Positions 1-64,000 of a stretch of DNA of 64,000 nucleotides are shown here, in pieces. Location: positions 1-64,000 of the forward strand of contig JAFRIV010000012.1 of NCBI GenBank assembly GCA_017432615.1, in the 5' to 3' direction. The first letter of the stretch is position 1; each line of letters opens with the position of its first letter. The notes beneath the pieces are model-generated. The model was given only the letters and a program-made list of their open reading frames with translations, was not told the origin of the DNA and made no database searches. This DNA is from Oscillospiraceae bacterium. Lineage in GTDB: Bacteria > Bacillota > Clostridia > Oscillospirales > Oscillospiraceae. A program made the translations under genes and the position numbers.

Positions 1-1043
1 CCGGGGAGGACCCCACACATGGGATACCGTTTGCCGGATGGATCTTCCAACTCCTGCTGGAGATATAAAAACCCGCCGCATTCAGCAACGGTCGGAAGTC
101 CACATTTTATTAAATTCCGGATGTTGCCGCGCATGCCGGCGTTTTCAGCAAGTTCAGCAGCGAATAGTTCCGGATATCCGCCGCATAGATAGAGCCCATC
201 GATATCCGGCGGAGGACAGGCATCCTGAAGGGGACTGAAAAATACTATTTCAGCCCCGGCTTCATATAGAGCTTCCAGACTGCCCTCGTACAGGAAAGAA
301 AATGCTTTGTCACGTGCTACAGCAATCCTGCAGACAGGAGGGATCGGGTTCGGAGCGGAGAATGCAGAAGGGGAGTCAGCTGCAAGATCAAGCAAACGGG
401 GAAGATCGGTATGTTTTTGTAAAGTGTCCGCCAGAACGGAAATCCTCCTGGAAAAATCGGAAATCTCCTCGGGGGAACATAGCCCAAGATGACGGCTGGA
501 AAAGACCGCCTCCTCCATAGGCGGCAGAAATCCAAGTACGGGAATGCCGCATTCCTTCTCCAAAATCGAGGTATAATAAGCAGCAAGGCTTTCCCGACAA
601 TCAGAAAGAAGCAATGCACGGATATTGCTTTCTCTCCTAAAATGCAGCAACCCCTGTATTTGTGCTGCAAGAGTAATACCCACGCCTGCCGGCCGAAGGA
701 CAAGAAGAACGGGAGTATCGGTTAAATGTGCAATTTCCCAGGCACTATTATCTGTAGTGCGAGATAACCCGTCATAAAAACCCATGGCCCCTTCCAGAAT
801 CGCCAGATCTGCCTGACAGCAGAATAGTGTTTTTTTCAGCGCAGCTTCTCCCAGCAAGAAAAGATCCAGGTTTTTACTCGGAACACCGAGAACCTGCGAA
901 TGGAACATCGGATCGATGTAGTCCGGGCCGCATTTAAAAGCGTGGACGGACAGTCCCTCTTTCTGCATGGCGGACAGCAAAGCACAGGTAATCACGGTCT
1001 TCCCTGCTCCGCTGTTCATGGCGGAAACCATAAAACGTTTCAT
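1..1043 (-). CDS. cbiA: Cobyrinic acid a,c-diamide synthase CbiA (C-terminus off left edge)
   Basis: ATP- and glutamine-dependent amidation of cobyrinate side chains a and c, in the cytoplasm. Translating the minus strand from the ATG at 1043 gives an open frame of about 347 codons to the edge with no stop. It starts MKRFMVSAMNSGAGKT (P-loop, residues 11-16), then KCGPDYIDPMFH, EGAMGFYDG, and the class-I glutamine amidotransferase part with LYLCGGYPE and a nucleophile region AECGGFLYL near the edge. All are CbiA/CobB hallmarks. Its ATG overlaps the cbiET stop (ATGA), so it is the third gene of cbiF-cbiET-cbiA. Missing residues lie outside the window; the gene looks intact as far as it can be read. 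Confidence 0.95.
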   Translation of the reverse strand, partial: MKRFMVSAMNSGAGKTVITCALLSAMQKEGLSVHAFKCGPDYIDPMFHSQVLGVPSKNLDLFLLGEAALKKTLFCCQADLAILEGAMGFYDGLSRTTDNSAWEIAHLTDTPVLLVLRPAGVGITLAAQIQGLLHFRRESNIRALLLSDCRESLAAYYTSILEKECGIPVLGFLPPMEEAVFSSRHLGLCSPEEISDFSRRISVLADTLQKHTDLPRLLDLAADSPSAFSAPNPIPPVCRIAVARDKAFSFLYEGSLEALYEAGAEIVFFSPLQDACPPPDIDGLYLCGGYPELFAAELAENAGMRGNIRNLIKCGLPTVAECGGFLYLQQELEDPSGKRYPMCGVLP

Positions 1044-2227
1044 GCAGGCACCCCTGTGATCAGATAGACCGGGTTTTGAGCCATCATCAGATGGAGATCT
1101 CCGACAGTGCGGCTGCGTGAAATCTGAATCTGGGAGATTTCAATCTGAAAACCGAGAGAAACAAGTTCCCTGCAGGCAAGAGAGAGCGTTTCTATCGAAA
1201 CGGCAGAAATACAGACCCGCACCTTCGGATTTCTCCCAGCAATTTTCTGCAGGATCTCAGAGAGGTTGCCTTTGCTGCCGCCGATGAAAACGGCGTCCGG
1301 AACCGGCAGAGAAGAAAGAACAGCAGGAGCCAGCCCTTCAACCAGATGCAGATTCCATGCTCCAAAAAGGGAACGGTTTTTCTTGGCAACTGTGATTGCT
1401 GCGGGATCCTTCTCTACAGCCCATACTGAGCGACAGCAGAAAGCCATCTCAATCCCGATACTCCCGGTCCCGCTTCCAATATCCCAGCAGACTTCTTCCG
1501 GGGCGATGGCAAGTTTTGCAAGGGCAACTGATCGCACCTCCTGCTTTGTCATGGGGATCTTGTCTGCCCGCTCAAATGCATCGTCCGGAAACCCCGGGCA
1601 ACGCCTGGCCACGCGAGGTGCGTTTTCTACCAGCAATACACTCAATGGGGAGAATACACGTGCGGCAAACTCCTCTGCAGTGCCGGCAGAGATACACTCC
1701 TTTGCACTCCCAAGATCTTCCCCGACCGTAACTGTCAGAAATCCCAGTCCAGCAGTGACAAGTTCACGACAGATCGAGGAGGGATCCGTTTGCCCTCCTG
1801 TCAGAAAGAATACCGGGACGCCATGGCATACCTCAAAAATGACATCGCAGGGTCTTCCGTGCGCAGAGCAAAGACGCCAGCCCTGCCAGGGGCGGCAGAG
1901 ACGGGCCGCAAAAAGCTGCAGGCTGGTAATTCCGGGTAAAACCATTACCTCATGCCCTTTCAAAAGAGGAAGAAGCAGACGTGCTCCGGAATAAAACCCG
2001 CTGTCTCCACTGTATAAAATGCAGGCCTCTGAACAGAGAGAGACTTCCGTTTCAAGGATCGATAAAATATCCCGTGGTAAAACAGCTTCTTTTTTGGGGC
2101 AGCTGACAGTGACAGTCTGCAGAAGCCTTTCAGGGCCGATAACAATCTGTGCATGGCTAAGAGCTGCAGCGGCTTCCTCTGTTAGCCCGGAAGATCCACA
2201 GCCCATCCCAATTAAGGTGATTTTCAT
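1040..2227 (-). CDS. cbiET: Fused precorrin-6Y/cobalt-precorrin C5,C15-methyltransferase/decarboxylase (CbiE-CbiT)
   Basis: 395 aa bifunctional enzyme. Residues 1 to about 200 are a CbiE-type tetrapyrrole methylase (GMGCGSSGLT, YSGDSGFYSG, LPGITSLQLFAARL). Residues from about 210 are CbiT, a Rossmann SAM methyltransferase (WDIGSGTGSIGIEMA, then VFIGGSKGNL). It methylates C5 and C15 and removes the C12 acetate carboxylate during corrin assembly. The CobL-like fusion is common in Clostridia and many other bacteria. It begins directly after the cbiF stop (TAA then ATG) and overlaps cbiA by 4 nt, so translation of the three genes is probably coupled. Confidence 0.96.
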   Translation of the reverse strand: MKITLIGMGCGSSGLTEEAAAALSHAQIVIGPERLLQTVTVSCPKKEAVLPRDILSILETEVSLCSEACILYSGDSGFYSGARLLLPLLKGHEVMVLPGITSLQLFAARLCRPWQGWRLCSAHGRPCDVIFEVCHGVPVFFLTGGQTDPSSICRELVTAGLGFLTVTVGEDLGSAKECISAGTAEEFAARVFSPLSVLLVENAPRVARRCPGFPDDAFERADKIPMTKQEVRSVALAKLAIAPEEVCWDIGSGTGSIGIEMAFCCRSVWAVEKDPAAITVAKKNRSLFGAWNLHLVEGLAPAVLSSLPVPDAVFIGGSKGNLSEILQKIAGRNPKVRVCISAVSIETLSLACRELVSLGFQIEISQIQISRSRTVGDLHLMMAQNPVYLITGVPA

Positions 2228-2989
2228 TTACTCTGTGCTGACTCCCTTCCGATATTGTGTGGTAAAAGACGGATTGTATAGGCAGCTGCGTTCATAAGGG
2301 GAAGAGAGAAAGTCTCCTGCCAGCACAAGCGCAGTGCTGCGAATCCCGTGCAGATGAGCAAGTTCAGATAATTTTCCTACTGAGCAACGAAGGAGTTTCT
2401 CTTCCGGCCAGCTCGCCTTATAAACAATAGCAGCCGGGGTGTCGGCGGTGTAAGCTCCTTTCAGAAGTGCATCCTGTAAGGACTCCATCATCCCAGCCGA
2501 GAGGAATATGACCATCGATGCACCGTGAGCAGCAAGTGCAGAGAGGCTCTCCCGCTCCGGTACCGGCGTCTTTCCTGTCAGGCGTGTGAGGATCACCGTC
2601 TGGCTCACACCGGGCAAAGTATATTCTGTTTCCAGTGCAGCTGCAGCCGCACAGAAACTGGAAACGCCCGGTGTTACCCGGAAAGGAATACTGTTTGCAC
2701 GCAAGGCATCCATCTGTTCCTGTATTGCACCGTAAACACTTGGATCTCCCGTATGCAACCGCACGGTCATATGATGTTGTTCCTCTTCCTGAAGATAGAT
2801 CTTTATTACCTGCTCCAGCGTCAGTTCGGCACTGTTAAATACGGTACAACCGTCTTTGCAATATGAAAGCAACGCCGGGTTGACGAGGCTCCCTGCGTAA
2901 ATTACAGTGTCAGCCTGCCTGAGGAGTCTTACACCCTGCATTGTGATCAGATCCGGTGCACCTGGACCGGCACCTACAAAATGAACCAT
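2228..2989 (-). CDS. cbiF: Cobalt-precorrin-4 C11-methyltransferase
   Basis: 253 aa tetrapyrrole methylase. Visible family signatures are VGAGPGAPDLIT at the N-terminus, YAGSLVNPALL, HTGDPSVYGAIQEQ and TPGVSSFCAAAA, with the CbiF-typical VFLSAGM segment. It transfers a methyl group from SAM to C11. It is the first gene of the leftward cbiF-cbiET-cbiA unit and is divergent from the riboswitch-controlled cobT operon. GGGGAA lies shortly before the ATG. No riboswitch is visible on this strand, so its control may differ from that of the plus-strand operon. Confidence 0.95.
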   Translation of the reverse strand: MVHFVGAGPGAPDLITMQGVRLLRQADTVIYAGSLVNPALLSYCKDGCTVFNSAELTLEQVIKIYLQEEEQHHMTVRLHTGDPSVYGAIQEQMDALRANSIPFRVTPGVSSFCAAAAALETEYTLPGVSQTVILTRLTGKTPVPERESLSALAAHGASMVIFLSAGMMESLQDALLKGAYTADTPAAIVYKASWPEEKLLRCSVGKLSELAHLHGIRSTALVLAGDFLSSPYERSCLYNPSFTTQYRKGVSTE

Positions 2990-3062
2990 ATATATTCCCC
3001 GTTATATGTTTTGTATTAAGGTTTTCCTGTTATTCTGCAAGTGGACTTTTAATCTGTCTCAA

Positions 3063-3092
3063 ATACTACCATATCTGCGAATATTATTTCAA
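3063..3092 (-). promoter_or_regulatory. Candidate promoter for cbiF operon
   Basis: Minus strand: TTGAAA (3092-3087), 18-nt spacer, TAGTAT (3068-3063), about 75 nt upstream of the cbiF start. Moderate match only; placed by eye. Confidence 0.35.
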
Positions 3093-3110
3093 CCCTGATA
3101 AACAAAAAGG

Positions 3111-3139
3111 ATGACATTTCCGTGCGCAAGGAGTATAAT
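3111..3139 (+). promoter_or_regulatory. Sigma-A-type promoter of the cobT operon
   Basis: ATGACA (3111-3116), 17-nt spacer, perfect TATAAT (3134-3139). Transcription would begin just before the B12 riboswitch, at about 3146. Confidence 0.7.
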
Positions 3140-3151
3140 GCAGTAAACTGA

Positions 3152-3285
3152 ATAGGGTACACCTTTTCCGCCCGTCGGTATGCGGAACATGGAATCGGGT
3201 GAAAAGCCCGGCGAGTCGGTCACTGTGAAACTTCTCAAAAGAGAGGATAAGTCAGATACATGGGAAAAGGCGGTGCTTCTGCCGG
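3152..3285 (+). ncRNA. Cobalamin (B12) riboswitch
   Basis: The leader has the conserved B12-aptamer blocks in order: GAATCGGGTGAAAAGCCCG (start of the core), GTCGGTCACTGT, then the B12 box AAGTCAGATAC at about 3249-3259. It lies between a promoter (3111-3139) and an intrinsic terminator (3330-3355), the usual arrangement for transcriptional control in Bacillota. Adenosylcobalamin binding should favour termination and shut off the downstream cobalamin genes. The outer boundaries are approximate. Confidence 0.92.
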
Positions 3286-3329
3286 AACTGGAAGTACGTT
3301 TTTAGGCGCAGTGTCTGCGTCTTGTTTTG

Positions 3330-3355
3330 CGTACCGTTTCGCGGTACGTTTTTTT
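3330..3355 (+). terminator. Riboswitch-controlled intrinsic terminator
   Basis: CGTACCG (3330-3336), loop TTTCG, CGGTACG (3342-3348), then seven T (3349-3355). An upstream GTACG at 3294-3298 can pair with CGTAC at 3330-3334, enclosing a small GCGCAG/CTGCGT hairpin, and would prevent the terminator. This is a plausible antiterminator. Confidence 0.85.
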
Positions 3356-3362
3356 ATTGGAG

Positions 3363-4433
3363 ATGAAAAAAGAAAAACAACTGTTAGAATTGATACAAGC
3401 AATTAAACCGGGGGACCCGATTGCTGCAAATGCTTCCCGAAAAAGATGGAACAGCATTGCAAAGCCTTTGGGAAGCCTTGGCCTTTTAGAAGAGGCAGTT
3501 GTGAAAACTGCTGCCCTGACAGGCTCCAAAGAATTATCCTTCAGGAAGAAAGAACTGCTCGTATTTTGTGCGGACAACGGTGTCGTCAGCAGAGGAGTTA
3601 CCCAGCAGGGAAGCAACGTCACCGCTGCGGTTGCACTGGCTTTGGCTGAAGGGAGAAGCAGTGTTTCTCCAATGGCCGGGGTAGCAGGGTGTACAGTGAT
3701 CCCAATCGATATGGGAATCAGAGATTTTCCAGGCTCTCCCGGCATCAGGAATTATCGGGTCCGAAATGGAACAGAGGATATCAGCCGAGGTCCGGCGATG
3801 ACAAGAGAGGAATGTCTTGAAGCCATTTTGGCAGGTGCGGATGTTGTAAGGGAGGAGGCAAAAAAAGGAACTGATCTGTTTGCAGCAGGAGAGATGTCAA
3901 TCGGGAATACAACAACAGCTACTGCCGTAACAGCATGCCTCCTTGACATTCCTCCGGAAATGATCACTGGGCGCGGCGCAGGACTTTCGACTGCAGGCCT
4001 GGCCAGAAAAAAGCAGGCAATTCGGGAAGCCTTGCGGATCAATGCACCCGATCGGGAGGATGCCATTGAGGTTCTCACAAAAGTGGGAGGGTTGGATATA
4101 GCAGCCATGTGCGGAGCTTTCCTTGGTGCAGCAAAGATGAGAGTTCCAATCTTAGTGGACGGGCTCATCAGTTCAACTGCAGCTTTGTGTGCTGCCCGCC
4201 TTTGCCTCAACGTGAAGGCAGCACTGTTGGCAAGCCATATTTCTGCGGAGCCAGCAGGCAAGCTGATTATGGATGCACTTGAGTTGAAGCCGCTGATCCA
4301 GGCGGAAATGCGGCTCGGAGAGGGGAGCGGAGCTGTGGCGGCTATGCCTTTGCTGGAGATGGCACTTGCTGTTTACAACAGCAATCAGACTTTTGACAAA
4401 CTGGGTATCGAACCCTACCGAAAGTTGGACTGA
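3363..4433 (+). CDS. cobT: Nicotinate-nucleotide:dimethylbenzimidazole phosphoribosyltransferase
   Basis: 356 aa. Makes alpha-ribazole-5'-phosphate, the lower-ligand nucleotide of cobalamin. Seen: KPLGSLGLLE near the N-terminus, FCADNGVVSRGVTQ, GEMSIGNTTTATA, GRGAGLS, and near the C-terminus RLGEGSGA, which holds the catalytic glutamate of the family. I chose ATG 3363. An upstream in-frame TTG at 3327 would start inside the terminator hairpin. The chosen ATG is only 7 nt after the terminator T-run, and its only Shine-Dalgarno-like run (GGAG, 3359-3362) touches the ATG. It is the first gene of the riboswitch operon. Confidence 0.95.
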   Translation: MKKEKQLLELIQAIKPGDPIAANASRKRWNSIAKPLGSLGLLEEAVVKTAALTGSKELSFRKKELLVFCADNGVVSRGVTQQGSNVTAAVALALAEGRSSVSPMAGVAGCTVIPIDMGIRDFPGSPGIRNYRVRNGTEDISRGPAMTREECLEAILAGADVVREEAKKGTDLFAAGEMSIGNTTTATAVTACLLDIPPEMITGRGAGLSTAGLARKKQAIREALRINAPDREDAIEVLTKVGGLDIAAMCGAFLGAAKMRVPILVDGLISSTAALCAARLCLNVKAALLASHISAEPAGKLIMDALELKPLIQAEMRLGEGSGAVAAMPLLEMALAVYNSNQTFDKLGIEPYRKLD

Positions 4434-4436
4434 AGA

Positions 4437-4943
4437 ATGCTTACATTGATTATCGGCGGCGCTTCCAGCGGGAAAAGCCGATATGCAGAAAGTATGGTAC
4501 AAACGCTTCCCGGAAAGAGAATCTACCTTGCTACAATGCGACCTTCGGATGGAGAGAGTATCGCAAGGGTTGCAAAGCATCGGGTGCAGCGCGAAGGAAA
4601 GCATTTTGAAACAATAGAATGCTACACCAACCTGACCGTCTGCGAAGTGCGGCAGGATGATAATGTCCTGCTGGAAGATCTCGCCAATCTTCTTGCCAAT
4701 GAACTTTTCAGCCCGGAGGGGAAGGGCGTTGAAGCGGTAAACCGCGGAATAGAGGCACTGCAGGCACGTTGTACTCATCTTACAATCGTCTCCAACGAAG
4801 TGTTTTCCGGGGGAAACGTCTATGAAGGAGAAACACTGCACTTTCTTAAAGATCTTGCCCAGTGCAACAGATATATAGCACAGCGGGCGGATCTCGTGGT
4901 GGAAATGGTATGCGGCATTCCGAATATCCTTAAGAGGAGATAA
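4437..4943 (+). CDS. cobU: Adenosylcobinamide kinase/adenosylcobinamide-phosphate guanylyltransferase
   Basis: 168 aa. Phosphorylates adenosylcobinamide and then transfers GMP to it. Walker A is GGASSGKS (residues 7-14). A VAKHRVQREGKHFETIE segment matches the CobU motif holding the histidine that carries GMP. SNEVFSGGN and ERADLV/VCGIPNILK-like C-terminal blocks complete the family pattern. It starts 3 nt after cobT and is followed within 3 nt by cobS. A second, shorter CobU-like gene lies at 5704. Confidence 0.93.
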   Translation: MLTLIIGGASSGKSRYAESMVQTLPGKRIYLATMRPSDGESIARVAKHRVQREGKHFETIECYTNLTVCEVRQDDNVLLEDLANLLANELFSPEGKGVEAVNRGIEALQARCTHLTIVSNEVFSGGNVYEGETLHFLKDLAQCNRYIAQRADLVVEMVCGIPNILKRR

Positions 4944-4945
4944 TT

Positions 4946-5707
4946 ATGCATATCTATGAAGCAGCAGTGATCGCCTTTGCTATGTTTTCCGCTATTCCCA
5001 TGCCAAACATTTTCTGGACAGAGAAGAATATGCGCATGAGTCTGTGTTTTTTCCCGATGGTCGGTCTTTTGATCGGGTTTCTGCTATGGATCTGGACCCT
5101 GATGTGCAACAGGTTTGCAATGCCGGAAATTTTGCGTGGAGCAGGACTTTGCATGATCCCGGTAATCCTGACCGGAGGTATCCACCTGGACGGGTATGCC
5201 GACACATGGGATGCGCTGGCGTCTCACGGAGGGGTCGACCATTGCCAGAGGATCCTCAAAGATCCGCATATCGGGACATTTGCAGTTATCCACCTTTGCG
5301 GATATTTCATTATTCTTTTTGCCGTAATGACTTCCCTCTCAGTGGAATCTCCTTTTCTGTTTCCCTGCATCTTTAGCCTCTCCCGTGCGCTTTCCGCTTT
5401 GGCATTGACGTGTTTTCCCATGCGGGAGGGCAGCGGAACTGCACGGAGTTTCGCTGATGCTGCTGATAAAAAGAAAGTTTTCTGCTTCTCTCTTATTGTC
5501 AGCCTTGCTTTTTGTGCTGGATTGATCGCTGCGAAAGCCTGGTCCGGAATACCGGCAGCAGCAATAACTTTCTTCGCGTATCGGATGATCGCCGAGAAAA
5601 GATTTGGAGGAGTTTCCGGAGATCTTGCCGGCTGGTTTGTGCAGAATGCAGAGCTATGGATGCTGACGGCTGTCTGCTTTCAGCAGTGGATGGAGAATGG
5701 AACATGA
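4946..5707 (+). CDS. cobS: Adenosylcobinamide-GDP ribazoletransferase (cobalamin synthase)
   Basis: 253 aa integral membrane enzyme that joins adenosylcobinamide-GDP to alpha-ribazole, the last major step of cobalamin assembly. Family blocks: FSAIPMPN at residues 13-20, and GGIHLDGYADTWDAL with the aspartates that bind Mg. Several hydrophobic segments follow (around residues 30-50, 110-160, 180-215). AGAGGAGA precedes the ATG, and the stop overlaps the next ATG (ATGA at 5704). Confidence 0.94.
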   Translation: MHIYEAAVIAFAMFSAIPMPNIFWTEKNMRMSLCFFPMVGLLIGFLLWIWTLMCNRFAMPEILRGAGLCMIPVILTGGIHLDGYADTWDALASHGGVDHCQRILKDPHIGTFAVIHLCGYFIILFAVMTSLSVESPFLFPCIFSLSRALSALALTCFPMREGSGTARSFADAADKKKVFCFSLIVSLAFCAGLIAAKAWSGIPAAAITFFAYRMIAEKRFGGVSGDLAGWFVQNAELWMLTAVCFQQWMENGT

Positions 5708-6045
5708 TTTTTGTAACAGGTCCGCTGTTTTCCGGAAAAAAGGAATATATTCGTTCAGCTCTGAGAATGACAGAAGCGGAATTTGAGAGAGTCGCGGTCT
5801 GGGATGTCCAGCTTTTGGCAGAAGGAGATTTGAAATCGCTCGCTGATAAACTGGCTGAGAAGGAAATCGTGATAGCGACGGAAATCGGAGGCGGTGTGGT
5901 GCCGATCGATACAGAAGAAAGAACGCATCGCGAAGCAGCAGGCCGCCTTGCGTGCCTGCTGGCAGAGCGGGCCGATACCGTGATTCGCGTCTGCTGCGGT
6001 CTTCCACAGCTGCTTAAGGGAGAATGGCCGTGCAGATCCTGCTGA
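5704..6045 (+). CDS. Short CobU-like protein (paralogue of cobU)
   Basis: 113 aa, about two thirds of CobU length. The N-terminus has a P-loop-like GPLFSGKK, in which the usual Ser/Thr after the lysine is Lys. The C-terminal half has the CobU signature with GGGVVPIDTEER, AAGRLACLLAERADTV and CGLPQLLKG. The CobU HR...R segment carrying the guanylylated histidine is absent. The ATG overlaps the cobS stop, and the gene overlaps cobC by 22 nt. It may be a regulatory or partner subunit of CobU, or a split-function kinase. Assignment to the CobU superfamily is fairly firm; its activity is unknown. Confidence 0.7.
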   Translation: MIFVTGPLFSGKKEYIRSALRMTEAEFERVAVWDVQLLAEGDLKSLADKLAEKEIVIATEIGGGVVPIDTEERTHREAAGRLACLLAERADTVIRVCCGLPQLLKGEWPCRSC

Positions 6046-6611
6046 TCCGTCACGGAGAAAACCAGGGTGAGAACAGACGAAAGTACTATGGTGTAACGGA
6101 TGTACCGCTTACACCCCGCGGTGCCGCACTGCTGCAACCGGCAGATTTTTTCCCTGCTCAGGTCTTCTGTTCCCCTCTCTGCCGTGCCGTTCAAACGGCA
6201 AAGATCCTTTTTCCCAAAGCGGAGTGTATTTCTATACCGGAGTTTAAAGAAATTGATTTCGGTATCTTTGAAGGACGCGGCTGGTGGGAAATGGAAGAGG
6301 ATGCTGAATATCAGGAGTGGATCGCTACCCAATGCACTGCTCGCTGCCCGGGCGGTGAAAGCTTTGCAGAACTGTCAGAACGAACTTGTACGGCCTTCGA
6401 CAGCCTTATGCGTGAAGCGTTTGAAAAGAAACGGGAAATGCTGGTAATCGTCGCCCATGGGGGAACACAGATGGCCATTCTGAATCGCTGGGGGCAGTTG
6501 GACGACTCATTCTTTTCCGGGCAGACATCATATGGGGAAGGGTGGCTGCTGCAGGCGTCTCAATGGCCGGGAACACTGCAGATGATAGAAAAGAGGCGTT
6601 TTTCGGCATGA
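6024..6611 (+). CDS. cobC: Histidine phosphatase, probable alpha-ribazole-5'-phosphate phosphatase
   Basis: 195 aa. The RHG motif (LLIRHGEN, residues 6-13) is the phosphohistidine site of the phosphoglycerate-mutase-like superfamily. CSPLCRAVQTA and IVAHGGT supply the other catalytic Arg and His. Within the cobalamin operon the expected role is dephosphorylation of alpha-ribazole phosphate or adenosylcobalamin phosphate. It overlaps the CobU-like gene upstream, and its TGA overlaps the cbiB ATG. Confidence 0.88.
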   Translation: MAVQILLIRHGENQGENRRKYYGVTDVPLTPRGAALLQPADFFPAQVFCSPLCRAVQTAKILFPKAECISIPEFKEIDFGIFEGRGWWEMEEDAEYQEWIATQCTARCPGGESFAELSERTCTAFDSLMREAFEKKREMLVIVAHGGTQMAILNRWGQLDDSFFSGQTSYGEGWLLQASQWPGTLQMIEKRRFSA

Positions 6612-7570
6612 ACGTTCTTACAGCAATGGTTTTCGGGTTTGCCCTCGATCTGCTCTTGGGGGACCCGAGAAAACTGACCGGAATTCACCCTGTTGTTCTG
6701 ATGGGAAAAAGTATCCGTATCCTTGAGACATCCCTTCGTTCCCTCTTTCCAAAGACTCCCGCGGGAGAGCGCTTTGCAGGGACTGTGCTGGCAATTCTGC
6801 TGCCAGCAGGGGTGTACTGCCTGTGCCACATGATATCTGTACGAGCAGAGCGGTTTTCCCCTGCCTTGCAAACACTTCTGGAAGGAGTCTGGTGTTGGCA
6901 AGCCCTGGCTGTAAAAGATCTGAAAGTGGAGGCAATGGATGTTTCTGCCGCACTGGAATCCGGTACTCTGGAGGATGCGCGATATGCTGTAAGCAGGATA
7001 GTAGGGCGGGATACCCGGCAGCTGAGTAAAAAAGGAGTCATCTGTGCTGCTGTAGAAACTGTGGCAGAGAACTTTTCGGACGGAGTAGTTGCACCGCTTT
7101 TCTACATGATGCTTGGCGGAGCGCCGGCTGCCCTTGCTTACAAGGCGATCAATACTATGGACAGCATGATCGGTTATCAAAACGATCGCTATCGTTTTTT
7201 CGGTACGGCTGCCGCAAAAATGGATGATGCGGTGAATTTCATTCCTTCCCGGTTGGCGGCATGGCTGCTGATCGCAGCCTCCCAACTGTGCGTCGGGCGA
7301 GGCAGGGAGGCAATACGTATCTGGAAGCGGGACAGGAAAAAGCATGCCAGCCCGAATGCCGCCCAGTGTGAATCCGTAATGGCAGGAGCGCTGGGAATTC
7401 GGCTGTGCGGCCCGGCAAGTTATTTCGGCATTCTCCATGACAAGCCGTATATTGGGGATCCCGATCGGGAAGCGGATACTGCGGATATTGCGTGTGCCTG
7501 TCACCTGGAAGTCGCCGGGAGCGTTTTCGCTTTGATTCTTTTTTCAATACTGAGAGGGACTATAATTTGA
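6608..7570 (+). CDS. cbiB: Adenosylcobinamide-phosphate synthase
   Basis: 320 aa membrane protein that attaches aminopropanol phosphate to adenosylcobyrate. The start at 6608 overlaps the cobC stop (ATGA). Family blocks: DLLLGDPRKLTGIHPVVLMG at the N-terminus, GRDTRQLSKKGV, ETVAENFSDGVVAPLFY, and INTMDSMIGYQNDRY. Hydrophobic stretches occur at both ends. The gene directly follows cobC and precedes cobD, which makes its aminopropanol phosphate donor. Confidence 0.93.
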   Translation: MNVLTAMVFGFALDLLLGDPRKLTGIHPVVLMGKSIRILETSLRSLFPKTPAGERFAGTVLAILLPAGVYCLCHMISVRAERFSPALQTLLEGVWCWQALAVKDLKVEAMDVSAALESGTLEDARYAVSRIVGRDTRQLSKKGVICAAVETVAENFSDGVVAPLFYMMLGGAPAALAYKAINTMDSMIGYQNDRYRFFGTAAAKMDDAVNFIPSRLAAWLLIAASQLCVGRGREAIRIWKRDRKKHASPNAAQCESVMAGALGIRLCGPASYFGILHDKPYIGDPDREADTADIACACHLEVAGSVFALILFSILRGTII

Positions 7571-8625
7571 TGAGAACAGATCACGGCGGCAGTTTGGCAC
7601 AGTATAAACAAAAATTCGGGGGAGAATGGTTGGATTTTTCCGCCAACATCAGCCCGCTGGGAGTACCGGCCAGAGTCCTTCACGAAGCGCAGAAGGCGAT
7701 AGAGAAAGCAGACCAATATCCTGATGCGGAGTGTTACGCACTTCGTAAAGCAATTGCTGCAGATACAGGCATTCCAGCAGAACAGATCGTCTGCGGAAAC
7801 GGTGCGGCGGATCTGATCTATCGTATTCCGAGGATATTCCGCGGGAAAAAAGCACTTCTTCCTGTACCGGCTTTTTCGGAATACGAGGCTGCACTGACGG
7901 AGGCAGACTGCAAAGCAGAGCTGTTTTTTCTGAAGGAAGAACTGGGATTCTGTCTGCCCTGGGATTTCCCGGTGTATTTACGGCAGGATCTGGATCTTCT
8001 GATCCTCTGCCAGCCAAACAACCCGACGGGGATCCCCATCGAACCTGCGCTTCTGAAAAAACTGCTGCTCTGTTGTCAGGAGAAAGATATTACGCTTGTA
8101 GTGGATGAATGTTTTCTGGATTTCCTCGAAGAACCAAAGAGATATTCTCTGCAGGAGGAACTGAAAAAAACGGAAAAGCTCATCCTTCTCAGAGCCTTTA
8201 CCAAATCATACGGTATGGCAGGTCTTCGCCTCGGATATGCTTTGTGCTCCAATCCCGGTATGTCAGAAAGACTGCAGCAATGTGCACCACCCTGGGCAGT
8301 TTCCAACGTTGCGCAGGCAGCGGGGATCGCAGCACTTTCCGAAAAGGAATACCTCTCCTCATTGAGGAAACTGGTGGCAAAGGAAAGAGAACGGCTGATC
8401 CCGGAATTGAAAAAGCTGGGATTCAAGGTGATTCCGGGTAAAGCCAATTTTCTCCTTTTCTATTCTCCGGATGCTTTTCTCGGGAAAAAACTGGAACAGA
8501 AAAAAATCCTGATCCGGGACTGCAGCTCTTTTCCCGGCCTGCAGGAGGGCTGGTTTCGCACAGCAATACGGAAGAAGGAAGAGAACGAACTGCTTCTGCA
8601 GGCAATGCGGGAAGCTATGAGGTGA
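7570..8625 (+). CDS. cobD: PLP-dependent L-threonine-O-3-phosphate decarboxylase
   Basis: 351 aa fold-type I PLP enzyme related to histidinol-phosphate aminotransferase. It supplies (R)-1-amino-2-propanol phosphate to CbiB. Visible: HGGSLAQY and DFSANISPLG at the N-terminus (typical CobD), PNNPTGIP, VVDECFLDF, and RAFTKSYGMAGLRLGY with the Schiff-base lysine. ATG 7570 overlaps the cbiB stop. Function as decarboxylase rather than aminotransferase is inferred from the N-terminal motif and the context. Confidence 0.92.
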   Translation: MRTDHGGSLAQYKQKFGGEWLDFSANISPLGVPARVLHEAQKAIEKADQYPDAECYALRKAIAADTGIPAEQIVCGNGAADLIYRIPRIFRGKKALLPVPAFSEYEAALTEADCKAELFFLKEELGFCLPWDFPVYLRQDLDLLILCQPNNPTGIPIEPALLKKLLLCCQEKDITLVVDECFLDFLEEPKRYSLQEELKKTEKLILLRAFTKSYGMAGLRLGYALCSNPGMSERLQQCAPPWAVSNVAQAAGIAALSEKEYLSSLRKLVAKERERLIPELKKLGFKVIPGKANFLLFYSPDAFLGKKLEQKKILIRDCSSFPGLQEGWFRTAIRKKEENELLLQAMREAMR

Positions 8626-8634
8626 AGTGAGACT

Positions 8635-10119
8635 GTGGGCAAGAGAATCATGATCCAGGGGACAATGTCAGGAGCAGGGAAAAGCCTGCTCGCCACGGCA
8701 CTCTGCCGGATTTTTCTGCAGGACGGGTGGCGAGTCTCTCCCTTTAAAAGTCAGAATATGTCGCTGAACAGTTATGTCACTCCGGACGGGCTGGAGATCG
8801 GGCGGGCCCAAGCGGTGCAGGCAGAAGCTGCCGGGCGTGATTGTGATGTGCGGATGAATCCCATCCTGCTGAAGCCGTCAAGCCATACCGGAAGCCAGCT
8901 GATCGTGATGGGGGAGGTACGCGGCCAGTATGAAGCGGCGGAATACTTTCAGATGAAAAAGAAGCTGATCCCGGGAATATTACAGGCATATACCGGCCTC
9001 GCAGCAGAGAATGACATTATGGTGATTGAGGGAGCCGGTTCTCCCGCTGAGATCAATCTTCGTGACAATGACATTGTAAATATGGGTTTTGCAGAACTCA
9101 TTGATGCGCCTGTCCTGCTTGTCGGGGATATTGACAGAGGCGGTGTGTTCGCACAGCTTTATGGTACTGTTGCTCTTTTGACGGAGAAAGAACGGGAGCG
9201 GATCATCGGACTTGTGATCAATAAATTTCGCGGGGATGCAGCACTTTTGCGTACCGGCATTGACGAAATTGAAAAATTGACCGGAATACCGGTACTTGGT
9301 ATCGTACCCTGGACAAAAGCACATATTGATGATGAAGACAGTCTTGCTCCCTGCCTGCAGAAAATAAAAAAACAGGAACAAACACTGGACGTAGCTGTGA
9401 TCCGTCTGCCGCAGATCTCCAATTTCACAGATTTTTCTCCGTTGGAAGAGCATCCTGCCTTCAGTGTGCGGTATGTTTTCAGATCGGAGGATCTGGGCAG
9501 ACCGGACCTGGTATGTCTCCCCGGAACAAAAAACACCATAGCAGATCTCATCTGGCTTCGATCAACCGGGCTGGCGAATGCCATTTTGGCTCTGGCAGGG
9601 GAAGAAATCCCTGTTTTCGGAATCTGCGGCGGTTACCAGATGCTGGGTTATACGATCGCCGACCCGTTATCAGTAGAAGGCGGAGGGATCAGAGAAGGGC
9701 TTTGTCTGTTACCGTGTGAAACGGTTTTCACATCGGGAAAAACGAGGACCAGAAAATCAGCCGTGATAACAGAGGGCTCCTTTCAGGGAGCAAAACTGGA
9801 AGGGTATGAGATCCACATGGGCCGGACACAGAGACTTGGAGGTCGCGCATTCTGTCACTTTTCAACCGGAGAAGAAGACGGTGTACAGGAGGGGAATGTA
9901 TACGGCACCTATCTTCACGGTGTTTTCGATACAGGAGAGCTGGTGCAGCCGTTGGCAGAACTGCTTGCAAAGAGAAAAGGGCTGGAGATAGAAGAATGGA
10001 AAGCGGAACCCAGAAGCAGTTACCGTCAGCGGCAATATGACCTGCTTGCCGACGAAGTGCGAAGCAGTCTTGATGTGAATGCAATCGTACGAGCCATGGA
10101 GGCGTATGACCATGCCTGA
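8635..10119 (+). CDS. cbiP: Cobyric acid synthase
   Basis: 494 aa, amidates side chains b, d, e and g of adenosylcobyrinate a,c-diamide. GTG start at 8635. The N-terminal P-loop ATPase part reads GTMSGAGKS (residues 9-17), followed by FKSQNMSLNSYVT, GDIDRGGVFAQLYGT and GLVINKFRGD. The C-terminal glutamine amidotransferase domain has GICGGYQMLG with the nucleophilic Cys and YEIHMGRT. Usual CobQ/CbiP length. The end overlaps the start of cbiC by about 8 nt. Confidence 0.95.
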   Translation: MGKRIMIQGTMSGAGKSLLATALCRIFLQDGWRVSPFKSQNMSLNSYVTPDGLEIGRAQAVQAEAAGRDCDVRMNPILLKPSSHTGSQLIVMGEVRGQYEAAEYFQMKKKLIPGILQAYTGLAAENDIMVIEGAGSPAEINLRDNDIVNMGFAELIDAPVLLVGDIDRGGVFAQLYGTVALLTEKERERIIGLVINKFRGDAALLRTGIDEIEKLTGIPVLGIVPWTKAHIDDEDSLAPCLQKIKKQEQTLDVAVIRLPQISNFTDFSPLEEHPAFSVRYVFRSEDLGRPDLVCLPGTKNTIADLIWLRSTGLANAILALAGEEIPVFGICGGYQMLGYTIADPLSVEGGGIREGLCLLPCETVFTSGKTRTRKSAVITEGSFQGAKLEGYEIHMGRTQRLGGRAFCHFSTGEEDGVQEGNVYGTYLHGVFDTGELVQPLAELLAKRKGLEIEEWKAEPRSSYRQRQYDLLADEVRSSLDVNAIVRAMEAYDHA

Positions 10120-10780
10120 ACACTATTTACCAAGTGATATTGAGCGTACAAGCTTTTCCATCATTCGGCAGGAACTGAAAGAAAAAGGAAAGACATTTCC
10201 GGAAATGGAAGCTTCCGTCGTGTTTCGCTGCATTCATGCAACAGCAGATTTCGATTATGCAGATCTGCTGCATTTTTCGGATGGAGCTATTTCTGACGCC
10301 GTGCATGTCCTGCAGGGAGGCTGCACCATTGTCACAGATACCAACATGGCGCTTGCAGGCATCAGTAAAGTCGCCCTGAAAAAACTCGGGTGCGAAGCTG
10401 TTTGTTATATGGCGGAACCCGCCATCGCAAAGAGAGCAGAAGACCAAGGCATTACCCGAGCTGCTTCCGCTATGGATCATGCAAAAGAGACCTGCCCGAC
10501 AGGAATTCGTGCTGTAGGCAATGCACCCACTGCACTGTTTCGGCTGGCAGACCAGATCGAACAGGGATTACGGCCGGCTCTGATCATTGCCGCCCCGGTA
10601 GGATTTGTCAATGTAGTGGAGAGCAAAAACAGGATCCTGACAGTCTGCCGTCAGTATGCGATTCCGATTATCACTGTGGTCGGGAGAAAAGGCGGCAGTA
10701 CAGTTTGCACGGCAATCTGTAATGCACTTTTGTATGAAGCAGCCGGAATGACGGATCCGTCCGCAAGGGGGTGGAACTGA
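10112..10780 (+). CDS. cbiC: Cobalt-precorrin-8 methylmutase
   Basis: 222 aa. Moves the methyl group from C11 to C12 to give cobyrinate. Family features: RCIHATADFDY with the catalytic histidine, ITDTNMALAGI-like TDTNM block, and PVGFVNVVESK. Two in-frame ATGs lie close together (10106 and 10112). I prefer 10112, which sits 9 nt after GGAGG at 10098-10102. The gene overlaps the end of cbiP. Confidence 0.94.
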   Translation: MPEHYLPSDIERTSFSIIRQELKEKGKTFPEMEASVVFRCIHATADFDYADLLHFSDGAISDAVHVLQGGCTIVTDTNMALAGISKVALKKLGCEAVCYMAEPAIAKRAEDQGITRAASAMDHAKETCPTGIRAVGNAPTALFRLADQIEQGLRPALIIAAPVGFVNVVESKNRILTVCRQYAIPIITVVGRKGGSTVCTAICNALLYEAAGMTDPSARGWN

Positions 10781-10783
10781 GAT

Positions 10784-11047
10784 ATGAGCTGTTCTTTTTT
10801 CCAGAACAGAGAATGCGCTTTTTTCCCTTGTCATAATGAAATACCGAAGGAAGAGTTCAACTGCCTTTTCTGCTATTGTCCGCTCTATACGCTGGGTGAA
10901 CGTTGCGGTGGCGATTATACTTATCTGGAAAACGGGACAAAGAGCTGTTTGGCATGTACTTTCCCGCATAGAAAAGAAAACTACAGTGCCGTGCTGCAGC
11001 ATTTTCCGGAACTTGCAGAACTGGCAAAGAAAAGTCACTCGAAATAA
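10784..11047 (+). CDS. Cysteine-rich small-domain protein of the cobalamin cluster
   Basis: 87 aa with nine cysteines (positions 3, 11, 16, 27, 30, 32, 41, 55, 58) in the pattern FFPCH, FNCLFCYCPLY, ERCGGDY, CLACTFPH. This matches the cysteine-rich small domain family (PF04071), recurrently encoded beside or fused to cobalamin genes in Clostridia and archaea. It starts 3 nt after cbiC. The spacing of the thiols and the conserved His suggest metal or Fe-S binding. A role in cobalt handling is attractive but unproven. Confidence 0.85.
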   Translation: MSCSFFQNRECAFFPCHNEIPKEEFNCLFCYCPLYTLGERCGGDYTYLENGTKSCLACTFPHRKENYSAVLQHFPELAELAKKSHSK

Positions 11048-11081
11048 ATTTCCAGGATAAGAGTCGAAGAAGGTGACGGAG

Positions 11082-12224
11082 ATGGCTTTGAATTATAAGA
11101 CGCGCATCGGTAACCAGTTGCTGCGTTGCGGTATTACAACGGGAAGCTGCGCCGCGCTTGCAGCCTCAGCCGCTGCATACTGCCTTCTGACCGGAGAAAA
11201 GCCGTCTGTTGTAAAACTGCTGACCCCGAAGGGAATCCCTGTGGAAACTGTTCCGGAATGCTGGAAAGAAACGAAAGACAGCGTGTCCTGCGCTGTTCGA
11301 AAGGATGCCGGAGATGATCCGGATGTAACAAATGGTTTGCTCATCTTTGCACGGGTATGGAAGACAGCTGACGGAATTGTCATCACAGGAGGAGAGGGCA
11401 TCGGAAGGGTAACAAAACCGGGGCTGGATCAGCCGGTAGGAGAAGCAGCTATTAATTCCGTTCCACGGCGTATGATCCGGGAGGCTGCCCAGGCGGTATG
11501 TGCCGGTGAACAATATTTCGGAGGATTGAAAATCGAAATCTCAGCACCCGGAGGACAGGCAATAGCAGAGAAAACTTTTAATCCCATGCTGGGGATTCAG
11601 GGCGGTATATCTATTTTGGGCACTTCCGGGATTGTGGAACCGATGAGCGAACAGGCGCTTGTAGACACTATTGCTGTAGAAGCAAGACAGATTGCCGAGT
11701 CCGGCGAGAAGAGGGTGATCCTCGCACCCGGAAATTACGCAGTAGAATTCCTTCATCAGCATCTTCCCGACCTGGCGAAGGTCCCTCTGCTGAAGTGCTC
11801 CAATTATATCGGGGAGACAATTGACATCGCCTGTGTAAACAGCTTTCAGGAAGTGCTGCTCGTCGGGCATATCGGGAAAATCGTCAAACTGGCAGGAGGG
11901 ATCATGAATACGCACTCCCGCATGGCAGACTGCCGTGCTGAACTCCTCTGTGCTCATGCCGCTGTATGCGGAGCGGGAACGGAACTGTGCCAAAAGCTGA
12001 TGCGTCAGGTTACGACTGAGGCCTGTCTGTCTTTACTGCAGCAGGAAGCCCTGCTGCCGAATGTGATGGAGAGCCTTTTGAACAGAATTCAGGACCATCT
12101 GAATCGGCGAGCAGAAGGCGCGTTTTCAATCGGTGCTGTGATGTTCTCCAATACCTGCGGTCTGCTGGGCAGTACACAGACGGCAAAAGCGCTGCTGGGC
12201 AAATGGAGTGGATCCTGCGTATGA
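11082..12224 (+). CDS. cbiD: Cobalt-precorrin-5B C1-methyltransferase
   Basis: 380 aa. Typical blocks are LRCGITTGSCAALAASAAA near the N-terminus, TKPGLDQPVGEAAINSVPR, FNPMLGIQGGISILGTSGIVEPMSE and GHIGKIVKLAGGIMNTHS. It methylates C1 in the anaerobic pathway. I use ATG 11082; a GTG at 11073 is also in frame. The stop overlaps the cbiG ATG (ATGA at 12221). Confidence 0.94.
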   Translation: MALNYKTRIGNQLLRCGITTGSCAALAASAAAYCLLTGEKPSVVKLLTPKGIPVETVPECWKETKDSVSCAVRKDAGDDPDVTNGLLIFARVWKTADGIVITGGEGIGRVTKPGLDQPVGEAAINSVPRRMIREAAQAVCAGEQYFGGLKIEISAPGGQAIAEKTFNPMLGIQGGISILGTSGIVEPMSEQALVDTIAVEARQIAESGEKRVILAPGNYAVEFLHQHLPDLAKVPLLKCSNYIGETIDIACVNSFQEVLLVGHIGKIVKLAGGIMNTHSRMADCRAELLCAHAAVCGAGTELCQKLMRQVTTEACLSLLQQEALLPNVMESLLNRIQDHLNRRAEGAFSIGAVMFSNTCGLLGSTQTAKALLGKWSGSCV

Positions 12225-13228
12225 GGAAAGGCATTTCAATCGTAGCGTTCACACGCCGAGGGAAGGAACTTGCCGACCGGCTTGCCGTTTTTCTGAACGG
12301 AACGGTAAAGCCGGAGAGTGAGAATCTTCAGAACTGGGTAGAAGCTTCCTTTGGACACTGCTCTGCGCTCATTTTCATTGGCGCGACGGGAATAGCCGTT
12401 CGGTCGATTGCACCCGTCCTGAAAGGGAAAACACAGGATCCGGCAGTGATCGTTCTGGATGAGTTTGGCCGTTATGTCATCCCGTTGCTGTCTGGGCATT
12501 TGGGAGGAGCCAATATGTTGGCGGAAAAAGTGGCTTTGTATCTGAATGGAACAGCAGTGATCACGACAGCGACGGATCTGAATACTGTTTTTGCGATCGA
12601 TCTATGGGCAAAAAAACAGGGGATGACGATCCTGCAACCGGAGAGGATCCGCCGGGTTTCGGCAAAGCTTCTGGCGGGGGAAAGCGTTCAAATAAAATGT
12701 CCCTGGACCATTCAGGGAAGTGTTCCGCGGCATGTGTCGCAGGGAGAGACAGATCCTGATGTCATCGTGGATGTGATAAAACACAAGGAAGAGGCCCTCC
12801 AGCTGGTACCGCAGATCCTTTCTCTGGGAATCGGCTGCAGAAAAGATATCCCCGTTCAGAAAATTGAATCAGAGTTTCAATGTTTTTGTGCCGAAAGAAA
12901 GATCCTGCCTCAGAGTATTGCTGCGGCGGCTTCCATAGACAGGAAAAAGACGGAAACGGGACTGCTTGTTTTTTGCAAAAATCATGGCTGGCCGATCTCC
13001 TTCTATACGGCTGAAGAACTTTCTTCCCTTCCAGGTAGTTATACCGCCTCCTGTTTTGTGGAAAAAACCGTCGGAGTGGATAATGTCTGTGAGCGGAGTG
13101 CCGTACTTTCATCGGGAGGGACATTGCTGGAAAAGAAGTACGCACGGAATGGTATCAGTTTCGCACTCGCATGTAACACACCGACAATTAACTGGGAATG
13201 GGTGACAACATGGGAAAACTCTTCGTAA
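12221..13228 (+). CDS. cbiG: Cobalt-precorrin-5A hydrolase
   Basis: 335 aa, opens the lactone of cobalt-precorrin-5A with loss of acetaldehyde. The N-terminal domain shows FIGATGIAVRSIAPVLKGK and PLLSGHLGGAN. The C-terminal domain starts at about LSLGIGCRKDIP and includes the VEKTVGVDNVCERSA segment, as in full-length CbiG. ATG 12221 overlaps cbiD. The 3' end overlaps cbiH by 19 nt. Confidence 0.93.
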   Translation: MRKGISIVAFTRRGKELADRLAVFLNGTVKPESENLQNWVEASFGHCSALIFIGATGIAVRSIAPVLKGKTQDPAVIVLDEFGRYVIPLLSGHLGGANMLAEKVALYLNGTAVITTATDLNTVFAIDLWAKKQGMTILQPERIRRVSAKLLAGESVQIKCPWTIQGSVPRHVSQGETDPDVIVDVIKHKEEALQLVPQILSLGIGCRKDIPVQKIESEFQCFCAERKILPQSIAAAASIDRKKTETGLLVFCKNHGWPISFYTAEELSSLPGSYTASCFVEKTVGVDNVCERSAVLSSGGTLLEKKYARNGISFALACNTPTINWEWVTTWENSS

Positions 13229-13941
13229 TAGGAATCGGCCCCGGCAATCCAGACAGTATGACATTTCGGGCTGCAAATGCATTGGAATGTTCTGAAGTGA
13301 TCTTCGGATACACGCCTTATCTTGATCTTCTGCAGCAGGGACCATATGCAAAAAAAGAAATGGTTTCCACAGGAATGACGGAAGAACTTTCAAGATGCCG
13401 CCTTGCACTAGCCAGTGCTTCTTCCGGAAAAACGGCAGCACTGGTATGCAGCGGGGATGCCGGAATCTACGGATTGGCCAGCCCGGTACTGGAGCTTGCC
13501 CCGGACTATCCGGATGTGGAGATCGAGATCATTCCGGGCGTCAGTGCGGCTATGTCCGGAGCTGCACTGCTGGGAGCCCCTTTGGGGCATGACTTCTGCG
13601 TCATTTCTCTTTCAGACCGCCTAACGGATTGGAATACTATAGAAAACCGCCTGCGTATCGCTGCAGAAGGGGATTTCGTGATCTGCCTGTACAATCCCGG
13701 TTCCCGTCACCGAAAAGATGTACTGCAGCGGGCCTGTCATGTGCTGCTTGAAAAAAAAGCAGGAAGCACGTACTGCGCGCTCGCAAAGAATATTGGCCGG
13801 GAAGGGGAGGAGTACGAGATCCTGTCACTTCACAATCTCTCAAAGCGGCAAGCGGACATGTTTACAACTGTCTACATCGGCTCTTCACAGACAAAAGAGA
13901 TACAGGGACGCCTGGTCACACCGCGAGGGTATCGGATATGA
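13210..13941 (+). CDS. cbiH: Cobalt-precorrin-3 C17-methyltransferase
   Basis: 243 aa tetrapyrrole methylase: FVIGIGPGNPDSMT, CSGDAGIYGLASPVLEL, IIPGVSAAMSGAALLGAPLG and FVICLYNPGSRHRKD are CbiH/CobJ signatures. It methylates C17 with ring contraction. ATG 13210 is preferred over the in-frame ATG 13198 because GGGTG lies at a better distance. It overlaps cbiG and is followed by cbiJ with a 4-nt overlap. Confidence 0.93.
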   Translation: MGKLFVIGIGPGNPDSMTFRAANALECSEVIFGYTPYLDLLQQGPYAKKEMVSTGMTEELSRCRLALASASSGKTAALVCSGDAGIYGLASPVLELAPDYPDVEIEIIPGVSAAMSGAALLGAPLGHDFCVISLSDRLTDWNTIENRLRIAAEGDFVICLYNPGSRHRKDVLQRACHVLLEKKAGSTYCALAKNIGREGEEYEILSLHNLSKRQADMFTTVYIGSSQTKEIQGRLVTPRGYRI

Positions 13942-14693
13942 ATGTGCTTATCTTTGGCGGAACAACGGAGAGCAGGATCCTCTCCGGAATCCTCCGTGAT
14001 CGCGGAGCCACCGTTACTGTCTGTGTGGCGACTGATTACGGAAGAGAGGAACAGGCACAGGAAGAAGGAATCCGTATTCTTGCGGGAAAGCTCCCCAAAG
14101 AGAAAAAAGTACACCTCTTTGCACAGATGGATCTTTGCATCGATGCAACGCATCCCTATGCGGAGCATATCACATCCTCAGTTCGGGAGGCGTGTATCTC
14201 CTCGGGAACGCCGTACTACCGGCTTTTACGGGAGAGATCTCAACCGGAAGACGCGGTCCTTGTCCCGGATGCAGCTGCTGCGGCGAAATACCTTTCTGAG
14301 AAGGAAGGAAATATTCTTCTCACAACAGGCGGGAAGGAACTGTCGGCGTTTTCCATCCTTCCCCCCCGCCGCCTGTATGTTCGTATTCTGCCGACCTGTG
14401 AGGCGCTGGCAGAATGTGAAAAAATGGGGATCCCGCACAGAAATATTATTGCCATGCAGGGACCGTTTACACAGGAACTGAACCAGGCACTGCTTCACCA
14501 GTTCTCTATATGTTATCTTGTAACAAAGGATGGAGGAACTGCGGGCGGCTTTCCCGAAAAGGCTGCTGCGGCCAAAGCATGCGGTGCTGAAGTGATTCTT
14601 CTGCAGCGGCCGGCAGAGAGAGGTTTATCCATGGATGAAATCCTTTCGCTTTGCGACAGGTTTCAGAGGGAAGCGAAACTTCCCAATAATTAA
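13938..14693 (+). CDS. cbiJ: Cobalt-precorrin-6A reductase
   Basis: 251 aa Rossmann-type NAD(P)H-dependent reductase. Features: LIFGGTTESR at the N-terminus, DATHPYAEHITSSVREAC, TTGGKELSAF and VTKDGGTAGGFPEKAAAA near the end, all characteristic of CbiJ/CobK. It reduces the C18-C19 double bond. It is the last cytosolic pathway enzyme before the exported cbiK. Confidence 0.93.
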   Translation: MNVLIFGGTTESRILSGILRDRGATVTVCVATDYGREEQAQEEGIRILAGKLPKEKKVHLFAQMDLCIDATHPYAEHITSSVREACISSGTPYYRLLRERSQPEDAVLVPDAAAAAKYLSEKEGNILLTTGGKELSAFSILPPRRLYVRILPTCEALAECEKMGIPHRNIIAMQGPFTQELNQALLHQFSICYLVTKDGGTAGGFPEKAAAAKACGAEVILLQRPAERGLSMDEILSLCDRFQREAKLPNN

Positions 14694-14713
14694 TAGAAAA
14701 AAGGAGAAGTAAA

Positions 14714-15649
14714 ATGAAAAAAATGATTTCCGCAATGCTCGTTTTTCTGATGTTTGCCGGTCTGTTTGCCTGCATAGGCGCATGGGCTGAAGAGCCGAAA
14801 GAAGAGGAGACAGAAAACTATGCCACTGGGGACGCCTCTCTGGACGATCCTCTGAACCAGGATGAAATCGGCGAGAAGGAACTGCTGGTAGTAAGCTTTG
14901 GCACCAGTTTTAATGACAACCGCCGTTTGACAATCGGCGGAATTGAAAAAAGTCTGGCAGAAGCATTTCCGGAGTGGAGCGTGAGAAGAGGTTTTACCAG
15001 CCAGATCATTATTGACCATGTTTTTTCCCGAGACGGGGAAGCCATTGATAATGTGACGCAGGCACTTGACCGGGCTGTGGATAACGGAGTAAAGGAACTT
15101 ATGGTTCAGCCCACCCATTTAATGCATGGTTTTGAGTATACCGACCTTATAGAGACTCTTGCCGCCTATGCGGATGCTTTTGAAACCATCGCTGTGGGAG
15201 AACCTCTCCTTACCTCAGAGGAAGACTTCTCCGCTGTGGCGGATATTATCGTGAATGCCACTGCCGCCTATGATGACGGGAAGACTGCCATCTGCTTTAT
15301 GGGGCACGGAACAGAAGCGGAATCTAACAAGGTCTATGCCGAAATGCAACAGACGCTCTTTGATGCAGGATATGATAACTACTATGTGGGTACTGTAGAA
15401 GCAGAGCCTTCTGTAGAAGATGTACTGGCAATGGTTCAGGAGAAAGAATATACCCGTATTGTCCTTCATCCGCTGATGATCGTAGCAGGCGACCATGCCA
15501 ACAATGACATGGCCGGGGATGATGAGGATTCCTGGAAGAGCATATTTGAGTCTGCAGGGTATGAGGTAATCTGCAAATTGGAAGGACTTGGTCAGCTGCC
15601 GGAAATTCAGGAGCTGTTTGTTGCCCACGCAAAGGATGTGATTGGATAA
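14714..15649 (+). CDS. cbiK: Exported CbiK-type cobaltochelatase
   Basis: 311 aa. The chelatase part has LLVVSFGTSFNDNRR, QPTHLMHGFEY and ICFMGHGTEAESNKVY, carrying the metal-binding histidines of CbiK, plus HPLMIVAGDHANNDMAGDDEDSW. Unlike cytosolic CbiK it begins with a clear signal peptide (MKKMISAMLVFLMFAG..., cut after GAWA) and an acidic 25-residue linker. The periplasmic CbiK of Desulfovibrio is a precedent. AAAGGAG precedes the ATG. The next genes encode an ABC importer for a tetrapyrrole or chelate. Cobalt insertion into cytosolic sirohydrochlorin would need an internal start or another chelatase. Confidence 0.88.
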   Translation: MKKMISAMLVFLMFAGLFACIGAWAEEPKEEETENYATGDASLDDPLNQDEIGEKELLVVSFGTSFNDNRRLTIGGIEKSLAEAFPEWSVRRGFTSQIIIDHVFSRDGEAIDNVTQALDRAVDNGVKELMVQPTHLMHGFEYTDLIETLAAYADAFETIAVGEPLLTSEEDFSAVADIIVNATAAYDDGKTAICFMGHGTEAESNKVYAEMQQTLFDAGYDNYYVGTVEAEPSVEDVLAMVQEKEYTRIVLHPLMIVAGDHANNDMAGDDEDSWKSIFESAGYEVICKLEGLGQLPEIQELFVAHAKDVIG

Positions 15650-15650
15650 G

Positions 15651-17570
15651 ATGACCCGGATAAAAAAGTCACTGCAAAAAACACTGCTGCTTCTGCTCGG
15701 CATCCTGCTTTTATTCGGATCGGTTTCCTCTTTTGCGGAAGAAGGATCCGCCACGGCCTCTCCGGCTGTGGCGGACGCTTCTCAGATGACAACAGTGGAA
15801 GAAGTGGTGGAAGAGGGGATGGTTCCCGTTCCGGGTACTGATCTGGTAAATGGAACTTACTCTGTTGCGGTGGAAAGCAGTTCCTCTATGTTCCGCATTG
15901 ACCTGTGTATGCTGTCTGTTCTGGATGGAGAAATGAAAGCGACGCTTGTCATGAGCGGAAAGAGCTATCTTTATCTGTATCCCGGCACGGCATTGGAAGC
16001 GGCAACCTCAGAGGAACAGTCCCTCATTGCTTACTCGGAAAACGAAGAAGGAAAATTCTGCTTTACAATTCCGGTTGAAGCGCTTGATGCGGGAATTCCC
16101 TGTGCTGCATTCAGCAAAAATAAACAGCTGTGGTATGACCGCACCCTGCTTTTCCGTGCAGATTCCTTGCCGGCTTCTGCATTTCGCTCCGGTGTGCTCA
16201 CAACAGCGGAAACACTTGGCCTGGAGGACGGAAACTATACGGTGGAGGCCTCATTGAGCGGCGGCAGCGGAAAGGCCGGCATTGCTTCTCCTGTATCCCT
16301 GACGGTTCAAGAGGGTGTATGTACAGCCAGAATCCAGTGGAGCAGCCGGAATTATGATTATATGATAGTGGAGGGAGTCCGGTATCTTCCGATACAGACG
16401 GAAGAATTTTCAACCTTCATGATCCCGGTAGCCCTGTTTGACCGTCCGATGGCTGTCATTGCCGATACTGTTGCAATGGGGCAACCCCATGAAATCAAAT
16501 ATCGTATTCGCTTTGATTCCTCTTCTCTTCAGATGCTGCCGGAAAAGGAAGTTATGCCCCTTCAGTATGCACAGTTATTCAAGGTGGAAGGATACGATGA
16601 TCTGTCTCTTCTCCTGACACTTGGCGGGAAAGACCAGTTCCTTCTGGTTCCCAAAGGAATCGAAATCACCGGTCATTTCCCGGAGGGAATTCCGATCATT
16701 CCCATTCCCATTGAAAACGGCTATGCCGCGAGCTCTTCTGTTCCGGATCTGTTTTTAAACTGCGGTGCATTGTCTTCCCTGCGCTTTACCAGTACAGAGG
16801 AGCAATCCTGGAAGATCGATGAAATATGCAAGGCATTACAGGAAGAAAATCTTCTCTATACAGGAAAATACAGCGCACCGGATTATGAGCTGCTTCTGGA
16901 AGAAGGGTGTGAACTTGCCATAGAAAACACCATGATCCTCCACAGTCCCCGGACAAAAGAAAAACTGGAAGCGATCGGTATTCCTGTGATGATCGAATAT
17001 TCCAGCTATGAACCTCACCCTCTCGGCAGAGTGGAATGGATCAAACTGTGGGGGCTTCTGACTGGCCACCTGAAAGAGGCTTCTGAATTTTTCAATCGGC
17101 AATCGGCTCTGCTGGAAGAATTGGCTGCTGAAAAACCATCCGGAAAAACTGCAGCCTTTTTTTACATTACGTCTGCAGGAACAGCGTCTGTTCGGAAGAA
17201 CGAAGATTATGTCACCTGCATGATCGAACTTGCAGGGGGAAAAAGCCTTTTTCTTTCCCTGCCGGAGAGTGAAAATGCGCTTTCCAGCGTTACCATCCAG
17301 ATGGAAAGCTTTTATTCGCAGGCAAAAGATGCCGATGTTCTGATATACAACAGCACGGTTGCAGGGGAATTGAATACGATTGATGACCTGATGGAAAAAA
17401 GCAGTATGTTCTCCGACTTTAATGCGGTTAAAACCGGTAATGTGTGGTGTACAGAACAAAGCATGTTTCAGAGGAGCTCTGCCGCTGCGGAAATCATCTC
17501 TGAGCTGCATGCGCTCTTTACCGGAACGGCTGATAATCTCAGCCTGCAGTATTTTCATCCTGTAAAATAA
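15651..17570 (+). CDS. Secreted ABC substrate-binding protein with two N-terminal beta domains (BtuF/FepB-type)
   Basis: 639 aa. Signal peptide at residues 1-31 (Leu-rich core, cut after SSFA), with no lipobox Cys. Residues about 60-190 and 190-290 look like two copies of a beta-rich NEAT-like domain: NGTYSVAVESSS...KSYLYLYPG and DGNYTVEASLSG...NYDYMIVEG. Residues about 300-630 are a periplasmic binding fold of the cobalamin/Fe-siderophore class (ENTMILHSPRTKEKLEAIG, IPVMIEYSSYEPHPLGRVEWI, NAVKTGNVW). I chose ATG 15651, right after the cbiK stop; a TTG lies at 15642. The likely ligand is corrinoid, heme or a metal tetrapyrrole. Confidence 0.8.
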   Translation: MTRIKKSLQKTLLLLLGILLLFGSVSSFAEEGSATASPAVADASQMTTVEEVVEEGMVPVPGTDLVNGTYSVAVESSSSMFRIDLCMLSVLDGEMKATLVMSGKSYLYLYPGTALEAATSEEQSLIAYSENEEGKFCFTIPVEALDAGIPCAAFSKNKQLWYDRTLLFRADSLPASAFRSGVLTTAETLGLEDGNYTVEASLSGGSGKAGIASPVSLTVQEGVCTARIQWSSRNYDYMIVEGVRYLPIQTEEFSTFMIPVALFDRPMAVIADTVAMGQPHEIKYRIRFDSSSLQMLPEKEVMPLQYAQLFKVEGYDDLSLLLTLGGKDQFLLVPKGIEITGHFPEGIPIIPIPIENGYAASSSVPDLFLNCGALSSLRFTSTEEQSWKIDEICKALQEENLLYTGKYSAPDYELLLEEGCELAIENTMILHSPRTKEKLEAIGIPVMIEYSSYEPHPLGRVEWIKLWGLLTGHLKEASEFFNRQSALLEELAAEKPSGKTAAFFYITSAGTASVRKNEDYVTCMIELAGGKSLFLSLPESENALSSVTIQMESFYSQAKDADVLIYNSTVAGELNTIDDLMEKSSMFSDFNAVKTGNVWCTEQSMFQRSSAAAEIISELHALFTGTADNLSLQYFHPVK

Positions 17571-17573
17571 CAC

Positions 17574-18614
17574 ATGAAGAATCAAATAGACCGGAGACGT
17601 TTTTTTTTCTGTCTGGCTTTCCTGGTGTTTGTACTGAGCATCCTGCTGGTGCTGAATCTGCTTTCCGGAAGTACCTGTATTCCCTCCCGCGCGGTGTTTT
17701 CTGCTCTCTTTTCAACAACACCGGAGCCGACGGCGGAAATGCGTATTATCCGGCAGATCCGTCTGCCGCGGCTTTTCTCGGCTGCACTTCTGGGAGGGGC
17801 GTTGTCAGTATCCGGGTACCTTCTGCAGACTTTTTTTGCAAACCCGATTGCAGGCCCGTTCGTTTTGGGAATATCTTCCGGAGCAAAACTGACAGTTGCC
17901 CTGACGATGATATTCTGCCTGGCGAGAGGTATATCTCTTACATCTCTCGGCATGGTGACAGCAGCGTTTTGCGGAGCCTTGCTCTCCATGATGGTGGTCC
18001 TGTTTGCCAGCCGCTGGCTAAAAAATATGGCGTTCCTTATCGTTTGCGGCGTCATGATCGGCTATATCTGTTCCGCCGTGACCGAGGTTGCTGTCACGTT
18101 CGCAGATGACAGCAATATCGTCAATCTGCATAACTGGTCGATGGGCAGTTTTTCCGGTATTGAATGGAAAGATCTCACCATTGCCGGGGTTTTTGTCCTC
18201 CTGGCTATGGCTGGTACGGTTTTTCTGATAAAACCAATCAATGCGTATCGGCTTGGAGAGTCCTATGCAAGAAGTATGGGAGTGAATATCCTGTCATTCC
18301 GAGTGGAGCTGATCCTGCTGGCCAGTATTCTCGCGGCAACCGTTACGGCATTTGCCGGCCCTATTTCTTTCGTCGGCATTGCGGTGCCACACCTTATTCG
18401 AAGCATGCTTCGCTCGGAAAGACCGCATTATATGCTCCCAACCTGTTTCCTCGGAGGAGCCGTCTTCTGCCTGTTTTGTGACTGGATCGCGCGCAGCCTT
18501 TTTGCACCGACGGAGCTGAGTATCAGCACTGTGACGGCTTTGTTTGGAGCACCAATCGTGATTCGATTGATGCTTTCGCGAAGAAGGGAGGATCGAACCA
18601 ATGGATGTGCATGA
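17574..18614 (+). CDS. FecCD/BtuC-family ABC transporter permease
   Basis: 346 aa, about ten hydrophobic helices, typical BtuC length. Family blocks: RLPRLFSAALLGGALSVSGY, LQTFFANPIAGPFVLGISSGA, GPISFVGIAVPHLIR and the coupling-helix region before it. It should form the membrane channel with the upstream binding protein and downstream ATPase. It starts 3 nt after the upstream gene and overlaps the next by 14 nt. Confidence 0.93.
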   Translation: MKNQIDRRRFFFCLAFLVFVLSILLVLNLLSGSTCIPSRAVFSALFSTTPEPTAEMRIIRQIRLPRLFSAALLGGALSVSGYLLQTFFANPIAGPFVLGISSGAKLTVALTMIFCLARGISLTSLGMVTAAFCGALLSMMVVLFASRWLKNMAFLIVCGVMIGYICSAVTEVAVTFADDSNIVNLHNWSMGSFSGIEWKDLTIAGVFVLLAMAGTVFLIKPINAYRLGESYARSMGVNILSFRVELILLASILAATVTAFAGPISFVGIAVPHLIRSMLRSERPHYMLPTCFLGGAVFCLFCDWIARSLFAPTELSISTVTALFGAPIVIRLMLSRRREDRTNGCA

Positions 18615-19716
18615 AATCCTTCGTACGAAGGCACTTTCCGTCGGGTATGGAAAACAGAAAATCGTGGAAGACGTCTCCTTTTCAGCCCGTCCGGGAGAAA
18701 TCATCTGCCTGATCGCTCCTAACGGAGAAGGAAAATCCACATTACTGAAAACATTGCTTCGGCAGCTTCCTCCGCTTGCCGGTGCAGTCTGGGTGGATGA
18801 TCTTCCCCTTACGCACGTTAAAGAGGAAGAATTTGCCAAAAGCTGTGCGGCTGTTTTGACACAGCGCGTGAATCCTGAAATGATGCGCTGTGAGGAGGTG
18901 ATCGCCACAGGAAGATATCCCTATACAGGCCGTCTCGGCATACTCTCGACGCATGATCGCCGGATCGTTGAAGAAATCATTCAGCTTGTCGGAATTGAAT
19001 CGATCCGGCAGCAGGTTTTCAACCAAATCAGTGACGGGCAACGCCAACGGATCATGCTGGCCCGTGCTTTGTGCCAGGAACCGAAGCTCCTTCTTATGGA
19101 TGAACCGACATCGTTTTTGGATCTGTACAACAAACTGGAATTTCTTCATCTGCTGCGCAGCCTCGTGCGGGAAAAACAGTTAGCTGTCGTCATGTCTCTC
19201 CATGAACTGGATCTGGCACAAAAGTATGCAGATACCATCATCTGCCTGAAAAGCGGCAGAATTGATCGCTGCGGCCCACCGGAGGAGATCTTTTCCGGAA
19301 ATTATATTGAAGAACTCTACGGTGTAAAAAACGGAAGCTACAATGCCCTGTTCGGGTCAGCGGAACCGTGCTCCGTAACCGGAGATCCTGAGATTTTCGT
19401 CCTTGGCGGCGGCGGCACGGGGATCCCTGTCTTCCGCCGGCTTCAGCGTGCAGGTATCCCTTTCGCAACCGGTGTTCTGCAGGAAAATGATCTGGACTAT
19501 CCGGTCGCCAGAGCATTGAGCGCAACAGTAATTGCGGAAAGAGCTTTTGAACCCGTTTCTGACGGAAAGCTGTCGGAAGCTCTGTCTGTTTTTCATCAAT
19601 GCCGCGGCATGATCTGCACGCTAAGCCGTTTCGGTTCTGACAATCAAAAAAACCGGCTACTCTTGGAGGAAGCCAAAAGGAGCAACCGGCTTTTGACCGT
19701 AAATCAGCTTGTCTAA
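18601..19716 (+). CDS. ABC transporter ATPase (BtuD/FecE-type) with C-terminal extension
   Basis: 371 aa. The ATPase core fills residues 1 to about 255. Walker A is APNGEGKST (39-47; the usual first Gly is Ala and the middle Ala is Glu). The signature is SDGQRQR, and Walker B is LLLMDEPTS. Beyond it is an extra domain of about 105 residues beginning IFVLGGGGTGIPVFRRL. It is glycine-rich and Rossmann-like and absent from ordinary BtuD. It is the last gene of the cobalamin operon. The extension may sense ligand or bind a nucleotide or tetrapyrrole; this is inference only. Confidence 0.9.
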   Translation: MDVHEILRTKALSVGYGKQKIVEDVSFSARPGEIICLIAPNGEGKSTLLKTLLRQLPPLAGAVWVDDLPLTHVKEEEFAKSCAAVLTQRVNPEMMRCEEVIATGRYPYTGRLGILSTHDRRIVEEIIQLVGIESIRQQVFNQISDGQRQRIMLARALCQEPKLLLMDEPTSFLDLYNKLEFLHLLRSLVREKQLAVVMSLHELDLAQKYADTIICLKSGRIDRCGPPEEIFSGNYIEELYGVKNGSYNALFGSAEPCSVTGDPEIFVLGGGGTGIPVFRRLQRAGIPFATGVLQENDLDYPVARALSATVIAERAFEPVSDGKLSEALSVFHQCRGMICTLSRFGSDNQKNRLLLEEAKRSNRLLTVNQLV

Positions 19717-19751
19717 GACCAAACTGCCTGAATCTTAGTTTGCCGTAAATA

Positions 19752-19961
19752 TCAATTGTAAGGGGTGATGATCACCGGATCGGAAGAGGAATCCGTAAAA
19801 ATCGGAAGGGGTTCGCCGTGAACCAATCCCCCATGAATCAGGGCACTTTCTCCAATCCGGGCAGAATCCATGCTCTTTTTTTGGGGTGTGAGAGCACCGG
19901 CTATCAAAGAAAAAAACAGTACGATCAGAAAGCCGGCCAGTATCAGCTGTTTTACGTTCAT
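19752..19961 (-). CDS. Small single-pass membrane protein, unknown
   Basis: 69 aa: one N-terminal hydrophobic helix (residues 5-24) and a short hydrophilic outside or inside tail. GGAG lies before the ATG, which overlaps the stop of the upstream small gene by 4 nt, so the two are probably translated together. I do not recognise a family. It is convergent with the end of the cobalamin operon. Confidence 0.6.
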   Translation of the reverse strand: MNVKQLILAGFLIVLFFSLIAGALTPQKKSMDSARIGESALIHGGLVHGEPLPIFTDSSSDPVIITPYN

Positions 19962-20185
19962 TCTGTTTCTCCTTCGTTTATGTCTGGAGAAGCATCACAA
20001 GAGGCATTCTCCATTTCTGCATCTGTTGCAGATACTGAGTCTTCCTCAGACTGTTTCTTCCATTCTTCTTCCCGCTCCTGCTGAAGCGTGATGATGTCTT
20101 CCTTCAGACGGTCTGCAGTCATAAGCAGACCGACAAGAGATCCGATCAGCGCAAGGCCTGCGGCCAGAAAACGGCGTTGTAACAT
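19958..20185 (-). CDS. Small membrane-anchored acidic protein, unknown
   Basis: 75 aa: a hydrophobic helix (residues 5-24), then a charged segment likely to be helical or coiled-coil (RLKEDIITLQQEREEEW) and a Ser/Asp/Glu-rich tail. A strong Shine-Dalgarno (GAAAGGAG) precedes the ATG, which supports a real gene. First gene of a two-gene unit with 19752-19961. No recognised family. Confidence 0.65.
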   Translation of the reverse strand: MLQRRFLAAGLALIGSLVGLLMTADRLKEDIITLQQEREEEWKKQSEEDSVSATDAEMENASCDASPDINEGETE

Positions 20186-20219
20186 ATTCTTTTACTCCTT
20201 TCAATCGATAGGGTTTTTC

Positions 20220-20248
20220 TTGCAATCATTTCCAAATTCTGGTAGGAT
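20220..20248 (+). promoter_or_regulatory. Candidate promoter for the Nudix gene
   Basis: TTGCAA (20220-20225), 17-nt spacer, TAGGAT (20243-20248), about 36 nt before the start codon. Confidence 0.5.
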
Positions 20249-20284
20249 ACTCCCGGGAATTTTAGGAAAGTAAGGGAACAGCTT

Positions 20285-20788
20285 ATGGAAATGAACTATT
20301 GTATGCAGTGCGGCACAAAACTTGTTTTTCGCCAACACAGCGAAGAAGGATTGGTTCCTTACTGTGATAAATGCGGGGAATACCGTTACCCGGTTTTTAA
20401 TTCGGCAGTCAGCATGATCGTTACGAACCGGAGCCGGGACAAGATCCTGCTGATTCAACAGTATTCCAGACCTTTTTTCGTACTGACAGCCGGTTATGTA
20501 AACAAAGGGGAAGAAGCAGAACATGCAGCTGCCCGTGAAATTCAGGAAGAACTGGGAATGACGGTGGAGACGTTGTCTTTCAACCACAGCCATTATTTTG
20601 CGCCTTCCAATACATTGATGCTGAATTTTACAGCCACCGTGCTGGAGGAAGAAGCTCACCCGAACTGGGAGGTGGATCTGTGGCAATGGTTTACCGTGGA
20701 AGAAGCCGTAAAAAACATCAAACCCCACAGCCTGGCGGAAGCTTTTTTAAATGGCTATCTTACAGGAAAGTATCATTTCCCAGCATAA
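20285..20788 (+). CDS. Nudix hydrolase with N-terminal zinc ribbon (NudC-like)
   Basis: 167 aa. Cys6, Cys9, Cys27 and Cys30 form a zinc ribbon. The Nudix box spans GYVNKGEEAEHAAAREIQEELGM in two parts, with the invariant Gly, Glu, Arg-Glu and Glu-Glu-x-Gly. The layout resembles NADH pyrophosphatase/NAD-decapping NudC but is shorter, so the substrate is uncertain. It is a single gene between divergent small proteins and an acidic protein. Confidence 0.85.
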   Translation: MEMNYCMQCGTKLVFRQHSEEGLVPYCDKCGEYRYPVFNSAVSMIVTNRSRDKILLIQQYSRPFFVLTAGYVNKGEEAEHAAAREIQEELGMTVETLSFNHSHYFAPSNTLMLNFTATVLEEEAHPNWEVDLWQWFTVEEAVKNIKPHSLAEAFLNGYLTGKYHFPA

Positions 20789-20915
20789 ATTCTCTTTTCT
20801 TTATCATATCAGAGTGAGAATAATTCCTCAAGGACATAAATGTAAATAATCCGTTTACAGCGCAGAAATTATGCAGTATAATGATAAACATCAAATCGGG
20901 AGGAATAATAGAAAA

Positions 20916-21536
20916 ATGGAGTATAAAGGAGAAAGAGAGATCAAAGTAGACGATGTTACGAATGCTTTTTTTGCAAGAGCAGCTTCTGCCATTCTGGATG
21001 ATCTGGAGTTCGATTTTGATCTGGCAGAGATCGTTTACGGTGACGAAGAAGAAATCGACCTCGACATCGATGGGGAAGACTGGGTGATCTGCTATGATCA
21101 GGATGAAGACGGTTTCCATTTTCATCTCCTTACCGGTGAGGAATTTGATGATCAGTATTATCAGTATGCTGCATATGACGACGATGATTCCCCGGAGGAC
21201 GAATTCAATGATGAAGACTGGTTTTCCGACATCGATGGGGAAGAGAATGACGAAGAATATGAAGGAAGCCGGATCATTCAAGCTTCGGAGGACGTCAGTA
21301 TCTTCCATATCATGTCACTTGCTTCCGTGCTTGACGGCGCAGAGATCGACTTTGAAGTCGCTTCCATCGAACAGGCTAATAATCAGCAGATGACGGTTGA
21401 CATTGACGGGGATAAAGTAGTCCTCGGTGAAAAGCAGGAGGACGGCAATCGTTATCTGGCTTTTCTGGAAGGTGACGATGAAGACAAAGAGAAAAACGAT
21501 AAGAACAGTGAAATCATCCCCTTTCACCGGAGATAG
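20916..21536 (+). CDS. Acidic protein with two copies of an unrecognised domain
   Basis: 206 aa, strongly acidic. Start ATG 20916 follows GGGAGGA. An N-terminal unit (residues about 12-75: VTNAFFARAASAILDDLEFDF, then IDLDIDGEDWVI, and YDQDEDGFHFHLL) is echoed after an Asp/Glu-rich linker by a C-terminal unit (DVSIFHIMSLASVLDGAEIDF, MTVDIDGDKVVLG, QEDGNRYLAFLEG). I see no catalytic motif and do not recognise the family. It resembles a small cytosolic structural or regulatory protein. Confidence 0.7.
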   Translation: MEYKGEREIKVDDVTNAFFARAASAILDDLEFDFDLAEIVYGDEEEIDLDIDGEDWVICYDQDEDGFHFHLLTGEEFDDQYYQYAAYDDDDSPEDEFNDEDWFSDIDGEENDEEYEGSRIIQASEDVSIFHIMSLASVLDGAEIDFEVASIEQANNQQMTVDIDGDKVVLGEKQEDGNRYLAFLEGDDEDKEKNDKNSEIIPFHRR

Positions 21537-21611
21537 GAAATAAAAAAAGCTGTTTTTATCCGACCAAACTTTTTCCAAATCTCGAACAATCCGAAAATCA
21601 AACGGCAATGA

Positions 21612-21654
21612 AAAACACAGCTGCTTTCGAGGAGATCTTAAGCAGCTGTGTTTT
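21612..21654. terminator. Bidirectional intrinsic terminator
   Basis: AAAACACAGCTGCTT (from 21612) and its complement AAGCAGCTGTGTTTT (to 21654) form a 15-bp stem with A/T flanks on both sides. It lies between the convergent genes ending at 21536 and 21684. Confidence 0.88.
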
Positions 21655-21683
21655 CAATTCTCTGTACGAAAATCAGAATCTGT

Positions 21684-22097
21684 TTATACAGCAAGTTCCT
21701 TTAAAATTGCCGGTGCGGTTTCTGCATCGGTAGAAACACTGACAACGAAATCAATATTTTCTTTCTCGGCAAAGCCCTTCAACCAGGAGAAAAATGCGGT
21801 AAGCGATTCTTCACTCTTGTCATGAACAAGTTTCAGAAAATTGTCAATGAAGATATGCGTAATATCATAATTGCCGGAATGAATCCCGCAGATAGCTCCT
21901 TTCAGAAATTCATAGGAGCCGATATCATAAATACCTGCATCAATCAGCCGCGCCTGATAAGGAATATCAAAAGTAAGCTTCCTGTCTTTTTCAATGACAA
22001 CAACATCTCCGTTTCCTTCCCTCACAGCTTCAATGACAAGGTCCACGAGCTTTTTGGTCTTCCCAGAGCCCTTGGCCCCCATAATTACCTTGACCAT
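21684..22097 (-). CDS. Small P-loop NTPase-like protein, unknown function
   Basis: 137 aa. GAKGSGKT (residues 7-14) is a clear Walker A, and THIFIDNFLKL is a likely Walker B strand with Asp. Single-domain, compact alpha/beta pattern reminiscent of thymidine-kinase-like or RecA-like P-loop proteins. Such short proteins are common in Clostridia without a defined function. It lies upstream of the terminator at 21612 and downstream of mnmA, in the same direction. Confidence 0.7.
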   Translation of the reverse strand: MVKVIMGAKGSGKTKKLVDLVIEAVREGNGDVVVIEKDRKLTFDIPYQARLIDAGIYDIGSYEFLKGAICGIHSGNYDITHIFIDNFLKLVHDKSEESLTAFFSWLKGFAEKENIDFVVSVSTDAETAPAILKELAV

Positions 22098-22210
22098 GTT
22101 GAAAAGATCTCCTTTTTATAGTTTGAGGATACGAATTTCTTCGTTATTTATATACTACCATTTTTCCGAACTTTCATCAAGCCTATAAAAGAAAAATAAC
22201 TGTAAAGGAT

Positions 22211-23209
22211 TCAAAGTATGTAACCGCCGCCTAAAACACGATCCTTCAGATAAAGAACGGCGCTTTGCCCGGGGGCAGGTGCCCGTACTGGCTCTTCACA
22301 GCGGATCCGGACAGTACCGTCATCGAGAATGCTGGCAGTGCAGGCGGGGTTTTCCCATTTCGTGTGCCGGACGCGTACTGTAGCGGATATTTTCGCTTTC
22401 GGAGTGTTACACAGCCAATGAAACTCCCGCACAAGGATTTCCTTATGAAATAATTCTTCCCACCAGGATAATTCAATGATGTTTTCCCGGGCATCAATTC
22501 TGGAGATATATACTTTCCGCCCGTCGATCAGCCCCGGAAAACGCTGTCCAACCGTGTAACATACAATACCGCGGTGGGTGCCTACCTCCTGACCGTGCAG
22601 CAAGACTTTTCCCGGCGGCGGGAGAACAGTTCTACGGCTGAGCCAGCCGATATAGTCCTTGTCAGGAATAAAACAGATCTCCATGCTGTCCGGCTTATGT
22701 GCAACCGGCAGAGAAAACGTTTCTGCCATAGAGCGTACCTCACGCTTGGAAAACGAACCAAGAGGGAGAAGAAGGTGATCCAACTGTTCCCGGCGGATCC
22801 TGCAGAGCATATAGCTTTGATCATTCTCCGGATGCCCCTTGTAAAGACAGCCGTTTGCTACGCGGGCATAATGTCCGGTCGCTATGTACCCGGCGCCTGC
22901 CTTATCGGCAAAGGCAAGCAGGTTTTTAAACTTCATGGCAGGATTACATAGGATACAGGGATTCGGCGTTTCTCCCCGAAGATATGCCTGCTGAAAAGCC
23001 AGACATACTTTCTCTTCAAGTTCCTGACGGACATCGAGGATCTCCAGCGGGATACCGATATAAGAAGCGGTGTTTTCCGCACTCTGCCTTGCAGCAGCAT
23101 CCGTATTATCCAGATAAAGGCCGATTACATCATATCCGGCATTACGAAGCAATACTGCACATACAGCAGAGTCCACACCGCCGGAAAAACCGAGAACTAC
23201 TTTGTTCAT
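22211..23209 (-). CDS. mnmA: tRNA-specific 2-thiouridylase
   Basis: 332 aa. Adds sulfur to U34 of tRNA-Lys, -Glu and -Gln. The PP-loop is [10 protein letters not shown] (residues 8-17). [12 protein letters not shown] holds the first catalytic cysteine and SMEICFIPD the second. [11 protein letters not shown] and YTVGQRFPG are further family blocks. It overlaps mnmG by 4 nt, so both U34 modification enzymes are made together. tRNA-Lys(TTT) and tRNA-Gln(TTG), their targets, lie 5 kb away. Confidence 0.94.
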
Positions 23210-25077
23210 ATACGGCTCTCCAGATAGATCATTAATACGCTGATATCTGCCGGCGATACACCGGAGATCCTGCCTGCCCGGCCGAAGTTTTCCGGCCGGA
23301 TCTTTTTCAGTTTTTCGCGGGCTTCCAGCCGAAGTCCGGAAACGGCATCATAATCCAGATCGGAAGGGATCGGGCGATCTTCCAGTTTGGAAAATTCTTC
23401 AATCTGCTTGAGCTGCCGGTGAATATAGCCTTCATATTTGAGGCTGATCTCCACTTCGTGAAGAACAGGTTTATCATAAACAGGGCGATCTTTGTCAAAA
23501 GGAGCCAACATGGCATAATCGAGCTGTGGGCGGCGGATCAGATCGGCCAGGGATACCCCGGTGCTGACCGATGTTGTACCGTGTTCGGTCAAAAAAATAT
23601 TCAAGTCTTCAGAAGGAGAAAGATGGGTAAGGGAAAGCCGGTTTACCTCCTGACGGACAAGTTCATATTTTTCCTGAACGGCATCATAGCGTTCCTGCGA
23701 AACAAGACCGATCTGCAGCCCAATTCCGCAGAGACGAAGATCTGCGTTATCCTGCCGCTGCAGTAGCCGGTACTCGCTGCGTGAAGTCATCATCCGATAG
23801 GGTTCATTAGTGCCCTTCGTTACCAGATCGTCGATCAGAATGCCGATATATCCGTCGCTCCTGCGCAAGATCAGCGGCGGCCTGCCCTGAATCTTCAAGG
23901 CAGCATTTACACCGGCTACAAACCCTTGAACGGCAGCCTCTTCATAACCGGAAGATCCGTTGAACTGCCCCGCACCGTATAACCCGCTGATCTGTTTGCT
24001 TTCCAGCGTAGCCTTCAACTCTGTGGGGTCGATACAGTCATACTCAATAGCATAGGCAGGCCTGGTCATTTCAGCGTGCTCCAATCCGGGAATCGTATGG
24101 AGCATGGCAATCTGAACTTCTTCCGGCAGGGAAGAGGAAAAGCCCTGAATATACAGTTCTTCTGTATGAAGACCCATGGGTTCAATGAAAAGCTGATGCC
24201 TTTTTTTGTCGGCAAATGTCATGACCTTGGTTTCTATACTAGGGCAGTAACGCGGCCCGATCCCTTCTATTACTCCGGAATAAATCGGGCTGCGATCAAG
24301 ATTCTCCCGAATGATCGCATGAGTCGCTTCATTGGTATAGGTAAGATAACAGACGGCTTTGTTCTCGGGCGGGACCGTCGTCGAGAAGGAAAAACCTTCC
24401 GGATTGCTATCTCCTTCCTGAATCTCCATCCTGGAAAAATCAACCGTCCTGCGGTTTACACGCGGGGGCGTGCCTGTTTTGAAACGCCGCATTCCAAGTC
24501 CAAGATCACGCAATTGCCCGGCCAGAGACACGGCAGGAGATAATCCATCCGGACCGGAAGAGCGAATCAGCTCTCCGGTAATTGTCCGGCCGTCCAGATA
24601 GGTACCCGTTGCAAGGATTACGGCTTTGCATCTGTAAGTAGCGCCCGTACCCGTCGTGACGAAAGCAACCTGTCCGTTTTCCACGCCGAGTTCCACCACT
24701 TCAGCCTGCTTGACGAGCAGATGCTCCTGCTTTTCCAGGGTGTGCTTCATCACTTCCTGGTAACGCCTGCGGTCCGCCTGTGCCCGCAGAGAGTATACAG
24801 CAGGGCCTTTCCCAAGATTCAGCATGCGGTACTGAATGCAGGCTTTATCGGCAGCTTTCGCCATTTCACCGCCCAGAGCATCCAGTTCACGAACAAGGTG
24901 CCCCTTCCCGGTGCCGCCGATTGCAGGGTTGCAGGGCATGTTTCCTACACTGTCCAGATTTACAGTGAAGCAGATCGTATTCAGGCCAAGTCGCGCTGCA
25001 GCAAGGGAAGCTTCAATTCCCGCGTGTCCTGCACCGATCACGGCAATATCAAATTGTCCGGCATTAAATTTTTTCAT
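23206..25077 (-). CDS. mnmG: tRNA uridine 5-carboxymethylaminomethyl modification enzyme
   Basis: 623 aa flavoprotein. The start is set at ATG 25077 ([25 protein letters not shown]), where the FAD-binding Rossmann motif begins in the usual place. A longer in-frame start would add 34 non-conserved residues. [31 protein letters not shown]-like [27 protein letters not shown] and [18 protein letters not shown] are MnmG signatures. It works with MnmE to modify U34. The downstream partner mnmA overlaps it. Confidence 0.95.
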
Positions 25078-25095
25078 GAAAAGAATTATAAATTC

Positions 25096-25124
25096 TTGAC
25101 CTTGGGAAATCAAGAGCATATAAT
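25096..25124 (+). promoter_or_regulatory. Promoter of the secreted anchored protein
   Basis: TTGACC (25096-25101), 17-nt spacer, TATAAT (25119-25124), 45 nt before ATG 25170. Confidence 0.75.
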
Positions 25125-25169
25125 AAAAAATACTTGGAGAATTTGAGAATAGCTGTAAGGAGAGACCTA

Positions 25170-26387
25170 ATGAAGACAAAAAAACTCATTGCAGCTTTAA
25201 TGGCCTTGTTTTTGTTTATTCCGATACTGGCAGTACCTGCCGCACATGCGGCGGAAGGTTTTCCCAAAGTTCAGTGCCAGACCTTTCCCGGAACAGGTGG
25301 CGCAGATCTGCCTTCGACCGGGCAGGATTATGATGCATTTTCATGCAGATGCATTACAGACGGGGTCTATGTTACAAGCTGGTCTATGGTCGATGAATCG
25401 GGAAACCAGTGTTCCGGTATCGTCCAGTATAAAAATTATACACTTTCTATTGCCGTTTCTTCAGACAGAGAAGACCGCGTGTTTACGGATGATACAAAAG
25501 CCACCATCAACGGAGTAGAGGCTTCCCTTTCTATTTCATCGGACGGCAAATCGGCAACCCTTACAAGGAAGATCCTGCCGAATTTGATTGCACCAACCAT
25601 CTGGCACAACCCGGATGATGAGGCGCATAACGCGGGGGAACTGTTTTCCTTTATCGCATCTGCATCTCCCACTTACACATCTTTCCAGTGGTATCTCGTG
25701 TCCCCATCCGGACAGGAACATCCGGCGGAATCGGTGACGACGCTTTTCCCCGGTACGGTATTTGACATCGCTGATCTGGGGAGAGGAGTCGGAGCCCGCT
25801 GTAATTTGTATTATGTGCCTGCGGAGATGGACGGCTGGTCCGTTTACTGCGTATTTAAAGTCGAATGGGCTGAAACAAAGACGGGGATGGGCCACATAGA
25901 AGTACTCAATGCAGCGCCGTCGACGCCGGAGCCTACACCGTTGCCGACGCCCGAACCAACCCCTCAGCCGACACCGGAACCGACCCTTCAGCCGGCAGCG
26001 GAAGCATCCCCGGAACCGGAACTTCCGGAAGGATTATATATAGGTGCCGAAGACTGGTCGAGTGTCTGGTCGTTCGACGAGGATTATCACTGGCATAAAA
26101 GCATGAATCTGAAAAGTGATGCTGTGAGCGATAAGGGGACGCACGATCTGGTCTGGTCGGAAACTGTCCGGCCGACCAAGAAAACAGAAGGCGAGGAAAC
26201 CGGAATCTGCAGTGTCTGCGGGTATACGACACATCGCCCGGTTATGTATTCCCGCGCGGCAAATCAGCCGGACTTTCTTCTGTGGGGTATTCTGGGGGTC
26301 GCCGGCCTCCTGCTCCTGTCTATGACCGTTATTTTTATACAGCTTCTCGCGGGTAATAGAGGAAAAAGAAAACGCAGAAGAAGCTGA
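25170..26387 (+). CDS. Secreted protein with Thr-Pro-Glu stalk and C-terminal membrane anchor
   Basis: 405 aa. Signal peptide at residues 1-28 (cut after AHAA or AHA). Residues about 30-250 are beta-rich, perhaps Ig-like, with three segments. A proline-rich stalk repeats [13 protein letters not shown] at residues about 252-290. Next come a small region with Trp and paired Cys (GICSVCGY), one transmembrane helix (residues about 375-395) and a basic tail ending RKRRRS. AAGGAG precedes ATG 25170; an upstream in-frame ATG at 25134 lacks support. No enzymatic motif was found. Confidence 0.75.
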
Positions 26388-26393
26388 CAGAGA

Positions 26394-26430
26394 AAAAACT
26401 GTCTCAGATAGATTTCTGAGGCAGTTTTTC
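26394..26430. terminator. Bidirectional intrinsic terminator
   Basis: AAAAACTGTCTCAG and CTGAGGCAGTTTTT form a stem with A and T tracts on either side. It separates the convergent genes ending at 26387 and 26435. Confidence 0.85.
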
Positions 26431-26434
26431 AGCT

Positions 26435-27817
26435 TCATCTTTCTGCAATATGCCTTGCAACGAAAACACCGCTGGCAGAGGCGTGAGAGAGAGAATGGGT
26501 GACACCGCTTCCGTCTCCGATGACATATAACCCTTTGTACTGCGTTTCCAGATTATTGTCAATTTTTACTTCCATATTATAAAATTTAACTTCAACACCA
26601 TATAACAGAGTGTCATCATTTGCTGTTCCTGGAGCAATTTTATCGAGTGCATAGATCATTTCTATAATCCCGTCAAGGATTCGTTTCGGCATTACAAGAG
26701 AGAGATCACCGGGAGTGGCTTTTAAAGTGGGGGTAATAAACGCTTTGGCGAGTCTCTTTTCCGTGCTTCTCTGCCCGCGAATCAGGTCTCCGAACTGCTG
26801 CAGAATAACACCTCCGCCCAGCATGTTGGAAAGCCGGGCAATACTCTCTCCATATCCGTTGGAGTCTTTAAACGGCTCGGTAAAATGCTTGGATACAAGA
26901 AGAGCAAAATTAGTGTTTTCCGTTTTCAAGGCAGCGTCTTCATAGCTGTGTCCGTTTACTGTTACGATCCCGTTGGTGTTTTCAGCAACGACAGCGCCCA
27001 TAGGGTTCATACAGAAAGTCCGCACCAGGTCCTGATATTTTTCTGTTTTATATACGATTTTGCTCTCATATACAGCATCGGTAATATGGCGGAAGACATC
27101 CGCGGGAAGTTCAACACGCACACCAATGTCCACACGGTTGGACAGTGTTGGAATCTCCAGAGAACGGCAGAGAGATTCCATCCATTTGCTGCCGCTGCGC
27201 CCGACAGAGATGATGCATTTCCTGCAGGTGAAAGACCTGCTCCTGGTAATCACTTCAAAGCCGCTGCTGTTTTTCTTAACATCCGTTACAGGGGTAAGGA
27301 AATGAAAATCAACTTTTTGCTTCAGATTCTGGTACAGATTGGATAGAACCTCGTAATTGATATCCGTACCGAGATGACGCACAGAGGCATCGAGGAGATG
27401 GAGCCCGTTGCGTAGGCATTCCTTTTTCAGGTTAATATCGGTTTCCGAATCCGTTGTGGAATACAGCTTTGTTTTCCCGCCCCCGAAAGAGACATTGATT
27501 CCATCTACATAATGCATCAGTTCCAACGCTTTTTTCTTTCCGATAAATTCGTGTAAGGTACCGCCAAATTCGTTGGTGATATTATATTTCCCGTCAGAAA
27601 AAGCACCGGCTCCGCCGAATCCATTCATAATGGAACACTGCGCACAGCCGATACATTTTTGAATCTTTTCTCCATCAATCGGACAGTGGCGCTGATCCAG
27701 CGGTTTTCCGAGTTCAAGAACAGCGATCTTCATATCCGGACGCAGAGAAGAAAGCTCATAAGCGGAGAAAATACCACCCGGTCCGGCGCCGATGATTATT
27801 ACGTCGTAATCATTCAT
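26435..27817 (-). CDS. FAD-dependent dehydrogenase of the COG2509 type
   Basis: 460 aa. IIIGAGPGGIFSAYEL is the FAD dinucleotide-binding motif. A CIGCAQCSIMNGFGGAGAFSDG block with three cysteines follows at about residues 50-70. The C-terminal GLYVIGDGSGVTHSLSHASASG closes the FAD site. This arrangement matches the widespread uncharacterised FAD-dependent dehydrogenases (COG2509). AGGAG precedes ATG 27817; the in-frame start 36 nt further upstream is less likely. The substrate is unknown. Confidence 0.85.
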   Translation of the reverse strand: MNDYDVIIIGAGPGGIFSAYELSSLRPDMKIAVLELGKPLDQRHCPIDGEKIQKCIGCAQCSIMNGFGGAGAFSDGKYNITNEFGGTLHEFIGKKKALELMHYVDGINVSFGGGKTKLYSTTDSETDINLKKECLRNGLHLLDASVRHLGTDINYEVLSNLYQNLKQKVDFHFLTPVTDVKKNSSGFEVITRSRSFTCRKCIISVGRSGSKWMESLCRSLEIPTLSNRVDIGVRVELPADVFRHITDAVYESKIVYKTEKYQDLVRTFCMNPMGAVVAENTNGIVTVNGHSYEDAALKTENTNFALLVSKHFTEPFKDSNGYGESIARLSNMLGGGVILQQFGDLIRGQRSTEKRLAKAFITPTLKATPGDLSLVMPKRILDGIIEMIYALDKIAPGTANDDTLLYGVEVKFYNMEVKIDNNLETQYKGLYVIGDGSGVTHSLSHASASGVFVARHIAER

Positions 27818-27892
27818 TATTCTTTCTCCTGTACAAAAAAGAAAAATTCCCAATTTCTGAGGATCATGTCAGAAATCAGGAACTTTTTTCAA

Positions 27893-27968
27893 TGGTGCTC
27901 CAGCGGGGGCTCGAACCCCGGACACCCGCCTTAAAAGGGCGGTGCTCTACCTGCTGAGCTACTGGGGC
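27893..27968 (-). tRNA. tRNA-Lys (TTT)
   Basis: Cloverleaf on the minus strand with anticodon stem CCGCC/GGCGG, loop CTTTTAA and encoded CCA. The acceptor stem GCCCCAG/CTGGAGC has one C3-A70 mismatch. Last gene of the tRNA cluster. Confidence 0.93.
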
Positions 27969-27979
27969 AAACAAAACAG

Positions 27980-28051
27980 CTGGGACGGCGGGACTCGAAC
28001 CCACAATGACGGAGTCAAAGTCCGGTGTGTTACCGCTTACACCACGTCCCA
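27980..28051 (-). tRNA. tRNA-Gln (TTG)
   Basis: Minus-strand cloverleaf, acceptor TGGGACG/CGTCCCA with the U1-A72 pair typical of tRNA-Gln, G73, and anticodon loop CTTTGAC. CCA is not encoded, unlike the Lys, Arg and Gly genes. Confidence 0.93.
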
Positions 28052-28093
28052 AAATGTGGCTAAATGGAATATATACTTGTTCCCAATATAAAG

Positions 28094-28167
28094 GGTGGGA
28101 TATGGGGCTCGAACCCACGACACCCGGAACCACAATCCGGTGCTCTACCAACTGAGCTAATCCCACC
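28094..28167 (-). tRNA. tRNA-His (GTG)
   Basis: Minus-strand cloverleaf, acceptor GTGGGAT/ATCCCAC, anticodon loop TTGTGGT. An extra 5' G(-1) opposite C73 is encoded, the identity element of tRNA-His. Confidence 0.93.
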
Positions 28168-28182
28168 ATATTAAACAATGAA

Positions 28183-28259
28183 TGGCACGCCAAGAGGGAT
28201 TCGAACCCCCGACCTACCGCTTAGAAGGCGGTTGCTCTATCCTGCTGAGCTATTGGCGC
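28183..28259 (-). tRNA. tRNA-Arg (TCT)
   Basis: Minus-strand cloverleaf with acceptor GCGCCAA/TTGGCGT, G73, CCA encoded, anticodon stem ACCGC/GCGGT and loop CTTCTAA. Confidence 0.94.
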
Positions 28260-28278
28260 ATATCGGAAGCCTGGCAGG

Positions 28279-28352
28279 TGGAGCGGGTGATGGGAATCGA
28301 ACCCACGTATCCAGCTTGGAAGGCTGGTGTTCTACCATTAAACTACACCCGC
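28279..28352 (-). tRNA. tRNA-Gly (TCC)
   Basis: Minus-strand cloverleaf, acceptor GCGGGTG/CACCCGC, CCA encoded, anticodon stem CCAGC/GCTGG and loop CTTCCAA. First gene of the cluster, nearest the promoter. Confidence 0.95.
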
Positions 28353-28378
28353 ACGGCCATTCCCTTATCAGCCTTGGG

Positions 28379-28408
28379 ATTATACCACAGATAAAACCGT
28401 CATGTCAA
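28379..28408 (-). promoter_or_regulatory. Consensus promoter of the tRNA cluster
   Basis: Minus strand: perfect TTGACA (28408-28403), 18-nt spacer, perfect TATAAT (28384-28379), about 27 nt before tRNA-Gly. It is the only recognisable promoter for the five tRNAs. The rest of 28353-28543 shows no gene. Confidence 0.85.
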
Positions 28409-28543
28409 CTGTTTTTTTATAATTGACTGGGTGATAGTCGCTGAAGCTGACTGCCGGCTAATCGCAGAAGCCGATCGGCAGGCATTATTGACAAACGGGA
28501 AAACAGGGATCAGAGGGAGAACAATGCCGGCAGGGAGATTGGC

Positions 28544-29425
28544 TTACAACTGCCGAAGTGTATTGCGGGCACAGGCAATGAAATTGCAGATTGCTTTTTC
28601 ATTCTGGCGTTTTTCGCGGACTATGATTCCGATGCGCCGAAAAGAGGACGGCTTCAGAGGAACAACGGCGAGAGGCTCCTTGTTCCCCTGCATAATCAGG
28701 TGGGAAAGAATACTGACGCCAAGCCCGTGAGAAACCATGGAGATGATGGCGGCATCTTCCATATTAGTATAGCGGAAAACCGGCATTTGTGAAGAGGAAA
28801 GGTTTTGAAAAACTGGCATAATGTCCATATCAAAACCACCAGACGGCATCAGAAACTCCATCCCTGCAAAATATTCTACAGGGAAGGGACCTTCGTCCAG
28901 CGAGTAGGTACCGGGAAGAATCGCGACGAGTTCATCATCCCGCAGCGGAAACCAGGTGAGACCGTTCATCAGGTCTTCCTGATAGCTTACGATGGCGCAG
29001 TCCAGTTCGTCATTTTTTACGGCGCTGTATTGTTCGGCAATGTTCTGCATGGAAAGAGAAGTTCCTGTCTCCGGGCTGGAAAACTTGTAGGCAGAGAGAA
29101 TGGAAGGAAGCCAGTGACGGGCAACCGAAGAGTAGGAACCGATGCGTATGGTTTTGAAGGTCCTCTCCCGCAAAGCTTCCGCGGCATGGTCCAACGTATC
29201 GGAAGCATCGGACAAAGCCTGCAGATGAGGGAGAAGCTCCCTGCCTGCAGGAGAAATATGTACGCCGAGTTTGCTTCGTACCAAAAGCGTCAGACCAAGG
29301 TCTGCCTCAAGGGAATTCATCATATGCGTGAGACCAGACTGCGTATAACCGAGAGCTTCAGCAGCAGAAGAAAGAGAGCCGAGTTCCACAGCGGTTAAAA
29401 GAGCGTGTATTTTTTTTGTATCCAT
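28544..29425 (-). CDS. LysR-family transcriptional regulator
   Basis: 293 aa. N-terminal winged helix-turn-helix (residues about 5-62: LLTAVELGSLSSAAEALGYTQ, then LTHMMNSLEADLGLTLLVR). The C-terminal effector domain (about 90-290) has the periplasmic-binding-like pattern IRIGSYSSVARHWLP. No obvious divergent metabolic target: its upstream neighbour is pyrH. The regulated genes cannot be named from this window. Confidence 0.9.
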   Translation of the reverse strand: MDTKKIHALLTAVELGSLSSAAEALGYTQSGLTHMMNSLEADLGLTLLVRSKLGVHISPAGRELLPHLQALSDASDTLDHAAEALRERTFKTIRIGSYSSVARHWLPSILSAYKFSSPETGTSLSMQNIAEQYSAVKNDELDCAIVSYQEDLMNGLTWFPLRDDELVAILPGTYSLDEGPFPVEYFAGMEFLMPSGGFDMDIMPVFQNLSSSQMPVFRYTNMEDAAIISMVSHGLGVSILSHLIMQGNKEPLAVVPLKPSSFRRIGIIVREKRQNEKAICNFIACARNTLRQL

Positions 29426-29560
29426 AAACCACCATAAGCAAACAAAGAATCAAAGAAATGCCGACCTATTTTACATTGTCATCATAATACAACGAGAAGG
29501 ATTAATCAACGGAAAAAAAGAGAAAGGGAACGAGGTTTTCAGATATTCATTTTTTATTCA

Positions 29561-29589
29561 TTGCTTTCGGCCTTTCAGTATGGTAAAAT
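29561..29589 (+). promoter_or_regulatory. Promoter of the pyrH operon
   Basis: TTGCTT (29561-29566), 17-nt spacer, TAAAAT (29584-29589), 34 nt before pyrH. Confidence 0.6.
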
Positions 29590-29623
29590 ATGGAGCAACG
29601 AATCGGAAAGGAAAAGACAGAAT

Positions 29624-30325
29624 ATGATCCAACGCGTTGTCATCAAAATCAGCGGAGAGGCTCTGGCCGGGGAAAAGCATACAGGGTATGACTTTCCCTT
29701 TGTCAATTCCGTGTGTAAGGTAATCAAACAGTGCGTGGAAGAGGGGCTTCAGGTTGGCATTGTGATCGGAGGGGGCAACTTCTGGCGCGGTGTGAAAGAC
29801 GGAGAAGGGCATGTGGAGCGTGTAAGCGCCGATCGTATGGGAATGCTTGCTACCTGCATGAATTGCCTGGCTGTAGCCGATGTGCTGAGGCAGAACGGGG
29901 TTCCGGCTTCGGTGCAGACTTCAGTGGATATCCAGGGCGTTGGAGAACGCTACGATACCCTCAGGAGCATTGCCCTGATGGAAAAGGGAACGGTTGTGTT
30001 ATTTGCCGGCGGTACAGGGCTTCCTTTTGTTTCCACCGATACCGCGGTGGTGCTGCGGGCATTGGAAACACATGCAGATGCGATCCTCCTGGCGAAGAAT
30101 GTCGACGCCGTCTATTCCGCCGACCCGAAAAAAGAACCGACAGCGGTGCGCTTTGAAAAGATCTCCTATGGAGAGGTGCTGGAGAGAAGACTCCAGGTGA
30201 TGGACAGCACAGCAACTTCAATGGCAATGGACAATAACATTCCGTCCATCGTATTTGCTCTGGCAGATCCGGAAAACATCTACCGGGTAGTGAAAGGTGA
30301 AAAAATCGGCACGCTGGTGGAGTAA
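29624..30325 (+). CDS. pyrH: Uridylate kinase
   Basis: 233 aa. Phosphorylates UMP to UDP. ATG 29624 follows GGAAAGGAAAAG. Family blocks: VVIKISGEALAG, GIVIGGGNFWRG, RMGMLATCMN, TGLPFVSTDTAVVLRA and NVDAVYSADPKK. The gene starts a pyrH-frr-uppS-dxr-rseP-ispG operon. The gap to frr (30326-30433) holds a repeated ACATTTAAAT and no gene. Confidence 0.95.
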   Translation: MIQRVVIKISGEALAGEKHTGYDFPFVNSVCKVIKQCVEEGLQVGIVIGGGNFWRGVKDGEGHVERVSADRMGMLATCMNCLAVADVLRQNGVPASVQTSVDIQGVGERYDTLRSIALMEKGTVVLFAGGTGLPFVSTDTAVVLRALETHADAILLAKNVDAVYSADPKKEPTAVRFEKISYGEVLERRLQVMDSTATSMAMDNNIPSIVFALADPENIYRVVKGEKIGTLVE

Positions 30326-30433
30326 CTGGTTTATAAGTAGAGATTCTGCTTGCATCGGGGCGTGCCAGCATTATCCTGTAACAATTTTTTACATTTAAAT
30401 TTTACATTTAAATATGATCAGGAGGGAAAAAAC

Positions 30434-30985
30434 ATGTCTGAATATCAGGAATTTGAAAACAAAATGAAAAAGACCTGCGAGGCTCTGGAAGCACAGTTCG
30501 CAACGATTCGTGCCGGGCGTGCGAACGCTGCCGTGCTGGATCAGATCACGGTGGACTATTACGGTTCACCCACCCCAATCAACCAGGTCGCATCCATTGC
30601 AACACCGGATGCAAGATCGCTGCTTATCCAGCCGTGGGACGCATCGGTATTGAAGGGAATCGAGAAGGCAATCCTTACCTCGGATCTGGGGATCCACCCC
30701 CAGAATGACGGGAGAATGATCCGCCTGGTCTTCCCGCCGCTGACGGAGGAGCGCCGTATGGAACTGGTCAAGCAGACCAAGAAGTACGGAGAAGAAGCCA
30801 AGGTCGCAATCCGGAATATCCGCCGGGATGCGATCGAGAAATACAAAAAACAGCAGAAGTCTTCCGAGATTACGGAAGATGACTATAAGAATACAGAAAA
30901 AGACATCCAGAAGCTCACCGACGATTACATCAAAGAAATTGACAAGATCATGGAGCGGAAGGAAAAAGAACTGAAAGAAATCTGA
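30434..30985 (+). CDS. frr: Ribosome recycling factor
   Basis: 183 aa. Works with EF-G to split terminated ribosomes. ATG 30434 follows GGAGGG with a 7-nt gap. Blocks: FATIRAGRANAAVLDQI, YYGSPTPINQVASI, LIQPWD, and RNIRRDAIEKYKKQ, then a Lys/Glu-rich C-terminal helix. The stop overlaps the uppS start (TGATG). Confidence 0.96.
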   Translation: MSEYQEFENKMKKTCEALEAQFATIRAGRANAAVLDQITVDYYGSPTPINQVASIATPDARSLLIQPWDASVLKGIEKAILTSDLGIHPQNDGRMIRLVFPPLTEERRMELVKQTKKYGEEAKVAIRNIRRDAIEKYKKQQKSSEITEDDYKNTEKDIQKLTDDYIKEIDKIMERKEKELKEI

Positions 30986-31719
30986 TGGTGGATAACAGAT
31001 TGAATGCGGGGGAGGGAGGCAATCCCATCCCCCGCCATATTGCAATTATCCTGGACGGCAACGGCCGCTGGGCAAAGAAGCGAGGCCTGCCGAGAACGGC
31101 CGGGCATGCGGCAGGTGCGGAGAACTTTCGGAAGATTGCAACCTACTGTAAAAATATCGGGGTAAAATACCTCACGGTTTATGCCTTTTCCACAGAAAAC
31201 TGGACGCGCCCGAAAGAAGAAGTAAAAGCCATTATGAAGCTGTTGGACAAATATCTTCATGAGGCGATCACAACGATGGAGCGTGATCATATCCGTATGA
31301 GGATCTTGGGGGATGTGTCAGTCCTCTCTCCGGAGCTTCAGGAAGAGATCCGCGAGACCAACGAAATCTCTTCCCGCTACGAAGGGTTTCAGGCGAATAT
31401 CTGCCTCAATTACGGCGGAAGAGCAGAGATTCTGCAAGCAGCAAAGCGCTTTGCAGCGGACGTTGCAGCCGGTAGGACAGAAAAGGAACTGGACGAGGCA
31501 AAGTTCGGAGGATATCTTTACTCTGCCGGGCTTCCGGATCCGGATCTGCTGATTCGGCCGGGTGGAGAGAAACGAATCTCTAACTTTTTGCTGTGGCAGT
31601 GCGCATACAGCGAGTTTTATTTTTCCGATGTACTCTGGCCGGATTTCAGTACGGAAGAACTGGACAGAGCCATTGCAGAGTTTAATCGGAGAGAGAGACG
31701 ATTTGGAGGAGTGAAATAA
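30985..31719 (+). CDS. uppS: Isoprenyl transferase (undecaprenyl diphosphate synthase)
   Basis: 244 aa. Makes the C55 carrier lipid for the cell wall. HIAIILDGNGRWAKKRG holds the catalytic Asp. LTVYAFSTENWTRPKEEV, LLIRPGGEKRISNFLLWQ and YSEFYF are cis-prenyltransferase signatures. In most Bacillota cdsA would follow; here dxr follows one base after the uppS stop. Confidence 0.96.
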   Translation: MVDNRLNAGEGGNPIPRHIAIILDGNGRWAKKRGLPRTAGHAAGAENFRKIATYCKNIGVKYLTVYAFSTENWTRPKEEVKAIMKLLDKYLHEAITTMERDHIRMRILGDVSVLSPELQEEIRETNEISSRYEGFQANICLNYGGRAEILQAAKRFAADVAAGRTEKELDEAKFGGYLYSAGLPDPDLLIRPGGEKRISNFLLWQCAYSEFYFSDVLWPDFSTEELDRAIAEFNRRERRFGGVK

Positions 31720-31720
31720 C

Positions 31721-32881
31721 GTGGTAAGATCTATTTCGGTACTCGGATGTACCGGATCCATCGGCCGGCAGACAATTGCCGTGGCAGAGCACACCGGCAT
31801 TGCGGTCGCTGCGCTGACAGCCAACCGGAAGATCGATCTGCTGGAGGAGCAGACGAGACGGCTACACCCGAAGCTCGTCTGCGTTTATGATGAGGAAGCG
31901 GCAAAAGCCTTTCGGACGGCAGTGGCGGATACGGAGATCCGTGTCGTATCCGGGATGGAAGGACTGATCGAAGCGGCAACCCTCCCGGAGAGTGAATGTG
32001 TGGTGACGGCGGTATCCGGCAGTGTAGGGCTGCGTCCGACGCTGGCTGCCATCCGGGCAAAGAAGCGCATTGCCCTGGCCAACAAAGAGACGCTGGTATG
32101 CGCCGGCAGCCTTGTGATGCGCCGCGCTTCGGAAGAAGGTGCGGAGATCATCCCGGTGGACAGTGAGCATTCCGCCATTTTCCAGTGCCTGATGGGCAGA
32201 AGGAAGGAAGAACTGAGAAAGATCCTTTTGACGGGATCCGGCGGTCCTTTTCTTGGAAAGACCCGGGAGGAACTGGAAGATATCACCCCCCAGCAGGCTG
32301 TGAAGCACCCTAACTGGAACATGGGCGCCAAGATCTCCGTCGACAGCGCCACCATGATGAATAAGGGCCTGGAGTTTGTAGAGGCAATGCATCTCTTCAG
32401 GGTGACCCCTGACGAGATCCAGGTGGTGGTACATCCGCAAAGTGTGATCCATTCCATGGTGGAACTGGTGGACGGAACGGTGATCGCTCAGCTGGGTGTA
32501 CCGGATATGGGCCTGCCGATCCAGCTGGCGCTGACATACCCAGAGAGAAAACCGTCCCTGTTTGAGCATCTGGACTTTGCAAAGCTCCAGGGGCTGACGT
32601 TTGAAGCACCGGACTTTATCAAGATGCCCTGCCTGAAGCTGGCCATTGACTGCGCCCGCACCGGCGGAACTGCGCCCTGCGTCATGAGCGCGGCAAACGA
32701 AGTGGCTGTGCACATGTTCCTGCGCGGCGAGATCGGTTTCAACCGAATCTACGACGCCGCAGCCGCGGCTGTAGCTGCCATCCCGGCAGTTGTTACCGAG
32801 GATCTGGATGAGATTCTGGCAGCAGACGGGGCAGCGCGGACGTTTGTGAAGGAGTATTTTTCAAAGGCGAGTAAGAAATGA
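31721..32881 (+). CDS. dxr: 1-deoxy-D-xylulose 5-phosphate reductoisomerase
   Basis: 386 aa. Second step of the MEP isoprenoid route. GTG start at 31721. Visible: LGCTGSIGRQT (NADPH site), ALANKETLVCAG, PVDSEHSAIFQCL with metal ligands, and KISVDSATMMNKGLE. With ispG in the same operon, this couples isoprenoid precursor supply to uppS. Confidence 0.96.
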   Translation: MVRSISVLGCTGSIGRQTIAVAEHTGIAVAALTANRKIDLLEEQTRRLHPKLVCVYDEEAAKAFRTAVADTEIRVVSGMEGLIEAATLPESECVVTAVSGSVGLRPTLAAIRAKKRIALANKETLVCAGSLVMRRASEEGAEIIPVDSEHSAIFQCLMGRRKEELRKILLTGSGGPFLGKTREELEDITPQQAVKHPNWNMGAKISVDSATMMNKGLEFVEAMHLFRVTPDEIQVVVHPQSVIHSMVELVDGTVIAQLGVPDMGLPIQLALTYPERKPSLFEHLDFAKLQGLTFEAPDFIKMPCLKLAIDCARTGGTAPCVMSAANEVAVHMFLRGEIGFNRIYDAAAAAVAAIPAVVTEDLDEILAADGAARTFVKEYFSKASKK

Positions 32882-33948
32882 TAGTCTATGTGATTGTTGC
32901 AGTCCTCTTTTTCGGTGTGCTGGTGGGGATCCATGAATTCGGGCACTTTGCAGTGGCTAAAGCCTGCGGTATTCGGGTGGAAGAGTTTTCCGTCGGGATG
33001 GGACCGGCCATTTTCAAAAAGCAGAAGGGGGAGACACTGTATTCTCTGCGCTGCATCCCCTTCGGCGGGTACTGCGCCATGACGGGGGAAGACGGCGAGT
33101 CGGATGACCCGCGTGCCTTTGTCAACCAGAAGATCTGGAAAAGACTGCTGGTACTGGTGGCGGGCTCGTTTATGAACTTCCTGCTGGGGTTTGTGATCGT
33201 CTTCTGCCTGTATGCAGGGGCAGTGGGATACCCGGTGCCGGTGATCGCAAGCTTCATGGACGGTTGTCCCTATGAGACGGCGGAAGCCTTCCAGGCGGGA
33301 GACAGGATCGTCAGGATTGACGGGCACAGAATCTATTCTACTTCGGACATCGGGGATTATCTGCGAGAGAACACCAGGCAGAACTTCGTAATCGTCCGGA
33401 ACGGGGAAAAACTGAAGCTGGACGGTCTTCTGATGCAGAAACAGGACTATGAACAGGAAGACGGCAGCACAGGACAGTATTACGGCTTCCGTCTGGGTTA
33501 TGCTATGGAGGAGGCAAACTTCTTCAGCCATGTGCGCGCTACCTGGGATCAGACGATGGAATTTGTGCGCCTGGTGTGGAAGAGCCTGGGGATGCTGATC
33601 CACGGAGAAGCTACGGTCAAAGATCTTTCGGGCCCGGTTGGCATCGTCGAGGTAATGGCAGAGACAGGGGAGAATGCAGAGAGCACCACAGATGCGATTT
33701 CCAACATCGCCTATCTCGGCGCTTTTATCGCCGTGAACCTGGCTGTGATGAACATGCTGCCCATTCCTGCACTGGACGGAGGCAGAGTATTTCTCCTTCT
33801 GGTGACGGCGGCCATCGAGGCAATCACTCGGAAAAAACTCAACCCGAAATATGAAGGCGCTATCCATGCAACAGGTATGGCTCTGCTGCTGGCGCTGATG
33901 GCGTTTGTGATGATTAATGATGTTGTGAGGATTTTCCACCATGGATAA
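32878..33948 (+). CDS. rseP: Site-2 metalloprotease RseP
   Basis: 356 aa intramembrane zinc protease. HEFGH at residues 19-23 is the zinc-binding motif in the first helix. A PDZ domain spans about residues 110-190 (AFQAGDRIVRIDGHRIYS). MNMLPIPALDGGR supplies the third ligand in a later helix. It cleaves anti-sigma factors or signal-peptide remnants. Overlaps dxr by 4 nt and ispG by 8 nt. Confidence 0.95.
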   Translation: MIVYVIVAVLFFGVLVGIHEFGHFAVAKACGIRVEEFSVGMGPAIFKKQKGETLYSLRCIPFGGYCAMTGEDGESDDPRAFVNQKIWKRLLVLVAGSFMNFLLGFVIVFCLYAGAVGYPVPVIASFMDGCPYETAEAFQAGDRIVRIDGHRIYSTSDIGDYLRENTRQNFVIVRNGEKLKLDGLLMQKQDYEQEDGSTGQYYGFRLGYAMEEANFFSHVRATWDQTMEFVRLVWKSLGMLIHGEATVKDLSGPVGIVEVMAETGENAESTTDAISNIAYLGAFIAVNLAVMNMLPIPALDGGRVFLLLVTAAIEAITRKKLNPKYEGAIHATGMALLLALMAFVMINDVVRIFHHG

Positions 33949-34996
33949 GAGAAATGAGACAAGAACGATCACGGTACGAAAGGTAAAAATCGGCGGGGAT
34001 GCGCCGGTGACCGTACAGAGCATGTGCAACACAAAGACCTGGAACGTGGAAGCCACTCTGGATCAGATCCGCGCCTTCCAGGCGGCAGGCTGTGATATTG
34101 TGCGACTGGCGGTGCCGGATGTGCGCTCAGCTGAGGCTCTGGAGAAGATCCGGGAAAGAACGGAAATGCCCCTTGTCGCGGACATCCATTTCGATTATAA
34201 ACTTGCACTCATGGCGGCCGAGCGAGGGATTGACAAGATTCGCATCAACCCGGGCAACATCGGCGGGGAGGACCACGTCAAAGCAGTGGCCGACGCCTGC
34301 CGGGTAAAGCACATCCCAATCCGCATCGGGGTGAATGCCGGGAGTCTGGAAAAGCCGCTTTTGGCAAAATACGGGCATCCCTGTGCAGAAGCCATGGTAG
34401 AAAGCGCACGGAGCCATATGGAGATGTTGGAACGCGTCGGGTTTGAAGACATCTGCCTGTCGCTGAAGACTTCCAGCGTGCCGCTGACTATCGCCTGCTA
34501 CCGGCTGGCGGCAGAAGTCTTCCCCTATCCGCTGCATCTCGGGGTGACGGAGACGGGTACAGAGTATAACGGCATCATTCAGTCTGCTGTTGGAATCGGT
34601 ACACTTTTGAGTGAAGGCATCGGCAACACCATCCGCGTATCCCTGACAGCTGATCCCGTAAAAGAAGTGACAGCCGGCGTTGCAATCCTGAAAGCGGCGG
34701 GATTGAGAAAAGGCGGGGTAAAATTCGTGTCCTGCCCGACCTGCGGTAGAACGGAGATCGACTTAATCGGTCTGGCGACGGAAGTGGAAAAGCGTGTCTC
34801 CACACTGAAAAAAGACATCACCGTGGCGGTGATGGGCTGTGTGGTCAACGGACCGGGAGAAGCCAGAGAGGCGGATTACGGTATAGCCGGTGGTGTAGAA
34901 AAAGGGCTGATCTTCAAAAAAGGAGAGATCGTCGGCACCTACCCCTATGACAGGCTGCTGGATGTGCTGATGGATATGATCGAAAACGACAGATAG
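33941..34996 (+). CDS. ispG: 4-hydroxy-3-methylbut-2-en-1-yl diphosphate synthase
   Basis: 351 aa 4Fe-4S enzyme of the MEP pathway. TIM-barrel part with VQSMCNTKT and INPGNIGG. The C-terminal cluster-binding part has SCPTCGRTE and MGCVVNGPGEAREADYGIAGG. Usual Bacillota length. Last gene of its operon; a stem-loop follows at 35021. Confidence 0.95.
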   Translation: MDKRNETRTITVRKVKIGGDAPVTVQSMCNTKTWNVEATLDQIRAFQAAGCDIVRLAVPDVRSAEALEKIRERTEMPLVADIHFDYKLALMAAERGIDKIRINPGNIGGEDHVKAVADACRVKHIPIRIGVNAGSLEKPLLAKYGHPCAEAMVESARSHMEMLERVGFEDICLSLKTSSVPLTIACYRLAAEVFPYPLHLGVTETGTEYNGIIQSAVGIGTLLSEGIGNTIRVSLTADPVKEVTAGVAILKAAGLRKGGVKFVSCPTCGRTEIDLIGLATEVEKRVSTLKKDITVAVMGCVVNGPGEAREADYGIAGGVEKGLIFKKGEIVGTYPYDRLLDVLMDMIENDR

Positions 34997-35020
34997 ATTC
35001 CGGAATTGCGGAAAAGAAAC

Positions 35021-35056
35021 GCACCGGCCCTGCTCAAGTAAGAGCAAGGCCGGTGC
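35021..35056. terminator. Intergenic stem-loop terminator
   Basis: GCACCGGCC...GGCCGGTGC with an extra TGCTC/GAGCA inner stem, between convergent ispG and the epimerase. The T-rich side (GTTTCTTTTC on the minus strand) favours termination of the minus-strand genes. Confidence 0.75.
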
Positions 35057-35071
35057 GCTGATTTACTGCAA

Positions 35072-36142
35072 TCATACATTATAGTAAGTCTTATACCACT
35101 CGGCAAACTTGCGTAGGCCTTCGCGAATGGTGATGCGGGGAGTAAAGCCGTAATCACGCGAAAGCGCTTCGCTGTCGGCATAGGTGACAGGCACATCCCC
35201 GGGCTGCATGCTGACCAGCTGCCGGTGTGCTTCAAAATCGTAGGATGGCGGCAGGATGGCGGCGCGGACAAGCTCCTCCTGCAGAATGGATACAAAATCC
35301 AGCAAATTTTCGGGCTGGCCGCCCCCAATATTATAGACAGCATAGGGGGGGAGCGGGAGGCCGTCTTCTCCCGGAACTTTCTCCGGCGCGCCCTGCATGA
35401 CGCGGAGGATACCTTCCACGATGTCATCAATATAGGTGAAGTCTCGCTTGCAGTTGCCGTAATTGAAGATCTGGATGGTGCCTCCGGCAACAAGGCGTTT
35501 CGTGGCGCTGTAGTAGAACATATCTGGCCGACCGGCAGGGCCGTACACGGTGAAGAAACGGAGACCGGTAGAGGGAATGTTATACAGCTTGGCATAGCTG
35601 TGGGCAAGCAGTTCGTCGCTTTTCTTGGTAGCGGCGTAAAGGCTGACCGGATGATCCACCATATCCTCTACTGAAAAGGGAACTTTTTTATTGCCGCCGT
35701 AAACACTGCTGGAAGAGGCATAGACCAGATGCCCAACCGGGTAATGGCGGCAGGCTTCAAGGATGTTGTAGAAGCCGATGATGTTGCTCTCAATATAGGC
35801 ATCCGGATGGTCAATGCTGTAACGTACACCTGCCTGGGCGGCAAGGTTTACCACCACCGAAGGACGATAGGTTTCAAACACGTCAAAGAGAAGGGCTTTG
35901 TCGGCAAGATTCCCCTGAATGAAAACGTGTTTTACGGGAGAGAGGGCTGCCGCCTGTTCTATCCGGGAAAGCCGCCACTGCTTCAGGGAGACTTCGTAAT
36001 AGTCATTCATGCTGTCGAAGGAGATTACAGTACCACCGGAAAGTTCCTTCAGAAGGCGGACGACCAGGTACGCGCCGATAAAGCCGGGGGAGCCGGTAAC
36101 CAGAATCGTCTTGTTGTTCAGGGAGACAGGTACTTTATTCAT
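35072..36142 (-). CDS. UDP-glucuronate 4-epimerase-type NAD-dependent epimerase
   Basis: 356 aa extended short-chain dehydrogenase. TGSPGFIGAYL is the NAD motif (usual GGAGFIG). LAAQAGVRYSIDHPDAYIESN and YAATKKS (Tyr-x3-Lys catalytic pair), then RFFTVYGPAGRPDMF, are typical of UDP-GlcA 4-epimerases (CapI/LpsL type). AAGGAG lies before the ATG. The upstream gene makes UDP-glucuronate, so together they should produce UDP-galacturonate for surface polysaccharide. Confidence 0.88.
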   Translation of the reverse strand: MNKVPVSLNNKTILVTGSPGFIGAYLVVRLLKELSGGTVISFDSMNDYYEVSLKQWRLSRIEQAAALSPVKHVFIQGNLADKALLFDVFETYRPSVVVNLAAQAGVRYSIDHPDAYIESNIIGFYNILEACRHYPVGHLVYASSSSVYGGNKKVPFSVEDMVDHPVSLYAATKKSDELLAHSYAKLYNIPSTGLRFFTVYGPAGRPDMFYYSATKRLVAGGTIQIFNYGNCKRDFTYIDDIVEGILRVMQGAPEKVPGEDGLPLPPYAVYNIGGGQPENLLDFVSILQEELVRAAILPPSYDFEAHRQLVSMQPGDVPVTYADSEALSRDYGFTPRITIREGLRKFAEWYKTYYNV

Positions 36143-36215
36143 AACGCACTCCTTGTTTTATTGATGGACGGAAAGGACTCTGAACGGAGATTTTTGCTTT
36201 TGGGAAACCCGGGGA

Positions 36216-37718
36216 TCAGTCACGGCGGAAAAGATCGCGCGTGTAGACTTTCTGCACCACATCATCCAGAACCGTGTCATAACGGTTGGCGAGGATGCAG
36301 CCGCACATTTTTTTGAATTTTTTCAAATCGTTGACTACCAGGCTGCCGAAGAAAGTGGAGTTGTTTTCCAGCGTGGGTTCGTAGATGACCACGGTTGCCC
36401 CTTTGGCCTTGATGCGCTTCATCACCCCCTGAATGGAGGACTGGCGGAAGTTGTCGGAATTGGACTTCATGGTCAGGCGATACACGCCGACGATCGTTTC
36501 TTTCTGTTTTGTCTCCTTGGCGGAAGAAAACGAGTCGCTGTTGCCGTAGGTACCGGCAATTTCCAGAACGCGGTCGGCGATAAAATCCTTCCGCGTTCGG
36601 TTGGATTCTACAATCGCCTGTATCAGGTTCTCCGGCACATCCCGGTAGTTGGCAAGGAGCTGTTTGGTGTCTTTCGGCAGACAGTAACCGCCGTATCCGA
36701 AGGAGGGGTTGTTGTAGAAATCCCCCACGCGTGGATCGAGACAGACGCCTTTGATAATGGCCGCGGTGTCCAGCCCCTTGATCTCGGCATAGGTGTCCAG
36801 CTCGTTGAAGTAGCTGACACGGAGAGCCAGATAGGTGTTGACGAAAAGCTTGGTTGCTTCGGCCTCCGTACAGCCCATGAAAAGTGTGCTGACCGGTTTT
36901 TTCAGTGCTCCCTGCTGCAAAAGTGCGGCAAAGATATGGGCGGGAGCTTCATTTTCGGCGTCGCAGCCCACGATGATGCGACTGGGATAAAGGTTGTCGT
37001 ACAGGGCTTTGGATTCCCGCAGAAATTCCGGGCTGAAGAGGATGTTATCCATCCCAAAGACTTCACGTGCATGGAGCGTATAACCCACAGGGACCGTCGA
37101 TTTGATGATAACGGCGGGCTTTGTGTCTCGCTGCGCGGTGCAGGACCGGATGAGCTTCAAAACGGCTTCCACAGCGGAACAGTCAAAATAATTGGTCTTG
37201 GGGTCGTAGTTTGTGGGGACAGCCAAAATGATGAAATCGGCATTGGAATAGGCGGATGCGCCGTCTGTTGTGGCGGTCAGGTGCAGCGTGCGCTTTCCGG
37301 CTTCCGCTTCAGACAGGTACTTTTCAATATAATCATCCTGAATGGGAGAACGAAACCGATTGATGGACTCCGCCTTTTCCTCCCTGGTACAAACGGCCGT
37401 GACTTCATGATGCTGTGCAAGAAGCACAGACAGAGAAAGCCCCACATAACCCACGCCAGCAACAGCAATTTTATAGGTGCGCTCTACAGAAACGGGTTCC
37501 CCCGTCTGCTCTACAAACATTTCCGTGAGATCAAAATTCAAAACGGAAGCAAGCGCCTCCAGCTGGTCAACGGAAGGCTTGTATATGCCGTTTTCCAGAT
37601 TGGAAAGAATGGAGCGGTTCATTCCGGCCTCTTTGGCGAGTTGAACCTGAGAAAGACGAAGGGCCTTCCGCTTTGCAACAACAGTTTCTGCAAGAAGGGT
37701 GAGGGAGAGAGTTCGCAT
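36216..37718 (-). CDS. UDP-glucose 6-dehydrogenase with N-terminal XRE-type HTH domain
   Basis: 500 aa. Residues about 15-70 form a Cro/CI-type helix-turn-helix ([19 protein letters not shown], then [20 protein letters not shown]). From residue about 82 a complete nucleotide-sugar dehydrogenase follows: [18 protein letters not shown] (NAD site), [20 protein letters not shown], and [14 protein letters not shown] with the catalytic Cys, ending [14 protein letters not shown] precedes ATG 37718, and the HTH is in one unbroken frame with the enzyme. It converts UDP-glucose to UDP-glucuronate. The HTH likely controls its own promoter (repeats at 37729-37766). The fusion is unusual. Confidence 0.92.
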
Positions 37719-37728
37719 AGACTACCTC

Positions 37729-37766
37729 CAACAAAATGTTGCTAAAAACAACAAAAATTAGCTAAA
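37729..37766. promoter_or_regulatory. Paired operator-like repeats upstream of the HTH-dehydrogenase gene
   Basis: Two 18-nt direct copies with a 20-nt period: CAACAAAATGTTGCTAAA (37729-37746) and CAACAAAAATTAGCTAAA (37749-37766), 14 of 18 positions identical. The first contains a dyad CAACA-AAA-TGTTG. They lie between the promoter and start codon of the HTH-UGD gene, overlapping its ribosome site. Confidence 0.6.
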
Positions 37767-37789
37767 TTACCATTTTTAGAACGGATAGT

Positions 37790-37818
37790 ATCGTAACACA
37801 GGAACAGCCTCCCGTCAA
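37790..37818 (-). promoter_or_regulatory. Promoter of the HTH-dehydrogenase gene
   Basis: Minus strand: TTGACG (37818-37813), 17-nt spacer, TACGAT (37795-37790). The transcript would start near 37783, placing the two repeats in the 5' leader. Confidence 0.6.
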
Positions 37819-37844
37819 GAGAAATGTTTATAAATCATTCGATA

Positions 37845-38266
37845 TTTTTGGCGGAGAATGCAGTCTGATAAAACGACAAGCGAAGTTCGATGTAATCGGG
37901 ATTTGGCTCCTCTTGTGATAAAGGAGGAAAGCATACTGTTATCAAAACGCGGGAGCGGTTTTATAAACCGCCCCCGCAAAATTGATGTCCTGTCCGACAT
38001 ACCGGGAATTATCGCTGTGGCTTTTCTGCCTGTTGGTTTGGTTGGAAATCAGTGTTGTTTCCTCCGGAAATACAATTGTCGACTACAGAACTACGGAGGA
38101 GATCCCTGTCCAGCAGTGAAAATATACGACGAAACGACGTCTGAGTCAGGAAACAAATGGGAAATATTATTTTTACTGTAGCGGCATGCGGTTTAGTTCT
38201 GATGATAATGTGTCTTTCATAATTGTCCTGTCTCTGGAATACTTCGGGTGAAGATAAAGAGGAGAG
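37845..38266. other. Gene-poor stretch, probably decayed sequence
   Basis: Short open frames exist on both strands (for example 37858-38181 plus and 37815-38000 minus). None has a good ribosome site together with a recognisable protein. A GC-rich hairpin (GCGGGAGCGGTTT...AAACCGCCCCCGC) lies at about 37949-37977. I see no gene I can support. Confidence 0.4.
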
Positions 38267-38332
38267 ATGATGTATCAGGAATACTATGAAAGGCTGCTGC
38301 GGCAGTTATCCCTTGATTATAGTAATTCATAA
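38267..38332 (+). pseudogene. Fragment of a gene start (perhaps an acetyltransferase N-terminus)
   Basis: A good ribosome site (AGAGGAGAG) is followed by ATG and 21 codons (MMYQEYYERLLRQLSLDYS...), then TAA. The N-terminus resembles that of clostridial GNAT acetyltransferases from memory, but the body of the gene is missing. Either a remnant or a chance ORF. Confidence 0.3.
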
Positions 38333-38392
38333 GTAATTTATAAAAGTGAGTTCAGGCCTGTCTGGACGGAAACCGAAGCAATCTCATGTTTT

Positions 38393-39061
38393 TTATTCTT
38401 CCGGGGCAAAAGGATATTTGATCGCTTCACAGCTGTCCGCCCACATCTGCCGCATGTGCTCCAGCGCTTTCTGATCTGCAGGTACATGACGGAAATAGGT
38501 TTCACGGTCCGCTTCGGTGATTTTACGGATGACCCTGCAGGGATTGCCGGCAGCAACACACCAGGCGGGAATATCCCTCGTTACCACGCTGCCCGCACCA
38601 ATCACCGTATTATCTCCAACATGCACCCCTGGCAGAATCACCGAATTACCGCCGATCCACACGTTATGGCCGATGGTCACACTGATGCCGTATTCATAGG
38701 CTGTGTTTCTGGCCGCAGGATGCACGGGATGGCCTGCTGTATAAATTGCCACGTTGGGAGCCATTTGGCAGTTATCGCCGATGATGACAGGAGCTACATC
38801 GATGATGGTGCAGTTGTAGTTTGCAAAGAAGTTCTTTCCCACGTGAATGTGACTGCCATAATCGCAATAAAAAGGAGGGTTTAGAAAAACTCCGTCGGAG
38901 GTGCCAAACAGTTCCTTGGCCAGTGAGGAAATGCCCGCAAAGTCTGTCCGATCCATGAAATTCAGCTTTTGCAAGATCGCCCGGCACTTCTTCTGCTCCT
39001 CGAATACCGCGTCATCGGAGATATACAGGATCTGCTGATCCCGCCGTTCTATGTTGTTCAT
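38393..39061 (-). CDS. Maltose/galactoside O-acetyltransferase-like sugar acetyltransferase
   Basis: 222 aa left-handed beta-helix enzyme. N-terminal Maa cap (residues about 10-60). Hexapeptide repeats run from IHVGKNFFANYNCTIID through PVIIGDNCQMAPNV, AIYTAGHP with the catalytic His, VTIGHNVWIGGNSVI and PGVHVGDNTVIGAGSVV. AGGAAGGA precedes the ATG. The acceptor sugar is not determinable from sequence. It stands alone between two decayed regions. Confidence 0.9.
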   Translation of the reverse strand: MNNIERRDQQILYISDDAVFEEQKKCRAILQKLNFMDRTDFAGISSLAKELFGTSDGVFLNPPFYCDYGSHIHVGKNFFANYNCTIIDVAPVIIGDNCQMAPNVAIYTAGHPVHPAARNTAYEYGISVTIGHNVWIGGNSVILPGVHVGDNTVIGAGSVVTRDIPAWCVAAGNPCRVIRKITEADRETYFRHVPADQKALEHMRQMWADSCEAIKYPFAPEE

Positions 39062-39129
39062 GTAATCTTTTCCTTCCTGTTATCTTTATTCGTCGAGCCA
39101 ACAGAAATCAGTTTGGGTTCCTTTGATCA

Positions 39130-39588
39130 TTAGCCGGATGGCATCAGTAAAAGGTTATGCACCACTCTTTGGAGCATTAACAATGCTGTAGGGTCAGGTA
39201 TCCCTGTATAGTAATCTTTTTCAACCGACATATAGTGCAGCTGAATGCAGAATCCTGCCGGAAATCTTGCGATGATCGGATTTTCTTTTCGCAGCTGTTC
39301 CAGGCAGGTTTTCATCATAGCCGGGTCGATTTCGCTGAGATCCGGATGTGTATTCATGATGACATACAGAAGTTCAAGATACACCCAAGGGGGATCACCC
39401 GCGTACTTGTTATCTATATAGACAGGGCGCAGTTCCCGTATTTTTCTATATCAGAAGTCGGCTCAGATGTAGCTCTTTACAGATCGTATGGACAGGTCCT
39501 TTGCTGTAGCCTTTTTCTTTTGCCGATATTGGTATAGACGACGGGGTCATCCGGAAACAGTTCTTCCACCAGATGATAATACTCCGCA
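39130..39588 (-). pseudogene. Frameshifted remnant of an unrecognised gene
   Basis: The minus strand reads as protein-like pieces in different frames: AEYYHLVEELFPDDPVVYTN (upstream end), then KGYSKGPVHTICKELHLS in a shifted frame, a stop, and a C-terminal piece including IRELRPVYIDNKYAGDPPW, VYLELLYVIMNTHPDLSEID and FPAGFCIQLHYMSVEKDYY down to the stop at 39130. The frames do not join without at least two shifts. No family recognised. The last piece alone (39130-39384) could be a small ORF, but it has no ribosome site. Confidence 0.4.
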
Positions 39589-40407
39589 TTAAGCGTAGCT
39601 GTGAATACCGGGGAGAAACGTGTTGACTCCGATATACGTGAACATGACGCAGACAAAACCTATGGCAGCAAAGATGGCTGCAGACCTACCCTGCCAGCCG
39701 CGGCGGATGCGAAGATGAAGATAAATCGCGTAGACGATCCAGGTGATAAGGGACCAGGTTTCCTTCGGATCCCAGGACCAGTAAGCACCCCAGGCTTGCT
39801 CCGCCCAGATGGCGCCGGTAACGATAGTGAAGGTGAGGAAGAGAAGCCCGAGGGAGACACTGCGATAACTGATCAGATCCAGCTTTTCACGCTGGGGGAT
39901 ATGCCGATCCAGGAAAGCGCCGGACTGTATTTTTTCACGCAGCAGAAAGATAACGGAAAGGACGAAGGACACCCCGAAGGATCCGTAAGCAATGATTGCC
40001 GTCGAGACGTGGAACCCCAGCCAGTTGCTGCGGAGGGCAGGCATGAGTTCCCGGACTTCTTTGCTTTGCATGCTCGCGTACCCGATAATGAGAAAGATGA
40101 TCGGAGCGGAAAAAGCGCCCAGCACCGGAAAGCGAAAGCGGAAGATGAAGATCAGACTGACCAGACAAAGCCCCCAGGCAAAAGACGTGGCGAACTCATA
40201 CTGGTTGGTGAGCGGCAGACGCCCCGCGCCGATACCGCGGCAGATAAGCGCCGCTGTGTGCAGCACGAATCCTGCCAGCTGAAGCAGGATGGCTATTTTG
40301 GGAATAAGATCCTTTTTTGCGACGATGAAGACAAAATAGAGGATCATCGAAGCAAAATAGAGAAGCATGGTAATGATAAAGAGCGTGTTCTCAAGCTGCA
40401 GCATCAT
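39589..40407 (-). CDS. ccsA: Cytochrome c assembly protein CcsA/CcsB (system II haem handling)
   Basis: 272 aa, about eight transmembrane helices. WGAYWSWDPKETW (residues about 216-228) is the tryptophan-rich WWD haem-binding motif. Flanking histidines occur at WLGFHVST and near the end (FLPGIHSYA). It delivers haem to exported apocytochromes together with Ccs1/ResB upstream. GGAG lies 9 nt before ATG 40407. Its expected client in this operon is the pentaheme NrfA. Confidence 0.92.
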   Translation of the reverse strand: MMLQLENTLFIITMLLYFASMILYFVFIVAKKDLIPKIAILLQLAGFVLHTAALICRGIGAGRLPLTNQYEFATSFAWGLCLVSLIFIFRFRFPVLGAFSAPIIFLIIGYASMQSKEVRELMPALRSNWLGFHVSTAIIAYGSFGVSFVLSVIFLLREKIQSGAFLDRHIPQREKLDLISYRSVSLGLLFLTFTIVTGAIWAEQAWGAYWSWDPKETWSLITWIVYAIYLHLRIRRGWQGRSAAIFAAIGFVCVMFTYIGVNTFLPGIHSYA

Positions 40408-40452
40408 AAATAAAACTCCTGTACATGATTTCGCCGGAGAGGGGAGGAACGG

Positions 40453-41724
40453 TCAGGATACTTCCCGAAGGAATTTCTCCCGGAAGAGGACGCCGCCTTT
40501 GCGGCTGCAGCCGGAGACAGTCCAGCAGCCGGGAGAAACCTCGACGGCCCAGAGTTTTTCTGTCTGAAGATAAAAAGAACAGAAGAGGCCGAGCATTATG
40601 ATCAGCCCGCCAGCAAAAGCAAGGGGTGTGAAAACGTCTCTTTTTATCTGAATGAGAGAGTACATCTGAGGGTCCGAGAAAGTGACGGTATATTCATCGA
40701 TGGTGAGTTCTTCTTCAGGCATCAGAATATTCATGCCGAGGATCTGATCCTGATAATAAACGGTATAGAGTGTAGCCGGGTTGTTGAGGGAACCGGTGGC
40801 GGTGCGCGGCATGGAACCGGCCTCCATCACCAGATCCGGATAGAAAGCGGTGAAATCGATGATCAGATCCGGCTTGTTCTCAACGGGGAGAGTTTCCCCA
40901 GTGCAGAGGATTTGCTGTTGGAGGAACTGCCCGTCCTGCGTGACAGTGACGGTTTCCGCCCAGCCGACGGAATTCTGATAGAACTTCATGCCGTAGAGGC
41001 TTGCCGGGTGGTTGACGCTCGCAGAAGCGCTGCGGGAGGAGCCGTCCTCTGTGCTGCGGACCGTGAAGGAGGCGGTATACTGCTCCACCGTGTCATCCGG
41101 GCGAAGTGCAACGTCAAACGCATCAAAGGTGAGGAGAAGGCCGGTATCCCCGATGGGGCACGTCTGCCCCGGCACGCCGTAAACCGTAAACTGCTGCTGC
41201 GTGGTCTGACCGAGAGTAAACCCGGCGATCAGAAGCAGAATGCCGAGATGACAGATCCATGCACCCCAGATACCGACGGGATTCTTTACAGAAAAAAACG
41301 CATTTCTACCGTCATCGGTCCGGCAGGATGTCGGCGCAGGCATGCGGAGATGGCGAAACACCGCTTCTGGATCAGAGATGCCGTTGGAGGAGATGTCTCC
41401 TTTTCCGGAGAGAACAGAGGCAGGGGAGGTTTCCGATTTGTACTGCAGGATAAGCTGCGGCAGGCGCAGGATATTGCACAGCAGAAGGTTGATGCAGAGG
41501 AAAGCGCTGATAAGCAGAAACCACCAGCTGTGGAAAGCGTCATCCAAATGAAGGGCCAGAATCAGGGCTGCGGTGCGCTCCGAGTAACGTTGGGCATACC
41601 AGGCAAAGGACTGCCCCTGAGTTACCATGCTGCCGACAGAACAGGCAAGCGCCAGAACGGCAAGCAGGAGAATCGCAAAGCGCATGGAAGAGATGAACTT
41701 CCAGATCTTTTTCAGGATGCTCAT
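40453..41724 (-). CDS. resB: Cytochrome c biogenesis protein Ccs1/ResB
   Basis: 423 aa. Three N-terminal hydrophobic helices (about residues 14-33, 65-88, 150-170), a large extracytoplasmic domain (about 175-375) and a final helix (PLAFAGGLIIMLGLFCSFYL). This is the ResB layout. It forms the haem lyase complex with CcsA. The gene lies 110 nt after nrfA, separated by a hairpin at 41753-41780. Confidence 0.9.
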   Translation of the reverse strand: MSILKKIWKFISSMRFAILLLAVLALACSVGSMVTQGQSFAWYAQRYSERTAALILALHLDDAFHSWWFLLISAFLCINLLLCNILRLPQLILQYKSETSPASVLSGKGDISSNGISDPEAVFRHLRMPAPTSCRTDDGRNAFFSVKNPVGIWGAWICHLGILLLIAGFTLGQTTQQQFTVYGVPGQTCPIGDTGLLLTFDAFDVALRPDDTVEQYTASFTVRSTEDGSSRSASASVNHPASLYGMKFYQNSVGWAETVTVTQDGQFLQQQILCTGETLPVENKPDLIIDFTAFYPDLVMEAGSMPRTATGSLNNPATLYTVYYQDQILGMNILMPEEELTIDEYTVTFSDPQMYSLIQIKRDVFTPLAFAGGLIIMLGLFCSFYLQTEKLWAVEVSPGCWTVSGCSRKGGVLFREKFLREVS

Positions 41725-41752
41725 TTCAATACCTTCTTTTCAATACAAAACA

Positions 41753-41780
41753 ACGGCAGAAGAGAAAACGCTTCTGCCGT
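41753..41780 (-). terminator. Hairpin after nrfA, possible partial terminator
   Basis: ACGGCAGAAG and CTTCTGCCGT make a 10-bp stem. On the minus strand it is followed by TGTTTTG. It may lower expression of ccs1-ccsA relative to nrfA. Confidence 0.55.
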
Positions 41781-41833
41781 GTGCAGCTTAAATGAGAAAA
41801 GGGAAAGAACAAAGCGCCGAAGAGGCAGCTGTG

Positions 41834-43117
41834 TTACTTCCCGAGAAGCGCCATGGCTTCGAGAATCTTAATCTCGGAAGTGTCAAGACAGCGGTAGGCA
41901 AGCTCGGAGTTATGGGCTCCCTCGGAGTTTTCCACATAACAGAAGTCGAAGAACCATTGTGCTTCGCGGTAAAGAGCGCGCACAGCGTCGAGCTCCTCTT
42001 CTGTCATTTCCCCGGCGGAAACAGCCTCCACAAGGGCGTCTTTCAATCCAGAAAGCTTGTTGCCGACTTCCGTTTCACGGGCAGTGACGCGATTTTGCAG
42101 GCGGTGCACCATATTGACCATATCGGTATCGCCGTGGCAGCGGGCGCAGGTGGATAGGAGCGTTTCGTTTTCCAGCGGGCTCTGCAGGTTGTGGCTGTGG
42201 TAGATGGTCCCGTCGTCCGCCTGTTCGATAGGCATATGGCAGTCAGCACAGTTGAGAAAAGCCGCGTGCTTACCGTAGGAGAAGGTTTCAAACTCGGGAT
42301 GCTGGGTCTTGAGCATTTTGGTGCCGGTGGATTCCTGGATCCAGTCATAAAAATCAAAGGAATCGTAATAGGCGAGAATCGCCTCCGGTGTCATGCCGGG
42401 TCTATCATGATAGGGCATCATGGTTTCGCTGTTTTCCCGGGTGAAATAGTATTCAATATGGCACTGGCCGCATACCAGGGTGGAGGAATCAAAATTTTCC
42501 ATTGCGGTACCGAGAGCCTTCTTTACATAGGAGTGGGTGACGGAGCGGCGGCCGGCATCCCCGGGGTTGTTGGCGTGGCAGGTATAGCAACTGATGTTTT
42601 CTTCCATCATGCCGAGGACTTCCTCAAAGGGCATGGAATAGACCCCGACCCCCTGATCGTTTACGAGCTTGGCAAAGTTGGGGGTTTTGCAGGTGAGGCA
42701 ATTGGCCTTCGGGTGGGGCCGCTTGGTCTTGGCAACATCCTCCAGCGTGTAGTTGTGCCCGCGGGCACTGAGATAATCGATGGCGAAGCCGTAACCTTCA
42801 TAGATGTTGGTAAGATAAGGGTCTTCCTCCAGATAACTGACGGTATAGCTGTTTTTGGAATTATCTCCCATAGTCGCGACGATATAGGGATAGGCGGAAG
42901 CCCAGTCGGATGCGTTCACCGTTCCGTCCTTCCCTGTGGGAGCGGGAGTGTCCAAATCCAGGTATTGGATATCGTCCCGGGTCAGGGGACCGAGAGCGCC
43001 CCGGTTGCGGAGATGATACATGAGATCGTGCCCGGTAAGCAGGCCGCCGATGCACAGCACCGCCAGCAGCACGCCAACCGCGCAGACCACCAGACGAATT
43101 CTTTTTTTAGTATCCAT
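41834..43117 (-). CDS. nrfA: Pentaheme ammonia-forming cytochrome c nitrite reductase
   Basis: 427 aa. Five haem motifs: CLTCK (the lysine-ligated catalytic haem of NrfA), CYTCH, CGQCH, CADCH and CARCH. One N-terminal hydrophobic helix (residues about 7-27) directs export and may stay as an anchor. YYFTRENSE and HAAFLNCADCHMP are NrfA blocks near the active site. It reduces nitrite to ammonium with six electrons. No nrfH quinol oxidase gene is nearby. Instead nrfA starts 29 nt after rnfB and is followed by the maturation genes ccs1-ccsA. Confidence 0.95.
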   Translation of the reverse strand: MDTKKRIRLVVCAVGVLLAVLCIGGLLTGHDLMYHLRNRGALGPLTRDDIQYLDLDTPAPTGKDGTVNASDWASAYPYIVATMGDNSKNSYTVSYLEEDPYLTNIYEGYGFAIDYLSARGHNYTLEDVAKTKRPHPKANCLTCKTPNFAKLVNDQGVGVYSMPFEEVLGMMEENISCYTCHANNPGDAGRRSVTHSYVKKALGTAMENFDSSTLVCGQCHIEYYFTRENSETMMPYHDRPGMTPEAILAYYDSFDFYDWIQESTGTKMLKTQHPEFETFSYGKHAAFLNCADCHMPIEQADDGTIYHSHNLQSPLENETLLSTCARCHGDTDMVNMVHRLQNRVTARETEVGNKLSGLKDALVEAVSAGEMTEEELDAVRALYREAQWFFDFCYVENSEGAHNSELAYRCLDTSEIKILEAMALLGK

Positions 43118-43146
43118 TAATGTACCTTAACCGTTTCCCCGACCCG

Positions 43147-43962
43147 TCAGGCCGGAATATTCTTCTTCACCTGACCAAGAGGCAGGGTAATGACTTTGAC
43201 AGGGCATTTTTCCGCACACGCCCCGCACTGCACACAGTTTTCATAGGCGACGCAGGCCAAATTGTCTGTGACGCGGATGGCGTCATGCTCACAGGTGCGC
43301 TGACACATGCCGCACCCTATGCAGCCTGCCGAGCAGACTTTTTTGACGATTGGTCCCTTATCGCGGTTGGAGCACTGCACGGCGACGTGCCTGCTCTCGG
43401 GGATGAGTACGATCAGCTTGCGAGGACAGGCCTTGGCGCACAGCCCGCAGCCGATGCATTTTCTCGGGTCAACCACGGAGACACCATCCCGCACGTGGAT
43501 GGCGTCATGCGGACAGGCAACCACACAAGAGCCAAACCCGAGACAGCCATAGGAGCATTCCGTGACCGTAAGGCCGGACAGAACGGCGGTGCGGCAGTCC
43601 TGAACGCCGATATAATTCCCCTGATTGCGGGTAACTTTGCAGCTGCCTTTGCATTGGACAAAGGCTACATTACGTTCTTTCACATCTGCCATAGTGCCCA
43701 TGATCTGTGCGATGCGGGAGGCAACCGGGGCTCCGCCCACCGGGCAGCCGTTGACAGGCGCTGCGCCGGAGACGATAGCAGCCGCCATGGCGTCGCACCC
43801 GGCAAAACCGCATGCACCGCAGTTGTTGCCCGGAAGGCATTCCCGCACGGCGGTCTCGCGCTCGTCCACTTCCACATGGAACTTTTTGCCGGTATAGACC
43901 AGGCCAAATCCGACGGCTGCGCCGACAACGGCAATGACAAGCGTGGTAAGAAAAACAATCAT
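43147..43962 (-). CDS. rnfB: Rnf electron transport complex subunit RnfB
   Basis: 271 aa iron-sulfur protein, the ferredoxin-facing subunit. N-terminal helix, then CLPGNNCGACGFAGC (4Fe-4S binding), a Cys-rich middle (CKGSC, GCLGFGSCVVACP) and CIGCGLCAKACP, CIGCGMCQRTC and CVQCGACAEKCP ferredoxin-type motifs. Gene order rnfCDGEAB is that of Clostridia. It is followed after 29 nt by nrfA. Confidence 0.95.
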   Translation of the reverse strand: MIVFLTTLVIAVVGAAVGFGLVYTGKKFHVEVDERETAVRECLPGNNCGACGFAGCDAMAAAIVSGAAPVNGCPVGGAPVASRIAQIMGTMADVKERNVAFVQCKGSCKVTRNQGNYIGVQDCRTAVLSGLTVTECSYGCLGFGSCVVACPHDAIHVRDGVSVVDPRKCIGCGLCAKACPRKLIVLIPESRHVAVQCSNRDKGPIVKKVCSAGCIGCGMCQRTCEHDAIRVTDNLACVAYENCVQCGACAEKCPVKVITLPLGQVKKNIPA

Positions 43963-43980
43963 GCTATCACGCTCCTCCCG

Positions 43981-44559
43981 TCAGAACGACAGGCTGGAGA
44001 AGCCCATGAACGCGATGGACATCAAAGCAGCCGAGATGAGGACGATCGGGGCACCGCGAAGCGGTTCCGGAATATCTTCCGGATGGATTCGCGTGCGGAT
44101 GCTGGCCAACAGGACGATGGCTATGGTATAGCCAACCGCCGTGCCGAATCCGGACAGGACGCTTTCTATAAAGTTATACCCATCCTGCACGTTTGTCAAG
44201 GCAACGCCCAGCACGGCGCAGTTTGTGGTGATCAGAGGGAGATAGATGCCCAGCGCCTTATAAATGCCGGGGGAGGTCTTCTTCAGAAACATTTCGACGA
44301 TCTGAACCAGGGCGGCAATGACCAGGATGAAGACGATGGTCTTCATAAAGTCCATCCCCAGTGGTTTGAGGATGTAGTCATACAGGAGGCTTGCCACCGC
44401 CGAGGCAATAGTGATCACGAAGATGACCGCTACTCCCAGACTTGCAGAAGCCTTAATCTGCTTGGAAACGCCGAGAAAAGAGCAGATGCCGAGAAACTGG
44501 TTGAGGACCACGTTATTGATCAGTGCACTGGTGATAACGATCAGAATCAGGCTTTTCAT
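43981..44559 (-). CDS. rnfA: Rnf complex subunit RnfA
   Basis: 192 aa, six transmembrane helices. Blocks NNVVLNQFLGICSFLGVSKQ, then LPLITTNCAVLGVALTN, match RnfA/NqrE, including the cysteines proposed to hold an intramembrane Fe-S centre with RnfE. Overlaps rnfE by 4 nt. Confidence 0.95.
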   Translation of the reverse strand: MKSLILIVITSALINNVVLNQFLGICSFLGVSKQIKASASLGVAVIFVITIASAVASLLYDYILKPLGMDFMKTIVFILVIAALVQIVEMFLKKTSPGIYKALGIYLPLITTNCAVLGVALTNVQDGYNFIESVLSGFGTAVGYTIAIVLLASIRTRIHPEDIPEPLRGAPIVLISAALMSIAFMGFSSLSF

Positions 44560-45257
44560 GATTCGTTTCCTCCTTCTGCTTTTTCACAGCGGGCGGCGCA
44601 GGTGCTGCAGCTGCCGTTGCAGCCGGATTCCACCAGTTGCTTCTGGCGGGTCCTGATGCCAAGCCAGTTGAGCAACGAAATGATCATGGCAATGACCAGA
44701 AAAGCTCCGGGTGGCTGCACGAAGATACCAATAGGCTGGGCGGATTCCGGGAGCACAGACATCCCAAAGAAAGTGCCGTTGCCGAGAAATTCACGAATGG
44801 CGCCGGCAACAGTGAGCGCAATAGTGAATCCGAGGCCCATGCCCAGCCCATCCATGGCAGACAACAGCGGCGTATGGCGGTTGGCATAGGCTTCCGCCCG
44901 GCCGAGGATGATGCAGTTGACGACGATGAGGGGAATATAGATACCGAGGGCATCATACAAAGAGGGGAGATAGGCTTCGATCAGCAGCTCCGCCACCGTG
45001 ACCAGGGAGGCGACGATAACAATATAGGCCGGCAGGCGGATGTCATCCGGGATGACGTTGCGAAGGAGGGAGATGACCACGTTGGACAAAATCAGCACAG
45101 CCATCGTCGACAGCCCCATGCCGATGCCGTTGAATGCCCGGGTAGAAACAGCAAGTGTGGGGCACATACCCAGCATGAGGACCAGGGTCGGGTTTTCTTT
45201 GACGACACCGTTATAAATACGTTCCAGACAGGGATTGGCAATTTTCACATCAGCCAT
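44556..45257 (-). CDS. rnfE: Rnf complex subunit RnfE
   Basis: 233 aa membrane protein. NPTLVLMLGMCPTLAVST near the N-terminus and IYIPLIVVNCIILGRAEAYA are RnfE/NqrD blocks. A C-terminal cytosolic tail has four cysteines (CNGSCSTCAARC) that may bind metal. It pairs with RnfA. Overlaps the fused rnfDG by 8 nt. Confidence 0.95.
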   Translation of the reverse strand: MADVKIANPCLERIYNGVVKENPTLVLMLGMCPTLAVSTRAFNGIGMGLSTMAVLILSNVVISLLRNVIPDDIRLPAYIVIVASLVTVAELLIEAYLPSLYDALGIYIPLIVVNCIILGRAEAYANRHTPLLSAMDGLGMGLGFTIALTVAGAIREFLGNGTFFGMSVLPESAQPIGIFVQPPGAFLVIAMIISLLNWLGIRTRQKQLVESGCNGSCSTCAARCEKAEGGNES

Positions 45258-46830
45258 CTCCTTTCACAACAGTATGGAAAAAGTCAAGCCCCGCATTGAC
45301 GGCATTGACCACGGCACCGGAAGTGGTGGAGGCGCCGGAGACGGAATCGATCTCATTGTCCGCCGAGGAACCGCCGGATTTGTTCAAAACGAAGGAAGAC
45401 ACCGCCTTGTTGCTGAACTGGTCTTTGAAGGCGGGTTCGGCTGCACGCATGCCCATGCCGGGCGTTTCATTCAAGGACGTAAAGGAAATGCCGTTGAGCA
45501 TGCCATCCCGATTCAATCCCAGGGCAATGCCGATGTCGCCGTCAAACCCGTCGGCGCTGGTGACGTTGAGGACATATCCGGCGATGGCGCCGTTTTCATC
45601 TTTGGCCACCAGAAACTCATTGATGGTTGAGCGGCCGAAGGTCATGCCGTAAGGCTCGCCGTCCAGCTCCTCCAGATAGAGGTCAATCTCGGGATCGGTT
45701 TCAAAATCCGCCGCCCCCGGGCATACGCTTTTATAGGAGGCGCGTTTCGCGGCACGTTTCTGCTCTTCAATGATGTCCTTCGTCATGGCATAGACGCCTG
45801 ACAGGGCGACGCCCGCAATAACAGAAATCACGGTGAGCACCAGAACCGGGCGCGGGATGCGCCGCAGAAGAGGCAGTTTTTCCTCATGAGAGCGCGCAGC
45901 GATCGCTTTGCGGGTATAGGCAAAAGGCTTGGGGATGATATACATGTCGATCAGCGGAACAAAGAGATTGCCGATGATAACCGAATAGCTGAAGGAATCG
46001 GCAGCCCCGCTTTTCAGACGGAAGAGCGCACCGAGAATACCGATCAGGATGCCGTAGACCAGTTGGCCAAGTTTGGTGACCGGAGAGGTGGCATAGTCCG
46101 AAGCCATAAAGAAAGAACCGAGAATAACGCCGCCTCCGCACAGATGGGCCAGAAGAAAATACGGATCAAAGCCCTGGCCGCCAAACAGCCCCATAAACAG
46201 GGTGAAGGAGAGCAGAATGGAGAAGCAGATCTCCCCGTGGATGATCTCCATCGCCCAGAGAAAGAGCCCACCCACCAGCAACGCGAGAATGGAACTGCCG
46301 ATGACGCCATTTGCCGTGCCGAGGAACATTTTTGTGATGTTGACAGCCCTGCCGGTCATCAAAAGAGCAACAGGAGTAGCGGAAGAGACGCTGTCAACAC
46401 TGCCGTAGGAAGTCATTGCGGTGCCGAAGGAGATCAGAAGGAAGCATCTCGCAGCGAGGGCAGGATTAACGAAGTTCTTCCCCAGACCGCCGAAGCAGCA
46501 CTTGACCACGAAAATTGCAAAGAAGGAACCGAGGATCGGGAGGAAAAGCGGAACCTGGGGGGAAAGGGTGAGGGCCAGTGTAAGCCCGGTAACAACGGCA
46601 CTGCCGTCTTTCCAGGTGTCCTCTTTGTGACAGAACCTGTCAAAAAGATACTCCGTTACAACAGCCGAGGCGACCGAGACCAGCACCACCAGAAACGCAT
46701 GGAACCCGGACACCAGGATGCCGACAACCGTGGCAGGGAGAAGGGCAGCACATACGGCGTACATGATAAACTTTGTCGTCCACCTGTCCCGCACATGGGG
46801 GGCGGCCGAAAGATTCAAAACAGGATTCAT
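45250..46830 (-). CDS. rnfDG: Fused RnfD-RnfG subunit
   Basis: 526 aa in a single frame. Residues 1 to about 318 are RnfD: membrane helices, with DSVSSATPVALL at the position of the usual S-G-A-T flavinylation site and NPALAARCFLL before it. Residues about 325-526 are RnfG: one helix (VLVLTVISVIAGVALSGVYA), then an FMN-binding domain with SADGFDGDIGIALGLN, ETPGMGMRA and the covalent FMN site SGASTTS. They are normally two genes. I see no stop or ribosome site between the two parts. Confidence 0.92.
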   Translation of the reverse strand: MNPVLNLSAAPHVRDRWTTKFIMYAVCAALLPATVVGILVSGFHAFLVVLVSVASAVVTEYLFDRFCHKEDTWKDGSAVVTGLTLALTLSPQVPLFLPILGSFFAIFVVKCCFGGLGKNFVNPALAARCFLLISFGTAMTSYGSVDSVSSATPVALLMTGRAVNITKMFLGTANGVIGSSILALLVGGLFLWAMEIIHGEICFSILLSFTLFMGLFGGQGFDPYFLLAHLCGGGVILGSFFMASDYATSPVTKLGQLVYGILIGILGALFRLKSGAADSFSYSVIIGNLFVPLIDMYIIPKPFAYTRKAIAARSHEEKLPLLRRIPRPVLVLTVISVIAGVALSGVYAMTKDIIEEQKRAAKRASYKSVCPGAADFETDPEIDLYLEELDGEPYGMTFGRSTINEFLVAKDENGAIAGYVLNVTSADGFDGDIGIALGLNRDGMLNGISFTSLNETPGMGMRAAEPAFKDQFSNKAVSSFVLNKSGGSSADNEIDSVSGASTTSGAVVNAVNAGLDFFHTVVKGDG

Positions 46831-48176
46831 TTCTTCCCTCCTGCCTGCGCGCGTTTACGAGAGAGGATCTCCGCCTTGGCACTGAGAAACATCTGTACCA
46901 GGGGGCGTTTTGCCGGACAGATAAAACCGCAGCAGCCGCAAGCGAGGCATTCCAGCCCGTAAAGCTTTTTTTCATACCGTTCCAGGTCCCCAACGGAAAC
47001 AGCGTCTGCCATCATCTGCGGAGTGAGGCCTACCGGGCAGACTGTAGCACAGCGCCCGCAGCGCAGGCAGGCCGTCATTTTGGACTGACCCACTTCGCTT
47101 TCGTCTACCGAGACCAGAGCGACGCCGCTGCTGGTCTTCTGGATGGGGACAGAGAGAGAGGAAATTGCCATGCCCATGACAGGACCGCCAACAATGGCTT
47201 TTCTGGGACAAGCGCCTTCTTTCAATCCTCCGGCAGCCTCCAGCAGTTCGGCAAAACTCATCCCGTCACGAACGATAAAATTGCCTGGGGAGGCAACAGT
47301 GTCACCCGTGAGGGTGAAAACATGACGATAAAGGGGTTCGTGATAGACAACGGCACGCTCAATGGCATAAATGGTACAGACATTCTGCACGATGCACCCA
47401 ACATCGGCCGGAAGCATGGAGGCGGGATAGAAAATGCCGGCGACGGTCTCGATCAGCATCTTCTCGCCGCCCTGGCCGTACTTGGCTTTGCAGGGAAGAA
47501 CAGAGAGCTTCTGCCTGCCCGCAACGGCCGCCTGCATGGCGGCGATGGCTTCGGGCTTGTTATCTTCGATGCAGATGACACCCCGGGCATTCGGAAACAG
47601 ACGGAGCATCAGTTCCAGACCTTCCACAATGGCGGCACTTTCGGTGCGCATCAGTTGGTCGGTACAGGTGAGATAAGGCTCGCACTCGGATCCGTTTGCA
47701 ATCAGAAATCGGATGGCGGAGGGATCTTTCGGAGAGAGTTTGACGTGTGTCGGAAATCCCGCACCGCCGAGGCCGATGATGCCTGCATCACGGATGCGCC
47801 GGAGGATCTCCTCTCCGGTGATATGTGAAACGTCATACCGGCTGTCATAAGGTTCGAGAGACGTGTAGGAACCGTCATTTTCGATGACGACACATTCTGT
47901 CATTTGTCCGTTTTGCACGCGGCGCTTCTCCACGGCTTTGACTTTGCCGGACACAGAACTGATCACATGGGCGGAAACAAATCCGTCCGCTTCCCCTATG
48001 CGCTGTCCGACAAGCACCGCATCCCCTTTCTTGACGAGGGGGAGGGCAGGTTTGCCGATATGCTGAAGAAGGGGAAAAACCATTTCCCCCTTCGCCTCAA
48101 CAGGACGCAGCGGCAGATCCCGCGTCAGAGATTTGTGCGTTTCGGGATGGATGCCGCCGCGAAAGGTGTTATTCAT
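46827..48176 (-). CDS. rnfC: Rnf complex subunit RnfC
   Basis: 449 aa NADH-side subunit. FRGGIHPETHKSLT at the start, GLGGAGFPTHVKL, ANGSECEPYLTCTD and KYGQGGEKMLI are RnfC blocks. Two ferredoxin motifs (CLRCGRCATVCP, CLACGCCGFICP) lie near the C-terminus. First gene of the Rnf-NrfA operon, with AGAGGAG before the ATG. Confidence 0.95.
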   Translation of the reverse strand: MNNTFRGGIHPETHKSLTRDLPLRPVEAKGEMVFPLLQHIGKPALPLVKKGDAVLVGQRIGEADGFVSAHVISSVSGKVKAVEKRRVQNGQMTECVVIENDGSYTSLEPYDSRYDVSHITGEEILRRIRDAGIIGLGGAGFPTHVKLSPKDPSAIRFLIANGSECEPYLTCTDQLMRTESAAIVEGLELMLRLFPNARGVICIEDNKPEAIAAMQAAVAGRQKLSVLPCKAKYGQGGEKMLIETVAGIFYPASMLPADVGCIVQNVCTIYAIERAVVYHEPLYRHVFTLTGDTVASPGNFIVRDGMSFAELLEAAGGLKEGACPRKAIVGGPVMGMAISSLSVPIQKTSSGVALVSVDESEVGQSKMTACLRCGRCATVCPVGLTPQMMADAVSVGDLERYEKKLYGLECLACGCCGFICPAKRPLVQMFLSAKAEILSRKRAQAGGKK

Positions 48177-48236
48177 TCTGTCAACTCCTCTCTGGGGTTC
48201 TGGCAGGGAAAGATTTTCGGAGCTGCCTTTTTATTT

Positions 48237-48266
48237 ATTGTATCAAATGAACCAATAGTTTGTAAA
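48237..48266 (-). promoter_or_regulatory. Promoter of the Rnf-NrfA operon
   Basis: Minus strand: TTTACA (48266-48261), 18-nt spacer, TACAAT (48242-48237), about 60 nt before rnfC. The rest of 48177-48421 is intergenic with no supported gene. Confidence 0.6.
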
Positions 48267-48421
48267 GATTAACCGAAACAGAATTGGGAAAATCACACAA
48301 AAAGGGGCGGAAACAGGGCGATGACTGCACAGTGGCATAAAAATACATACAAACCATGCGATTATACAAATCTCACGGAGAAGCCAGAAATTTTATTGAC
48401 TGTTTTGGTTATTTTTCGCAA

Positions 48422-48450
48422 TTGACAAAGCAGAAAAAGAAGATTATACT
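48422..48450 (+). promoter_or_regulatory. Promoter of the methionine-uptake locus
   Basis: Perfect TTGACA (48422-48427), 17-nt spacer, TATACT (48445-48450). It lies 33 nt before the leader-peptide ATG. Confidence 0.8.
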
Positions 48451-48483
48451 TGCCTCAACTTCCAAGAAGGGAGACAGGGTTTA

Positions 48484-48588
48484 ATGACACGCTTTGAAAA
48501 CACCGACACCATGATGATGTTCGAGATGCGCATGTGCAGCATGTGCATGATGTGGCGTGCCTGTTTTTCAAACCTGTCCGCTTCTTGA
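48484..48588 (+). CDS. Met/Cys-rich leader peptide (candidate attenuator)
   Basis: 34 codons. Met occurs at positions 1, 10, 11, 12, 15, 17, 20, 22 and 23 (9 of 34); Cys at 18, 21 and 27; one Trp at 24. GAAGGGAG precedes the ATG by about 9 nt. The peptide is too short and skewed to be an ordinary protein. It lies between a consensus promoter and an intrinsic terminator directly upstream of a methionine-type transporter. This is the arrangement of amino-acid leader peptides (trp, his, leu operons). Ribosome stalling when charged Met- or Cys-tRNA is scarce would prevent termination. An alternative is a metal-binding peptide. Confidence 0.7.
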   Translation: MTRFENTDTMMMFEMRMCSMCMMWRACFSNLSAS

Positions 48589-48615
48589 GTCCGTTTGAGC
48601 ATCATTTTGTATTTC

Positions 48616-48654
48616 AAACCGGGAAGCCTGAACAGGCGGCCCGGTTTTATTTTT
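48616..48654 (+). terminator. Leader terminator before the permuted metQ
   Basis: AAACCGGG (48616-48623) pairs with CCCGGTTT (48640-48647), with an inner GCCTG/CAGGC pair, followed by TTATTTTT. It begins 28 nt after the leader-peptide stop. The leader's own 3' coding region repeats parts of the 5' arm (GCCTG at 48559, TTTCAAACC at 48566), offering alternative pairings. Confidence 0.82.
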
Positions 48655-48671
48655 GAAAGGAGAAAATACCC

Positions 48672-49577
48672 ATGAAACGCAGCAACAAGATTTTCACCCT
48701 TGCCATCGCAGCCATTTTAGTGCTCAGCCTGAGCGCTTCCGCTTTTGCCGAGACGCTTCAGATCGGTATCCCGGATGACGGCACCAACCTCTCCCGCGGC
48801 ATTAAACTGCTGGAAACTGCCGGCCTGATCACTGTGAACCCCGAAGTAGGCTATACCCCGGAACTGGCTGATATTACCGGTTATATTTATGACATTGACG
48901 TAACGCCTGTTCAGGCAAACACCCTGCCCGGCACTCTGGGCGATTTTGCAGCAAGCGCGATCAACAGCACTTACTCGGTCCCTTACGGTCTGGTTCCCTC
49001 TCAGGGTCTGATCAGTGAAAAGCAGAGCGAAGGCAGTGACAACCCATACATCAACGTCATCGTTGCCCGCACCGCTGAGAAAGACAATGAGACCTATCAG
49101 AAGATCGTGGAAGCATACCAGACGCAGCTTGTGGCGGAATTCCTGATCGTTGTACGGAAGGAAGCGCAAATCCCGGCTTTCGATTACGATGAAAACATCA
49201 CCCTGACAGAAGAAGAGGCACAGGAGATCATTGAATATGTATCTCCCAAAGAGGGCAAGGAAGTTGTGAAAGTTGGCGTTTGCGGCGCGAGCAACGAGCA
49301 ATGGCAGGCCGTACAGAAGATCCTGGACGAAGAAAATGCCGGCATTTACATCGAACTGGTGGAATTTGACGCCTACAATCTGCCGAATGAGGCTCTGAAC
49401 GCAGGCGATATAGACCTGAATGCATTCCAGCACAAGGCCTATCTGAACAACGACGCCACGGTAAACGGGTACGACATCGTCCCCATCGGGGATACCCTCA
49501 TTGCACCGTTGACGCTGTATTCCGAGAAGTTTGATTCTCTGGACGCCCTGAAAGAGGCTGCCGGGCTGGTCGGATAA
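48672..49577 (+). CDS. Circularly permuted MetQ-type substrate-binding protein
   Basis: 301 aa. Signal peptide cut after SAFA (residue 26), no lipobox Cys. Residues about 27-160 match the C-terminal lobe of MetQ/NlpA: LQIGIPDDGTNLSRGIKLLE, DVTPVQANTLPGTL, AAINSTYS, NPYINVIVAR and QKIVEAYQ. After a linker, residues about 198-301 match the N-terminal lobe: VVKVGVCGASNEQW, PNEALNAGDIDLNAFQHKAY, GYDIVPIGDT, LTLYSEKFDSLDALKEA, then stop. The lobe order is the reverse of the normal MetQ at 54407. Probably binds methionine or a related amino acid. GAAAGGAG precedes the ATG. Confidence 0.9.
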   Translation: MKRSNKIFTLAIAAILVLSLSASAFAETLQIGIPDDGTNLSRGIKLLETAGLITVNPEVGYTPELADITGYIYDIDVTPVQANTLPGTLGDFAASAINSTYSVPYGLVPSQGLISEKQSEGSDNPYINVIVARTAEKDNETYQKIVEAYQTQLVAEFLIVVRKEAQIPAFDYDENITLTEEEAQEIIEYVSPKEGKEVVKVGVCGASNEQWQAVQKILDEENAGIYIELVEFDAYNLPNEALNAGDIDLNAFQHKAYLNNDATVNGYDIVPIGDTLIAPLTLYSEKFDSLDALKEAAGLVG

Positions 49578-49590
49578 AGACAATACTGTC

Positions 49591-49643
49591 CCGGGCGGCC
49601 GGACAGGATCGGGAAAAAGACCCTGCCTGCCGCCCGGCTTTTT
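49591..49643 (+). terminator. Terminator after the permuted metQ
   Basis: CCGGGCGG (49591-49598) pairs with CCGCCCGG (49630-49637), plus inner pairs, followed by CTTTTTCC. Partial readthrough would give more binding protein than ATPase and permease. Confidence 0.8.
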
Positions 49644-49687
49644 CCGGAAAGCAACATAGAATAAAAAACAGCGGAGCGAATCATCGG

Positions 49688-50767
49688 ATGATTGAAGTCA
49701 AAAACCTGAAAAAGACATTCCATTTGAAAACCGGAGACGTGACAGCGGTAAATGACGTGTCTTTGCACATTGAAGACGGTGCGATCTACGGCGTCATCGG
49801 ATATTCAGGGGCTGGGAAATCAAGCCTCGTGCGGTGCCTGAATCTGTTGGAGATTCCGGATGAGGGCACGATCACGATGGGGGAATACCGGAACATCGAG
49901 ATCAGAAAAGGTGTACCGTATTATGAAGGAAAGCGCATGACCGCCCAGCAGCAGAACCGGATGCGGAGAGGGATCGGAATGATCTTTCAGCATTTCAATC
50001 TGTTGGAGCGCTCAACCGTTTTTGACAATATAGCCTACCCCTTGAAGTATACCGGACGCAGCCGCGAAGAAATCAGCGCACGGGTAAAGGAACTGCTGGA
50101 ACTGGTGGATCTGCAGGACAAGATCGACGTGTTTCCCTCCCAGCTTTCCGGCGGGCAGAAACAGCGCGTGGCTATTGCAAGGGCACTGGCTGCCAACCCG
50201 AAGATTCTGCTTTCGGATGAGGCAACTTCAGCCCTGGACCCGGATGCAACGGAATCGATCCTTACGCTGCTGAAGGATCTGAACCGGAAACTTGGGATTA
50301 CCATTGTGATTATTACCCATGAGATGGCGGTCATCAAGGCTATCGCGGACCGCGTGGCGGTGATGGAGGAAGGAAGCGTTGTAGAGGAAGGAAGCGTTTA
50401 CGATATCTTTTCTGACCCGCAGGCTCCCATTACCCGGAAATTTATCGCTTCCTCGTCGCCGTTGGGGAAGATTGACAAAATGATTGCCGACAATTCCAGC
50501 ATGACTCAGGTCAAGCCGGGGGAAAAGCTGGTAAAACTGGTCTTTCAGAAGGATTGTGTGGGAGAGCATATTCTGACAAGTGTGGCACAGGAGTGCGGGG
50601 TGAATCTGAATATCATCCTTGCCAATGTGGAGTATCTGCACGGAAACCCGCTGGGCGGCACCATCGGCGTGCTGAGCGGGGATGAAAAACAGCTGGCGGA
50701 CGGCATCCGCTTTCTGGAAGAAAACCACGTAAGAGTGGAGGTGCTGAAAGATGGAAGCTTGGATTAG
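49688..50767 (+). CDS. metN: Methionine ABC transporter ATPase MetN (first copy)
   Basis: 359 aa. Walker A GYSGAGKSS, signature LSGGQKQRVAIARAL, Walker B ILLSDEATSALDPD, switch His in ITHEM. The C-terminal NIL domain (residues about 265-355) is the regulatory methionine-binding domain of MetN. It has a small insert after IEIRKG between Walker A and the Q-loop. Overlaps metI by 17 nt. Confidence 0.92.
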   Translation: MIEVKNLKKTFHLKTGDVTAVNDVSLHIEDGAIYGVIGYSGAGKSSLVRCLNLLEIPDEGTITMGEYRNIEIRKGVPYYEGKRMTAQQQNRMRRGIGMIFQHFNLLERSTVFDNIAYPLKYTGRSREEISARVKELLELVDLQDKIDVFPSQLSGGQKQRVAIARALAANPKILLSDEATSALDPDATESILTLLKDLNRKLGITIVIITHEMAVIKAIADRVAVMEEGSVVEEGSVYDIFSDPQAPITRKFIASSSPLGKIDKMIADNSSMTQVKPGEKLVKLVFQKDCVGEHILTSVAQECGVNLNIILANVEYLHGNPLGGTIGVLSGDEKQLADGIRFLEENHVRVEVLKDGSLD

Positions 50768-51458
50768 AAGCGTAGCCCCGTATCTGTACACATACCGGGC
50801 AAAGTTCTTTACAGCCTGCAGTGCAACTTTTGAGATGTTCTGGAAAGCGGGCGGCATCGCCTTTATGATCGGGCTGTGCTTCGGCATCATCCTGGTGATC
50901 ACGAAAAAAGGTGGGATCCGGCAGAATCTGATCATATATCAGATCACAAACCTGGTGATCAACGTGTTTCGCTCCATCCCATTCATCATTTTACTGATTT
51001 TTCTGATCCCGCTGACGAGGAAGGTCGTCGGGACAGCCATCAATGTAAAAGGCGCGATCCTGCCGCTGGTCTTTGGAACCGTGCCATTTTATTCCCGCCA
51101 GGTAGAGGTGGCGCTCTCCGGTGTGGAGGATGGTAAAATCGAGGCGGCACGCAGCATGGGCAGCGGAACTTTCGGGCTGATTTTCCGGGTGTACCTGCAT
51201 GAGGCACTGCCGGATCTGATCCGCGTAACAACGGTGACGGCTATCAGCCTGATCGGACTGACAACGATGGCCGGTGCAGTAGGCGCAGGGGGGATCGGTT
51301 CATTTGCCATCAACTATGGTCAGAACCAGAACCACAGTGACATTGTAAATGTGTGTGTACTGGTACTGCTGGCGGTAACCTTTGTGCTGCAGAGTATCGG
51401 GAACGGGCTGTCCAAACATACAACAAACCGCAGCCTTTTCCAGGTGCGGCACAAATAA
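50751..51458 (+). CDS. metI: Methionine ABC transporter permease MetI (first copy)
   Basis: 235 aa, five to six helices. FRSIPFIILLIFLIPLTRKVVG and EAARSMGSGTFGLIFRVYLHEALP (the coupling motif), plus GLTTMAGAVGAGGIGSFAI, match MetI. It pairs with MetN at 49688. Confidence 0.92.
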   Translation: MEAWIRSVAPYLYTYRAKFFTACSATFEMFWKAGGIAFMIGLCFGIILVITKKGGIRQNLIIYQITNLVINVFRSIPFIILLIFLIPLTRKVVGTAINVKGAILPLVFGTVPFYSRQVEVALSGVEDGKIEAARSMGSGTFGLIFRVYLHEALPDLIRVTTVTAISLIGLTTMAGAVGAGGIGSFAINYGQNQNHSDIVNVCVLVLLAVTFVLQSIGNGLSKHTTNRSLFQVRHK

Positions 51459-51476
51459 GAGGAAGGACGAGTAAAA

Positions 51477-52670
51477 ATGACCTTCAGAGAACAGATCATC
51501 CGGTATGTGGACATGCAGGACGAGACGTACCGTGCCATCGCGCTGGCAATCCATGCCAGACCGGAGGTCAGCAATTACGAGTTTTTTGCCTGCGAAACGC
51601 TTTCCGAACAACTGAAAAGGGAAGGATTTACCGTAGCTGTGGATGTGGCGGGGCATCGCACAGGGTTTGATGCGCGCTACCGCAGTGCGAAACCGGGGCC
51701 GGTGCTGGCTTTTCTGGCAGAGTATGATGCACTGCCAGGTATCGGTCACGCCTGCGGGCACAATCTCTTTGGTGCAACATCCTGCCTTGCTGCCTCTGCT
51801 TTAAAACAGGTTATCGACGAGGTCGGCGGAGAGGTTCGTATCTACGGTACACCGGGAGAAGAAGGCGGCGAGAATGGCAGTGCCAAGGGCAGTTTTGTGC
51901 GGGAAGGTTTTTTCAGGGATGTGGATGCTGCACTGTGCGTGCACCCGGGATCCGACCGGCATCAGCTGACCCAGGAAGAAATAGCCTGTGCACCTTTTCG
52001 CATCGTGTTCAAAGGAAAGGCTTCTCACGCATCTTCCGCCCCACAGGAGGGCATCAATGCACTGGACGCCATGATCCTGGTGTTCAACGCCATCGGTCTG
52101 CTGCGGCAGCAGTTGGAGAAGGATGTACGCATCCACGGTATTATTTCAAAAGGCGGGGATGCACCGAATATTATCCCGGATTATACCGAGGCGAAGTTTT
52201 TCGTACGCGCCGCAACGGTAAAGCGTATGATGGAAGTCTATCACAAGCTGGAGCGTATTACCGAAGGGGCAGCTTCACAGACGGGCTGCACCGGACTGAT
52301 GGAACCTACGCAGAGAAACATGGTGGACAACATCATCCCGACTCCGAGTTTCGATGCTGTGTACAGGAAGGAACTGGAATCACTTGGAGAGCAGTTTGAC
52401 GACCTGCCACCGAAGTCATTAGGTTCTTCAGATGTGGGGAATGTTTCCCAAGTGATTCCCGTGATTCAGCCCATGATTCGTATCAGCAAAGTGCCGGTAG
52501 CAGGTCACAGCATAGAGAAGCGGGAAGCATGCTGCGCAGAGAGCGGGCTGAGAAGCATTGGGTTGGGAGCAAAGGCCCTGGCACTGACAGCCCTGGACCT
52601 GATTGAGGACCCAGCCTTGCTGCAGCAGATCAAGATAGACCATACGCAGGCTGTGAAAGCGCAGCAGTAA
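51477..52670 (+). CDS. M20-family amidohydrolase (AbgB/aminoacylase-like)
   Basis: 397 aa dinuclear zinc hydrolase. FLAEYDALPGIGHACGHN and GTPGEEGGENGS carry metal ligands and the general base. A dimerisation domain (about residues 165-285) has FKGKASHASSAPQEGINALDA, and late VAGHSIEKR gives the last His. Closest in pattern to p-aminobenzoyl-glutamate hydrolase subunit B and N-acyl-amino-acid amidohydrolases. Placed between two methionine transporters, it probably releases Met or a related amino acid from an imported amide; this is inference. Confidence 0.88.
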   Translation: MTFREQIIRYVDMQDETYRAIALAIHARPEVSNYEFFACETLSEQLKREGFTVAVDVAGHRTGFDARYRSAKPGPVLAFLAEYDALPGIGHACGHNLFGATSCLAASALKQVIDEVGGEVRIYGTPGEEGGENGSAKGSFVREGFFRDVDAALCVHPGSDRHQLTQEEIACAPFRIVFKGKASHASSAPQEGINALDAMILVFNAIGLLRQQLEKDVRIHGIISKGGDAPNIIPDYTEAKFFVRAATVKRMMEVYHKLERITEGAASQTGCTGLMEPTQRNMVDNIIPTPSFDAVYRKELESLGEQFDDLPPKSLGSSDVGNVSQVIPVIQPMIRISKVPVAGHSIEKREACCAESGLRSIGLGAKALALTALDLIEDPALLQQIKIDHTQAVKAQQ

Positions 52671-52698
52671 AATAACAGAGCAGGAGAACCAACGCGGC

Positions 52699-53691
52699 AT
52701 GATAGAGATCAGACATCTCGGCAAGACTTTTCAGACTTCCGCAGGGGACATCGTTGCCCTTGACGACATCAACCTGACGATTGCAGACGGAGAAATATTC
52801 GGCATCATCGGCCTGTCCGGGGCGGGGAAGAGCACACTAGTGCGGTGTATCAACCTGCTGGAACGGCCCACCGCCGGAGATGTGATCATCAACGGAAAAA
52901 GTATGATGAGTCTGCCGGAGAAGGAACTGCTGCAAATGCGGCGCTCTATCGGGATGATCTTTCAGAACTTCAATTTGTTGGAACAGCGCACCGTGTTGGG
53001 CAATGTGTGCTTCCCGTTGGAGATCTCCGGTGTGGGAAAAAAGGAGGCAAAAGCCAAGGCGCTGGAATTGCTGAAGATTGTCGGGCTGGAGGAGAGAACA
53101 AGAGCATATCCTTCCCAACTGTCGGGCGGGCAGAAGCAGCGTGTGGCTATTGCAAGAGCACTTGCTACCGACCCGCAATATCTGCTGTGCGACGAGGCAA
53201 CCTCTGCTCTTGACCCTAACACCACCCGGCAGATCCTGGATCTGTTGAAGTCCATCAACCGGGATCTCGGTGTGACAATCATCGTGATCACCCACGAGAT
53301 GAAGGTGATCGACAGGATCTGTGACAGCGTGGCAGTCATCGATGCCAGCCACATTGCCGAAGTCGGGAAGGTAAGCGAAGTATTTACCGCCCCGAAAACG
53401 CAGATCGCCCGGGACCTGATCATCCCGAAGGAGAGCAACATCATCAGCACTACAGGCGGAAGAAAGCTGCGGCTGACCTTTGACGGCGAGGAGAAAACGC
53501 GGGAACCGCTGATCTCACGCATGGTGCTGGAATGCGGTGCTCCGGTGAATATTCTTTTTGCCGACACCAGGATCTATGATAATGTGGTGCACGGCCACAT
53601 GGTCATTGAACTGCCGAATGAGCTGCATGAGGCAGAAAAAATCATGTACTGGCTGAGCAGCAACAACGTGAAATGGAAGGAGGAGATATAA
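52699..53691 (+). CDS. metN: Methionine ABC transporter ATPase MetN (second copy)
   Basis: 330 aa. Walker A GLSGAGKST, LSGGQKQRVAIARAL, Walker B LLCDEATSALDPN, ITHEM. C-terminal NIL domain from about residue 250 (LRLTFDGEE). It follows the M20 gene by 28 nt with GGAG in the gap. It lacks the insert seen in the first MetN copy. Confidence 0.92.
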   Translation: MIEIRHLGKTFQTSAGDIVALDDINLTIADGEIFGIIGLSGAGKSTLVRCINLLERPTAGDVIINGKSMMSLPEKELLQMRRSIGMIFQNFNLLEQRTVLGNVCFPLEISGVGKKEAKAKALELLKIVGLEERTRAYPSQLSGGQKQRVAIARALATDPQYLLCDEATSALDPNTTRQILDLLKSINRDLGVTIIVITHEMKVIDRICDSVAVIDASHIAEVGKVSEVFTAPKTQIARDLIIPKESNIISTTGGRKLRLTFDGEEKTREPLISRMVLECGAPVNILFADTRIYDNVVHGHMVIELPNELHEAEKIMYWLSSNNVKWKEEI

Positions 53692-53693
53692 GC

Positions 53694-54377
53694 ATGCTTT
53701 CCAGTATGTTTTACAAACTGTGGGCCAACGGTCTGATCCAGATGGGCATTTGGGAAACTGTATATATGACGATGATTGCGTCCTTCTTCTCTTACCTGTT
53801 CGGACTTCCACTGGGGGTGATCCTGACAGTGACTGATAAAAACGGCATTTGTGAAAACCGGGCAGTGAACAGCATTTTGGGGTTTGCCGTCAATTTCTTT
53901 CGCAGCATTCCGTTTATCATTTTAATGGTAGCAATGCTGCCCGTAGCCAAATTTGTTGTAGGCACCTCCCTCGGGAATAAGGCTGTCATTGTCATGCTGA
54001 TCATCGGAGCCTCCCCCTATGTGGCGAGAATGGTGGAATCTTCCATCAAGGAAGTGGATGCGGGGGTCATTGAAGCGGCCCAGGCTATGGGAGCCAACAA
54101 GCTGCAGATCATCTGCAAAGTGCTCCTGCCGGAGGCCAAACCCTCTCTGATTATTGGAGCAGCCATCTCTATCGTCACCATTTTAAGCTATTCCGCCATG
54201 GCGGCTACCCTGGGCGGCACGGGATTGGGGCAGATTGCCATCATCTACGGCCACCAGAGAAACAACAGCGACATCACATGGATCTGCGTCTTTTTGACGG
54301 TGATCATAGTGCAGATTATCCAGATGGCCGGGACGGCCATCGCTCAGAAAACGGATAAGCGTATCCGGAATAAATAA
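53694..54377 (+). CDS. metI: Methionine ABC transporter permease MetI (second copy)
   Basis: 227 aa. ATG 53694 follows GGAGGAG and sits 2 nt after the metN stop. VNFFRSIPFIILMVAMLPVAK, MVESSIKEVDAGVIEAAQAMG and SAMAATLGGTGLGQIAI match MetI. Forms a transporter with the second MetN and the canonical MetQ downstream. Confidence 0.92.
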   Translation: MLSSMFYKLWANGLIQMGIWETVYMTMIASFFSYLFGLPLGVILTVTDKNGICENRAVNSILGFAVNFFRSIPFIILMVAMLPVAKFVVGTSLGNKAVIVMLIIGASPYVARMVESSIKEVDAGVIEAAQAMGANKLQIICKVLLPEAKPSLIIGAAISIVTILSYSAMAATLGGTGLGQIAIIYGHQRNNSDITWICVFLTVIIVQIIQMAGTAIAQKTDKRIRNK

Positions 54378-54406
54378 AGGAATTATTTTTTAAGGAGGAT
54401 AAACCC

Positions 54407-55225
54407 ATGAAAAAGACTCTTGCACTGATCCTTGCACTCATTCTCGCACTGTCCCTCATCCCAGCAGCGTTTGCCGCGGATGCCGATAAGACCATTACGG
54501 TAGGCGCCAGTGCCACCCCGCATGCTGAGATCCTGGAAGCGGTAAAAGATACATTGGCCGCAGAAGGATATGAGCTGAAGATCGTGATCTATGACGACTA
54601 TGTGCTGCCGAATACCGCCCTGGAAGAGGGAGACCTGGATGCCAACTACTTCCAGCATACCCCATATCTCAACTACTTCAATGAAGCGGAAGGAACCCAT
54701 ATCGTTCCCGCTGCGCTTGTGCACTATGAACCCTTCGGCATTTACAGCGAGAGCATCACAGACCTGAAAGATCTGGAAAAGGGAGCTACCATTGTGATCC
54801 CGGCAGACGACAGTAATGAGACCCGCGCTCTGCTGCTTCTCCAGCAGGAAGGCCTCATTAAGATTGAAGAAGGCTACACCGTAGAAACCGGCATTACTCA
54901 TCTTGACATTGCCGACGATGGCGGGTTTAAAATCGTTCCTGTTCAGGCAGACACCGTGCCAGCGCAGCTGAAAAACGGAGACAAGGGCACAATAGCCGTT
55001 ATCAACGGCAACTACGCCCTGGAAGCGGGTTATACCTCTGCCGATGCTATTGCTCTGGAGGATGCTTCCGGTGATGCTGCCCAATACTATGCCAATCTGA
55101 TCGGCGTGCGGGAAGGCGAAGAAAACAGCGAGAAAACCCAGGCACTGGTTAAGGCTCTTCTGACGGATGAAGTAAAGACCTTTATCGAAGAGACCTATAA
55201 CGGCTCTGTAGTGGCAGTATTCTGA
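54407..55225 (+). CDS. metQ: Canonical MetQ-type methionine-binding protein
   Basis: 272 aa. Signal peptide cut after AAFA (residue 23), no lipobox Cys. The N-lobe (about 27-125: ITVGASATPHAEILEAV, PNTALEEGDLDANYFQH, GIYSESITDLKDL) precedes the C-lobe (about 126-272: ATIVIPADDSNETRALLLLQ, PVQADTVPAQL, AVINGNYALEAG, ALVKALLTDEVKTF). This is the normal NlpA/MetQ order and serves as the in-window control for the permuted protein at 48672. AAGGAGGA precedes the ATG. Confidence 0.93.
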   Translation: MKKTLALILALILALSLIPAAFAADADKTITVGASATPHAEILEAVKDTLAAEGYELKIVIYDDYVLPNTALEEGDLDANYFQHTPYLNYFNEAEGTHIVPAALVHYEPFGIYSESITDLKDLEKGATIVIPADDSNETRALLLLQQEGLIKIEEGYTVETGITHLDIADDGGFKIVPVQADTVPAQLKNGDKGTIAVINGNYALEAGYTSADAIALEDASGDAAQYYANLIGVREGEENSEKTQALVKALLTDEVKTFIEETYNGSVVAVF

Positions 55226-55256
55226 TCGACCTACAGGAAAACAGCGGATTTTAACA

Positions 55257-55292
55257 GGCGGCGGACCGGTACGGTCCGTCGCCCTTTCTGTT
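55257..55292 (+). terminator. Terminator of the methionine-uptake operon
   Basis: A 12-bp stem (GGCGGCGGACCG with CGGTCCGTCGCC, 55257-55283) followed by TTTCTGTTT. Confidence 0.88.
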
Positions 55293-55319
55293 TACAAATG
55301 AAGGGAAGTATGATAAACT
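55291..55319 (+). promoter_or_regulatory. Promoter close to the start of the next gene
   Basis: TTTACA (55291-55296), 17-nt spacer, TAAACT (55314-55319). The start codon at 55330 is only 11 nt past the -10 box, so the mRNA may be leaderless. Confidence 0.45.
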
Positions 55320-55329
55320 CACCCTTGTT

Positions 55330-56082
55330 ATGAAGAATAAAAAACGCTGGGTCAACTTCATACTGTTTGTTGTGCCGGCAGCAGGGCTTGCCGTCGGGGC
55401 TAGGCCTGCTATTGGGTTTCTGGAAGGGTTTCTGAGCGACGGAGAACCAAAGCGGGTCACTATTGCTGCGGCAGTACTCCTTTACGGCATGGCGGCAATT
55501 GTAGTGCTGACGGCGATTTCCGGCTTTCTGGCAGTTGCACGCGGACCGGTAGCAGGCACCTCGGTGCTGCTGGTGCTGATTGCAGCCCTCTGCGGGGCTG
55601 GGCTTTACTTCGGTGTACGGAACATGCCGGTCGGAGAAGCTGAGCCCACTGGAACGCCTCGCCCGACGGTGACGCCTCCCGAGGTGACGATCGACAACAC
55701 GATCAAAAGCAACGGCAACCCGGAAACAGGCACCGTTTTCTACAGCCGTTATGGGGAGGGGCCGAGTACGCTGATCGTTGAAAATAACAGTCAGTCGGAT
55801 ATCTGTTTTCGGATGAGCGACCGGCATGATCTGCTGGTGATGGTGTTTTATGTTCGCGCCGGAGAGACGGGAGAATTCAAAGCACCTATGGGAACGTATG
55901 AATTTCGCTGCGTGACAGGCAAGATCTGGGAGAATGAGAAGACCTATTTCGGTGAGCGGTCATACTTCAGGAAGCTTGCCGAACAGGTGGTGATCTACCA
56001 CGGCAGCACAGCAAAGATCACGTTAAGTCCCGGACTCCCGGAAATGAAGATTATCAAACAGCAGGAATATGAAGCAATATAG
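55330..56082 (+). CDS. Membrane protein with extracytoplasmic C-terminal domain, unknown
   Basis: 250 aa. Three hydrophobic helices (residues about 9-28, 42-64, 75-95), a Pro/Thr linker (GTPRPTVTPPEVT), then a beta-rich domain of about 130 residues (IVENNSQSDICFRMSD, FYVRAGETGEFKAPMGTYEF). The tail resembles small beta-sandwich domains that coat or bind ligands. No known family recognised. No clear ribosome site. Confidence 0.7.
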   Translation: MKNKKRWVNFILFVVPAAGLAVGARPAIGFLEGFLSDGEPKRVTIAAAVLLYGMAAIVVLTAISGFLAVARGPVAGTSVLLVLIAALCGAGLYFGVRNMPVGEAEPTGTPRPTVTPPEVTIDNTIKSNGNPETGTVFYSRYGEGPSTLIVENNSQSDICFRMSDRHDLLVMVFYVRAGETGEFKAPMGTYEFRCVTGKIWENEKTYFGERSYFRKLAEQVVIYHGSTAKITLSPGLPEMKIIKQQEYEAI

Positions 56083-56160
56083 CATTAACAAAACCGGAAC
56101 GAAAAGAAACAGGAGAAGGCACTCCTTTATGGAAAGGGAAAGCCTTCTCCCAAATTTATT

Positions 56161-56201
56161 AGTATTATTAGTATTATAAGTAGTATTATTAGTATTATAA
56201 G
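56161..56201. repeat. Tandem 20-nt AT-rich repeat
   Basis: AGTATTATTAGTATTATAAG occurs at 56161-56180 and again at 56182-56201. Each copy is itself built from TAGTATTAT-like units. It lies in the 133-nt gap between convergent genes, next to a GGAGAAGG...CCTTCTCC stem at about 56112-56150. Confidence 0.85.
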
Positions 56202-56215
56202 GAAATACAGGGCTG

Positions 56216-57841
56216 TTACGGCTTGAGTTCCAGATAAAGTGCGCGATACTGCTTGGCGGCATTATCCCAGGAGACGTCTTTCTTCATATCACGGACTACC
56301 AGCTCATCCCAGTGATCCCGTTCGGTAAAGTAAATGGTCTTGGCACGGTTGATGGCGTCCAGAAGCAGATGCTGTTCATAACGGTCAAAGGTGAAGCCGT
56401 TGCCCTCTCCGGTGTACATATTGTAGGGCTCCACCGTGTCCTTCAGGCCGCCGGTTTCCCGCACGATAGGAACGGTCCCATACCGCATGGCGATCAACTG
56501 CGTCAGGCCGCAGGGCTCAAACAGACTGGGGACGAGCAAAGCATCAGCTCCGGCATAGATCTGATGAGCACGCCCTTCGTCATACATGATGTTGGCACAC
56601 ACGCTGCCCTTATAGGTATTCTCATAATAACGGAAGGAATCTTCATAGAAGGGATCCCCGGTACCGAGAACAACTACCTGCGTGTTGCCATCGATCAGTT
56701 CCGGCAGGATGGCGTTGACCAGATCCAGCCCCTTCTGATCCGTCAGGCGGGAGATCAAACCGATGACGAACTTGTCCTCGTCGATGTTAAGGCCGAGAGT
56801 AGCCTGCAGGGCTTTTTTGTTTTTCTTTTTCTTAGCTGTAACATCTGCAGCGTCATAAGGCGCTACGAGGAGAGGATCGGTTAGGCTGTTCCAAATGCTG
56901 CAATCAATTCCATTGACAATGCCGCGCAGCTTCGGGGCATGATAACGCAGATGCGCGTCAAGCCCCTCACCGTAGAAAGGCGTCTGGATCTCGGAAGCAT
57001 AGGTGTTGCTGACGGTTGTGATCATATCCGCATAGGCCAGACCGCCCTTGAACATATTCGCATCCCCGTGATCCTGCAGAAGCACATCGTAATTGAAGAG
57101 GTAATCCGGCAGGCCGGACCAGTAGCGGAGCCTTTCGTTATAAAAAAGCCCCTGGAAACGAAGATTGTGGATCGTGATGATGGATTTGGCATTGGCGACC
57201 GGCGTGCCGGCAAACTCCGTACGGAGGTATACCGGGACAAGGCCGGCCTGCCAGTCATGGCAGTGAACGATATCCGGGTGCCAGTCCATATAATTTAAAG
57301 CGGCAAGGGCTGCCTTGGAGAAGAAGCAGTACTTGGGAATATCCTCCACGAGGTCGGTATAAGGATTGCCCCAGGAGAAGAATTCTTCATTGTCGATAAA
57401 ATCATAGACCACGCCGTCCCACACATATTCCATGATGCCGACAAAAAAGCTGCGCCCGTCGGAACAGAGATCCATCATAAAATCACCGCGATAGACCATC
57501 TTATCTTGATACTGCTGCGGGATACAGCGGTAACGGGGCAGAATCACTTTCACATCACAGTTCTGGCGGGAAAGCGCCCTGGGCAGGGCATACATCACGT
57601 CACCAAGGCCGCCTGTTTTCACGAAAGGATAGCATTCCGAACCGATGAAAGCGACGCTTCTTCTCGGCTGGGGAAGTGCCTCTTCGCCGAACACGGCAGC
57701 GGCAGGGGCGGAAACTTCCGGTGCAGGAGTTTCCGGGACTGCGGCTTTCACCGCGCGTTTTCTCGGGGCCTTCTTTGCTGCTTCTTTTGTTTCGTCTTTC
57801 ACAGGGGCCGGTTCGGTCACGGGTTTTTTCTTTGCAGGCAT
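56216..57841 (-). CDS. glgA: Glycogen synthase with basic N-terminal extension
   Basis: 541 aa GT5 enzyme using ADP-glucose to extend alpha-1,4-glucan. KTGGLGDV at residues 75-82 is the ADP-glucose-binding motif, and VPSLFEPCGLTQLIAMRYGT and ETGGLKDTV are C-terminal GT-B blocks. The first 60 residues are not part of the enzyme: a Lys/Ala/Pro-rich tail (KKKP, KEAAKKAPRKRA) like a histone H1 or ribosome-binding tail. AAGGAGGA lies 8 nt before the ATG, so the long start is well supported. No other glg gene is nearby. Confidence 0.93.
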   Translation of the reverse strand: MPAKKKPVTEPAPVKDETKEAAKKAPRKRAVKAAVPETPAPEVSAPAAAVFGEEALPQPRRSVAFIGSECYPFVKTGGLGDVMYALPRALSRQNCDVKVILPRYRCIPQQYQDKMVYRGDFMMDLCSDGRSFFVGIMEYVWDGVVYDFIDNEEFFSWGNPYTDLVEDIPKYCFFSKAALAALNYMDWHPDIVHCHDWQAGLVPVYLRTEFAGTPVANAKSIITIHNLRFQGLFYNERLRYWSGLPDYLFNYDVLLQDHGDANMFKGGLAYADMITTVSNTYASEIQTPFYGEGLDAHLRYHAPKLRGIVNGIDCSIWNSLTDPLLVAPYDAADVTAKKKKNKKALQATLGLNIDEDKFVIGLISRLTDQKGLDLVNAILPELIDGNTQVVVLGTGDPFYEDSFRYYENTYKGSVCANIMYDEGRAHQIYAGADALLVPSLFEPCGLTQLIAMRYGTVPIVRETGGLKDTVEPYNMYTGEGNGFTFDRYEQHLLLDAINRAKTIYFTERDHWDELVVRDMKKDVSWDNAAKQYRALYLELKP

Positions 57842-57909
57842 AGGGGAAGATCCTCCTTCAATGGTTGTTTGTTGTTTTCTACACAGATTATACTTTGCCG
57901 GGAGAAGAA

Positions 57910-58465
57910 ATGCAAGAGGGTTTTATCGGGACAGCTGCTGGCATCCCTCACCACCACTGCTTTCGCTGAAGCACAGACGGAGACGACGGAAATTGCGGAA
58001 TACCACTGGGAGGATTTTGAACCCTTGCTTGAGCAGGCCGGTATTCCCGGGGATTATTATACCTTCAATTCCTTTGATCTGCAGATGTGGATCCCCGACG
58101 TGCTGGAAATCGAAGACGTCCCGGACGAAGATCGTGAACAGGGGATCTATGTCCTGGCAGCCAGCGAGGATGAGAAGTATCAGATGGTAATACGCAGATA
58201 CGCTTATGAAAATGAAATTGAATCTATCGAGGAGTGGCAGGAACTGCTGAGAGATCAGATGGGTATCGATGAATCCGTTATTTGCTACGTAAACGGTCTC
58301 AAAGTGCTTGAATATCAGGATACGGAAAACGATGTTTTCTTCTGCGACATTCATATCACTGACGGCAGCATCCTTGAGTTCATCTTCAAACCGTTTTCCG
58401 ATCAGGATTATGCCACCTGCATTGTGTTTATGGTCAATTCCCTGATGCCTGAAACAGAAGAATAA
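57910..58465 (+). CDS. Secreted small protein with apparent frameshift at its start
   Basis: About 185 aa if one base is removed. The long frame ending at 58465 begins without a usable start: reading back from the mature part gives ...KRVLSGQLLASLTTTAFAE, a signal peptide lacking its ATG. A well-placed ribosome site (GGGAG) leads to ATG at 57910, but an extra C at 57913 puts it out of frame; ATG followed by AAG AGG GTT would fit exactly. The mature part is acidic with repeated Trp/Tyr and no known motif. Either a recent mutation or a sequencing error. Confidence 0.6.
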
Positions 58466-58491
58466 CGATTTTTCTTTCCCGCTGCATGAAT

Positions 58492-58519
58492 GATCCCGCC
58501 TTCAGAAAGAGGCGGGATC
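58492..58519. terminator. Intergenic stem-loop
   Basis: GATCCCGCCT (58492-58501) and AGGCGGGATC (58510-58519), 10-bp perfect stem between convergent genes. The T-run is weak on both strands. Confidence 0.6.
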
Positions 58520-58550
58520 TTCTGCCTGTTATCAGGGGTTCTGACCAGGA

Positions 58551-59216
58551 TTAGTCTTTCACCGTCAGGAAAGGCAGCGCACAGGTATGGCAGATGCTCC
58601 GGTTGCTTCGCTGTCTGGTTCCGCATCTGGGGCAGATCACATGTTCAGGATCTTCCGTCGGAATGGGAGACTTTGCGTCCGATGCCTCCGGACCGACGCC
58701 GTCAGGTCCAGCTGTGAAGCCTTCGAGAGCAGGGGAACCCTCTGCCTCGTTGTCCGGGAACTCTTCCGGAACGGTCTGCCGATGCCCTTCTGTAATCGCC
58801 TCCAGGAAAGAAGAAGAGACGGATCCGTATAAAAGCTGATTCTTTTTCTTTATGAATTCTTCAAGCGTCAGTGCTTCGGAATCCAGCAGTTCCTTGTATT
58901 GTTTTAAATAATCAATAATTTCGTTTTCTGTCAGGGAAACTACGGTATAATCTTCATCCAGCTGCAGCAGCTGGGTCTTTTTTCTTTTATAGTCATAATC
59001 GTTCAGAACAGCCTGATCCAGCAATTCCCTGTACTGCCGGATATAATCAATGATCTCATTCTCTTTCAGCATCCTGCGTGTCATTGGACGAACCTCCCCA
59101 ATTCCCTCAGTTGCCGGACAGACAATCCCCGGCATTTCCAATATTTCCTGCGGATGATATTCTATCATAGTTTTACAACGTTCACAATGCTGTTTTGCGG
59201 TGCCTGTTATTAACAC
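58551..59216 (-). CDS. Protein with two SHOCT-like repeats and zinc-ribbon ends
   Basis: 221 aa, GTG start at 59216. N-terminal Cys pair (HCERCKT) with a later VCPA. Then two copies of a 35-residue helical unit: ENEIIDYIRQYRELLDQ..YKRKKTQLL at about 52-88 and ENEIIDYLKQYKELLDS..FIKKKNQLL at about 97-131. The second part ends like a SHOCT domain. A Pro/Glu-rich linker leads to a C-terminal zinc ribbon (CPRCGTRQ...CHTCALPF). No ribosome site is obvious at either the GTG or the internal ATG. Probably an oligomerising cytosolic protein. Confidence 0.65.
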   Translation of the reverse strand: MLITGTAKQHCERCKTMIEYHPQEILEMPGIVCPATEGIGEVRPMTRRMLKENEIIDYIRQYRELLDQAVLNDYDYKRKKTQLLQLDEDYTVVSLTENEIIDYLKQYKELLDSEALTLEEFIKKKNQLLYGSVSSSFLEAITEGHRQTVPEEFPDNEAEGSPALEGFTAGPDGVGPEASDAKSPIPTEDPEHVICPRCGTRQRSNRSICHTCALPFLTVKD

Positions 59217-59232
59217 GGCAGATGAAAAATAA

Positions 59233-59261
59233 TTGCGGAAGCAAAAGCAATGTAGTATAAT
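59233..59261 (+). promoter_or_regulatory. Promoter of the M16 peptidase gene
   Basis: TTGCGG (59233-59238), 17-nt spacer, perfect TATAAT (59256-59261), 30 nt before the ATG, which has GGAGGG upstream. Confidence 0.75.
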
Positions 59262-59290
59262 GCCAACATATATTTCTACAGGAGGGTACT

Positions 59291-62200
59291 ATGAAAAAAC
59301 TGCTGTCTCTTTTTCTGATTCTTGGAATGCTCCTGACGTTATGCCCGTTCTCTCTCGCGGAAGAGGACACAGCGGAGATACCTGCTGTGGGGCAGACAGT
59401 GGAAGGTTTTACCGTGAAGGAGAGACGTCCGTTCCCGATGCTTGGGGCTGAGGTCACTCTGTTTGAACATGACAGGACCGGTGCCCGGCTGATGTATCTT
59501 GCCAACAACGATACAAACCGGATGTTTGATCTGACGTTTTTGACCCGGGCCATTGATAACACCGGGCTGCCGCATGTTTTTGAACATGCTACACTGAACG
59601 GGTCGGAGAAATACCCGTCGACGGATCTGTTTTTTAATCTGATGTATCAGACCTACAACACCTATTTAAATGCCTCAACAGGGGCACTGTTCACCACTTA
59701 CCCCATGGCAAGCCTCTCTGAAGCACAGCTGCTGAAGTATGCCGATTTCTATACGGACAGCTGCCTGCATCCCCAGATCCTCGAGAAGGAAAGCATCTAC
59801 CGGGAAGAAGCCTGGCGTTATCGTCTGGAGAATGAAGAGGACGATCTGACGATTGAGGGCACCGTATATTCTGAGATGCTGGCGGCACTGAATATCCAGT
59901 CGATGTCCTATACCAATCTGCTGCGCACAGCTTTCCCGGGCTCCACCATCGGCAATGTTTTCGGCGGCGACCCTGCTTTTATACCGGATATGACATGGGA
60001 GAATCTGAAAGCTTACCATGACTATTATTATCACCCGTCCAACAGCATTGCGTTTCTCTATGGCCGGTTTGAGGATTACACGGCTTTTCTTGCCCTGCTG
60101 AACGAGGCGTTTGAGCCCTATGAAAGGAAAGAAGTTGTCCTGGACGATCCGGGATACCAGCCTCTCACCGGAACGGTGGAAAAAAGCTTTACCTTTCCGG
60201 CAGAGGCAGGCTCGGCAACGAAAAATGTCTCTTACATCTATTACGGAGCCTATTGCCAGGGGCTCGGTATGAATGAGGAGACGGCATTTGTCCTGAATAC
60301 ACTGACAGATATTCTCAATGCCGATGGCTCCCCCCTGATGCAGAAGCTGAAGAAAGCACTTCCCGCCGGATCCTTTGCCTGCTCAATGGAGATCAACGGG
60401 CCGGCACCGGGCGTGGTGGTGGTTGCCCAGAATGTGAATCCGGAAGATGCAAAACGGTTTCAAAGCGTTGTGGACGAGGCTTTTGGCGAAATCGCGGAAA
60501 ACGGGTTTTCCCAGGATCTGGTGGATGCGGTGATGAACAGCCTCTCCCTGACCGGTAAGCTGAGCCGCGAAGACCCCAACGCAGGCGTGGATGTTGTTGT
60601 AGGTCAGATGGCAGTCTGGTATGCTGCCTCCGGAAATCCGTTTTATTATCTGGATTATGTCGATTCCATGGAAAAGATGGATCAGTGGAACCTGGACGGC
60701 GTATATGCGGATACGGTACAGCGCTGCTGGCTGAATAATGAGATCAAAGCGCTGGCAACCACTTCTCCGGAGCCGGGGGCAAAAGAAGCACAGGATGCTG
60801 CCGAGGCGCAGCGCCTGGCTGCAGTAAAAGCGGCCATGACCGAGGAGGAGATCCGCACCCTTGTGGAACAGACCAAAGCGGAAAAGAAAGAGGAGGACAC
60901 TTCCCAATATATAGCTCAGCTGCAGGCGGTTTCCGCAGGCTCTCTGCCGGAAGAGCAGCGCTATTATTCCCTGCAGGATGAAACAGGGGAAGACGGCGTA
61001 CGCCGTTTGACGGCACAGGTGGACGTGGATGACGTCGGCATGACGCTGCTGCTCTTCGATGCGCTGGGGCTTCCCCAGGATGATCTGCACTGGTTCGCTC
61101 TCTATACCAGCCTGATCGGGAAAATGGACACTTCCACCCATACCAGAGAGGAACTGGCCGCCCTGATGGATCGGTATCTTTACAACTGCGATATCCGCTT
61201 CTCCATCCCTAATACTTTCGGAACGAAAGAGTATCACCCTTATCTGCGTGCAGGGTGGATCGCAGCGGACGAGGATCTCGCTACCGGATATGATCTGATC
61301 GGGGAGCTGTTGTTTGATACGCAGTTCAATGATGCAGAAACACTCTCCGGCCTGATTTCACAGAAAAAGGCATCCCTGAGAAGTGAGATCACGCAACAGC
61401 CGTTTCAGGCGCTGCTTTATCGGGGGCTGGGTGCAAAGGAGCCGCGCTACGCATATCATGCGTATATGAACTATCTGCCGTATTACGCTTTCCTGGAAGA
61501 AACGGAACAGCGGATGCAAACGGAGCCGGAAACGGTGATCGCCAGGCTGCAGACGATTCAGGCGTTTTTCCATAACAAAACCAATGCTATTGCTGCCTAT
61601 GCCGGCAGCGCGGATGGGATTGAGGCAAACGCAAAAGCGACAGATGTATTTTTCAACACGCTGGATACTTTGCCCATCGAAGCACAGGAGTATGTTTTCG
61701 ATGCTCCGGCCGCCAGTGAAGCGCTGATCGTTGACAGTTCTGTACAGTATAACATGGTAATTGCCGACTACGAGACCATGGGGCTGGAAGGCTTTACGGC
61801 AGATCTGAATGCCGTGGCCGCTATGACGGGGGATCTGTACCTGATCCCGGTGCTGCGGGAACAGTACGGCGTTTATACCCCTCAGCACGGATTCGCCGAA
61901 GAAGCAGGCGGATATCTGCTTTCCTATCGTGACCCGAATATACGGGAAACGTTTGATGCTTACGATGCATTGCCGGCATTCCTGGCAGAATTAACCCTCG
62001 ATCAGGAAACCATTGACGGATATATTCTTTCCAGCTATTCCAGTTATGCCATGCCCCGGGGAGAACTGAACGGAGCTATCGAGGCAATCACAGGAAAGAT
62101 CTGCAGCGAGCCGGAAGACCTTTTGACCCGGAGAATGCGTGAATTGAAAACGCTGACGCCGGAAAAGCTGGCGGGATACACCGCTGCCTATGAAAAGATG

Positions 62201-62593
62201 ATGGCCGGCGGCCTGCGTTCGACAGCGGGCGGTGCGGGAGCCATTGGAGCGAATGCCGGCCTTTATGACATAATCTTCAATCCGTTTGGCACAGTGGATA
62301 CCTCCGGGGTAACTGCCACGCTGGGAGATCTGGCGGGAAACCTCTACGGACTGATCGGCGGGGATCCGTCAAATACGGAGGAGGCTTTCACCTTCTTTGC
62401 GGGCAACGGTTTTTTCCGGGAAGACGCTTCGATGAATGCAGAGCTGACAGGTGAGGATATGGAGGAAGTGCTTGCCGTCTTTGCCCAGGCGGCGGGTGCA
62501 GAATATGAAGCCCCGGAAGGAAACAAAACCGGCCCTGTTACCAAGGGCGAGATGGAAAAGGCTATCAATGCCTTCCTGACGGGTCTGGGATAA
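59291..62593 (+). CDS. Secreted M16C metallopeptidase (presequence-protease-like)
   Basis: 1100 aa. Signal peptide at residues 1-24 (cut after SLA). HVFEH is the inverted zinc motif HxxEH, within GLPHVFEHATLNGSEKYP, and EGTVYSEM gives the distal Glu region. Four-domain size matches the PreP/insulinase-C class, which closes around peptides of up to a few tens of residues. An internal helical linker rich in Lys/Glu/Ala spans about residues 500-540. It likely degrades peptides outside the membrane. Single gene with its own promoter. Confidence 0.93.
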   Translation: MKKLLSLFLILGMLLTLCPFSLAEEDTAEIPAVGQTVEGFTVKERRPFPMLGAEVTLFEHDRTGARLMYLANNDTNRMFDLTFLTRAIDNTGLPHVFEHATLNGSEKYPSTDLFFNLMYQTYNTYLNASTGALFTTYPMASLSEAQLLKYADFYTDSCLHPQILEKESIYREEAWRYRLENEEDDLTIEGTVYSEMLAALNIQSMSYTNLLRTAFPGSTIGNVFGGDPAFIPDMTWENLKAYHDYYYHPSNSIAFLYGRFEDYTAFLALLNEAFEPYERKEVVLDDPGYQPLTGTVEKSFTFPAEAGSATKNVSYIYYGAYCQGLGMNEETAFVLNTLTDILNADGSPLMQKLKKALPAGSFACSMEINGPAPGVVVVAQNVNPEDAKRFQSVVDEAFGEIAENGFSQDLVDAVMNSLSLTGKLSREDPNAGVDVVVGQMAVWYAASGNPFYYLDYVDSMEKMDQWNLDGVYADTVQRCWLNNEIKALATTSPEPGAKEAQDAAEAQRLAAVKAAMTEEEIRTLVEQTKAEKKEEDTSQYIAQLQAVSAGSLPEEQRYYSLQDETGEDGVRRLTAQVDVDDVGMTLLLFDALGLPQDDLHWFALYTSLIGKMDTSTHTREELAALMDRYLYNCDIRFSIPNTFGTKEYHPYLRAGWIAADEDLATGYDLIGELLFDTQFNDAETLSGLISQKKASLRSEITQQPFQALLYRGLGAKEPRYAYHAYMNYLPYYAFLEETEQRMQTEPETVIARLQTIQAFFHNKTNAIAAYAGSADGIEANAKATDVFFNTLDTLPIEAQEYVFDAPAASEALIVDSSVQYNMVIADYETMGLEGFTADLNAVAAMTGDLYLIPVLREQYGVYTPQHGFAEEAGGYLLSYRDPNIRETFDAYDALPAFLAELTLDQETIDGYILSSYSSYAMPRGELNGAIEAITGKICSEPEDLLTRRMRELKTLTPEKLAGYTAAYEKMMAGGLRSTAGGAGAIGANAGLYDIIFNPFGTVDTSGVTATLGDLAGNLYGLIGGDPSNTEEAFTFFAGNGFFREDASMNAELTGEDMEEVLAVFAQAAGAEYEAPEGNKTGPVTKGEMEKAINAFLTGLG

Positions 62594-62621
62594 GCGAGCC
62601 ATCAAAAAAATCAACAGGAAA

Positions 62622-62659
62622 CAAAAAGCGGAGGCTCCCGGAAAGTTCCGGGGCCTCCG
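62622..62659 (-). terminator. Terminator of the GH3-like gene
   Basis: CGGAGGC (62629-62635) pairs with GCCTCCG (62653-62659), extended by CCCGG/CCGGG. On the minus strand it is followed by CTTTTTGT. It lies between convergent genes. Confidence 0.75.
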
Positions 62660-62682
62660 TCCTGTATCATGAGAAGATAGCT

Positions 62683-64000
62683 TTACATGGTCGTATTTAC
62701 AACGGCGTAGCACAGATCATGCACAGCATTTTGCAGGTTCTGCACTGTGCCTACCGGGTCTCCCAGACTGGATAAGTGGAAGGAGAGCAGGAGTGAAACA
62801 TAGCCAAAGCCGGTGTCAAAGAACAGATCCGATCCGTTTTGCAGGCTTAGCGCAACGGCACGTGCAGCACGGGGAGAAGCCTCTGCACTGATCACACCCC
62901 GGAAGCCCCATTCATCCTGAAGCACGGACCGCAGAAGAGCATCGGATGCACTGCACCACTCTGCACCCAGACGCACGGATGGGATACTGATACCGGCAGC
63001 ACCGCCCTGTTTAACGGCAATTTCAAAGGGACGCAGCCACAACTGACGCAGCGCCTGCTCACTGACGTACAGACACACCCCATCTTTCAATGCGGAGGAT
63101 CCGCCGAAGGGGAAGCCCTGCAGAAGGGCAAGCATGCTGCCGGCGCTGGCACTTTGCACCTGTGCCGAAGACATGAGCCCGCACAGAAGAGGGTCTTCTG
63201 AGAAAGAGGAGATATTGCCGGCATCCAGCGGCGTCCTGCGTATACCGGGATTGGGAGCATACCACCCGCTGATGCCGTAGGCGGCAGCTTCCGAAGCTAT
63301 GGCTTCACCGAATCTGGATGACAGTTCTGTATTCCAGCTTGCACCAAGCACGGCAGATGAGGGATAGGAAACCGCGTTCAGCTTGCCTGTGCGGGAAGTA
63401 AATCCCGTATCTCCACCGAGAAAACGAAGGGAGGGTACGCCGAGCCGGCTGACGGCTTCTGTGTGGAAAGCACCGTTTGATACCAGTCGGATCATCTCTT
63501 TTGCAGAGAAGGAGGACACAAAAGCATCCCATTTGGGGTCGTCATAGGCAAGGCCTTTTAATTCAGCGAGGGCAGGTGTGCTGTCACCCTGCATGCTGCC
63601 GCCGGAAGCTCTGACAGGCTGGATCTCATCCGTTTGCCCGTATGTGCTGAGCGTTTGCTTCAGTGTGTCTGAGGCGACAAGGCGGTCTTCCGGAGCGGGG
63701 AAGGTCTCCTCCCAGGCAGCGCGAGAAAGCAGCTGCGCATTTCCGGAAGAATCGATAAACCGGTTCTGAAGTTCAGCACCGGTGACGTCGTCTTCCCGGT
63801 AAGTCAGCGCTTCTTCCACTGTATAAATTTCAACGGATTCGGAAAGAAGGGCATCATGCACATCCTTCCCCAGAGAGATCGAATAGTCTCCGGCAGGGAG
63901 GAGATAGCAGCCGGCTTCTTCCAACCAGCAGGAGAGATCCCGCAGAGAGAAGGCGATGGACAGAGCAGCTTCTTCACCGGGGGCGAGTTCCTGCGTTTTG
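62683..64000 (-). CDS. Domain-swapped GH3 family protein, catalytic residues lost (N-terminus off right edge)
   Basis: At least 438 aa in an open frame reaching the edge. Reading from the edge: a Fn3-like domain (LAPGEEAALSIAFSL, LPAGDYSISLGKD), then the GH3 TIM barrel (ASWNTELSSRFGEAIASEAAA, GISGWYAPNPGIRRTPLD, FSEDPLLCG, LRPFEIAVKQGGA, LQDEWGFRGVISAEAS). The barrel after Fn3 is the swapped order known in some clostridial GH3 proteins. Expected residues are absent: DGP reads GGD, KHF reads QGF, GRNFEY reads AGNISSF, and the SD(W/Y) nucleophile motif reads SAE. It is probably a carbohydrate-binding pseudoenzyme. Confidence 0.85.
   Translation of the reverse strand, partial: KTQELAPGEEAALSIAFSLRDLSCWLEEAGCYLLPAGDYSISLGKDVHDALLSESVEIYTVEEALTYREDDVTGAELQNRFIDSSGNAQLLSRAAWEETFPAPEDRLVASDTLKQTLSTYGQTDEIQPVRASGGSMQGDSTPALAELKGLAYDDPKWDAFVSSFSAKEMIRLVSNGAFHTEAVSRLGVPSLRFLGGDTGFTSRTGKLNAVSYPSSAVLGASWNTELSSRFGEAIASEAAAYGISGWYAPNPGIRRTPLDAGNISSFSEDPLLCGLMSSAQVQSASAGSMLALLQGFPFGGSSALKDGVCLYVSEQALRQLWLRPFEIAVKQGGAAGISIPSVRLGAEWCSASDALLRSVLQDEWGFRGVISAEASPRAARAVALSLQNGSDLFFDTGFGYVSLLLSFHLSSLGDPVGTVQNLQNAVHDLCYAVVNTTM

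Follow-up and report, generated by a model that had tools for sequence, protein, structure and literature searches.

A putative methionine-codon leader attenuator upstream of a methionine importer operon in an Oscillospiraceae bacterium, with Met-rich leaders at related loci of Clostridia and Spirochaetes

Methionine control in the Bacillota is usually described via SAM riboswitches, T-boxes and a few regulators; what, then, controls a methionine importer operon in front of which neither RNA element can be recognized? We analyzed such a locus in a 64,000-nucleotide stretch of an Oscillospiraceae genome (contig JAFRIV010000012.1 of assembly GCA_017432615.1; hereafter the window), where a Met- and Cys-rich short open reading frame (ORF) and an intrinsic terminator lie between a promoter and a set of importer genes (Table 1). 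Our analysis indicates that this region, 48422-48671, is probably a ribosome-mediated transcription attenuator.

The sequence-only reading of this DNA had seen neither a SAM riboswitch nor a T-box signature, and our searches agree with it: five tRNAs were the sole Rfam matches in the window at the gathering score, and positions 48181-48720 stayed without any match when the limit was relaxed to E = 1. A SAM riboswitch (RF00162) or T-box (RF00230) at the leader site was therefore rejected, as no covariance model matched there. Either element can sit in the leader's place, and a SAM riboswitch does so in L029, a Pyramidobacter MAG, where it (942-1033; 46.8 bits vs a cut-off of 44.4) precedes metN, metI and a permuted metQ, an operon equivalent to that of the window. 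This was the one match over 20 of the 38 leaderless loci described below, and Rfam gave no match over 18 leader-bearing loci; a search over 20 loci (including L006, L012 and L016) returned nothing but L070's own SAM riboswitch. Reading by eye, we also noted a terminator-like hairpin after the L029 riboswitch. The window's own genome (about 87% complete) has one SAM riboswitch that we could find, upstream of a metK-like gene which we take to be metK, its product beginning like methionine adenosyltransferase, and two sub-threshold T-boxes elsewhere. Several leader copies in this genome were considered and rejected, since only the window locus matched at E ≤ 10.

Anatomy of the leader locus and its operon

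The layout proposed from the sequence alone, a consensus promoter followed by a 34-codon ORF with a ribosome site, 9 Met and 3 Cys, and then by a terminator between the ORF's stop and the transporter, was borne out in each of its parts. The promoter is the top one of 10 promoter-like sites scanned in 46000-56000, and a similarly spaced promoter is also present in L001-L003, the closest relatives. The terminator lies 27 nt past the leader stop and none of 40 shuffles was equally good; a simple terminator scan did not list it. The leader ORF has the most internal Met (8, the runner-up having 6) among the 330 ATG ORFs of 20-60 amino acids in the window, a richness with a chance probability of about 9e-7 per ORF, or 3e-4 after multiplication by 330, and none of 100 Markov windows contained an ORF with 8 internal Met (one reached 7). 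With a Met content so far above random expectation, a chance ORF was rejected. Against L001-L003, the window leader shows an in-frame gap of 3 nt with the Met codons conserved.

Table 1. Features of the leader locus and the importer genes (positions in the window)
Feature	Positions	Strand	Remark
Sigma-70-type promoter TTGACA-17-TATACT	48422..48450	+	11/12 consensus matches
Shine-Dalgarno-like AAGGGAG of leader ORF	48467..48473	+	read from sequence
Met/Cys-rich leader ORF, MTRFENTDTMMMFEMRMCSMCMMWRACFSNLSAS	48484..48588	+	ATG start, 34 codons, 9 Met and 3 Cys
Candidate antiterminator strand GCUUCUUG, end of leader ORF	48580..48587	+	partner 48620-48627; ribosome-masked leader fold
Intrinsic terminator AAACCGGGAAGCCT-GAAC-AGGCGGCCCGGTTT + TATTTTT	48616..48654	+	14-nt arms, GAAC loop
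metQ1, circularly permuted methionine-binding protein, NlpA/MetQ family	48672..49577	+	no lipobox Cys seen
metN1, importer ATPase	49688..50767	+	
metI1, importer permease	50751..51458	+	
M20-family amidohydrolase	51477..52670	+	
metN2	52699..53691	+	
metI2	53673..54377	+	
metQ2, ordinary (unpermuted) MetQ	54407..55225	+	
Terminator-like hairpin after last gene	55257..55283	+	12 pairs; from a scan whose terminator-like sites as a set were not above chance

The genes downstream of the leader, metQ1-metN1-metI1-M20-metN2-metI2-metQ2, share one strand and from their spacing form an apparent single Met-importer operon. Between 48672 and 55225, the M20 amidohydrolase is flanked by two MetNI pairs and by two MetQ proteins, of which one is permuted and the other ordinary, a layout that suggests the import of N-acylated sulfur amino acids. 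The gap between metQ1 and metN1 holds, at 49591-49642, a long inverted repeat that is GC-rich and runs into T5; it may be a partial terminator, reducing the transporter relative to the binding protein.

MetQ1 itself is circularly permuted: its residues 198-296 match residues 32-130 of Escherichia coli MetQ and its residues 30-156 match 132-257 (phmmer), and the permutation is also seen by Pfam and by blastp against the window's ordinary MetQ2. The same blastp test, applied to the window and to 69 loci, which are contigs retrieved by MetQ1 homology, classed the window MetQ1 and 35 of the 69 as permuted, 32 as ordinary and 2 as unclear. Loci with a permuted metQ are mostly labelled Clostridia or Spirochaetales, with one Coriobacteriales and one Pyramidobacter MAG, and their occurrence is patchy (matches in 11 of 61 genomes of the genus at E ≤ 1e-30, and in 1 of 295 genomes of the order at E ≤ 1e-40). 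No description of a natural circular permutation of MetQ was found in the literature searched. In several loci (L001, L002, L003, L005, L010, L011, L013, L014 and L015) a second short ORF, often ending in GGxxxRM before a stop or Pro (the DNA reading near CGAATG), lies between the leader terminator and metQ; the same kind of ORF occurs upstream of metQ in L012, L022, L036 and L037 and is absent from the window. It could be a second regulatory upstream ORF or an RNA motif.

Met-rich leaders of Clostridia and Spirochaetes

Conservation of Met-rich ORFs upstream of metQ and metN homologues had been named as the point on which the sequence-only reading would stand or fall, and our survey found it: a Met-rich leader lies upstream of metQ or metN in 31 of the 69 homologous loci. 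These comprise a first group (L001, L002, L003, L005, L010, L011, L013, L014 and L015), loci labelled Spirochaetes (L025, L026, L028, L030, L031, L033 and L034), L027 and L032, and a further set (L050, L054-L058, L060, L062-L065, L067 and L069), with L016 as a borderline extra case. Cultured bacteria are among the leader carriers: Oscillospiraceae bacterium CE91-St43 (L057), Pseudoflavonifractor Marseille-P3106 (L058) and Bullifex porci (L025). Where the operon is an ordinary metNIQ (13 loci), metN is the gene that follows the leader, and metQ lies some 2 kb away. No leader was seen in the other 38 loci, in some of which metQ is not first or the upstream DNA is missing; most of the 15 Treponema-type loci (L038-L049 and L051-L053) showed none though the start of the operon is visible, and neither did the ordinary metNIQ loci L061 and L066 in three separate searches. 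Seven Met columns, the start included, are invariant across 16 aligned clostridial leaders. Over their first 20 codons, 13 leaders have a pN/pS ratio of 0.20; the ratio is higher elsewhere (0.62 in L001-L003; 0.97 for L026/L030).

Profile searches, which are blind to neighboring genes, extended this set. Of 41 genomes, 17 had exactly one strong match to profile A1, which had been built from the leaders of those same 17 genomes. The profile led to L099, L150 and L151, all upstream of metN (in L099, metN was identified by reading the printed DNA, the automatic ORF call lying in another frame). Within the window's own order, 58 of 394 sampled genomes matched at E ≤ 0.5; the two that were inspected (G000 and G282) are real, and in the other 56 most matches cover just the second half of the profile. 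At E ≤ 1e-4, 1 of 394 genomes in the order of G612 and 11 of 400 in its family matched; the leader family is therefore patchy, and on these matches we rejected its presence throughout the taxon. Met-rich short ORFs elsewhere also passed the leader filter, namely minus-strand ORFs in L025, L050 and L054, and at position 835 of L025, a Bullifex locus, an extra one (MYSFRFYMCMSMMMSLDKTEGFSCL) lies upstream of metN besides the leader before metQ.

In the order of Bullifex porci, profile A7 matched 56 of 139 genomes at E ≤ 0.1. Twenty-eight of these matches were inspected as retrieved loci (L152-L179), 23 of them new and five (L152-L155 and L157) repeating L030, L031, L026, L034 and L033, and all 28 gave a leader with an MPxxA- or CPxxA-like ending, an ending shared partly by construction because the finder required it. 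For L154 and L162 this finder settled on a start inside the leader. In 26 of the 28 loci the leader is followed by a gene that we read as an ordinary or a permuted metQ, the other two loci ending too soon, and the profile search behind these loci did not select for met genes. In one genome, G356, one leader precedes each of two metQ genes (L026 and L089). The Spirochaete form is more compact than the clostridial one: its codons ATGATGATGCCC and GGGCAT form a hairpin over the stop codon, with a T-rich stretch behind it, and an automatic terminator search placed this hairpin at the stop codon in 6 of 7 leaders, missing L030. The hairpin would presumably act as a terminator, its stem being too invariant for a test of compensatory changes and its T tract imperfect. 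We claim no homology between the clostridial and Spirochaete leaders, and many of the relatives are metagenome assemblies.

The leaders also differ in Cys. Cys makes up 12.6% of ten clostridial leaders located directly before a permuted metQ and 1.6% of sixteen leaders before metN of the metNIQ type (13 with an ordinary metQ by blastp and three untyped), a contrast with a Mann-Whitney p of 3e-5 that is overstated because the leader sequences are related. This comparison covers neither L027 and L032, with 2 and 5 Cys, nor the Spirochaete leaders, which contain 0-3 Cys and, in the permuted locus L034, none.

Terminator and antiterminator pairing

All 25 clostridial leaders that were folded, the window's and those of 24 loci, have an intrinsic terminator 17-43 nt downstream of the stop, and 3 of 1000 shuffles, all three for L027, were as good. 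Pairs were counted in 12 of the 16 aligned leaders of the ordinary-metNIQ type, labelled Oscillospiraceae, Pseudoflavonifractor, Ruminococcaceae or Eubacteriales; L057, L058, L099 and L151 were omitted as the aligner misplaced their shorter stem. Both structures show compensatory changes in these relatives, a covariation that the sequence-only reading had suggested looking for. In the terminator, 156 of 156 cells are paired and 15 are double-change cells (0 of 500 shuffles), further pair types not going beyond chance (138 of 500 shuffles as good). In the antiterminator, formed by the 5′ terminator arm and the last leader codons, 94.7% of 131 cells are paired (16 of 500 shuffles), with 6 double-change cells (13 of 500); the pairs with a double change (3 of 500) and the covariation score (4 of 500) likewise stand out, and further pair types are again not beyond chance (387 of 500 as good). 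Sliding the partner by 1-3 columns lowers the paired share to 19-68% (at most 67.9%). As read from L064, the distance from the first nucleotide of the last regular Met codon to this partner is about 14 nt, so that the partner would be open while a ribosome waits at Met and hidden beneath a ribosome at the stop.

For the window, competing structures had been read from repeats of the terminator's 5′ arm in the leader ORF, GCCTG and TTTCAAACC. These repeats are present, but the alternative structure most like that of the relatives is predicted to join the last part of the leader ORF (48580-48587) to the 5′ arm of the terminator (48620-48627), and the direct repeats were dropped as the antiterminator. 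When a ribosome is placed at the stop, the predicted pairing of the window terminator is 0.98; moving the ribosome to each of the eight internal Met codons gives 0.48, 0.19, 0.43, 0.91, 0.85, 0.11, 0.91 and 0.92. Under equilibrium folding, just 5 of the 25 leaders (the window, L005, L010, L014 and L015) have a Met codon at which the terminator falls below 0.5, and in L001-L003 and the 13 ordinary-metNIQ leaders it stays at 0.73 or above, so that in all but those 5 leaders regulation must rest on folding order. The pairing energy between the terminator arm and upstream RNA hardly beats shuffles (z below 0 in 19 of 25, median z -0.38; for the window z -0.91, with 31 of 200 shuffles as low).

Attenuation, its alternatives and its precedents

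From this layout we infer that the leader is translated, that ribosomes stall on it, and that Met, perhaps with Cys, is the signal, its shortage favoring readthrough. RNA polymerase would start downstream of 48422-48450 and a ribosome would start on the leader ORF. With ample Met-tRNA, and perhaps Cys-tRNA, the ribosome would reach the stop and cover the last leader codons, the hairpin at 48616-48654 would form and transcription would end. With charged tRNA short, the ribosome would stall at Met (or Cys) codons, and the last leader codons, left free, would pair with the terminator's 5′ arm, letting polymerase read into metQ-metN-metI-M20-metN-metI-metQ. Ribosome-mediated attenuation, as it had been put forward from the sequence, is thus upheld in its layout, through conservation, terminator and compensatory changes; the response to Met lies outside that support.

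Three other explanations bear on the same observations. The nascent peptide could itself be the sensor, with Met, SAM or another ligand arresting the ribosome in the manner of TnaC or Erm, and Met and Cys counting as residues rather than codons. The conserved spacing of the Met positions, the conserved SMMMPxxA at the end of the Spirochaete leaders and the Cys residues that accompany Met would all suit such a sensor; however, leaders of different groups share little besides Met and Cys, the conserved Spirochaete end coincides with an RNA hairpin, and a codon counter needs fewer assumptions to account for the composition, so that we regard a peptide sensor as unlikely. Control of translation or of Rho-dependent termination, for example by coupling through the Shine-Dalgarno (SD) sequence rather than through the intrinsic terminator, would draw on the complementarity between the leader's SD region and later leader codons: the metNIQ group has GGAGGCGCGC against GCGCGCCTCC, the window has CAAGAAG against CTTCTTG, and Spirochaetes have GGAGGACATC against GATGTCCTCC, GGAGAA against TTCTCC and GAGGTAA against TTACCTC. 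Among 28 clostridial leaders 14 have a longer complementary stretch than shuffles do (p ≤ 0.05), as have 14 among 31 Spirochaete leaders, but it resembles the 1:2 pairing that a classical attenuator is expected to have, and with strong terminators in all folded clostridial leaders we hold this kind of control to be very improbable.

Met- and Cys-rich peptides can bind copper, and the leader might accordingly encode a functional micropeptide (metal binding or redox) or a metal-responsive upstream ORF whose place before a Met importer is incidental. The few Met-rich short ORFs that passed the same filter elsewhere (minus strand, in L025, L050 and L054) point in this direction, and the position of the 31 leader loci says little here because these loci were fetched by their metQ. 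Against it, the neighbor-blind peptide and profile searches also reach metQ or metN (L089, L099, L150, L151 and the 26 Spirochaete loci), the 17 genomes with one strong A1 match have no second, and Cys is scarce in the metNIQ group, unlike what a metal site predicts; we give the micropeptide marginally less credence even than SD or Rho control.

Ribosome-mediated attenuation is a known mechanism, as in the amino-acid leader-peptide attenuators of the trpL, hisL and ilvL type. These have in common with the locus studied here a promoter, a codon-rich short ORF, a terminator and an alternative pairing between the leader end and the 5′ arm; they differ in that the codons here are Met and partly Cys, and in that the target here is an importer operon, in Clostridia and Spirochaetes. 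A 2010 survey of premature terminators includes a His leader peptide of hisS/hisZ in Bacilli as well as a T-box ahead of a methionine transporter, a Met leader peptide being unmentioned in the accessible part of its text (PMC2965389). The closest precedent found is metL of Streptomyces lividans TK24, which the available sections of a 2021 report describe as a short Met- and Cys-containing leader before metNIQ and propose as an attenuator, its termination being unclear (PMC8079986). The sequence-only reading, which knew of no established Met leader-peptide attenuator in this group, is to be qualified by metL as an earlier proposal. According to those sections, metL is a single actinobacterial candidate with a leaderless transcript, no typical intrinsic terminator reported, and Met and Cys near its end only; we set it apart by this description and not by homology (PMC8079986). 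Cys-rich leader ORFs of actinobacterial cys operons, reported in 2005, are alike in that a short ORF ahead of sulfur genes has runs of sulfur amino-acid codons towards its end, and differ, as far as the accessible text goes, in that they contain Cys only and have no conserved terminator hairpin in Mycobacterium; the same text finds no conserved RNA structures before methionine operons in Actinobacteria (PMC1262725). No description of the clostridial and Spirochaete Met-leader families was found in the literature searched, which mostly excluded subscription papers, and an earlier report is possible.

The Met leaders are thus probably an unrecognized family of Met-responsive, partly Cys-responsive, attenuators, in which the mechanism is known and the specificity and range are new. 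More tentatively, and as a conjecture that we rate as plausible though somewhat short of probable, an unnamed and widespread class of Met-codon attenuators may control the Met importers of two or more phyla, at the position that SAM riboswitches occupy in other lineages. In this conjecture, the Clostridia would add a Cys code with the permuted MetQ, revealing transport of both sulfur amino acids or of their N-acyl forms (the M20 amidohydrolase being in the operon), and the Spirochaete form would be a collapsed one whose Met codons are the 5′ arm of a hairpin ending at the stop codon.

These findings point to a leader peptide at the importer as the means by which some Clostridia and Spirochaetes of the gut would gauge charged tRNA-Met. 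As the importer in the window's genome has the leader while metK keeps a SAM riboswitch, uptake and SAM synthesis would follow different signals, and the text of a leader may hint at the substrates of its transporter, Met alone or Met with Cys.
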